Below are positions 1-34,421 of a stretch of 34,421 bases of DNA, in pieces. A program made the position numbers and the translations under genes. The DNA comes from Planctomycetota bacterium. GTDB lineage: Bacteria > Planctomycetota > Planctomycetia > Gemmatales > Gemmataceae. The stretch is from contig JAPLNF010000294.1 of the NCBI GenBank assembly GCA_026692965.1, positions 1-34,421 on the forward strand, in the 5' to 3' direction. The notes beneath the pieces were generated by a model. That model had not been told where the DNA came from, made no database searches, and saw only the letters and a program-made list of their open reading frames with translations. Position 1 is the first letter of the stretch. Every line of letters begins with the position of its first letter.

Positions 1-256
1 CAAGGAATTGGCGATCGAGCGTGTTAAGAGCGGTAAGGGATACATACTCGAATTTTTGTTCAAATTCGAGTGTTTGAATGCGGTCTTTAAGAAGGTTTTC
101 AATTTCAGCTTTTTGAAAGTTACTAGCTCGATTGGGAAAAGGAAATCCAGCAAGATTTCTTGCCAGCCTAATTCTGCTGGAAATCACAATATCCGATTCA
201 ATACCACTGCCTTTAAGCCATTCACCACTTGATTTCGAGAGTGATTCAAAATTCAT
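1..256 (-). CDS. mcsB: McsB protein arginine kinase, N-terminal part (runs off left edge)
   Basis: This gene has an ATG at 256 and reads leftwards out of the window, so only about the first 85 residues are present. The visible protein has the McsB opening: a G-E-W-L segment near residues 11-14, then D-I-V-I-S-S-R-I-R-L-A-R-N-L (residues 22-35) followed by F-P-F-P. This is the phosphagen-kinase-like N-terminal region of protein arginine kinases. McsB phosphorylates arginines on proteins, which in Bacillus marks them for ClpCP degradation. The catalytic part lies outside the window. Its start codon lies inside the end of the upstream mcsA-like gene (11-base overlap), which implies translational coupling and supports the McsA/McsB pairing. 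The plus-strand reading frame over this stretch is an antisense shadow. Confidence 0.88.
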   Translation of the reverse strand, partial: MNFESLSKSSGEWLKGSGIESDIVISSRIRLARNLAGFPFPNRASNFQKAEIENLLKDRIQTLEFEQKFEYVSLTALNTLDRQFL

Positions 257-743
257 CCGGATTTTCCTTTTCTCTAAGTAAATCCCTTAACCTTGCGGCT
301 TCTTCGTAGGATTCTAGTTCAATTGCTTTTTTAAGTTCCTGCCTAATTTTTAATATCTCATCAGATCTTTTACCTGAAAGATCAGGATTGCGCTTGGGTA
401 TTTTACCAAGATGCTTTTTTGAATGCTGAATTTTTTCGATTAACGGCTCAAGACCCAGTTTAAAATGATTATAGTCCTTGGGGCAACCCAAGCGCCCCTG
501 AGCGCGAAAATCCATGTAGCGTGTTCCACAGTCTGGGCACACTAATTTTGATAAATCATCTGCCTCTTTCCCGATATGCTTGGAAATCAAACCCTGCAAA
601 ATACCCGGAAGGTCATTATCAGATTGTTTAAGCAACTGCTTAGCTTCAGCACATTCTTTGCAAATGTTCGTGATTTTTTTTTGGCCGCCCACGATGTCGG
701 TCAAATGGATTGTCGCAGGTTTTGAACAGTACTTACAAATCAT
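246..743 (-). CDS. mcsA: McsA-like zinc-binding UVR-motif protein, adjacent to mcsB
   Basis: The protein is 165 residues, close to the usual McsA length. It has C-x2-C pairs at residues 3/6 and 28/31, a further pair at 69/72, and a lone Cys87 in R-L-G-C-P, as expected for McsA zinc fingers. A C-terminal UvrB/UvrC (UVR) motif spans about 128-158, with E-S-Y-E-E-A-A-R-L-R-D at its core. In Firmicutes McsA binds and activates the arginine kinase McsB, and both act on CtsR and on aggregated proteins. Here it overlaps the mcsB start by 11 bases, so it is very likely the McsB partner. No clear Shine-Dalgarno precedes the ATG. A second McsA-like gene lies 36 bases upstream on the same strand. No ctsR or clpC is visible in the window. 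Confidence 0.88.
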   Translation of the reverse strand: MICKYCSKPATIHLTDIVGGQKKITNICKECAEAKQLLKQSDNDLPGILQGLISKHIGKEADDLSKLVCPDCGTRYMDFRAQGRLGCPKDYNHFKLGLEPLIEKIQHSKKHLGKIPKRNPDLSGKRSDEILKIRQELKKAIELESYEEAARLRDLLREKENPDEF

Positions 744-779
744 GATTTAAATTGGCCAAGGGAAAACTTTAATATTAAC

Positions 780-1271
780 TTACTGGTTCTCAAGCAATCG
801 TATCTTATCTCTAATACCTGCAGCCTCTTCATACTTTTCTTTTTGAATAACCGATTGAAGCTGTTTTCTCAAAAGATCAATTTCTTTTTGAATATTCTTG
901 TTTGTGCCATACCTTGTGGGAAACTTACCACAATGCTTGGTTTCTCCGTGGATATTCTCTAAATAGGGCAATAATTCATCATGAAATACAGTGTAATCAT
1001 GTGGGCATCCCAAACGGCCTGAATTTCGAAAATCAGCAAACTGCATGGCACAGGCTTCACAAACTGCAGAGGTTGTTGCCCCAGCTAAATTTTCTACCAT
1101 TTTCGTTATGGAAGGACCAAGATCGACCTCAATGGTCTCTTTTTCCAAAACTTCCTCTTGCAAATACTTTTGTGCACATTCTTCGCAAAAATGGCACTCC
1201 TGAACATTATCTTTACTAACTATTTCAGTAATATGCATCGTTGCGACTTTAGGACACTTATGACATTTCAT
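780..1271 (-). CDS. Second McsA-like zinc-binding UVR-motif protein
   Basis: The start is set at the ATG at 1271 (163 residues), because a GAGG ribosome-binding site sits about 11 bases upstream and because the family begins M-x-C-x2-C. The open frame extends to 1334 but the extra 21 residues look unlike the family. Cysteines are at 3/6, 29/32, 71/74 and 89, with the same R-L-G-C-P-x-D-Y-x-x-F segment as its neighbour, and a C-terminal UVR motif spans about 130-160 (K-Y-E-E-A-A). It is a paralogue of the gene immediately downstream, giving the order mcsA-like, mcsA, mcsB. A likely role is an alternative adaptor or activator for McsB. Which of the two copies is the true McsA cannot be decided from sequence alone. 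Confidence 0.85.
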   Translation of the reverse strand: MKCHKCPKVATMHITEIVSKDNVQECHFCEECAQKYLQEEVLEKETIEVDLGPSITKMVENLAGATTSAVCEACAMQFADFRNSGRLGCPHDYTVFHDELLPYLENIHGETKHCGKFPTRYGTNKNIQKEIDLLRKQLQSVIQKEKYEEAAGIRDKIRLLENQ

Positions 1272-1443
1272 CTGCTTGTTTCCTCGTAATTCAATATTGA
1301 AAATCAAGCCATAACAAAAACTATCCACTATCAAATTACATGAACTATGATTATTTTAGCGGGGTAGTACAAGATGCAAACAGTAGTTTTTTATAAATAG
1401 ACTATGAACTTTGCAATTTCCTCACCTTTTATCAGGGTTTCCT

Positions 1444-2664
1444 ATGAAAAATATTTGCAAAATATGCTTAATTTTAAATCTTTTGACCTTAACTTCTCTT
1501 GTTAGTGCAGAGGAGTGGAATGGTTTTCTTGGCCCCAAAAGAAATGGCCAAGCTTTTCCAACTATCGAAGCTTTTGTTAAAGAACCCCAATTAATCTGGT
1601 CTGTACCAGTTGGCGACGGGTTTAGTGGCCCGGTTGTTTTTGCGGAAACGGTGTTTCTCCATCATCGCATTCAAAACACTGAAGAAATTACCTCCTTCGC
1701 ACTGAAATCAGGAAAAGTAAACTGGAAAAAATCTTTCCCAACAACTTATAAAGATGATTTTTCGAGAGGTGATGGCCCTCGTTCTACACCTGCGGTTAAT
1801 AAAACCGCGATAGTATCTATTTCACCTGATGGAATACTGCGGGCACTTAACACCAGTAATGGGCAACTCTTATGGGAAAAAGATCTGGTCTCTGAATTTG
1901 AATCGAGCAAGATTTTTTTTGGGTTTGGCAGTTCCCCCTTAATTATTGATGAGAAATTAATTGTAATGGCGGGTGGCAAAAACGCTGGTTGCATTTGCAT
2001 TGATATCAAAACTGGCACTCTTATTTGGAAGAGCGGCAATTTTAAAGGAAGTTATGCATCGCCAGTTGTTTCCAAATTCGCTAACGAAGATTCGGTATTC
2101 CTTTTTCACCGCGATGGCCTTTCTATTCTTAAATTAATGGATGGCTCAAATATTGGAATGTTCCCCTGGCGGGCCAGGTTTGATGCTTCAGTTAATGCTG
2201 CAACCCCTTTAATTCAAGGCGATGAAATTTTCTTAACCGCCAGTTATGGCACAGGTGCTGCTTGGCTTAAATTTAATTTGGGAAAGTTTGAAAAAACTTG
2301 GGCCAACGACACTTCTCTTTCGTGCCATTTTGGCACCCCGATTATTTCGAACGGCCACCTATATGGCTTCCATGGCAGGCAAGAAGCTGGAGCAGAATTT
2401 CGTTGTGTAAATTTAAAAACAGGAGAGGTTTTATGGTCAAAGGATGGAACAGGCAGTGGTAATTTAATCAAATTTAATAGTCATTATTTGGTATTAGCAG
2501 AAGATGGAACCCTCTTTTTAAACAAATTCAATTCCACCAAATGGGAACCTGTTTTTTCTCAGAAAATCCTTAATAATCCCTGTAGGGCCCAACCAGCCTT
2601 TGCAGACAAATTTTTGCTAGCAAGAGATGGCACTAAACTGATCTGCATTCAAATAGCCCCCTAA
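1444..2664 (+). CDS. Secreted PQQ-like beta-propeller repeat protein
   Basis: The start is the ATG at 1444, since an AGGG sits six bases upstream and a clean signal peptide then begins (basic start, hydrophobic L-I-L-N-L-L core, likely cleavage after V-S-A near residue 22). The open frame upstream to 1411 is probably not translated. The mature protein (about 384 residues) begins with W-x-G-F-L-G-P-x-R-x-G, a hallmark of planctomycete PQQ/BamB-like propeller proteins. It carries repeated blades of the type A-L-x-x-x-x-G-x-x-x-W (for example A-L-N-T-S-N-G-Q-L-L-W). It should be exported as a propeller of unknown ligand. Family members are often annotated as outer-membrane biogenesis proteins, but no catalytic residues for a quinoprotein dehydrogenase are evident. 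It stands alone between divergent mcs genes and the ybaK-like gene. Confidence 0.85.
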   Translation: MKNICKICLILNLLTLTSLVSAEEWNGFLGPKRNGQAFPTIEAFVKEPQLIWSVPVGDGFSGPVVFAETVFLHHRIQNTEEITSFALKSGKVNWKKSFPTTYKDDFSRGDGPRSTPAVNKTAIVSISPDGILRALNTSNGQLLWEKDLVSEFESSKIFFGFGSSPLIIDEKLIVMAGGKNAGCICIDIKTGTLIWKSGNFKGSYASPVVSKFANEDSVFLFHRDGLSILKLMDGSNIGMFPWRARFDASVNAATPLIQGDEIFLTASYGTGAAWLKFNLGKFEKTWANDTSLSCHFGTPIISNGHLYGFHGRQEAGAEFRCVNLKTGEVLWSKDGTGSGNLIKFNSHYLVLAEDGTLFLNKFNSTKWEPVFSQKILNNPCRAQPAFADKFLLARDGTKLICIQIAP

Positions 2665-2742
2665 CCTTTAAATACTTCTGAACAAATTTTGATGCTTCCC
2701 TTAGCCACCTGACCAGCGCAGAGGGGCAAAGGAAGGAACTCG

Positions 2743-2754
2743 CCGTTTAAACGG
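2743..2754. repeat. 12-bp perfect palindrome with an extra half-site
   Basis: CCGTTTAAACGG is a perfect palindrome in the 209-base gap before the YbaK-like gene. It is followed at once by TATAAACGG, which repeats one half-site, so AAACGG occurs twice about nine bases apart. This could be an operator, but no regulator is identified and the distance to the next start codon (about 120 bases) leaves its target open. The rest of the gap is AT-rich with no gene. Confidence 0.3.
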
Positions 2755-2873
2755 TATAAACGGACCATTTTATTTCAAAATTGGAGGATTGGGCAATATT
2801 TGAGGGCATATTTCAACCTTTTTTATTTACAATCTTAATTGTTAATATGGGATTCTAAACATTAGGTGAAATC

Positions 2874-3341
2874 ATGCGCATTTATCAATTCTTGAAGTCC
2901 ATGGGAATTTCATTTGATATTATTCAACATCCCCCAGCTTTTTCAGCACAAAAACTTGCGAAATATCTGCACACACCAGGCAGGCAAATCGCCAAAACAG
3001 TTCTCCTTAAAACGATGGATAGTTATAAAATTGCAGTTTTGCCTGCAGACCAAATGCTTGATAAATTCCAGATCGAACTTTTGATCGAAACAAAAGTTAA
3101 AATGGCAAATCCTCTGAACATGTCTGAACTTTTCTTTGATTGCGAATGGGGTGTAGTTCCAGCATTCGGCTCCGCTTATGGAATTTCCACCATCGTAGAT
3201 TCTTGCCTTTTAAAGTGTTCCAGCATTGTTGTTCCTGGGCATTCTCATCTTGAATCTATTCGTATCCATGCCAAAGATTTTCTTGCCCTAGAGAATCCAA
3301 TGTTTGGTTCATTTCTTAAACCAGAAATGGTTGCAGTTTAA
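2874..3341 (+). CDS. YbaK/EbsC-family aminoacyl-tRNA deacylase
   Basis: The protein is 155 residues and forms a single YbaK/prolyl-tRNA-synthetase-associated domain. Diagnostic features are the conserved lysine in A-K-T-V-L-L-K (Lys41), the A-V-L-P-A-D strand (about 54-59) and D-C-E-W-G-V-V-P-A-F-G (89-99), followed by G-S-A-Y-G. Proteins of this family hydrolyse mischarged aminoacyl-tRNAs in trans (for example Cys-tRNAPro or Ala-tRNAPro) in the cytoplasm. The exact substrate cannot be read from the sequence. AGGTGA five bases before the ATG is a good ribosome-binding site. The next gene on the same strand is a tRNA modification gene (miaA, 61 bases on), so a loose tRNA-quality theme is possible. 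Confidence 0.82.
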   Translation: MRIYQFLKSMGISFDIIQHPPAFSAQKLAKYLHTPGRQIAKTVLLKTMDSYKIAVLPADQMLDKFQIELLIETKVKMANPLNMSELFFDCEWGVVPAFGSAYGISTIVDSCLLKCSSIVVPGHSHLESIRIHAKDFLALENPMFGSFLKPEMVAV

Positions 3342-3402
3342 ACTTCCTAACCAATTTTGCTTTAGGGTTTAATTTTTCGCCTTCAGAAAGTATTCTGAAG
3401 AA

Positions 3403-4256
3403 ATGAACATTCTTGAAAATTCTTACATAATTACCGGCCCTACTGCTTCTGGTAAAACCAACCTAGCAATCAAGTTGGCACAGCATTTAAATTCAGAAAT
3501 AATTTGCATGGATTCCATGACTCTTTATAAAGACATGGATATTGGCACAGCCAAACCCACCCAACACGAACAAGCTCTGGTTAAACACCATTTGGTAGAT
3601 ATTTTGCTGCCTACGGAACCAAGCAATGTGCAATTATGGCTGAAATGTGCTACAGAAATTGCTCAAGCATTGATCAGTAAGGGGAAATCGCCCATTTTTG
3701 TTGGTGGCACTCCCCTATATTTAAAAGCACTAATGATGGGTTTGTTTGAAATCCCAGAAATCCCCAAACACTTTCGTACGGAATTAGAGGCAAAATTCCC
3801 ACAAACTGATTTTGCAGACGCTCATCGAATTCTGTCAGAAATCGATTCTGATTCTGCAAAAAGAATTCACCCAAATGATCGACGCAGAATTATTCGGGCA
3901 CTGGAGGTTTGGCAGGGCCTAGGAAAAACAATCAGTTCTCTTCAAAAACAGTGGGAAATAAGCACCAATAGCCAATTCAACCCAGATAAAATCCGATGCA
4001 TTTGGCTACAAATGAATACCCAAATCTTAGCAAAGAAGCTTCCCAAGCAATTGGTTATTCCCAAATCTCCAAATTTTTAGATGGATCGCTAAGTTTCGAA
4101 AAAATGGAAGAAGCAATTAATCTAGCCACTAGGCAGCTTGCAAAAAAACAAGAGACTTGGTTTAGGCACCTTTCTGGTTGTATTCCTGTACCTTTAGAAA
4201 ATAACTTCCAATATTGGAATTTCGATATCGATATGCAACCAAATATTCTGGTATGA
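3403..4256 (+). pseudogene. miaA: tRNA dimethylallyltransferase MiaA, disrupted by an internal deletion with frameshift
   Basis: MiaA transfers dimethylallyl to adenosine-37 of tRNAs reading U-starting codons. Frame one (3403-4080) carries the P-loop G-P-T-A-S-G-K-T (12-19), D-S-M-T-L-Y-K-D-M-D-I-G-T-A-K-P (37-52), F-V-G-G-T-P-L-Y-L-K-A-L (99-110) and I-H-P-N-D-R-R-R-I-I-R-A-L-E-V. After I-W-L-Q-M-N (about residue 205) it leaves the family. A second frame (3996-4256) supplies the family C-terminus: L-S-K-E-A-S-Q-A-I-G-Y, then A-T-R-Q-L-A-K-K-Q-E-T-W-F-R. The usual linking segment of some 35 residues (R-x-x-L-x-x-R-I-x-x-R-V-x-x-M-x-x-x-G) is missing from both frames. The lesion is therefore a deletion of roughly 100 bases, not a multiple of three, near 4010-4025, and not just a base-call error. 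Either the gene is inactive or the assembly collapsed here. Confidence 0.85.
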
Positions 4257-4335
4257 TTAAATATAGAATATTGGGTAATTTATTTTGATATTAATGATAA
4301 ATAACTTTTAAGGCTTTTGTAGTTACAAAATATTT

Positions 4336-5058
4336 ATGTCACAAAAAGTAACAATTCATGTGCTTGAAGGTTCTGATAAGGGCATCGCTTTTCGCTCGTT
4401 AAACTTACCTGTTTCTATTGGCAGGGAAGAAGGCAACAACATTCGCCTCAGTGATGAAAGAATCAGTAGGTTTCATGCTAAGATTCAAGACGATAATGGC
4501 GAAATAATCCTCACCGATCTTGAAAGCACAAATGGAACAAGAGTAAATGGTAATACCATTCACATTCGCAGGTTAAAAGCGGGCGACAGAATAAGCATAG
4601 GAAGATCAATTCTGCTGTTTGGCTCAGAATCTGAAATCCGCAATCGAATCAATTCAATCTCAAGGATCGCAGAAAAAACTGACAAAACAAGACTTTCCGA
4701 TGATACAGATCAGGGTACCGATCAAGCTTCAATAATCGTAGAAACCTTCGACCACGATTTACCTGCAAACTTAGAACCCGACCAAACAATTTCTATCCAC
4801 CAGGGCAATGTATTCCTTGGAGACAAACCACTTCCCCCTCTACCAAGAAAACTTTCTCCATCCCAATCAGCAAGACTTGCAGAATTATTTGAATACCTTC
4901 ATAGGCAATTAACCTTGGCTACTGAAAGTATGAGCGCCGCCGATGAAGATTCTGATATTTCATTAAAATATTCCGATTGGCAGAAAATCCAGTCCATTCA
5001 CCTTATCTTGGCTAAATATGCGCGTGCCATCATTGATCCCGATAACCTGCAACCTTAA
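4336..5058 (+). CDS. FHA-domain protein with uncharacterised C-terminal region
   Basis: The protein is 240 residues. Residues about 5-95 form a forkhead-associated domain: S-I-G-R-E-E-G-N-N-I-R-L (27-38), S-R-F-H-A-K-I-Q (the S-x-x-H phosphothreonine-binding signature) and D-L-E-S-T-N-G-T-R-V-N-G. FHA domains bind phosphothreonine peptides, so it probably acts in a Ser/Thr-kinase signalling chain, as is common in planctomycetes. No kinase is encoded nearby. After a polar linker, a run P-P-L-P-R-K-L-S-P-S-Q precedes a mostly helical C-terminal segment (about 175-240) that I do not recognise. There is no signal peptide or membrane segment. No clear Shine-Dalgarno precedes the ATG at 4336. It lies between the broken miaA and dnaE. 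Confidence 0.85.
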   Translation: MSQKVTIHVLEGSDKGIAFRSLNLPVSIGREEGNNIRLSDERISRFHAKIQDDNGEIILTDLESTNGTRVNGNTIHIRRLKAGDRISIGRSILLFGSESEIRNRINSISRIAEKTDKTRLSDDTDQGTDQASIIVETFDHDLPANLEPDQTISIHQGNVFLGDKPLPPLPRKLSPSQSARLAELFEYLHRQLTLATESMSAADEDSDISLKYSDWQKIQSIHLILAKYARAIIDPDNLQP

Positions 5059-5100
5059 TATCCCAACAATTTTTTAACGTTCAATTCTTATTTTTTGCTT

Positions 5101-5106
5101 TATAAT
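5101..5106 (+). promoter_or_regulatory. Candidate -10 box (TATAAT) for dnaE
   Basis: A perfect TATAAT sits 59 bases before the dnaE ATG. The best upstream match for a -35 box (TTCAAT at 5080-5085) leaves only a 15-base spacer, so the assignment is weak. A GGGAG ribosome-binding site at 5152-5156 lies nine bases before the start codon. Confidence 0.35.
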
Positions 5107-5165
5107 TCAAAGTTATAAATTGAAATAGTCTCTTTTAATAATTGTTATCATGGGAGTGCCCAAGG

Positions 5166-6476
5166 ATGGCGGATAAATCTTTTGCTCATTTACATTGCCA
5201 TACCCATTACAGCTTGCTTGATGGTGCCAGTCGAATTCCCGAACTTGTCAATTATGTCAAACAACAGGGCATGAATTCTGTGGCGCTAACCGATCACGGG
5301 AATTTATACGGGGCGATCGAATTTTATAAAGAATGCAGGGCTGGCGGAGTAAACCCAATCGTTGGCTACGAAGCTTATGTCGCCCCAAAAGGAAGAACAG
5401 ATCGGGATGCAAAAAAGCGTGGAGATGCAGGATTCCATTTAACCCTTTTAGCTAAGAACAACAAAGGTTATCAGAACCTGATAAAAATGGCATCGATAGC
5501 GTTCCTTGAAGGTTATTACTATGTTCCGCGAATTGACAAAGAAATTTTAAAAGCCCACAGCGAAGGAATTATCTGCCTTAGCGGTTGTGCATCAAGCGAA
5601 TTTAGCGATTTTATTCTTCAAGAAAAACATGAAGAAGCTACAAACTTAGCTCGATGGTTTGCTAAAGTTTTTAAAGATAGATTCTTTGTAGAGATCCAGA
5701 ATAATGGAATCCCCATTCAGGAAGAATGCGCCCGTGGGGCGATCGACATTGCTAATAAACTTGGATTACCGTTGGTTGCTACCTCGGATGCACACTACTT
5801 AAGGCCTGAAGATAGTAATGCCCACGATGTTCTGCTTTGCATCAATACCGGAAGGCTTCGGACTGATGAAAACCGCATGAAGTATGGTTCCGACCAATTC
5901 TACATTCGTTCCCCCAAAGAAATGTACAAGCTTTTTCCAAACCAAGAAGAAGCAGTTAAACGAAGTCAAGAAATTGCTGACACTTGTGATATCCAGTTAG
6001 ATTTCAGCAAAAGACATTTCCCAGTTTTTTCACCACCAGATAAAAAGACACCCGAAAAATACTTAATCGAATTATGTAATGCGGGCATGAAGGAACGCTA
6101 TGGAGAAAACCCACCTGAAGCAGCCAAGGAAAGAATTGAAAAAGAAATTGGCATTATTTGCAGAATGGGATTCGCAAGTTACTTTTTGATCGTAGCGGAT
6201 TTCGTCAGATTTGCAACTGACAAGGGAATCCCAAGTAGCGCTAGAGGTTCGGCCTGTGGGGCACTTGTAAGTTATGTTCTCAAGCTGAGCCATGTAGACC
6301 CACTTGAATATGGCCTTTTGTTCGAGCGATTTCTTGATCCTAACCGAAGCGAAGCTCCTGATATCGACATCGATTTTTGCAAGGAAAGGCGCGAGGAAGT
6401 TATCGCTTATGTTCGAGAAAGAAAGTGTTGCGCAAATTGCAACATTTGGAACCATGGCTGCCCGAGCTGCAATTAA
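5166..6476 (+). CDS. dnaE: DNA polymerase III alpha subunit, N-terminal part of a frameshifted gene
   Basis: The start is the ATG at 5166, preceded by GGGAG and beginning M-A-D-K-S-F-A-H-L-H-C-H-T-H-Y-S, the PHP-domain opening of DnaE. A TTG eight codons earlier is in frame but lies before that Shine-Dalgarno. The PHP domain occupies about 8-275. The palm begins near 280, and the catalytic aspartates are in P-D-I-D-I-D-F-C (Asp401 and Asp403). True homology continues through R-R-E-E-V-I-A-Y-V-R-E to about 6419, and the last 19 codons (to 6476) are frameshifted nonsense. The family continues with K-Y-G-x-E-S-V-A-Q. About 11 bases that would encode K-Y-G-K are missing at the GAAA/GAAA junction near 6418-6423. 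As written the polypeptide lacks the third catalytic aspartate, fingers and OB fold, so it could not polymerise DNA. Confidence 0.92.
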   Translation: MADKSFAHLHCHTHYSLLDGASRIPELVNYVKQQGMNSVALTDHGNLYGAIEFYKECRAGGVNPIVGYEAYVAPKGRTDRDAKKRGDAGFHLTLLAKNNKGYQNLIKMASIAFLEGYYYVPRIDKEILKAHSEGIICLSGCASSEFSDFILQEKHEEATNLARWFAKVFKDRFFVEIQNNGIPIQEECARGAIDIANKLGLPLVATSDAHYLRPEDSNAHDVLLCINTGRLRTDENRMKYGSDQFYIRSPKEMYKLFPNQEEAVKRSQEIADTCDIQLDFSKRHFPVFSPPDKKTPEKYLIELCNAGMKERYGENPPEAAKERIEKEIGIICRMGFASYFLIVADFVRFATDKGIPSSARGSACGALVSYVLKLSHVDPLEYGLLFERFLDPNRSEAPDIDIDFCKERREEVIAYVRERKCCANCNIWNHGCPSCN

Positions 6477-8646
6477 AGATGTGGGCAGAGTTTTTAATAT
6501 CCCACTTGATCGCGTGACTAAACTTTGTGAATTAGTACCTGAAACCCCCGGGATAACCCTTCAAGAAGCAATCAATGGTAATTCAGAATTCAAACATGCC
6601 ATTAATGATGACCCGCAAATCAAAGAGCTCATAGATATCGCACTAAAGCTAGAAGGTACAAATCGAAATGCGGGTACACATGCTGCGGGCGTGGTTATTT
6701 CGAATGGTCCGTTAACCGATTATGTACCGCTCCAAAGAATTGTTCGAAAAGGTGATGAATCGCAACGAAAAGAAGAAGGCGTGATCACAACCCAATGGGT
6801 AATGGGAGACCTGGAAACCGTTGGCCTTTTAAAAATGGATTTTCTAGGGCTTCGAACTCTTACAGCACTCGATAACGCAGTTCGCATGATTAAAAAAAAT
6901 CATGATGTAAGTATAGATCTGAACAGCATTCCGTTGGATAACAAAGAAACATACGACTTATTGCAAAAGGGTGATGCAAAAGGTGTTTTCCAATTGGATT
7001 CAAGCGGTATACGCGAACTTCTTAAACGCATGAAACCCGATAATATCAGAGATATTATTGCGATTATGGCTTTATACCGCCCAGGCCCACTAGAAGGTGG
7101 CATGGTTGATTCCTACATCAACCGAAAACATGGCAGGGAAAAACCGGTATACGCACACGCTGTCATGGAACAAATTCTTTCCGAAACCTTTGGAGTCATG
7201 GTTTATCAAGAACAAATCATGCAGATTTTAAACCAATTGGGGGGCATCGAATTATCTAGCGCCTATGCTTGCATCAAAGCAATCAGCAAAAAGAAACACG
7301 ATATCATTGATAAAAGAAAGGAAGAATTCATCAGGGGGGCAAAAGAACGCGGCCTTGATGAGAAAACTTCTAGCGACATATTTCAATTGATCGTGGTATT
7401 CGGTGGCTATGGTTTTAACAAAAGCCATTCAGCGGCTTATGCACATATTGGCTTTCAAACTGCTTATTTAAAGCAACATTACCGCCCTGAATTTATGGCG
7501 GCCCTTCTTACCAGTGAAATAGAGGATGGGAATAAACGCGATAGCCTTGTAATGCATATTGATGATGCACGCCGCGGGGGAGTCGAAGTTTGCCCTCCAA
7601 ATATCAACTTAAGTGATTCTGATTTTGTTGTAGAAGATGGAAAAATTCTTTTTGGATTAAGGGCAATCAAAGGTTGTGGGGGTAATGCTGCGGCAGAGAT
7701 TGTGCGTAATCGCACGGAACTTGGCAAATACCGAGATATTTTTGATTTTTGCGAACGGATTGATCTTAGGTTAGTAAGCAAAGGCGTGATAGAAAAACTA
7801 ATCAAAGCTGGTGCGCTAGATTGCCTTAGGGCACATAGGGCCCAATTAATGCATCTTTTGCCCAGAGCAATAAAAGGTGCGGTTGACAGGCAGCATGATA
7901 AAAAATCAGGGCAGGGCAACTTATTTGCCCAGGTAACTGAAACCCCAGCCGAGGAAGATAGCAGCAGCAAATCAGTTTTAATTCAAGTTCCAGAATGGAA
8001 CGAAACAGAAAAACTTAAGTTCGAAAAAGAAGTGTTAGACTTTTACTTCTCTAGCCATCCGCTAACGCAATTTGAAAAAGAAATTCGCAGGTTTTCCACA
8101 CATTCTTGTGAACAACTACGGGATTTACCTGCAGATCACGAAGTAACACTCGGAGGAATGATCACTCAAATCCGGTTCATGAACACCAAAAAGGCCAAGA
8201 ACGGAAACACAAGATATGTACGCTGCAGGATTGAAGATTTTAATGGTGGGGTTGATTGTGTGATGTGGCCTGATGATTACCTTCGATACAAAGACGAATA
8301 TCAGGAAGACCGAGTCTGTTTCTTTAAAGGCAAAGTAGAGCGAACAAGGGATGAACCTGGCCTTATTCTACAAAGAGTATTCAGCGTGGAACAAGCATCA
8401 AAAGAACTTGCAAAGGGGCTTTACTTGCAAGTTTCATTGGGTACAAACAAGCCCCATGAAATCAATCAAATTGCAGAAATATTAAAAACAAGCCCTGGAT
8501 CTTGCCCAGTCTTTCTTTCGGTTCGGGATTACGCAAAAAATCTTTGTGTGCTCAAATTAGGGCGGGCTTTTCAAGTCAATCCAAACCGCTTTCCAGTTGA
8601 GGAACTTGAAGAAATTTTAGGGCAGGGGAATGTCAAACTAAGTTAG
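6409..8646 (+). CDS. dnaE: DNA polymerase III alpha subunit, C-terminal part of a frameshifted gene
   Basis: This is the +1 frame continuation of dnaE. Family homology starts at K-E-S-V-A-Q-I-A-T-F-G-T (about 6418), and the ATG at 6409 is the nearest in-frame start. Recognisable in order are A-A-R-A-A-I-K-D-V-G-R, N-A-G-T-H-A-A-G-V-V-I-S, the third palm aspartate in G-L-L-K-M-D-F-L-G-L, Y-R-P-G-P-L-E-G-G-M (fingers), M-V-Y-Q-E-Q-I-M-Q, G-F-N-K-S-H-S-A-A-Y-A, a helix-hairpin-helix region, and a C-terminal OB fold (G-G-M-I-T-Q-I-R-F). The two parts joined would give about 1,160 residues, normal for replicative DnaE. The last 14 bases overlap the convergent ogt gene. Both halves are well conserved up to the junction, which argues for a recent lesion or a sequence error over long decay. 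Confidence 0.92.
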   Translation: MFEKESVAQIATFGTMAARAAIKDVGRVFNIPLDRVTKLCELVPETPGITLQEAINGNSEFKHAINDDPQIKELIDIALKLEGTNRNAGTHAAGVVISNGPLTDYVPLQRIVRKGDESQRKEEGVITTQWVMGDLETVGLLKMDFLGLRTLTALDNAVRMIKKNHDVSIDLNSIPLDNKETYDLLQKGDAKGVFQLDSSGIRELLKRMKPDNIRDIIAIMALYRPGPLEGGMVDSYINRKHGREKPVYAHAVMEQILSETFGVMVYQEQIMQILNQLGGIELSSAYACIKAISKKKHDIIDKRKEEFIRGAKERGLDEKTSSDIFQLIVVFGGYGFNKSHSAAYAHIGFQTAYLKQHYRPEFMAALLTSEIEDGNKRDSLVMHIDDARRGGVEVCPPNINLSDSDFVVEDGKILFGLRAIKGCGGNAAAEIVRNRTELGKYRDIFDFCERIDLRLVSKGVIEKLIKAGALDCLRAHRAQLMHLLPRAIKGAVDRQHDKKSGQGNLFAQVTETPAEEDSSSKSVLIQVPEWNETEKLKFEKEVLDFYFSSHPLTQFEKEIRRFSTHSCEQLRDLPADHEVTLGGMITQIRFMNTKKAKNGNTRYVRCRIEDFNGGVDCVMWPDDYLRYKDEYQEDRVCFFKGKVERTRDEPGLILQRVFSVEQASKELAKGLYLQVSLGTNKPHEINQIAEILKTSPGSCPVFLSVRDYAKNLCVLKLGRAFQVNPNRFPVEELEEILGQGNVKLS

Positions 8647-9163
8647 CGCCTTCGATTTCTAAAAGGGTTTTCTTTAAACTAAAACTTGCAGAAAACCCTC
8701 CTAATTTCTTATCAGAGGCTATTACCCTATGGCATGGTATCAGCAATAAAATTGGATTCTTCCCGCATGCATTACCAACGGCTCTGCATGCTTTCGGATT
8801 CCCGATCTCAATTGCAATTTGCTTGTAATTTTTAGTTTGGCCAAAGGGAATGGCCACTAATTTATTCCAAACTTTTATTTGAAAGGGTGTGCCTTTAGGG
8901 ATGAGTTTTAAGGAAACTTGTTTCCCCGCATAAAAAGAATCAAGCAAGGCAATAAGGCGATTACAATTATTTATTCTCTTGATCGAAACACTATGCTTAA
9001 GCACTAATACGAATTTATTTACCCGTGAAGTTTGGTCATCGATTCCTGCAAGCAAGAACCGAACGGAAAAATAATTCCAATAAACACTAAAGTAAAAGCC
9101 TTTATAAAAACAGGAGCTAATTACAAATTGACCCATCTCGTTATCAGGAGAAAGGCTGCTCAT
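8633..9163 (-). CDS. ogt: Methylated-DNA--protein-cysteine methyltransferase (Ogt type)
   Basis: The protein is 176 residues. The DNA-binding and active-site domain spans about 89-173: G-T-P-F-Q-I-K-V-W, then R-A-V-G-N-A-C-G-K-N-P, then the acceptor motif I-P-C-H-R-V with the methyl-accepting Cys144, then L-G-G-F and L-L-E-I-E-G. It repairs O6-alkylguanine in DNA by irreversible transfer to this cysteine. The N-terminal half (1-85) is poorly conserved, as is usual for the Ogt class, and there is no Ada-type regulatory domain. The start codon shares ATGA with the stop of the upstream glycosyltransferase gene, so the two are probably translationally coupled, although their functions are unrelated. 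Its 3' end overlaps dnaE by 14 bases tail to tail. Confidence 0.92.
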   Translation of the reverse strand: MSSLSPDNEMGQFVISSCFYKGFYFSVYWNYFSVRFLLAGIDDQTSRVNKFVLVLKHSVSIKRINNCNRLIALLDSFYAGKQVSLKLIPKGTPFQIKVWNKLVAIPFGQTKNYKQIAIEIGNPKACRAVGNACGKNPILLLIPCHRVIASDKKLGGFSASFSLKKTLLEIEGANLV

Positions 9164-9894
9164 AAATTGCGTTTAAATCTGGAAATAGTGCCAAGATAAA
9201 TAAGTAAAGAAATTGATCGAACAGCTTCTTTCCAATTAACTTTAGATGAACCAGCCCTACGATCCTCAAATATAATCGGGTATTCACCCAGTTTGCTGCC
9301 GCACCTATATACTCTGAAAAGCATTTCTTGCTGAAAGCTATAACCTTTGGACCAAACTCGATCAAAGTTTACTTCTTTTAATTTTGAAGTTCGATAACAA
9401 CGAAATCCCCCACTAGCATCACGAACAGGCATCCAAAAAAGAAGTTTAACCAGATAATTAACCGAAGTACTAATAACCTTCCGAGAAAAAGGCCAATTTT
9501 CAGTACCACCGCCAGGAATATAGCGAGAACCAATCATTACATCTTTTTCTGCCATACCCTGAAAAATTGCAGGGATATATCGTGGATGATGACTAAAATC
9601 CGCATCGATACTCATGAAATAATAGAAATCATTGTTAATTGCATACTTCATTCCAGCGACGATTGCTGTACCTAGGCCTAATTTGCCTGTGCGATGAATT
9701 GCGTGAAGATTTGGAAGTTCTTGTGCGAGAACATCTGCAAGTTTCCCCGTACCATCAGGCGAATTATCATCAACAACAAGTATATGGGCCTGAGGCATGA
9801 AATTTTTAATAGACTCTACCAATGGCCTGAGGTTATCGTGTTCGTTATAAGTTGCGATACTTATCAGGAGTTTACTTTGATTTAATTCCGCCAC
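9160..9894 (-). CDS. Family 2 glycosyltransferase, polyprenol-phosphate mannosyltransferase type
   Basis: I chose the GTG at 9894 (244 residues) because GGAG lies five bases upstream and the first strand of the fold (L-L-I-S-I-A-T-Y-N-E) then starts near residue 9. The open frame reaches a TTG at 9915, but that extension would contain the Shine-Dalgarno. GT2 motifs are V-D-D-N-S-P-D-G-T (41-49), the metal-binding D-A-D at 97-99 in S-I-D-A-D-F-S-H-H-P, and G-S-R-Y-I-P-G-G-G (122-130). The spacing and the motif D-F-S-H-H-P match dolichol/polyprenol-phosphate mannose synthases, which load a sugar from a nucleotide donor onto a polyprenyl phosphate at the inner face of the membrane. There is no C-terminal membrane domain, so this is the soluble short form. 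It is followed by ogt with an ATGA overlap. Confidence 0.88.
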   Translation of the reverse strand: MAELNQSKLLISIATYNEHDNLRPLVESIKNFMPQAHILVVDDNSPDGTGKLADVLAQELPNLHAIHRTGKLGLGTAIVAGMKYAINNDFYYFMSIDADFSHHPRYIPAIFQGMAEKDVMIGSRYIPGGGTENWPFSRKVISTSVNYLVKLLFWMPVRDASGGFRCYRTSKLKEVNFDRVWSKGYSFQQEMLFRVYRCGSKLGEYPIIFEDRRAGSSKVNWKEAVRSISLLIYLGTISRFKRNL

Positions 9895-9935
9895 ATGATC
9901 TCCAAGTAAATTCAACTATTTGATAAAATTAATGA

Positions 9936-9964
9936 TTGAAAGTTTAACTAAAAGGTTATTTTAA
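9936..9964 (+). promoter_or_regulatory. Candidate promoter for the zinc-ribbon protein gene
   Basis: TTGAAA (9936-9941) and TTTTAA (9959-9964) are separated by 17 bases. The -35 is good and the -10 is mediocre. A start of transcription here would fall inside the perfect palindrome at 9963-9978, an arrangement that would suit a repressor site. This is inference only. Confidence 0.3.
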
Positions 9965-9978
9965 AGCTATATAGCTTT
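9963..9978. promoter_or_regulatory. 16-bp perfect palindrome, possible operator
   Basis: AAAGCTATATAGCTTT reads identically on both strands. It sits 26 bases before the start codon of the zinc-ribbon protein and between divergent genes. It is not followed by a T tract in either direction, so it is not a terminator. A dimeric regulator site or a small hairpin in the leader are both possible. Confidence 0.4.
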
Positions 9979-10004
9979 GAAGAACCCAATTTTAAGGAAG
10001 AAAG

Positions 10005-10643
10005 ATGGCTGCGACAGACCCGATAAAGATAACTTGCCCAGAATGCAAAAAAGTAATCGCTGTCCCCCCAGACTTACTTGGAAAGAAAGTTCGTTGCAAA
10101 GGGTGCAGCAAAGTTTTTGAGGCACAAAAACCAGCCCCCCCTAAAGAAACAGCTAAGCCTGCGGAAGAAGACAAAAAAAAACAGCAAGCGGGGGATGACC
10201 CCGATGATGATGGTAAAGCCTATGGCATGCACGATATGATATTAAAAGCTCGGTGCCCTAATTGCGCCAAGGAACTATCGAGCGAAGATGCAGTCTTATG
10301 CATTTTTTGTGGTTACAACAATTTAACCCGACAAATAGCACAGACAAGAAAAACCTACGACATCACCGGGTCCGACATATTCTTCTGGAATTTGCCAGGG
10401 ATTATCGGCTTCATCATTTGTTTAATTCTGCTCACATTCAACCTCGTTTACATGATAAAGATTGATGAATGGTGCTCTCCGGAAGAAGGGAAGACTGATG
10501 CCCCTTGGTTTGGGTTTTTGGCCCATGGGTCAATTAAGTTGTGGCTTTATATATTTTCAGGCTTTATACTATTCGTAGTCGGAAAATTCTCTTTTATAAG
10601 GCTGGTGTACGAAAACAGGCCCAAAGAAGAAGAAAAGATTTAA
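10005..10643 (+). CDS. Zinc-ribbon membrane protein (MJ0042-type N-terminal finger)
   Basis: The protein is 212 residues. An N-terminal zinc ribbon has Cys11/14 and Cys31/34 (C-P-E-C, then C-K-G-C-S-K-V-F), the pattern found in very many planctomycete proteins. A charged low-complexity linker (about 42-72, rich in Lys/Glu/Asp/Pro) follows. A second four-cysteine ribbon has Cys84/87 and Cys99/102. Two hydrophobic segments (about 126-150 and 178-198) should span the membrane, placing both fingers on the same side, most likely the cytoplasm. The function is unknown. An AGGAAG ribosome-binding site precedes the ATG. It is followed after 33 bases by the yifB-like gene on the same strand. Confidence 0.8.
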   Translation: MAATDPIKITCPECKKVIAVPPDLLGKKVRCKGCSKVFEAQKPAPPKETAKPAEEDKKKQQAGDDPDDDGKAYGMHDMILKARCPNCAKELSSEDAVLCIFCGYNNLTRQIAQTRKTYDITGSDIFFWNLPGIIGFIICLILLTFNLVYMIKIDEWCSPEEGKTDAPWFGFLAHGSIKLWLYIFSGFILFVVGKFSFIRLVYENRPKEEEKI

Positions 10644-10676
10644 TCAACATAAACCCCGTGAACAATCGCCCCGTTC

Positions 10677-12212
10677 ATGCTTGCAAACCTTAAAACCTAT
10701 GCCTTAATAGGCATTGATGCTACCCTTGTCGAAGCCGAAGTCGATGTTAGTGCTGGTTTTCCGAAAACAGTAATAGTCGGACTCCCAGAACAAGCCGTCA
10801 AGGAAAGCATCCATCGAATTGAACGAGCCCTATCCAATCTAGGCTACTCTCGGACTACAGGCCATACCGTTATTAACCTAGCACCAGCTGATTTAAAAAA
10901 AGATGCAGGAAGTTTCGACCTTCCAATTGCCCTCGGTATTCTTGCTGCTACGGAACAAATACCAATAAAAAACACCACCGATTACGCATTCGTCGGCGAA
11001 CTCGCCCTCGATGGTAATCTCCGTCCCATTAAAGGTGCACTATCAATTGCCTTGGCAGCAGCTAAAGGTGGCGTTAAAGGATTGCTCCTGCCATACATGA
11101 ACGCCAAAGAGGCGAGTGTCGTAAAAGATCTTTTGATTTATCCAATTCATAACCTTTCAGATTCGGTTGGTTTTCTTACCGGGAAGAAAGTTATTGCACC
11201 CTTGGTTCCTGAGGAAAACTTAGCGTTCGAAAATCTCAACAAATACGACTTTGATTTCTCTGATGTACGCGGGCAGGAATCCGCCAAACGTGCTCTAGTT
11301 GTTGCTGCGGCAGGCGGGCATAATGTGATAATGATTGGCTCTCCTGGAACAGGAAAAACCATGCTGGCTAAAAGAATGGCAACTATCCTACCTCCGCTCA
11401 CCCTTGAGGAAAGCCTCGAAACAACTCGCATTTACAGTGCACTAGGCAGACTGAGTTCAGATCAATCTTTACTTACCACGAGGCCATTTCGATCTCCTCA
11501 TCACACCATCAGCGATGCCGGAATGGTGGGAGGTGGCAAAACCCCTGCTCCAGGTGAAATCAGCCTTGCCCATCATGGAATTTTATTCCTAGATGAATTA
11601 CCTGAATTCAACAGGCGTAGCCTTGAAGTTTTAAGGCAACCATTAGAAGAAGGGCAGGTAACTATTTCCAGAGCCCTGCAATCGACAACTTTCCCTGCAA
11701 GGTTTGTACTAGTTGCTTCGATGAATCCGTGCCCATGCGGGTATTTGGGCGACACCAAGCATCCTTGCAAATGTTATCCCGCTGCAATTGAAAAATACAT
11801 GGGTAAAATCAGTGGGCCGCTTTTAGATCGAATCGATCTCCACATCGAAGTACCTGCTGTCCCATTTCAAGAACTTACAGCTTTATCTGACGGAACATCC
11901 AGTACTCTTATGCGTGAACAAGTCAACTTAGCAAGAGAAAAACAGAGCCTACGATTTGGCAAATCAAATTTTATGCTGAATAGCAGAATGAATTCTAAAC
12001 AAGTCCGAAAGCATTGCGTTCTCAACAAGGAAAGCAAATCATTACTACAAATCGCAATGGAAAACCTTGGTCTTTCTGCTAGGGCTCACGATCGGATTTT
12101 ACGCATGGCCCGTACAATTGCAGACCTTGAACAAGCAAGCGAAATTCTCGCCCCACACCTTATCGAAGCTATCAGCTACCGTAGTTTGGATCGAAAACTC
12201 TGGATGAAATAG
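10677..12212 (+). CDS. YifB/ComM family Mg-chelatase-like AAA+ ATPase
   Basis: The protein is 511 residues, the standard family length. The N-terminal Lon-protease-like domain (about 1-170) opens with the canonical I-G-I-D-A and G-F-P-K-T-V-I-V-G-L-P. The central AAA+ module has Walker A G-S-P-G-T-G-K-T (221-228) and Walker B G-I-L-F-L-D-E-L-P-E-F (301-311). A cysteine cluster C-P-C-G-Y-L-G plus C-K-C-Y-P follows, and the C-terminal Mg-chelatase-type helical domain ends the protein. ComM is a hexameric helicase that promotes branch migration during natural transformation in some bacteria. Whether this organism is transformable is unknown. The start is fixed by the family N-terminus, and no Shine-Dalgarno is visible. 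It ends one base from the convergent dehydrogenase gene. Confidence 0.93.
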   Translation: MLANLKTYALIGIDATLVEAEVDVSAGFPKTVIVGLPEQAVKESIHRIERALSNLGYSRTTGHTVINLAPADLKKDAGSFDLPIALGILAATEQIPIKNTTDYAFVGELALDGNLRPIKGALSIALAAAKGGVKGLLLPYMNAKEASVVKDLLIYPIHNLSDSVGFLTGKKVIAPLVPEENLAFENLNKYDFDFSDVRGQESAKRALVVAAAGGHNVIMIGSPGTGKTMLAKRMATILPPLTLEESLETTRIYSALGRLSSDQSLLTTRPFRSPHHTISDAGMVGGGKTPAPGEISLAHHGILFLDELPEFNRRSLEVLRQPLEEGQVTISRALQSTTFPARFVLVASMNPCPCGYLGDTKHPCKCYPAAIEKYMGKISGPLLDRIDLHIEVPAVPFQELTALSDGTSSTLMREQVNLAREKQSLRFGKSNFMLNSRMNSKQVRKHCVLNKESKSLLQIAMENLGLSARAHDRILRMARTIADLEQASEILAPHLIEAISYRSLDRKLWMK

Positions 12213-12213
12213 A

Positions 12214-12967
12214 TTATTTCCCATTTGCCCAAATGGTTCTTCCGCCATCAACAGGTAATTCAATTCCGGTAATAAATTCGCTTTGGATCAAAAATAATAC
12301 AGCTCGTGAAATATCCTGTGGTGAACCTTCAGAACGAACGAGAGTAGCATTGATTGCTTCTTGTCGCTCTTCCAAGGGTAAATCGAGGGGTAGCATAACT
12401 GGCCCAGGAAGAATGCAATTAACCCGAACTTTGGGATTTCTACTCCCAAGCTCCACTGCCAAACTTCGCGTAAGCGTTGGAATCGCCCCTTTGGTGGCAA
12501 AGTAAGCACTATAGCCAAGATTAGGGCCTATCTTGAGCCCAATCACCAATATTAATAATATTGCCGCCTTCGGGTTGAGCGATCATCATAAGGCCCGCCA
12601 ACCTAGAAGGAAGAAAAGTAGCCAAAATATTTGCTTCAAAATGCCGAGATACATCCTTCGAAGAAATTTCGAGAAAGTCTTTTCGCTCCCAAATCGAAGC
12701 ACAATTCACCAAAGCGTCAAGGCGACCAAATAGCGCCTTTATATCATGAAACATTCTCTCAACATCAGATTCCTGCGCTAAATCAGCTTGAAAGATCGTA
12801 GCCTCAATCCCAGCCTTATTTAATAATTCTGCAGACTGTTTTGCTTCAAGAGCCGATGTTCTATAATGAATACATATATGATAACCAATTAACCCTAGAG
12901 CATGAGCTACATGCCATCCAACTCTTTGTTTTCCACTGCCTGTTATAAGGGCAACTTTCTGAGGCAT
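12214..12967 (-). pseudogene. Short-chain dehydrogenase/reductase, interrupted by a one-base frameshift
   Basis: The first frame (12967-12521) starts M-P-Q-K-V-A-L-I-T-G-S-G, a Rossmann nucleotide-binding opening of the T-G-S-G-x-x-R-V-G type, and ends at a stop just after I-N-I-G-D-W-A-Q-D-R-P. The second frame (to 12214) continues the same family at once with N-L-G-Y-S-A-Y-F-A-T-K-G-A, holding the catalytic Tyr and Lys (Y-F-A-T-K). It goes on through L-T-R-S-L-A-V-E-L-G and ends P-V-D-G-G-R-T-I-W. Joined, the product would be about 250 residues, normal for an SDR. One extra base near 12523 is enough to explain the break, so a sequencing or assembly error is plausible. If real, the first product lacks the catalytic pair. 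The R-V-G variant resembles pteridine-reductase-like SDRs, but the substrate is unknown. Confidence 0.85.
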
Positions 12968-13075
12968 AATGATCCAACCTTCTTAAATCGAATATTTAAA
13001 GTTTGTAGCCATTCGCCAATCCTGAGTTTATCATAAATTATGTTTTGCTAATTAATCTTTAGAAGGAATATCCGA

Positions 13076-13657
13076 ATGGAACCAGTTCTATATGCATTTT
13101 ATATCATCTTGGGAATTGCAGTCATCAAAATGGTAATTCTTCTTGTGCTTTGCAAAGGTAATTTGAGTAATCTTGCAAATGCGATCACTACATTTTTTTC
13201 AGTCTTAGCCCAAGGCAAAACTCCTCAAAAAGAAAAAGTCAGTAGCATTCCCAAAGGAGAAATCAAAGTTAATGCGGACCTAATCTGGCCGCTTTATTTA
13301 CTGCAAAGAGAAGCCAGACTTATCGACTTTTTACTTGAGGATATCAGTTCCGCACCTGATGACCTTGTAGGTGCAGGTGTTCGTGAGGTGCATACAAAAT
13401 GCAGGAAGTACTTACTAGAAAAATTAACACTACAACCAGTTATTCCCCAAGAAGAAGGGGCCAAAATCACTATTGAAGCGGGATTTAATCCAAGCAAAAT
13501 AATGCTTACAGGTTTCCTTGAAGGGCAACCCCCCTACAACGGAATACTGAAACACCAAGGGTGGCAGGTATTAGCTTCCCAGATTCCGGAAGTAACCGAT
13601 TCTTTCCGAAAGAATCCCGTCCTTGCCCAAGCTGAATTAGAAATCCCCCAAAAGTAA
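13076..13657 (+). CDS. DUF2760 family protein, partner of the following Hsp70
   Basis: The protein is 193 residues. One hydrophobic segment near the N-terminus (about 5-26) may anchor it in the membrane. The conserved DUF2760 region begins around residue 65 with L-L-Q-R-E-A-R-L-I-D-F-L-L-E-D-I, followed by G-A-G-V-R-E-V-H-x-K-C-R-K. The biochemical function of the family is unknown. AAGGA lies nine bases before the ATG. Only 13 bases separate it from an Hsp70-family gene, so the two are almost certainly one transcription unit. This suggests that DUF2760 works as a cofactor, anchor or client adaptor of that Hsp70 (inference). Confidence 0.8.
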   Translation: MEPVLYAFYIILGIAVIKMVILLVLCKGNLSNLANAITTFFSVLAQGKTPQKEKVSSIPKGEIKVNADLIWPLYLLQREARLIDFLLEDISSAPDDLVGAGVREVHTKCRKYLLEKLTLQPVIPQEEGAKITIEAGFNPSKIMLTGFLEGQPPYNGILKHQGWQVLASQIPEVTDSFRKNPVLAQAELEIPQK

Positions 13658-13670
13658 GTAGAACAAAACC

Positions 13671-15497
13671 ATGGCAAATTCACGGTTCTCAATTGGTATC
13701 GACTTAGGCACTACAAACTGCGCAATTGCTTACATTGATTCTCAAAAAGAGGGTGGAACTGCAGAAGTACTTAATTTGCCACAAATTGTTCAGCCCGGAG
13801 TTTATGAAGACAGGAAATTGCTACCCTCTTTTCTTTATCTACCTCAAAAAGGAGAATTTCAAAACGGGGCTTTTAAACTTCCTTGGGGTGAAGAACAAAC
13901 GTTTATTGTTGGGGAATTTGCTAAAACCCATGGCGCACTTGTCCCGACTCATTTGGTAAGTTCTGCAAAATCTTGGCTTTGTCATACAGCAGTCAACAGG
14001 CGCGATAAAATCCTTCCTTGGAAAGCTAATGATGAATCAAATAAAGTTTCCCCACTTGAAGCCAGCACTCTTTATTTGAAGCACTTAGTTAATTCATGGA
14101 ACGCACAGTTTGAAACAATTGATAGTGAACTAACACTTGAAAAACAGGAAGTCGTCCTTACGGTTCCCGCCTCCTTTGATGCTGATGCCCGTGATTTTAC
14201 CATGGAAGCGGCCAAGGAAGCTGGTTTTAAGAAAATCAGCCTACTCGAAGAACCACAAGCTGCTTTTTACTCTTGGCTTGAAACAAACAAAAACACCTGG
14301 CGCGAACAAGTTCAGGAAGGTGATGTAATTCTTGTTATTGATGTCGGCGGAGGTACCTCCGATTTTACTTTGATTGCGGTAGAATCAGATCAAGGCAATC
14401 TATTTCTAAATAGACTTGCTGTTGGGGAGCATATCCTCCTTGGTGGCGATAATATGGATCTTGCCTTGGCCTACGAATTATCAAGGCAACTTGCTGCCAA
14501 TAATGTAAAACTCGATCTCGCACAAATGGTTGCTCTTTCACATGCGTGTAGAACTGCAAAAGAAAAACTTCTAGGGGATAAAGATCTTCGATCTTGGCCA
14601 ATGACCATTCTTGGCCGCGGTTCAAAAATGATTTCAGGAACCATTAAATGTGAATTAGAAAGATCAACACTTGAGAAAGTATTACTAGAGGGATTTTTCC
14701 CAATTTGTGGTCCAGATGACCAACCCACCTTACAATCGGGTTATGGGTTTCAAGAAATTGGTCTACCTTATGCAGCAGATGCTGCAATTACTAAGCATCT
14801 TGCTAATTTTTTAGTGAAACACCGAAAATCGATCGAGCAAAAATCTACCCAAGGCAAAGATGGCAAAAAAACATCCGGAGTTAATGTGATTCTTTTCAAT
14901 GGCGGAGTTTTCAAATCACCCCTTCTTAGGCAAAGAATACTAGACAATCTTGAATCTTGGAGCAAAGGCCCAATCAAAATGCTTTCGCATCAAGATTTAG
15001 ATTTATCGGTTGCGGTTGGGGCAGCTAGTTTTGGAATTGCAAAAAGAGGCAAAGGAATTCGGATTCGCGGGGGCGCTCCAAGAACTTATTACATTGGGAT
15101 TGAGTCTTCTGCTCCTGCAATTCCTGGTTTCCCCCGACCCATCAAGGCGTTGTGTGTAGTCCCATTTGGCATGGAAGAGGGCACAGAATCCGATATTCTA
15201 GGGCATGAATTTGGCTTAATCATTGGGCAAAAAGTCACCTTTCGCTTTCTTTCCTCTTCAACGCGAAAAAATGACGCCCTAGGCACTATCCTAGAGGAGT
15301 GGGATGATGATGTTCACGAAATATCTCCCTTGCAATTAACTTTGGAAAATCCCGAAAAGGACGCTAGTATGGTGCCAGTTTACTTGCACAGCAAAATAAC
15401 TGATATTGGTATGCTGGAGTTGTGGTGTATCGGCAAAAATTCGAAACAGAAATGGAAACTCGAATTTAATGTCCGCGAAAACAAAGCTAACTCATAA
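13671..15497 (+). CDS. Hsp70 family chaperone-like ATPase
   Basis: The protein is 608 residues. The actin-like ATPase domain is clear: phosphate-1 loop G-I-D-L-G-T-T-N-C-A (9-18), L-T-V-P-A-S-F-D-A-D-A-R (about 163-174), L-L-E-E-P-Q-A-A-F-Y and phosphate-2 loop V-I-D-V-G-G-G-T-S-D-F (about 222-232). The part after about residue 400 has N-G-G-V-F-K-S-P (adenosine region) and then a C-terminal half unlike the DnaK substrate-binding domain. The lid and the acidic E-E-V-D-like tail are lacking. This resembles the divergent bacterial Hsp70 group that travels with DUF2760, not the housekeeping DnaK. No DnaJ or GrpE is encoded nearby. It is cytoplasmic, with no signal peptide. Confidence 0.87.
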   Translation: MANSRFSIGIDLGTTNCAIAYIDSQKEGGTAEVLNLPQIVQPGVYEDRKLLPSFLYLPQKGEFQNGAFKLPWGEEQTFIVGEFAKTHGALVPTHLVSSAKSWLCHTAVNRRDKILPWKANDESNKVSPLEASTLYLKHLVNSWNAQFETIDSELTLEKQEVVLTVPASFDADARDFTMEAAKEAGFKKISLLEEPQAAFYSWLETNKNTWREQVQEGDVILVIDVGGGTSDFTLIAVESDQGNLFLNRLAVGEHILLGGDNMDLALAYELSRQLAANNVKLDLAQMVALSHACRTAKEKLLGDKDLRSWPMTILGRGSKMISGTIKCELERSTLEKVLLEGFFPICGPDDQPTLQSGYGFQEIGLPYAADAAITKHLANFLVKHRKSIEQKSTQGKDGKKTSGVNVILFNGGVFKSPLLRQRILDNLESWSKGPIKMLSHQDLDLSVAVGAASFGIAKRGKGIRIRGGAPRTYYIGIESSAPAIPGFPRPIKALCVVPFGMEEGTESDILGHEFGLIIGQKVTFRFLSSSTRKNDALGTILEEWDDDVHEISPLQLTLENPEKDASMVPVYLHSKITDIGMLELWCIGKNSKQKWKLEFNVRENKANS

Positions 15498-15591
15498 ATC
15501 AGACTAGGTTTCTTAAAATTTCGTAACTATCAATGAATTTATTAAATAGAATAACTTTTCCTAGAATCAAACCTTAGGTTGAGTCTTGTCA

Positions 15592-16179
15592 ATGAAGAAA
15601 GAGACAAACATGGAATCTGGTAATAATAAAGAAATTAAGCATCCCTTTGCAATCATACTTGCTGTTACGGCTGGTTTACTCAGGCTTGTGCCCCATTATC
15701 CAAATTGTACGCCCATTGGAGCCATGACTTTATTCTCTGGAAATAAAATTAATGGGATTTCTTCTTGGTTGATCCCTATCGGGGTTATGTTTATTACCGA
15801 CCTTTTGCTTTATTTCCCCTTGGAACAAATATCTTTAGAAGCTTTTTCTTGGATGACACCAGTTATTTACGGGTGTTATCTTGTCAATATTGCAATTGGA
15901 AGATTGATCACACCAGGCAATTTAGTGCTTAAACTATCGTTGTCTTCAGTACTTGGCAGCACACTATTTTTTATCTTTACGAATCTCGCTGTTTGGTTGG
16001 GAGGCGATGGCATTGCATACCCTCTCAATCTTGTAGGGTTATTGTCATGTTACGAAATGGCTATCCCCTTTTATGGATACCCCATGCTGACCGATTTATT
16101 TTTCACTCTGGGAATTTTCGGTTTAAACGGCTTACTTGAACGAGTATTTTCAACATCAAAGGCACAAGCAAAGTCATGA
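15592..16179 (+). CDS. DUF6580-type integral membrane protein, putative transporter component
   Basis: The protein is about 195 residues from the ATG at 15592. An in-frame TTG at 15586 and an ATG at 15610 are alternatives, and none has a strong ribosome-binding site. After a short polar N-terminus, R-L-V-P-H-Y-P-N-C-T-P-I-G-A-M-T-L-F resembles the DUF6580 family signature. This is followed by about five hydrophobic segments, one containing the typical P-I-G-V-M-F-I-T-D-L. The family is thought to resemble substrate-binding (S) components of ECF vitamin transporters, but the ligand is not established. Its stop overlaps the start of the YciI-like gene by ATGA, so the two are co-translated. Confidence 0.72.
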   Translation: MKKETNMESGNNKEIKHPFAIILAVTAGLLRLVPHYPNCTPIGAMTLFSGNKINGISSWLIPIGVMFITDLLLYFPLEQISLEAFSWMTPVIYGCYLVNIAIGRLITPGNLVLKLSLSSVLGSTLFFIFTNLAVWLGGDGIAYPLNLVGLLSCYEMAIPFYGYPMLTDLFFTLGIFGLNGLLERVFSTSKAQAKS

Positions 16180-16463
16180 AATTTGCAGCAATAATAAAAT
16201 ACATCTCTGACGCAGATAAAATCCAATCAGTAAGACCCTTGCACCGGGCTTATTTAACATCGCTTTTAAACCATGGAAATATCGTTGCAACAGGCCCTTT
16301 TACGGATGGTTTTGGCGCCCTTATCATATATGAGGCACCTGATCATGAAACCGCTGAAAGCTTTATTAAAAACGACCCATTTAATAAAGAAGGTATTTTT
16401 ATTACTTGGGAAGTCCGTCCTTGGAATTGCGTGATGGCAAACAAGGATTTGTTTCCCGCATAA
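16176..16463 (+). CDS. YciI-like (YCII-related) small protein
   Basis: The protein is 95 residues and forms a dimeric alpha-beta barrel-type YCII domain, with R-P-L-H-R-A-Y (20-26, including the conserved His23), G-x-x-x-A-T-G-P-F (34-42) and F-I-K-N-D-P-F (63-69). Conserved His and Asp residues suggest an active site in the family, and some relatives act in catabolic chemistry, but no function can be given here. Translation is coupled to the upstream membrane protein through an ATGA overlap. Confidence 0.8.
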   Translation: MKFAAIIKYISDADKIQSVRPLHRAYLTSLLNHGNIVATGPFTDGFGALIIYEAPDHETAESFIKNDPFNKEGIFITWEVRPWNCVMANKDLFPA

Positions 16464-16474
16464 TAGATTAAAGC

Positions 16475-16497
16475 TAGGTGTTTGAACCTAATTTTTT
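16475..16497 (+). terminator. Weak Rho-independent terminator after the YciI-like gene
   Basis: TAGGT (16475-16479) pairs with ACCTA (16486-16490) and is followed by ATTTTTT, whose last bases overlap the stop codon of the convergent thpR gene. The stem is only five base pairs, so this is tentative. Confidence 0.4.
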
Positions 16498-17068
16498 AAA
16501 GATTAATTTTTGCGAGTTTGGTGTATTCTGGGCCATCGTGCCTGTCTTCGCTGGACATCACAAGAACTTGTTTTACATCCAACTCATCAGAAATCCAAGG
16601 ATGGATTTTCCAATGAGAACAAACAATAGAAAAATCAAGATCCTGTTGGTTTAACCTTCCAAGCGAAAGATGGGGCTGAAAATCTCTTTGTTCTTTTCTG
16701 TAAAGCCCTTGCTCCTCAAGTTTATCTGCAAGAACATCATAGAGTTTCTGAAAACTTTGGACCGCATCGGGATCAACACCAAGCCAAACAACCCGGGCCC
16801 GTCTGGGATTAGGAAAGCATCCCATACCTTGCAATTTAAACTGAAAGGGTTTTATTTCTTTGCAGGCTTTTTTGGCAAGGTCACAGGTTTTCCAAAGGTC
16901 TCTATCATCAATTTGCCCTAAAAATAGCATAGTAATATGCAGCGCTTCAGGTTGATTCCACTTCACGCCAGGAAAATCGTTTGCCAACTCACTTTGTATC
17001 TGCAAACATCTCTTTTGGACTGCAGCGGGCATTTCAATTCCAATAAATGCCCGAAATTTCTTAGCCAT
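16496..17068 (-). CDS. thpR: RNA 2',3'-cyclic phosphodiesterase (2H family)
   Basis: The protein is 190 residues. It opens with F-R-A-F-I-G-I-E, typical of the bacterial ThpR/2'-5' ligase-like group. The two catalytic H-x-[TS] motifs are H-I-T (44-46, in L-H-I-T-M-L-F-L-G) and H-L-S (133-135, in Q-P-H-L-S-L-G-R). Enzymes of this group open 2',3'-cyclic phosphates on RNA, and ligase activity is seen in vitro for some. AAGGG seven bases before the ATG supports the start. It lies 11 bases after the sugar-kinase-like gene, forming the end of an apparent gltX-pfkB-thpR run. Confidence 0.9.
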   Translation of the reverse strand: MAKKFRAFIGIEMPAAVQKRCLQIQSELANDFPGVKWNQPEALHITMLFLGQIDDRDLWKTCDLAKKACKEIKPFQFKLQGMGCFPNPRRARVVWLGVDPDAVQSFQKLYDVLADKLEEQGLYRKEQRDFQPHLSLGRLNQQDLDFSIVCSHWKIHPWISDELDVKQVLVMSSEDRHDGPEYTKLAKINL

Positions 17069-17079
17069 AAAAGTACCCT

Positions 17080-17979
17080 TTAGAATGCTAGCATTGAACG
17101 GTAATCAGAATATCGCTGATCGATATCTTTGCGAGTGACGTTATTAAGTTTATCCAAACCAAAACCTTCAACTGTGAGACTGGCTACTACCGTTCCATAA
17201 CCCATGGCCCTGCGGAGGCTTCCGTGAGACTTATCATTGTCAGAGGCTAATGCACCCATAACACCGCCAGCAAAACTATCGCCTGCACCGGTTGGATCGA
17301 TAACTTTTTCGGTAGGAAAAGCAGGAACAACAAAAACGCCTGCTTCACTAAACAACATCGCGCCATGCTCGCCTTTTTTCAGGATAACAAACTTGGGCCC
17401 TAGTTTTCGTGTCGCATGCCCTGCACTAACCAGATTACTTTCACCCGTAAGAAGCATTGCCTCACTGTCATTCAAAAGCAACCCATCAATCCTAGGCAAT
17501 AATTCCAGCAGTTCTTTTTTCTGAATATTAATCCAAAGATCCATGGTATCAGCCAAAACAAGTTCGGGCTTTGTCACCTGATCCAAAACCTTTGCTTGGA
17601 CGATCGGGCTACTATTTGCAAGAAAAACAAACTTACTATCTTTGAAATGGTCAGGCAAAATTGGATTAAAAGTACCAAAAACATTCAAATGGACCTCAAG
17701 AGTGTCCCTGATATTCATATCTTTATGATAACGCCCCTTCCAACGGAAAGTCTTACCTTTTTCTGTAACCAAACCAGAAATATCAATGCCCTTTTTTTGA
17801 AAAAGATCTTTATGATCCTGTGGAAAATCTTCGCCAACAACCCCCACCAATCTTGGCTTGATAAAGTTACTAGCAACTAAAGAAAAATATGAAGCTGATC
17901 CACCTAATGCATCATCCACATTCCCATGTGGGGTTTCGATAGAATCAAAAGCAACAGAACCAACAACAAGTAATGACAT
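17080..17979 (-). CDS. PfkB-family carbohydrate/nucleoside kinase
   Basis: The start is the ATG at 17979 (299 residues), as GGAG sits six bases upstream and the family-type opening M-S-L-L-V-V-G-S-V-A-F-D follows. The frame extends upstream into gltX but without support. The C-terminal PfkB signature D-P-T-G-A-G-D-S-F-A-G-G (about 228-239) contains the catalytic base aspartate. An early G-G-S-A-S-Y-F motif (about 27-33) contributes to substrate binding. The fold is that of ribokinase/adenosine kinase, but the substrate is not apparent. It lies between gltX (40-base gap) and thpR (11-base gap) on the same strand. Confidence 0.88.
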   Translation of the reverse strand: MSLLVVGSVAFDSIETPHGNVDDALGGSASYFSLVASNFIKPRLVGVVGEDFPQDHKDLFQKKGIDISGLVTEKGKTFRWKGRYHKDMNIRDTLEVHLNVFGTFNPILPDHFKDSKFVFLANSSPIVQAKVLDQVTKPELVLADTMDLWINIQKKELLELLPRIDGLLLNDSEAMLLTGESNLVSAGHATRKLGPKFVILKKGEHGAMLFSEAGVFVVPAFPTEKVIDPTGAGDSFAGGVMGALASDNDKSHGSLRRAMGYGTVVASLTVEGFGLDKLNNVTRKDIDQRYSDYRSMLAF

Positions 17980-18019
17980 ACGAAACTCCGGTAACAATTG
18001 TTTAAGATTTCTTTTCCTT

Positions 18020-19570
18020 TTACTTAGCAATCAAATCCAACGCAAGATTTATCCTTCGCAAGGATTCTTCTTTCCCAAGAATATAAAGACAATCAAAGAC
18101 CCCTGGGCCAACCTCGATACCCGTGGTTGAAACCCTGAGGGCATGAATCAGCATGCCTGTGTTATGATTACCCGCCAGGCAAAAATCTTTCAACGTAGTT
18201 TCAATGCTCGCAACACTAAAATCAGACAATGCTTGCAAAGAAACCGAGAAAGTTTTGAGCAACTCGGGAACACCTTCTTTGGCAACTCTTTTTGCAAGCG
18301 ACTTTAAATCGTAATCTGGATCCGCTTTAAAAAATGGAGCACCATAGGGCAAAATATCACTAAAAATTTTCAGTCGATCTCCGGTTGCATCTATAACTTT
18401 TCGCAATGTTTCCAACTCTAATGGCGTAGGAACAGAATTGATAAATCCTGCTTTTTGCATAAAGGGCAGGGCCCCATCAACTTTTTTATCTAAGGGCAAA
18501 ACCTTCATGTATTCGCCTGCCACCCAAAACAATTTGTCAGGATCAAAACTTGCTGGCGCATTGTTGACCCGATCCAAACCAAATTTTGCAACCATTTCTT
18601 TCAAAAGGATAATTTCACTATGGTCATCCAAGGACCAACCCAGCCTTGCAAGGTAATTCACCAACCCTTCGGGCAAGTAACCCAATTCTTTGTAAAACGA
18701 AACGGTCGCAGGATTCAAATCATCGCGAATTTCAATTTGCTCATTGGTCCAACCAACAGCATTAAGCTTTTTAAGAACATCGCTTGTAACAAACTTTTTC
18801 ATGTCGCGCTTGCTAAGCTTCTTTTTAGAATTGGGCTCATTAACAACCGGAACATGCGCAAAAATTGGCATTGGTGCGCCCAAAGCGACGTATACTAAAA
18901 CCTGTACTGGAGTGTTAGACAAATGCTCCGCAGCGCGAATCACATGCGATATCCGCATGCCCACATCATCAATTACCGTTGCAAAATTATACAAGGCTCT
19001 GCCATCGGGCCTAAGAATAATAGGATCGCCAATCAGGTTGGATTGCCATTCAACATCGCCCCGAATCAAATCATTAATTTTAATCAATTCATCGTCAGGC
19101 ACCTTCAGCCTGATTGCTGTCTTCTTTTCGTTATAAAGTTTAACGCAATCATCAGGAGAAGATTGCCGATGTTTACCTCGGTGAACATAAGGCTTTTTGG
19201 CCTTCTCAGAAGCATCGCGCTCAGCTTTGATTTCATCAGTGGTCATGTAACATGGGTAAGCCTTACCTGCAGCAAGGAGCTGGTTTGCAGCATCGACATA
19301 AAGGTGATTGCGTTGGGATTGATAATAAGGAGCAAAAGGCCCATCAATTTCAGGCCCTTCATCCCAATCAATGCCTAACCAACGAAAGCCATCAAGAATC
19401 GGCTGTAAAGCCTCAACTTTATTTCGCTCTGAATCGGTATCATCAATGCGAAGAATGAATTTTCCACCCGCCTGCCGGGCAACAAGCCAGTTAAAAAGAG
19501 CTGTGCGAACACCTCCAATATGCAGGTATCCGGTTGGGCTGGGAGCAAAACGAGTCCTAATTTCCGCCAT
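18020..19570 (-). CDS. gltX: Glutamyl-tRNA synthetase
   Basis: The protein is 516 residues from the ATG at 19570, chosen over the open frame to 19600 because AGGG precedes it and the family N-terminus M-A-E-I-R-T-R-F-A-P-S-P-T-G begins there. Class I signatures are H-I-G-G (17-20) and K-L-S-K-R (251-255), the ATP-binding KMSKS equivalent. The D-D-T-D-x-E-R-N segment is also present. The anticodon-binding helical domain occupies the C-terminal third. It charges tRNAGlu with glutamate in the cytoplasm. Whether it also misacylates tRNAGln cannot be read from the sequence. It is followed by the pfkB-family gene and thpR, and preceded by the maoC-like gene (85 bases). Confidence 0.96.
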   Translation of the reverse strand: MAEIRTRFAPSPTGYLHIGGVRTALFNWLVARQAGGKFILRIDDTDSERNKVEALQPILDGFRWLGIDWDEGPEIDGPFAPYYQSQRNHLYVDAANQLLAAGKAYPCYMTTDEIKAERDASEKAKKPYVHRGKHRQSSPDDCVKLYNEKKTAIRLKVPDDELIKINDLIRGDVEWQSNLIGDPIILRPDGRALYNFATVIDDVGMRISHVIRAAEHLSNTPVQVLVYVALGAPMPIFAHVPVVNEPNSKKKLSKRDMKKFVTSDVLKKLNAVGWTNEQIEIRDDLNPATVSFYKELGYLPEGLVNYLARLGWSLDDHSEIILLKEMVAKFGLDRVNNAPASFDPDKLFWVAGEYMKVLPLDKKVDGALPFMQKAGFINSVPTPLELETLRKVIDATGDRLKIFSDILPYGAPFFKADPDYDLKSLAKRVAKEGVPELLKTFSVSLQALSDFSVASIETTLKDFCLAGNHNTGMLIHALRVSTTGIEVGPGVFDCLYILGKEESLRRINLALDLIAK

Positions 19571-19655
19571 GAAATGATTCCCTTCAATCGTAAAATACAA
19601 AGATAAATATATGACTTCGGGAAGAATCGAAAGGGATGAAATTTTCGGATTAGTT

Positions 19656-20135
19656 TTAAGTGGCAGATTTCGAGTTGGATTTTACACCCCGGCCCTCAAC
19701 TAAAGTTACAGTCACCCCCTCTTGAACCACTTTGCCATGCTGATTTATTACCTGCCTTTGCCAAGTAACAGTTCCGCGTCTGCCTCGAGAATTACTTTCG
19801 ATTTCCAAGATTTTGCATCGGACTTTGATAGTGTCGCCAATATTTACAGGCTCTTTAAAAAACCACTCCTTAAATTGAATAAAAGCAATAGTTCGAACAG
19901 GTGGAGCAAACAGGCCAAGGCCACTTGAAATGGAAAGAACTAACAAACCATGTGCAATAGGCTGCCTGAAAGGGGTCGAGGCAGCAAATTCATGATCCAT
20001 ATGAATGGGATTAAAATCGCCACTAACCCCTGCAAAATTTACAATGTCTGATTGGGTGATAGTTCGCCCCAAAGACTCCCATTCGCGCCCTAGTTCAAGG
20101 TCATCAAAAAACAAATGCTGCGAGGAAAAAGACAT
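19656..20135 (-). CDS. MaoC-like hot-dog fold dehydratase
   Basis: The protein is 159 residues. The MaoC/hydratase signature G-D-F-N-P-I-H-M-D (39-47) holds the catalytic Asp40 and His45, followed by A-H-G-L-L (the usual strand after the hot-dog helix). Such proteins hydrate enoyl-CoA thioesters or bind acyl groups. The substrate here is unknown, and no other fatty-acid or polyhydroxyalkanoate gene is adjacent. AAGGA lies about 11 bases before the ATG. It is upstream of gltX on the same strand but the 85-base gap leaves co-transcription open. Confidence 0.88.
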   Translation of the reverse strand: MSFSSQHLFFDDLELGREWESLGRTITQSDIVNFAGVSGDFNPIHMDHEFAASTPFRQPIAHGLLVLSISSGLGLFAPPVRTIAFIQFKEWFFKEPVNIGDTIKVRCKILEIESNSRGRRGTVTWQRQVINQHGKVVQEGVTVTLVEGRGVKSNSKSAT

Positions 20136-20271
20136 CGAATTTTATTCCTTTCAATGCAAAAGATTACTTGAGTTAAAATAATTACAATATTTTTTCAAGT
20201 AATCTTTGTTTTAAACGGGTTTCCGATTAGCATTCAAAAATTATTACTACCCGAATTATCAGGAAGCATTG

Positions 20272-21504
20272 ATGTTGAATATACCCAAAATTGTTGAAAA
20301 CTTTCCAAAATTAAGAGAAAGCAACGAAATTCATGCTGATGCCCCCGGAGGCACTCAAGTCCCCGAAGGCGTAATTAATGCTATTTCTCACTACCTGATC
20401 CACCAAAATGCAAATTTAGGAGCTGCTTTCAGAACTTCAAAAGAATCTGACCATACACTTTTAAATGCAGGTATAACGGTTCAAGCCTTATTGAACGCCA
20501 GAAGTAATTCAGAAATTATTTTTGGCAATAACATGACTTCTTTGACCTTCCACATCTCCCGTTCGATTGGAAACACCCTGCAAGAAGGCGACCGTATTTT
20601 ACTTTCTAAACTAGATCATGAGGCGAATATCTCGCCTTGGCAACTCATGGCACGAGATAAAAAATGCGAAGTTGATTTTGTAGAAATAGATGCAGAAACT
20701 TGCACTTTTAACAAAGACGATTTAGAGAGAAAGCTTTCTAAAAAACCAAAATTATTTGCATTTACAGCATGCTCCAACGCAACCGGAACACTAAACGACA
20801 TTCCAAACCTAACAAAAATGGGCCATGATGTAGGCGCCATGGTTTATGTTGATGCAGTGCATTACGCCCCGCATAAGCTAATCGATGTAACCCAATGGGA
20901 TTGCGATTTTTTAGCATGTTCCGCCTACAAATTTTTTGGCCCGCATGTAGGAATTTTGTATGGAAAAGAATCCATACTAAACAATTTACAACCTTACAAA
21001 GTAAGACCAGCTGCAGATTCAAACCCTGGGAAATGGATGACTGGCACCCAAAACCATGAAGGTATTGCTGGAACCACTGCAGCCATCGACTACCTCGCTT
21101 CTCTTTCAGGTGCAAACAGCTTAACCAGTAAACGAAACCAATTAGAACAAGCCTTTAACAAAATCGAAGAACATGAAAAAACACTTTCCGCCTGCTTTCT
21201 TGAAGGAATCAGAAAACTAGACGGTATTGAAATTGTGGGGCTAAAAGATTTAACAACCATAAACCAGCGCGTTGCAACATTCGCTTTAACAAGCAAGAAA
21301 GTTCCCGCTAATATAATGGCCAAAGAATTAGCACTTAAAGGCATTTTCGCATACAGCGGCAACTTTTACGCAAAAACATTAATGGAAACATTAGGATACG
21401 AAGGGAAGGGGGGCGTACTTAGAATTGGATTTGTGCATTACAACGATTTAAATCAAGTTGAAGTAATCCTCGATGAGTTAAAAAGAATTTTATCCATCAA
21501 GTAA
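20272..21504 (+). CDS. Cysteine desulfurase-like PLP enzyme (aminotransferase class V)
   Basis: The protein is 410 residues from the ATG at 20272. AGGA sits seven bases upstream, and the TTG at 20269 is a less likely alternative. Fold-type I class V features are D-A-P-G-G-T-Q-V-P (about 23-31), a cofactor-aspartate region near M-V-Y-V-D-A-V-H-Y-A-P-H, and the Schiff-base lysine in S-A-Y-K-F-F-G-P-H-V-G (Lys220). The A-Y-K-F-F-G-P-H pattern matches the cysteine-desulfurase-like subgroup, not IscS/SufS. A mobile loop with a catalytic cysteine typical of true desulfurases is not evident, so it may act on another amino acid. No iron-sulfur assembly genes are nearby. It ends in a strong hairpin terminator. 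Confidence 0.86.
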   Translation: MLNIPKIVENFPKLRESNEIHADAPGGTQVPEGVINAISHYLIHQNANLGAAFRTSKESDHTLLNAGITVQALLNARSNSEIIFGNNMTSLTFHISRSIGNTLQEGDRILLSKLDHEANISPWQLMARDKKCEVDFVEIDAETCTFNKDDLERKLSKKPKLFAFTACSNATGTLNDIPNLTKMGHDVGAMVYVDAVHYAPHKLIDVTQWDCDFLACSAYKFFGPHVGILYGKESILNNLQPYKVRPAADSNPGKWMTGTQNHEGIAGTTAAIDYLASLSGANSLTSKRNQLEQAFNKIEEHEKTLSACFLEGIRKLDGIEIVGLKDLTTINQRVATFALTSKKVPANIMAKELALKGIFAYSGNFYAKTLMETLGYEGKGGVLRIGFVHYNDLNQVEVILDELKRILSIK

Positions 21505-21526
21505 AAATGCTTTTACTTACTTTTTT
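21499..21526 (+). terminator. Rho-independent terminator after the class V enzyme gene
   Basis: AAGTAAAA (21499-21506) and TTTTACTT (21511-21518) form a perfect eight-base-pair stem around a four-base loop, followed after two bases by six Ts. The stop codon lies inside the left arm. The stem is AT-rich, but its geometry is standard. Confidence 0.7.
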
Positions 21527-21624
21527 ACAACAATTAATTCTTAATCAAAACCTTGTTGGCCTTGTTAAAAAAACGACTAAATGCCTATTATAGTAAGGTA
21601 CTATTCTAATAATTGCAGAAGAAT

Positions 21625-22389
21625 ATGGGTCAAAAAGGCATTAAAATTTCTGTTCATTGGACAAGGACTTTAATTAGTGATATTGTCCACTATGCAAAAA
21701 TGGTTCCTCTTTGCACCATTGAAAAAAAAATCAACATTGAAGCTGTGCAGATAGCCAAAGGCAATTCCCTTAAACGAATCGGCTGGACTAGCATATTTAC
21801 CAAGGCAATGGGCTTAGCATCAATTGAATTTGACGAGTTAAGGCAATCTTGGATGTCTTTCCCGTATGCTCACTTGTATCAACATCCAATTCCAATTGCC
21901 AGCGTTGCTATCAACCGCATAATTGACAATCAGGAAGCAGTAGTATTTGGTATGGTTCAAAAACCAGAATCTAAACCTTTATCAGAAATCAATGAATCGC
22001 TTCAGCATTTTAAAAATAGTCCTATCGATTCAGTTGCCTTGTTAAAACGAATGAGAAGAACCTCAAATTTTCCTTGGCCCATAAGAGCGATCATCTGGAA
22101 TTACGGTTTGTATCTTTCAGGTTACTGCAAAGCGAAAAACTTTGGTACCTATTCAGTAAGTTCCGTTTCACAACTAGATGCAAATACGATAGACCTTTTA
22201 ACGCCCCTAACTAGTGCACTAAATTATGGCCCGATTTCAGCTAATGGTGATTGCACCATTAGACTAACCTTTGATCATCGGGTTATGGATGGTCTAACCA
22301 TTGCAAAAGTGCTTTTGTTTATCGAAGAATCGATTAATGAATTGATACGAGAAGAAATCGAAAATCAAAACCAACCACAAGTAGTATAA
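21625..22389 (+). CDS. Stand-alone 2-oxoacid dehydrogenase-type acyltransferase (no lipoyl domain)
   Basis: The protein is 254 residues from the ATG at 21625; an in-frame TTG at 21613 is an alternative, and neither has a strong ribosome-binding site. Near the C-terminus, L-T-F-D-H-R-V-M-D-G holds the catalytic His218 and Asp222 of the E2/chloramphenicol-acetyltransferase fold. The strand S-V-S-Q-L about 45 residues earlier is the usual counterpart. True E2 subunits carry a lipoyl domain and an E1/E3-binding domain before this core, and both are absent here. No E1 or E3 gene lies nearby. It probably transfers an acyl group from CoA to an unknown acceptor. The region I-W-N-Y-G-L-Y (about 151-157) is hydrophobic. 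Confidence 0.8.
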   Translation: MGQKGIKISVHWTRTLISDIVHYAKMVPLCTIEKKINIEAVQIAKGNSLKRIGWTSIFTKAMGLASIEFDELRQSWMSFPYAHLYQHPIPIASVAINRIIDNQEAVVFGMVQKPESKPLSEINESLQHFKNSPIDSVALLKRMRRTSNFPWPIRAIIWNYGLYLSGYCKAKNFGTYSVSSVSQLDANTIDLLTPLTSALNYGPISANGDCTIRLTFDHRVMDGLTIAKVLLFIEESINELIREEIENQNQPQVV

Positions 22390-22422
22390 AAAGAAGAAAG
22401 ACGGGAATTAACCCCGCCTTTC
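22385..22422 (-). terminator. Rho-independent terminator of the sigma factor gene
   Basis: Read on the minus strand, a ten-base-pair stem (22422-22413 with 22405-22396, including one G-U pair) closes a loop of seven bases and is followed by TTCTTTTTA. It lies 28 bases after the sigma factor stop codon. The U tract overlaps the last codons of the convergent acyltransferase gene. It may also stop that gene's transcript, though the plus-strand T tract is poor. Confidence 0.7.
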
Positions 22423-22449
22423 CTGTTTCATAGATTACCAAACAGCATT

Positions 22450-23463
22450 TTATCCAAGAAGAAGATCAGCTTCCCAACCAACGCGTTCAGCGGAGGCACG
22501 AAGTTTTTCTAATGCTCGATTTTGAATTTGGCGAACTCGTTCTTTGCTAATGCGAAGGAGATTCCCGATTTGACGAAGGCTGTGAGTACCACTGCCAGTT
22601 AAGCCAAAGCGGAGGTCCAAAACTTTGCGTTCTCTAGGACGAAGATTTTCCATTAGGAACAACAATGCTTCCTGACGCTCATTATTAGAGCGTTGAATTG
22701 TGCTTTCGTTGTCTGGCATGGCTTCAGTGAGTTTAAAATCACTGTCATCATCAAGAACAGCATTCAAGGAAACAGGTGTTCGAGTAGCAGTTTGAAGGTG
22801 AGTCAAGTGCTCAAGGCTAGAGCCTGTACGAGAAGCCAATTCTTGGGGGGTAGGCAAATGTTTGCCACCATGAGCCAGAGCTTCGGATTCTTGTTGTAGT
22901 TGACCTAATTCTTGCAAATGGTGAGGAGAAAGACTGACCAAATGGCTTTGTCTTGCAACCGCAATCTGCAATGTTTGCCTGATCCACCAAGTTGCATAAG
23001 TTGCAAGTCGGGTACCATGGCTCACATCAAATCTATCGATAGCTTGCATCAAGCCACAAACAGCTTCTTGGAGCAAATCGGCATAACTAAGAGCATGGTG
23101 CCTAAAGCGTTTGGCAACGTGAGCAGCAAGGCGAATATTTGCGGAAGCGAGCCTATGCTTAAGATGTACATAACGATCATGAAGCCTTCTGATTGCAGCA
23201 GCACTGCGAACGGGTTCGATACAGTTATCTTTGATAAACTGTGCCATAGGCCAAGGTTCGAGGGGTGGCCTTTGGCTGCGAAGTTTTGGATATTGTCTAA
23301 CCAAAGCACGAACTAATTCGCATTTGGTTTCCCAAAAATCAGCCAACAAGTTTCGTTCTTCTTCTGGAGTTAAAAGATCAGAGGAGAAAATAGTAGGATT
23401 TTCAGTGGTGCTAAGAACTTCAATTTCTTTGAGATCAACCTCAGCACTTTTCTTAGTTTTCAT
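22450..23463 (-). CDS. Sigma-70 family RNA polymerase sigma factor (RpoD-like group 2)
   Basis: The protein is 337 residues. Region 2.1 begins near L-A-S-A-N-I-R-L-A (109-117). Region 2.2-2.3 has L-L-Q-E-A-V-C-G-L-M-Q-A-I-D-R-F-D, then T-Y-A-T-W-W-I-R-Q. Region 3 follows, and region 4 ends with R-E-R-K-V-L-D-L-R-F-G-L and the helix-turn-helix L-R-Q-I-G-N-L-L-R-I-S-K-E-R-V-R-Q-I. It lacks the long acidic region 1.1 of a housekeeping sigma. After W-W-I-R-Q the sequence reads T-L-Q-I-A-V-A-R-Q, where RpoD has A-I-T-R-A-I-A-D-Q; the -10-reading glutamine is kept but the usual threonine is replaced. It therefore probably reads a related but distinct promoter set. AAGGA precedes the ATG. Confidence 0.9.
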   Translation of the reverse strand: MKTKKSAEVDLKEIEVLSTTENPTIFSSDLLTPEEERNLLADFWETKCELVRALVRQYPKLRSQRPPLEPWPMAQFIKDNCIEPVRSAAAIRRLHDRYVHLKHRLASANIRLAAHVAKRFRHHALSYADLLQEAVCGLMQAIDRFDVSHGTRLATYATWWIRQTLQIAVARQSHLVSLSPHHLQELGQLQQESEALAHGGKHLPTPQELASRTGSSLEHLTHLQTATRTPVSLNAVLDDDSDFKLTEAMPDNESTIQRSNNERQEALLFLMENLRPRERKVLDLRFGLTGSGTHSLRQIGNLLRISKERVRQIQNRALEKLRASAERVGWEADLLLG

Positions 23464-23796
23464 TACAATTCCTTAGATAAATAAAATAAACAATAATTAG
23501 CATAAACCCTGATAAATTATGGATTTACAACTTTACAATTAAACAGAAATCATGAAGGAGCATACCAACATAGATTTCGATTGAGCCTAGTTCGAAATAA
23601 TTGACCCGCAGGTCGAATTTAAATCACCTTGCCCAAGGGATACCGAATCTTATAGGGGATGGGGAGGGATTTCAAGTAGAAATTTGAAAATATTACAATA
23701 GCTTGAATGATTCATTTCCAAGTGCTTTCTATAAGTGAATTAATCATTACCATTTAACAAATCGACCACACCATGGTTTAACTTGTAAAAACTTAG
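23464..23796. other. 333-base gene-free region upstream of the sigma factor gene
   Basis: It separates the end of hpnG from the sigma factor start, both on the minus strand. I see no open frame of note and no tRNA. It is AT-rich apart from a short G-tract cluster (about 23655-23670). An odd palindrome, TGAATGATTCA, lies at 23704-23714, and AATGATT/AATCATT form an inverted pair across about 30 bases around 23707-23752. Sigma factor promoter elements must lie here but none is convincing by eye. Confidence 0.5.
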
Positions 23797-24621
23797 TCAA
23801 ATATGGGTGTCGAAGTTCGTGCCCTCCATGTTTTTTCGATTCTTTGGACCTAAACCGTTAATAAGCAGTACTAAAGCTAGTAATAATTTTTTTTTCGCTA
23901 AACTTGTCTTAAACCCTAGGTGAAGTAATTGCCAAACTGCAGTTGGGTTAAAAAACACGTAAAAAACGAGTGGAAGAACCAAAAGTCGGCCTTTTTGAAC
24001 AAAAGTTGCCAGTTTTTCAGGAACTGTAAAGCCTAAATCATCCAAAATAACCCTCAAACAAAAAACAGGGACCCTGATTTCAAAAAAAATATCATTTACA
24101 AGCTTCAATTCCATTTCCACCAAATCTGCCCCCTCTTCACCTAAAATCTCTTTTACCGCCGGAGTTGCAACTTGATCCACAGTCACACCAACCCCAAGCC
24201 GTATCAAATTTTGATTAAAAAAAAGCGGGGCTACTGATATTGTTTCAGAGATTATGGTCGTTTGATGATCAGCAAGAATTTGGTTCACAAAAAAAACATC
24301 GCCCGTCTTGCTCTCTTTTTTGCATCCACCAGCAAATCCAGCTAACAACACCAGGTCAGGCCTAACCAGTTTATTTTCTAAAATCAATTCGCTTAATTGC
24401 AAAGAAAATTGCTGGGCTTCCGCCCCAACACCAACTACAAAACTGCTGATACGAAAGCCTGAATAATCCCCTTCAATAAACGAAATACCTGAAACTTGGT
24501 TGGGTGTTTTTGTTTGAATACGATGCAAAAAAGAAAGCTCCTCAGCCCATGTAGGGAAAAGGAGCCACAAAAGCTTTATAACAGACGCATCCGCCTGATT
24601 ATTTTCTAAGAAAGTTGCCAC
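23797..24621 (-). CDS. hpnG: Hopanoid-associated nucleosidase/phosphorylase HpnG
   Basis: The protein is 274 residues with a GTG start. It has a purine-nucleoside-phosphorylase-like fold: L-A-G-F-A-G-G-C-K (about 92-100) with T-G-D-V-F-F following, then V-T-V-D-Q-V-A, and D-L-V-E-M-E-L (the sugar-binding Met-Glu region), then L-R-V-I-L-D-D near the purine site. The tail F-N-P-T-A-V-W-Q-L-L-H-L-G matches the family-specific C-terminus. HpnG releases adenine from adenosylhopane to give ribosylhopane. The start codon lies inside the end of hpnH (16-base overlap), confirming the pathway link. It is somewhat longer than usual, with a tail of about 25 polar residues. It is the last gene of the operon. 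Confidence 0.86.
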   Translation of the reverse strand: MATFLENNQADASVIKLLWLLFPTWAEELSFLHRIQTKTPNQVSGISFIEGDYSGFRISSFVVGVGAEAQQFSLQLSELILENKLVRPDLVLLAGFAGGCKKESKTGDVFFVNQILADHQTTIISETISVAPLFFNQNLIRLGVGVTVDQVATPAVKEILGEEGADLVEMELKLVNDIFFEIRVPVFCLRVILDDLGFTVPEKLATFVQKGRLLVLPLVFYVFFNPTAVWQLLHLGFKTSLAKKKLLLALVLLINGLGPKNRKNMEGTNFDTHI

Positions 24622-25625
24622 ATCAACATCTTCAGGCTATCACCTAATTTACCATTAACCCCAAGTGCGGCACTGGCCTCAAAGCCCGAATGGACCAAAC
24701 AATGTTCACAACGAGGGTCTTTACCGTGGCCATAACTATCCCAATCGGTGTCATTCATTAAACCATCAAAGGTATCATGATGAGTATCAGTAATAAGATA
24801 GCAAGGCCCTTTCCAGCCTTTGACATTACGAGTAGGGTTGCCCCAGGCTGTACAAGGGATTTCACGTTTACCACTTAAAAACTCAAGATAAATAGGGGAA
24901 GACATCATCTTGTATTTTTTGAAAAGGGATTGAGCTTCAACAAATTTCTTACGAATGTCATCACGCGTCATAAATATTTCGGCAGCGCCATCTGGATTCG
25001 TTTCATGAACTGCAGAATATCCATAGGAAGGAGAAATCAAAAAGCCATCAACCCCTAATTTTGAAAGAAAAGCGTAAAGCTTATCTATTTCATCAAGGTT
25101 GGTTTCCTTGTAAATGGTGGTATTGGTACAAACCAAAAACCCAGCTTTTTTCGCAGCTTTTATACCTTCAACCGCAGCTTTGAAAACGCCTTCACGTTCC
25201 ACCATAAGATCATGGGTCGCTTCCATGCCATCAAGGTGGACATTAAAGAAGAAACGATCACTCGGTTTAAACTGATCGAGTTTCTTTTCTAGAAATACAC
25301 CGTTGGTACAAAGATAGATGTGTTTTCTGCGATCAAGAATTTCTTTTACCAACCTGCCAATTTCCGGATAGATCAGAGGTTCACCACCACAAATACTAAC
25401 GATCGGTGCTGCTGCTTCATCAACAGAAGCCATACATTCTTCAACCGAAAGTTTATCCTTAATGGTTTGAGAGTATTCTCGAATTCTTCCGCACCCTGTG
25501 CAAGTAAGATTACAAGCATGGAGAGGTTCAAGCATAAGAACCAGTGGGAATTTTTTCTGCCCAGTTATTTTCTTTTTGCCTATATAGCCAATCATAGTAG
25601 AAGTTAACGATAATGGAAAACGCAT
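24606..25625 (-). CDS. hpnH: Hopanoid biosynthesis radical SAM protein HpnH (adenosylhopane synthase)
   Basis: The protein is 339 residues. The radical SAM cluster motif C-x3-C-x2-C is Cys38, Cys42, Cys45 (C-N-L-T-C-T-G-C-G-R-I), followed by the G-G-E-P motif (about 80-83) that binds the SAM amino group. More cysteines lie at the C-terminal end (R-C-E-H-C), which is typical of the HpnH subfamily. The enzyme couples a 5'-deoxyadenosyl radical to diploptene, giving adenosylhopane, the first step of side-chain extension. It lies 73 bases downstream of shc and overlaps hpnG. Confidence 0.95.
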   Translation of the reverse strand: MRFPLSLTSTMIGYIGKKKITGQKKFPLVLMLEPLHACNLTCTGCGRIREYSQTIKDKLSVEECMASVDEAAAPIVSICGGEPLIYPEIGRLVKEILDRRKHIYLCTNGVFLEKKLDQFKPSDRFFFNVHLDGMEATHDLMVEREGVFKAAVEGIKAAKKAGFLVCTNTTIYKETNLDEIDKLYAFLSKLGVDGFLISPSYGYSAVHETNPDGAAEIFMTRDDIRKKFVEAQSLFKKYKMMSSPIYLEFLSGKREIPCTAWGNPTRNVKGWKGPCYLITDTHHDTFDGLMNDTDWDSYGHGKDPRCEHCLVHSGFEASAALGVNGKLGDSLKMLMWQLS

Positions 25626-25698
25626 TAGAAATCCCTTTCACTGCATATATGTAAAGAAGTTAGAATCATTTAAACCGACAAACTGATCCAACACCAGA

Positions 25699-27687
25699 TC
25701 AATAAGTATTCTGCTTGAAGGCATACCCAAGAGCACGGCAATACCGTGAAAGAGCCATCAATGGGAAATAGACTCGATAATAATGGTACTTAAGATAAAA
25801 AACCTTAGGAAACCCAGTGCCCGTAAAAAAGTATTCAGCCCAATCGCCTCCGGAATCTTGAGTATTTATGAGATAAGAAATACCATTTCGGACCGCTTCC
25901 GAATTTTCTTCACCAGCTGCAATTAGCCCTAAAATGGCCCATGCAGTTTGGGAAGGAGTAGCCTCGCCCTGACCAGCAAGCGATGGATCATTGTAAGTAG
26001 CACAAGTTTCACCCCAAGAACCATCTTGATGCTGACACCCCTTAAGCCACTGAACAGCTTTAATAATCATAGGGGCCTTCATATCAAACCCTACGGCTTT
26101 AAGACCGAGCAAAACTTGCCAAGTACCATAAATATAATTCACGCCCCAGCGACCAACCCAAGCGCCCCATGGTTCCTGAGAACACCGAATATACTCAATG
26201 GCTTTTTGGATGTGGATTTCATTTGAACGATAACCGAGTTCACCCAGCGCCTCTAAAACACGTGCGGAAATATCCGGACAAGTGGGGTCAAGCATCGCAT
26301 TGTGATCAGCAAATGGAACCTTGGTTAAAAATTCCTGATCGATATCTTTATCGAAGGCGCCCCAGCCTCCATCCCGATTTTGCATCAAGAAAATCCAACG
26401 AACCGATCTCTCGATAGCAGCAATACATTCTGGGCGATTGTGACTATTAGTTTTTACCATTGCAATGATGACCATTGCGGTGTCATCAATATCTGGATAA
26501 AACTGGTTGTTATATTCAAAGAACCAACCTGCAGGCTTCATATCAGGATGATTGGTTGAGCAATCAATTTTACCAGTAACCTCTTTTTTCAAAAGCCAGT
26601 CTACTGCTTTTCTTAAATTCAAATCATCTTGGGGTTGGCCAGCATCTGCGACAGCAATCGTAGCAAGTGCGGTATCCCAAACTGGAGAAACACAAGGTTG
26701 AAGTCGAATGGTACCTTTTTCCTCGATAACTAGGTCAAGCAATTGCTTTAGGGCCCATTGCATTTCGGGGGCAGATTCTTTAACACCCAAGCACTTAAGT
26801 GCAACCACGGTGTAAATCATGGGCGGAAAAATAGCCCCTACACCGTCGGAGTATTGGAAATGTTCACGCATCCAATGAGCCGCTTTGCTAACTGCATAAT
26901 TTCTTAGTAACGGTAATCGTGGAGCGATCTTTTTGATTGCAAAGTCTGCCAACAAAAAGAAATTACGCCAGGAGAAAACTTCTTTGGAAGGGGGAGAAGG
27001 CCATTTTGCCTGCCAAGGATCTTCTACAAAAAGTTCACGAATACCTTTATCTTGGGCCAATTTAATCGATGGTTTGATCGCAGAAAAAATGCTCAGGGGG
27101 ACAAGGATGGTTCTAGTCCAACTAGACATCGAATAAATGCTAATAGGAAACCATGAAGGTAAAAGCAATAGTTCAGGGGGAACTTCAGGGCAATTTTGAT
27201 AAGAGTATTCGCCCAAAAGCGCAAAATAAAACCGAGAAAAACTATTACAATTTTCAGCACCACCAGCTTGAAGTATTTTTTCCCGAGCAAGTTTCATCCA
27301 TGGCAATTGGGTAGATACACCAGTTAACTTCAAAGCGAAGTAAGCCTTGGTTGAAACACTAAGATCAAAAGGCCCGCCTGGAAAATTACTCCAACCACCA
27401 TCTGGATTAAGTTGCGATTGAATATAAGCCGAACACTTCTGACATATTTCATCGTTTTCTTTACCCAAAAATGCCATGAGTAAAACAAACTCAGATTCTA
27501 AAATAGTGTCGCCTTGTAATTCAGCAACCCAGTGCCCATCTTTTTGCTGATGTCGAGTCAAAAAATCGCGGCCATTACCAACCGCAGTAAATGCTTGGTC
27601 TAGCAAATTACCAACTTGGCCTGAAACAGGATTAAAAGTCGTGTGCTTTTTATTTATGAACGATACTGGCACAGGAATCCTTTCCAT
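25699..27687 (-). CDS. shc: Squalene-hopene cyclase
   Basis: The protein is 662 residues, normal for the family. The catalytic D-x-D-D motif is D-I-D-D-T-A at 399-404, the site that protonates squalene. QW repeats are visible across the chain, for example D-G-H-W (50-53), D-G-G-W (96-99), D-G-G-W-G-A-F and D-G-S-W-G-E. It cyclises squalene to hopene at the membrane and is membrane-associated through a hydrophobic plateau. No Shine-Dalgarno precedes the ATG, and with the candidate promoter at 27709-27737 the leader would be only about 15 bases. Its upstream neighbour is hpnA, and hpnH and hpnG follow, so this is the core of the hopanoid operon. Confidence 0.96.
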   Translation of the reverse strand: MERIPVPVSFINKKHTTFNPVSGQVGNLLDQAFTAVGNGRDFLTRHQQKDGHWVAELQGDTILESEFVLLMAFLGKENDEICQKCSAYIQSQLNPDGGWSNFPGGPFDLSVSTKAYFALKLTGVSTQLPWMKLAREKILQAGGAENCNSFSRFYFALLGEYSYQNCPEVPPELLLLPSWFPISIYSMSSWTRTILVPLSIFSAIKPSIKLAQDKGIRELFVEDPWQAKWPSPPSKEVFSWRNFFLLADFAIKKIAPRLPLLRNYAVSKAAHWMREHFQYSDGVGAIFPPMIYTVVALKCLGVKESAPEMQWALKQLLDLVIEEKGTIRLQPCVSPVWDTALATIAVADAGQPQDDLNLRKAVDWLLKKEVTGKIDCSTNHPDMKPAGWFFEYNNQFYPDIDDTAMVIIAMVKTNSHNRPECIAAIERSVRWIFLMQNRDGGWGAFDKDIDQEFLTKVPFADHNAMLDPTCPDISARVLEALGELGYRSNEIHIQKAIEYIRCSQEPWGAWVGRWGVNYIYGTWQVLLGLKAVGFDMKAPMIIKAVQWLKGCQHQDGSWGETCATYNDPSLAGQGEATPSQTAWAILGLIAAGEENSEAVRNGISYLINTQDSGGDWAEYFFTGTGFPKVFYLKYHYYRVYFPLMALSRYCRALGYAFKQNTY

Positions 27688-27708
27688 TGCTAAACAATTA
27701 ATTAAACT

Positions 27709-27737
27709 ATTAAAAACGATGGATGGCTATCTGGCAA
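27709..27737 (-). promoter_or_regulatory. Candidate sigma-70-type promoter for shc
   Basis: On the minus strand TTGCCA (27737-27732) and TTTAAT (27714-27709) are separated by exactly 17 bases. Each box matches five of six consensus positions. It lies between hpnA and shc, 22 bases before the shc ATG, implying a very short leader. This would let shc-hpnH-hpnG be transcribed apart from hpnA. Confidence 0.5.
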
Positions 27738-27783
27738 GCAACTTTAATAAACAATTTTGAAAAGTTGATTCTTTACCAACAAT

Positions 27784-28785
27784 CTAGATCAATCCAATAG
27801 AATTAAACCAAGCAACCGCTTCCTGCAGGGAATTTTCAACAGGACGGACTTTCCATCCAAAGTCTTTTAAGGCAACATTGCTTTTAAAGTGCATGATTCT
27901 TCGAGTTAATTGCACCCCGGTTAAGTTTGCTTGAGGGGCTTTTCCTGTAACAAAGTCGGCCCACAATTCTGAAAAAAAAGCAAATCCGAGAGCTAAAGGG
28001 TAAGGGATTTGAGTCTCTGGGCCAGGTAAGCCAACTATTTTGGATAATATTTGAAATACCTCCATAATGGTTTTGTTTTCCCCTGAAAGAATATACCGCC
28101 TTCCTGGTTCCCCTCTTTCACAAGCAAGAATGAAACCTTGGGCAATATCTCGAACATCCGCCAAATTCAAATCGCCTGCAATGTACTCTTTCCTTCCGGC
28201 TTTGCAAAAATCGAGGATCATTTTTGAAGGAGGACTAAGTCCATAATCTCCTGGGCCAATAGGAAGCGTAGGATTCACTACGATCACGGGTGCGCCCATT
28301 GAACCTAATCCTAACGCGAACAATTCTGCACGCATTTTCGACCTACAATAACTGCCAATCGCATCTTTCAATCCAACCTGCTGCGTTTCAGTGATTTCAT
28401 CTTTTTGATTTTTACGAGTGAGAATACTTTCGGTACTGGCATGAACAATTCTTTTTACACCTAAATCGAGTGCAACTTCGATTACATTTTTCGCACCCTG
28501 AAAATTGACCTGATGATAATGTGATCTGCTTTTCCGCCAAAGATTGGGATCTGCAGCAAGATGAAAAACTACGGAACAACCTGATATCGCATTCTTTAAA
28601 CTTTCTCTTTTCGTGATATCAGCCCAAACAATCTCAAGATCAATTTTAGGGAGATGATTAATATTTACGCCAGGTTTTTCAAGAACCCGGACTGCAAAGC
28701 CTCGCTGCAAAAGGGCAGAAACCAAATGACTTCCAATGAAGCCTGCACCACCAGTCACTAAAACTTTATCGCTTTTGTTTATCAT
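27784..28785 (-). CDS. hpnA: Hopanoid-associated NAD-dependent epimerase/dehydratase HpnA
   Basis: The protein is 333 residues, an extended-SDR enzyme. The NAD-binding glycine motif T-G-G-A-G-F-I-G-S is at 11-19, the Y-x3-K catalytic pair is Tyr146/Lys150 (S-Y-C-R-S-K), and V-F-H-L-A-A-D-P-N-L-W (73-83) is typical of HpnA. Such enzymes occur in hopanoid clusters and are presumed to act on the sugar-like side chain, but the reaction is not well proven. It lies 96 bases upstream of shc on the same strand. No Shine-Dalgarno is obvious at the ATG. Confidence 0.86.
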   Translation of the reverse strand: MINKSDKVLVTGGAGFIGSHLVSALLQRGFAVRVLEKPGVNINHLPKIDLEIVWADITKRESLKNAISGCSVVFHLAADPNLWRKSRSHYHQVNFQGAKNVIEVALDLGVKRIVHASTESILTRKNQKDEITETQQVGLKDAIGSYCRSKMRAELFALGLGSMGAPVIVVNPTLPIGPGDYGLSPPSKMILDFCKAGRKEYIAGDLNLADVRDIAQGFILACERGEPGRRYILSGENKTIMEVFQILSKIVGLPGPETQIPYPLALGFAFFSELWADFVTGKAPQANLTGVQLTRRIMHFKSNVALKDFGWKVRPVENSLQEAVAWFNSIGLI

Positions 28786-28827
28786 TGAATGGAAGTCATT
28801 GAGTCAAACCATTTACTTGACAGCAAC

Positions 28828-28856
28828 AAAAAAAAAGCTCAAACACTAGTTAGCCT
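28828..28856 (-). terminator. Possible Rho-independent terminator after fhcC
   Basis: On the minus strand, GCTAAC and GTT-TG-AGC can form an imperfect six-base-pair stem with a two-base bulge around TAGT, followed directly by nine Ts. The fhcC stop codon is inside the stem. The stem is weak, but the T tract is long. Confidence 0.35.
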
Positions 28857-29652
28857 TACAAAGGATTTCACCCCGACCAAGAGAAATTAAATCTCCGCAA
28901 TATCTAGACCAAGGAGAAATCGTATTCATTAACGGGAAGTTGAATTGCTTGAGTTTATTAAAATAAATCGTAAGGAAAGAAGGATCATAATTGCATGAGA
29001 AGCGGAAAGTGGGAAGCAATGCAGGCCTTTCAGAAAGAAAAACCAACGAGCCTCTTTTCATCTCAGCACCCGCCCTTATGCCAACAGATCCAGCAGTAAT
29101 AATGGTGCCTGCGATCATTCCCATCCCTACAAAGTCGCCAACATTTTTACCAATGGCAATAAGGCCCCGCCTCATGTGGGAACCAACCTCATTACCACAG
29201 CTTCCATGAATGATAAGATTTCCTCCTCGCATCCCAACCGATGCGCCCCTATAAGCAGCACCAATAAGATGTCCCGCATCGCCAAGGATTTCAATAGTTC
29301 CACCTTTCATTTCTGCGCCAACCCAATCCGTAGCAGACCCCCTAACCAGAATTGACCCGCCTAAAATGCCAGCCCCTAGATGCATTCCCACATTTCCAAG
29401 GACTTCAATTTTTCCACGCGTCATTCTGCTACCAATTAATTTAACATTGGAGCAATCATTTTCGATCAAAATAGAATCATCGTCCATCGTTCCAGTAATA
29501 GAAAAGAACTGGCCAAGTTCGCACTTTCGATTACCATCAAAGACTGGAAGCTTGGAAATGTCTGAATTAGATTTACCAAGAAAGAAATCGGGGGTAATAC
29601 ATTCCGCTTCAAGCGGAATCTTAGAACTAGACAGATAAGAAAGACGAATCAT
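28846..29652 (-). CDS. fhcC: Formylmethanofuran dehydrogenase-type subunit C (formyltransferase/hydrolase complex)
   Basis: The protein is 268 residues. The central part (about 75-215) is a run of glycine-rich beta-helix repeats of the form G-x-x-x-G-x-x-M-x-x-G-x-I-x-I-x-G-x-x-G, as in FwdC/FhcC and the C-terminal domain of glutamate synthase. In bacteria with tetrahydromethanopterin, FhcC is part of the Fhc complex, which releases formate from formyl-H4MPT. AAGG seven bases before the ATG supports the start. It follows ftr/fhcD after 39 bases, so the two form a transcription unit. fhcA and fhcB are absent from the window. Confidence 0.9.
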   Translation of the reverse strand: MIRLSYLSSSKIPLEAECITPDFFLGKSNSDISKLPVFDGNRKCELGQFFSITGTMDDDSILIENDCSNVKLIGSRMTRGKIEVLGNVGMHLGAGILGGSILVRGSATDWVGAEMKGGTIEILGDAGHLIGAAYRGASVGMRGGNLIIHGSCGNEVGSHMRRGLIAIGKNVGDFVGMGMIAGTIITAGSVGIRAGAEMKRGSLVFLSERPALLPTFRFSCNYDPSFLTIYFNKLKQFNFPLMNTISPWSRYCGDLISLGRGEILCKAN

Positions 29653-29691
29653 AAAAAAACCTTTGACAATAATCAGCTTAAAAACGAATAA

Positions 29692-30588
29692 CTAGCTTAT
29701 TAAGGAAGAAAGACGTATATGAACAGGCCCAAGCTTGCCTCCATAATTACCAGCACTGATGCACTCAACTCCCTCGCCACAAGCGGCATGAAGCGCATTT
29801 TTCATTGCAGCCTCAACAGCTTCTCTGGAAAACCCATCAATAACAATCTCATATACAGCAGATACATTTTGATCTAATTTGGAAGCAGCAATCGCTCGCA
29901 AGGTAGGGCAATAAGCTTCATTGGTACTGGCTTTAAGTTTTTTATATTTACTGCCTACTTTGCTTCCACTACGAACAACACCGCCGGGAAAAGGAAGAAG
30001 AACATCGGGAACTTTGCGCGCCGCAGCAACCCCTCTTGAGGCTGCCTGAAGTGCAAGGGTCTGAGTGGTAGCAAGAATAAGAATATTGCCACCAGCCACT
30101 CCTTTAACTGTGCCGAATTTATCTTCACAAACAAATTCGCCATCCATGACAGGAATACGCCAATATCTCTTGCCATCCAAAAGTTTACTGGTTTGATACC
30201 CATCCCCAAAAAAGCGCAACATGCCACCAATCTGAATAGCACGCAAAGGATCAATAGGCACACCATTATAACAAGCCGTGGTAGGGCAGGTTAAAATAGA
30301 TTGGCCAACCCTTGCGACAATCGCTTTTTGCAAAGCCTCTCTGGAAAAAGCAAAGAAGAGTAAAGAAAAGCCAGGCCGTCCATCAGGAGTTTCATCCGGA
30401 GAAAGTTCGCGCTCAATCCCTGCTTCAGTATCGCAACCAATAACGGAAGACGCATACCCTGTTGAAGTGGTAGCAGCGATGAAGGCCCATTCTCTGGAAA
30501 CCGCTGTGACAATAACGCGAGTACCAGTAATAGGAAAAGCTTCCGCAAAGGTGTCAATGATTTTGACACCTTGAAAAAAATTAAACAA
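29692..30588 (-). CDS. ftr: Formylmethanofuran--tetrahydromethanopterin formyltransferase
   Basis: I place the start at the TTG at 30588 (298 residues), because the family begins within a few residues of G-V-K-I-I-D-T-F-A-E-A-F, and GGGGA lies nine bases upstream. The open frame reaches a TTG at 30612, deeper inside the previous gene. Diagnostic segments are D-T-F-A-E-A-F, T-R-V-I-V-T-A, Y-A-S-S-V-I-G-C and E-A-G-I-E near the N-terminus. Later, P-T-T-A-C-Y-N-G and G-G-N-I-L-I-L-A-T-T appear. Ftr (FhcD in bacteria) moves the formyl group between H4MPT and the methanofuran-type carrier. It overlaps the oxidoreductase gene by eight bases and precedes fhcC. Confidence 0.9.
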   Translation of the reverse strand: MFNFFQGVKIIDTFAEAFPITGTRVIVTAVSREWAFIAATTSTGYASSVIGCDTEAGIERELSPDETPDGRPGFSLLFFAFSREALQKAIVARVGQSILTCPTTACYNGVPIDPLRAIQIGGMLRFFGDGYQTSKLLDGKRYWRIPVMDGEFVCEDKFGTVKGVAGGNILILATTQTLALQAASRGVAAARKVPDVLLPFPGGVVRSGSKVGSKYKKLKASTNEAYCPTLRAIAASKLDQNVSAVYEIVIDGFSREAVEAAMKNALHAACGEGVECISAGNYGGKLGPVHIRLSSLIS

Positions 30589-31858
30589 ACTTGGTAATCC
30601 CCGGCCTTGCAACTTCTGGCATGGGCATCATTCCCAATTCGTATTTTGCAGGTGTAAGATCTTCCTTTGAATTCCATGCCATATCCCATGTAATTAATTT
30701 ACCTGTATAAGTTGCCATCCTACCCATGATAGCCATCAAGGTGCTTTGGCACATCCATTCCCCATCATTAATGGGTTTGCCAGCCCTAATGCTAGCAAAA
30801 AGTTCGTTGTGTTCATTTTGATACATGTCGTCCTGTGGTCGCTTTTTCATAGTCCAAGGATTCTTGCCCTTGATCTGATGCTTCATAACATCGCAAGTTC
30901 CCTGTGTACCCATGAGATAATCATTTACCTCATTAAAACAACCATCTTGCTGACGAGTGTAACTAAAGGCTTTAGCACCATTTTTCCATTCATAAACAAC
31001 AGCATGGTGATCAAAGATATGGCCAAAATCAGTAGAGACCCGAACCTGCCTACCCCCAAGTCCCATCGCAGAAATCGGTGGCTCATCCTTCATAGCCCAC
31101 ATGCATTTATCAAGGCTATGAATATGCTGCTCGACAATATGATCACCACTCAACCAAGTAAAATAAAGCCAATTACGAAGCTGCCATTCCATGTCCGACC
31201 ATTCAGGTTCTCGTTTTCTATGCCATAAGCCACCAACAACATAATTGGTGTGCATTGCAACAATATCACCAATCTGCCCCTCGTGAATGCGTGTCATAGT
31301 TTCGCGTTTACCGAAGTGATATCTCCAGCAAAGACCAGAAACAACGGCCAGATTTTTGATTTTAGCTTGTTTGCAAGATTCCAAAACGGAACGCACCCCA
31401 GTGGAATCAACAGCAACAGGTTTTTCAGCAAAAACATGTTTACCTTTTTCAATCGCATATTTAATTTGCTGTGCACGAAAATGAGGAGGGGTGGTAAGCA
31501 AAACAACATCAACACCACTATCGATAACCTTTTTGTAAGCATCGAACCCAAGAAACTTTTTATCGCCTACATTAATCTTACCCGCAAGTTCTTTATCTTT
31601 ATTAAAACTATTCAAGCTTCCTTCAAGTCTATCCCCAAACATATCTCCCATTGCATGAAGAGAAACAGCTTTATCCGCACGCAAAGCTTGAGCAGCAGCA
31701 CCAGACCCGCGCCCTCCACACCCAACCAAGCCGATTTTTAAAACATCGCTCCCTTGTGCATAAACACCGCCAGAAACAATGGGTAAAGCAGATAGTGCAA
31801 CAGCGCCCGCCTTTAAAAAATCTCTTCGAGGGGCAACCGACCTTTTAGGAGTAGCCAT
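30581..31858 (-). CDS. Twin-arginine-exported Gfo/Idh/MocA family oxidoreductase
   Basis: The protein is 425 residues. The N-terminus is a Tat signal: R-R-D-F-L-K-A-G (11-18) and a hydrophobic A-V-A-L-S-A-L-P stretch, with likely cleavage near A-Q at about 34-35. The Rossmann domain then starts with I-G-L-V-G-C-G-G-R-G (42-51), and the family E-K-P motif is in F-A-E-K-P-V-A (about 143-149). The C-terminal half has the usual sugar-binding sheet with conserved His and Trp residues. Such enzymes oxidise or isomerise sugars or cyclitols with NAD(P), and are exported in planctomycetes with the cofactor already bound. AAGGAAG precedes the ATG. The overlap with ftr suggests co-translation. Confidence 0.9.
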   Translation of the reverse strand: MATPKRSVAPRRDFLKAGAVALSALPIVSGGVYAQGSDVLKIGLVGCGGRGSGAAAQALRADKAVSLHAMGDMFGDRLEGSLNSFNKDKELAGKINVGDKKFLGFDAYKKVIDSGVDVVLLTTPPHFRAQQIKYAIEKGKHVFAEKPVAVDSTGVRSVLESCKQAKIKNLAVVSGLCWRYHFGKRETMTRIHEGQIGDIVAMHTNYVVGGLWHRKREPEWSDMEWQLRNWLYFTWLSGDHIVEQHIHSLDKCMWAMKDEPPISAMGLGGRQVRVSTDFGHIFDHHAVVYEWKNGAKAFSYTRQQDGCFNEVNDYLMGTQGTCDVMKHQIKGKNPWTMKKRPQDDMYQNEHNELFASIRAGKPINDGEWMCQSTLMAIMGRMATYTGKLITWDMAWNSKEDLTPAKYELGMMPMPEVARPGITKFV

Positions 31859-32005
31859 TTTATCTTCCTTTACGAAAACAAACTTAAATCAATCAGTAAA
31901 ACCATGAATACAATGGATTAAAAGCGCTCGCAACATTTTTTTAGCAATTAATCACCCTAAACTAACATATGAATAGGGTTTTACCATAACATCTTACGGT
32001 TGGTC

Positions 32006-32034
32006 TTGACATAAAAACTCAATTTGAATAACGA
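32006..32034 (+). promoter_or_regulatory. Candidate promoter for the methyltransferase gene
   Basis: A perfect TTGACA (32006-32011) is followed after 17 bases by TAACGA (32029-32034), a poor -10. The start codon is 55 bases further on. It lies in the 231-base divergent region between the Gfo/Idh/MocA gene and the methyltransferase gene. Confidence 0.35.
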
Positions 32035-32089
32035 AAGGTTAGTGTGTGTGAATTAAAGCAAGATAAATGCTTAAGTTAGAAGATAAATC

Positions 32090-32929
32090 ATGCAGGAAAG
32101 CTTTACGGAATTAGAATCAGAAGATTACCCTGTATCTATTCCATTTCCTGGAACGAATAGGACTTGGGGAAACCAAGAACTGATCAACAGCATTTTTTGG
32201 AAAGAATCGTTAAGAAAGCCAAATAAAGAGAATGAATTGCCCAAGGCGGGTTCACCAGAATGGTTTATGCAAGCAGAAAAACTACGCTACTCGCATTACG
32301 GAAAATGGGTTCCAAAACTCCTCGAATTTAACAAACATACAGGCGAAAGAATTCTTTGTATAGGTTCTGGACTTGGAACAGACTGGATTCAATACGCCAT
32401 AAATGGTGCAGAAGTTTGGGTAACCACAACCAAAGATGCCCACGACGATATAATCAGACAAAACTTCCAATCAAGAAATCTTACCTTTAATCTTAGAAAA
32501 TTATCCAAGCAGGGTATTCTATTTGCTAACTCCAGCTTTGATGTGGTTTTATTGAATGACTTTTGCAAAGAAGAAATTACCCACGAACATCTTAGTTCAG
32601 AAATACAACGCGTACTAAAGCCAGGTGGAAAACTGCTCTCCCTTTCCCAATCTCTTTTTAACATAAGTTATTTTCTAAAGAAAGTTTTTCCTGCCATTGG
32701 AAGCCAAAATCAGCAGGAAAACAACTTTTATACTGCCACAGAACTTAAGAATATTTTCGCTTTTTGCCAAGAATCCAGAGTGCACAAAAGGCACCTGCAA
32801 CGAAATGATCTTCCTCCCTTATTCCGATGGATCCCTATCCCTCTGATCGAACGACTCGTAGGCAAACATTTGATATTCAAAGGATTTAAACCACTCTCTC
32901 AAGCAATTCCTATTTTACAAGCCGCCTAA
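32090..32929 (+). CDS. Class I SAM-dependent methyltransferase
   Basis: The protein is 279 residues. Motif I is R-I-L-C-I-G-S-G-L-G-T-D (about 86-97), the SAM-binding glycine loop. S-F-D-V-V-L-L-N-D (about 147-155) is the motif IV strand, and I-Q-R-V-L-K-P-G-G-K-L-L-S is the late motif of UbiE/COQ5-like enzymes. The N-terminal 80 residues are not recognisable and include a W-F-x-x-x-x-x-x-R-Y-S-H-Y-G-K-W segment that is seen in some methyltransferases acting on lipids or glycans. The substrate is unknown. It is followed by a DUF488 gene 50 bases later on the same strand. Confidence 0.84.
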   Translation: MQESFTELESEDYPVSIPFPGTNRTWGNQELINSIFWKESLRKPNKENELPKAGSPEWFMQAEKLRYSHYGKWVPKLLEFNKHTGERILCIGSGLGTDWIQYAINGAEVWVTTTKDAHDDIIRQNFQSRNLTFNLRKLSKQGILFANSSFDVVLLNDFCKEEITHEHLSSEIQRVLKPGGKLLSLSQSLFNISYFLKKVFPAIGSQNQQENNFYTATELKNIFAFCQESRVHKRHLQRNDLPPLFRWIPIPLIERLVGKHLIFKGFKPLSQAIPILQAA

Positions 32930-32979
32930 TTTCAAATATCATAAATTCAATTACAAGTAATTTTCTTCGATAGAAAACC

Positions 32980-33582
32980 ATGGCAGCATTTACTGTTGGA
33001 CATTCCGTATTAAGCCTTGAAGATTTCTTCAGTTTACTTCGCATGCACAAAATCAAAACGCTTGTAGATGTGCGTAGCGTTCCGTTCAGTCCACGAAACC
33101 CACAATTCAATCGCACTGAAATTGACCATTCTCTTACAAAGGCGGGATTCAATTATCACTTCATGGGGGATACTTTAGGTGGCCGCCCCTTTGACGAATC
33201 GCATTATCATGAAAACGGTATCGCCAACTATCTCGCAGTACGAGAAAGTAAATCTTTTTCGGACGCACTTGCAAAATTTATGACTTGGGCAAAAGAAGAA
33301 AATGCAGCATTAATGTGCGGTGAAGAAGACCCAATAACCTGCCACCGGGCATTAATGATTACGCCGGCTCTTGCTAAATTAAACGTTTTCCCAAGCCATA
33401 TCCGCAAAGAAGGTGTTATCGAAACGCATCGGATGTTTATTCTGCGAACATCGATGCAAGCAAAAATCCTAAAAACCCCGCAACTACCATCCTTATTTTC
33501 TGATGATACAGAAGAGCGTTTATTCGAAGATGCAGTTGAAAAATTGGCAAAAAGATATGCTTACCGAAGAGCAGATGAATAA
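32980..33582 (+). CDS. DUF488 family protein
   Basis: The protein is 200 residues. The DUF488 pattern is complete: V-G-H-S near the start, L-V-D-V-R-S-V-P-F-S (28-37), P-Q-F-N, and then L-M-C-G-E-E-D-P-I-T-C-H-R near residues 110-122 with two cysteines. The family has no established activity. The conserved Cys-x8-Cys-His-Arg block suggests a catalytic or metal-binding site. It ends three bases from the convergent rRNA methyltransferase gene, with no separate terminator visible. Confidence 0.88.
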   Translation: MAAFTVGHSVLSLEDFFSLLRMHKIKTLVDVRSVPFSPRNPQFNRTEIDHSLTKAGFNYHFMGDTLGGRPFDESHYHENGIANYLAVRESKSFSDALAKFMTWAKEENAALMCGEEDPITCHRALMITPALAKLNVFPSHIRKEGVIETHRMFILRTSMQAKILKTPQLPSLFSDDTEERLFEDAVEKLAKRYAYRRADE

Positions 33583-33585
33583 ATC

Positions 33586-34421
33586 TTACAGATCAAAAAG
33601 GTAAAGCTTGCAAGGGATTGCGCCATTAAAAAGACGTATTGTTTTTTGTGGCGTCATCTTCATTTCATTTAATGCATGAACATACCCGGTCATGACAGCC
33701 AATTTCCATCCAGAAAAACGGGCTTTGGCAACCGAAGCAATTAAACGATAGACATCAGCAACGCCTTCTTCTTGATCTAAACGAATTCCGTAAGGGGGAT
33801 TCAAAAACAAAATGCCAGTTGTACCAGGAATTGGTTTTATATTTTCGAAATCTTCTTTTCGAAAATCAATCAGATGTCCAACCCCAGCAGCTCCTGCATT
33901 ATCCTTGCAAGCACGCAGGGAATCTCCTCTTAAATCTGAACCAATAACATTAAGTTCTGGAATAATTTTGACCTGATTTCGAATTTGGTTACGGATATCA
34001 ATGAAAAGGGATTGTTCAAAATCCACCCAACCTTGAAAGCCGAATTTCTTACGGGTTAAGCCTGGTGCCCTTTCAGTTGCAAGAGTTGCAGCTTCGATAG
34101 GCAAAGTTCCGGAACCACACATGGGATCCCAAAAAGTCTGAGAAGAATTCCAGCCAGCCAAATGAATTAGGCCTGCAGCCAAAGCCTCGTTAAGAGGAGC
34201 TTTCCACTGCTTTGGCCTGTACCCGCGCTTATGAAGCGAATCACCGGAACTATCCAGACTGATTACGCCATGGTTATTGCTGAGATGGAAGTTAATTTTA
34301 ACCAGAGGGTTTTCCTTGTCAACGGAAGGCCTTCTACCAACCTTCTCAACGAACTGGTCACAAATCGCATCTTTTATTTTTTGGGAGGTAAACTGGCTAT
34401 GGGTCAAATTAGAATCACGAA
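33586..34421 (-). CDS. RlmL-like 23S rRNA guanine-N2 methyltransferase, C-terminal part (runs off right edge)
   Basis: About 278 residues are visible and the frame stays open to the window edge, so the N-terminal THUMP domain is missing. The TTG at 34407 is only the first start-like codon in the frame and is not the real start, since family sequence (R-D-S-N-L-T-H-S-Q) runs across it. The catalytic domain shows H-K-R-G-Y-R, F-W-D-P-M-C-G-S-G-T-L-P-I-E-A-A (SAM-binding motif I) and the base-amine N-P-P-Y motif in F-L-N-P-P-Y-G-I. These place it in the UPF0020/RlmL group, which makes m2G on 23S rRNA. It may instead be a related tRNA enzyme. Confidence 0.88.
   Translation of the reverse strand, partial: RDSNLTHSQFTSQKIKDAICDQFVEKVGRRPSVDKENPLVKINFHLSNNHGVISLDSSGDSLHKRGYRPKQWKAPLNEALAAGLIHLAGWNSSQTFWDPMCGSGTLPIEAATLATERAPGLTRKKFGFQGWVDFEQSLFIDIRNQIRNQVKIIPELNVIGSDLRGDSLRACKDNAGAAGVGHLIDFRKEDFENIKPIPGTTGILFLNPPYGIRLDQEEGVADVYRLIASVAKARFSGWKLAVMTGYVHALNEMKMTPQKTIRLFNGAIPCKLYLFDL

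What the first reader, a model, noticed from the sequence alone, without database searches (positions are those of the whole stretch)
6400..6440. dnaE is split by an 11-base deletion in its catalytic core
Frame one reads D-I-D-I-D-F-C ... V-I-A-Y-V-R-E and frame two resumes at K-E-S-V-A-Q-I-A-T-F-G. DnaE proteins normally have K-Y-G and one more residue between them, so about 11 bases are lost between two GAAA runs (near 6418-6423). Everything on either side is well conserved. dnaE is normally essential, so error or a second intact dnaE must be considered before real loss. A +1 ribosomal shift would still drop the conserved K-Y-G.
Basis: partly seen in the sequence, partly recalled or inferred. 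Interest (0 to 1): 0.55.

Follow-up and report, generated by a model that had tools for sequence, protein, structure and literature searches.

The report
Probable assembly error in dnaE
The main DNA-copying gene of a planctomycete looks cut in two by eleven missing bases, but four close relatives have it whole and the same draft sequence has several similar breaks, so this is most likely a mistake in assembling the genome rather than a real loss.

Summary
dnaE (about 5166-8646) is split by a +1 frame change at 6415-6424, and the window has 11 bases fewer there than all five congeners that could be compared. Four of those five (about 94% identical DNA) hold one intact 1,171-codon dnaE. The fifth is also split, but by a different event, a 40-base tandem duplication.

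The best reading is a local error in a draft assembly. The window is the first part of a 68,356-base scaffold and ends exactly where a run of Ns begins. The scaffold carries three more gap-free frame breaks in conserved genes and a 74-base loss over the start of an fhcD-like gene. The same genes show no gap-free split in G001, G003, G005 or G006.

dnaE shows 53 synonymous against 3 amino-acid changes unique to this genome, so slow decay is excluded and any real loss must be very recent. The genome has one other C-family polymerase, also present beside intact dnaE in four siblings, and no PolC. Without reads, a rare real variant cannot be excluded. Interest is low.

The parts
5166..6420 (+). 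5' piece of dnaE: PHP domain and first half of the palm (frame 3; the open frame runs to 6476)
   Evidence: PF02811 and PF07733 positions 1-123
6415..6424 (+). junction where the window has 11 bases fewer than five congeners; frame shifts by +1
6421..8646 (+). 3' piece of dnaE: second half of the palm, fingers, HhH, OB fold, C-terminal region (frame 1)
3403..4256 (+). miaA, also split: 91 bases fewer than in five congeners at 4014/4015
12214..12967 (-). short-chain reductase gene, also split: one base more than in the congeners near 12520
30577..30578 (-). 74 bases fewer than in four congeners; removes the start of the fhcD-like gene 29692-30612

Best explanation
The split is a local assembly error in a draft metagenome-assembled scaffold. 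The organism, a planctomycete near Gemmataceae, most likely has an ordinary intact dnaE, and 11 bases were lost when short-read contigs were joined or a small gap was closed. Shown: the split, the intact copies in four siblings, the cluster of comparable breaks and N runs in the same scaffold, and strong purifying selection on both halves. Inferred: that the genome is a metagenome assembly, that reads would contradict the consensus here, and the step of the assembly that lost the bases.
For: Four same-genus genomes (G001, G003, G005, G006) hold one uninterrupted dnaE frame, 98-99% identical in protein. The window's scaffold C294 has N runs at 34422-34518 and 53821-53872, where G001 has 13 bases and an overlap of 14 bases respectively. 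At the second run the two own flanks are variant copies of the same stretch, which matches the error 'Ns inserted during scaffolding despite overlap' described in PMC7111523 (passages seen). Over this scaffold, of 60 genes examined in the own genome 4 are split without Ns, 55 whole, 1 at an edge. G001: 58 whole, 2 edge of 60. G003: 58 whole, 1 edge of 59. G005: 26 whole, 33 absent, 2 edge of 61. G006: 45 whole, 10 absent, 4 edge, 2 split of 61; both G006 splits sit on N runs. Fisher test of 4/59 against 0/142 (G001, G003, G005 pooled; shared genes, so not independent): p = 0.007. dnaE changes unique to this genome are 53 synonymous to 3 amino-acid changing. Elsewhere in the same assembly C32 and C158 share exactly 141 identical end bases and stayed unjoined, and C32 has 19 As in a row where G003 has a mixed stretch of the same length. 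The abstract of PMC11017572 reports that many bacterial pseudogenes come from assembly errors (abstract seen).
Against: No reads were available. In a second sample of the own genome (57,886 bases on C292, C309, C314), of 39 genes whole in G001, 33 are whole, 1 is broken at Ns, 3 absent, 2 at edges and none is split without Ns, so gap-free breaks are not shown to be genome-wide; the difference from C294 (4/59 against 0/34) is not significant, p = 0.29. The dnaE junction itself has no Ns and no homopolymer of 11 or more. Losses of 11, 91, 74 and 8 bases between good flanks are also what real small deletions look like. G002, the fifth congener, has more broken genes than the own genome (3 split, 1 partial, 9 whole, 47 absent, 1 edge of 61); I read its duplications as artefacts too, but that is not proved.
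Confidence: 0.86

Rival explanations
1. The deletion is real but very recent or carried by part of the population: a damaged variant that the consensus happened to pick.
For: Flanks are clean and the junction has a 2-base overlap, compatible with a small real deletion. No reads exclude it.
Against: dnaE is expected to be essential; three further gap-free frame breaks in the same scaffold would have to be explained as well, while G001, G003, G005 and G006 show none without Ns in the genes they cover. With 53 synonymous and 3 amino-acid changes on the own branch and a 95% upper limit of 7.75 for a count of 3, a loss of constraint can cover only roughly the last 6% of that branch, assuming about 2.5 amino-acid changes per synonymous one without selection (assumed, not computed).
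Confidence: 0.12
2. The two frames are joined by programmed +1 ribosomal frameshifting, or the gene works as two separately made pieces.
For: Both frames are conserved, and as open frames they overlap at 6304-6476.
Against: Four siblings use one frame. The shifted product would still lack residues that 104 of 105 related loci keep as xYG. No known shift signal was recognised by eye at the junction (recalled motifs, not searched).
Confidence: 0.01
3. dnaE is truly decaying because the second C-family polymerase has taken over replication.
For: A second polymerase is encoded on C32 plus C158, 1,014 codons in G003.
Against: G001, G003, G005 and G006 carry that same second polymerase beside an intact dnaE, and dnaE in this genome shows no relaxed selection. 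PMC3919608 (passages seen) says that dnaE2 was nonessential in every genetic study it cites; that the second copy here is a DnaE2 was not settled.
Confidence: 0.01

Closest known systems
Local assembly errors in metagenome-assembled genomes (PMC7111523, passages seen)
   Same: Faults inside good genes, Ns placed between flanks that overlap, several in one draft scaffold.
   Different: The decisive sign used there, absence of read support, could not be tested.
DnaE1-type DNA polymerase III alpha subunit (NCBIfam NF004226, TIGR00594)
   Same: All domains in order; 98-99% identical to intact sibling copies.
   Different: Split in two frames in this consensus, K-Y-G plus one residue missing.
Split dnaE of congener G002
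   Same: Same gene broken in a draft genome of the same genus.
   Different: Different place and kind: a 40-base exact tandem duplication, with 68- and 77-base duplications in two other genes of that contig.

Membership tests
DnaE1 DNA polymerase III alpha subunit | PHP, palm, fingers, HhH and OB domains in order | tested here: met
   Pfam hits over the two pieces, identical order in intact sibling P0003
DnaE1 DNA polymerase III alpha subunit | single uninterrupted reading frame | tested here: not met
   met in G001, G003, G005, G006
Local assembly error | no read supports the consensus at the site | not testable with these tools
   no reads available
Local assembly error | other assembly faults in the same scaffold | tested here: met
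   two N runs, one between overlapping flanks, and three further gap-free frame breaks
Pseudogene by decay | relaxed selection, more than one lesion | tested here: not met
   53 synonymous to 3 amino-acid changes unique to this genome; one lesion only
Programmed +1 frameshift gene | shift site conserved in relatives | tested here: not met
   four siblings use one frame
DnaE2/ImuC (for the second polymerase on C32 and C158) | match to the error-prone polymerase model over its cut-off | tested here: not met
   intact G003 copy scores 485.9 against cut-off 939 for NF004225, 509.2 against 1002 for NF004226; only the superfamily TIGR00594 is passed
DnaE2/ImuC (for the second polymerase on C32 and C158) | imuA and imuB genes in the same cassette | not tested
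   no search made; only a few flanking frames were listed

The most novel reading that the evidence does not exclude
A wild planctomycete population carries a true recent 11-base loss in its only DnaE1 and survives with its second, divergent DnaE as the replicase.
Probability: 0.01. Interest if true: 0.8.

Novelty: not a real feature. Interest (0 to 1): 0.07.

Why it matters
If real it would be a bacterium without an intact main replicase. As an artefact it is a reminder that draft genomes can make essential genes look broken, and that a handful of sibling genomes goes far towards settling such cases without reads.

Tried and rejected
Second dnaE or PolC as replacement: rejected, because the same second polymerase is present beside an intact dnaE in four siblings and no PolC passes the cut-off in any of 7 congeneric genomes. 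Chimeric scaffold with the join in dnaE: identity to each of the four near siblings is about 93-95% on both sides of the 4014 break and one alignment runs on through 6420, so no change of partner was seen at the dnaE junction. Slippage between two GAAA repeats of the intact gene: the ends share only 2 bases. Excess of breaks throughout the own genome: not shown, the second sample had none without Ns. The first count of own-unique changes in four genes was inflated beside the junctions because BLAST ran past them; one search leaves out the codons around each junction, and there the other three broken genes look like their siblings (own synonymous:amino-acid changes 8:2, 11:4, 47:12). Papers: two searches; PMC7111523 and PMC3919608 were seen as passages, PMC11017572 as outline with abstract; no other paper was opened.

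Full report
What is there. The window holds dnaE on the plus strand. A frame opening at 5142 (TTG; likely start ATG 5166) runs to 6476, and a second frame runs to 8646. The first piece carries the PHP domain and positions 1-123 of the palm model PF07733; the second carries positions 123-260, fingers, HhH and OB fold. The frames change by +1 at 6415-6424. A search of the six congeners held, with window 6300-6560, gave a full-length match in five, each 11 bases longer than the window's, and the alignment puts all 11 at one place with clean flanks. The sixth, G004, gave no match to dnaE.

The relatives. G001, G003, G005 and G006 have an open frame of 1,169 to 1,172 codons over the gene, and their four coding sequences are each 3,516 bases long. 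The residues lost here are kept widely: of 109 related loci tested, 105 gave a hit and all 105 cover the place; 87 have KYG, 104 xYG, none a gap. G002 is split too, but further downstream in the gene and by an exact 40-base tandem duplication; two other genes on that contig hold 68- and 77-base duplications with 0 and 4 mismatches between copies. The next named relatives are Gemmataceae and other Planctomycetia.

The scaffold. The window is bases 1-34421 of own contig C294, 68,356 bases. Runs of N fill 34422-34518 and 53821-53872. G001 has 13 bases in place of the first; at the second the matches of the two flanks overlap by 14 bases in G001, and the own flanks look like two variant copies of that stretch. 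Own-specific losses or gains against all covering siblings include minus 91 at 4014, minus 11 at 6420, plus 1 at 12520, minus 74 at 30577 and minus 8 near 37417 (the last against G001 and G003 only). Four of these split a gene without Ns: miaA, dnaE, a short-chain reductase and a 594-codon gene without a family match. The 74-base loss removes the start of a formyltransferase gene (fhcD), which the split test counts as whole because more than 95% of it remains. In the control over the same genes, G001, G003 and G005 have no split gene and G006 has two, both on N runs. A second sample of the own genome, 57,886 bases, has four N runs and one gene broken at Ns, but no gap-free split. The assembly also left C32 and C158 apart although they share 141 identical end bases, and C32 carries 19 As in a row where G003 has a mixed stretch of equal length.

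Selection. Against the four siblings dN/dS of the own dnaE is 0.014 to 0.045 over both pieces, like sibling pairs at 0.009 to 0.059. Changes unique to the own genome are 16 synonymous to 1 before and 37 to 2 after the junction. The gene was under full constraint until practically now. If the loss is real it covers at most roughly the last 6% of the own branch; this uses the upper limit 7.75 for a count of 3 and an assumed neutral ratio of 2.5.

The other polymerase. The own genome has one more C-family polymerase, in two overlapping contig ends; the G003 copy is 1,014 codons. The G003 copy passes only the superfamily cut-off and neither the DnaE1 nor the error-prone model, so its class is open. 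No PolC passes the cut-off in any of 7 congeneric genomes, the own one included. PMC3919608 (passages) lists DnaE1 plus DnaE2 as a known combination in Planctomycetes.

Judgement. An assembly error explains the split, the neighbouring breaks, the N runs and the intact selection together, and fits what is described for draft genomes (PMC7111523; PMC11017572). Reads are the missing test.

Noticed in passing
window 4014: miaA is split by a 91-base shortfall against five congeners, with no shared bases at the junction.
   Followed up: yes
window 30577-30578: 74 bases fewer than in four congeners; the start of the fhcD-like gene 29692-30612 is lost.
   Followed up: yes
window 12520: One extra base splits a short-chain reductase (pteridine reductase-like) gene, 12214-12967 minus.
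   Followed up: yes
L040 (own C32) 2489-2507: Nineteen As in a row inside the second polymerase gene where G003 has a mixed stretch of the same length; looks technical.
   Followed up: partly
L039 (G002 C127): Three genes of a congener, dnaE among them, are broken by 40-, 68- and 77-base tandem duplications.
   Followed up: partly
L071: GenBank record titled 'Candidatus Kuenenia stuttgartiensis' carries a dnaE 99% identical to that of this Gemmataceae-like genome; the title looks wrong.
   Followed up: no
window 25699-31858: Squalene-hopene cyclase and a hopanoid-associated epimerase-like gene lie next to formylmethanofuran-type C1 genes (fhcC, fhcD).
   Followed up: no
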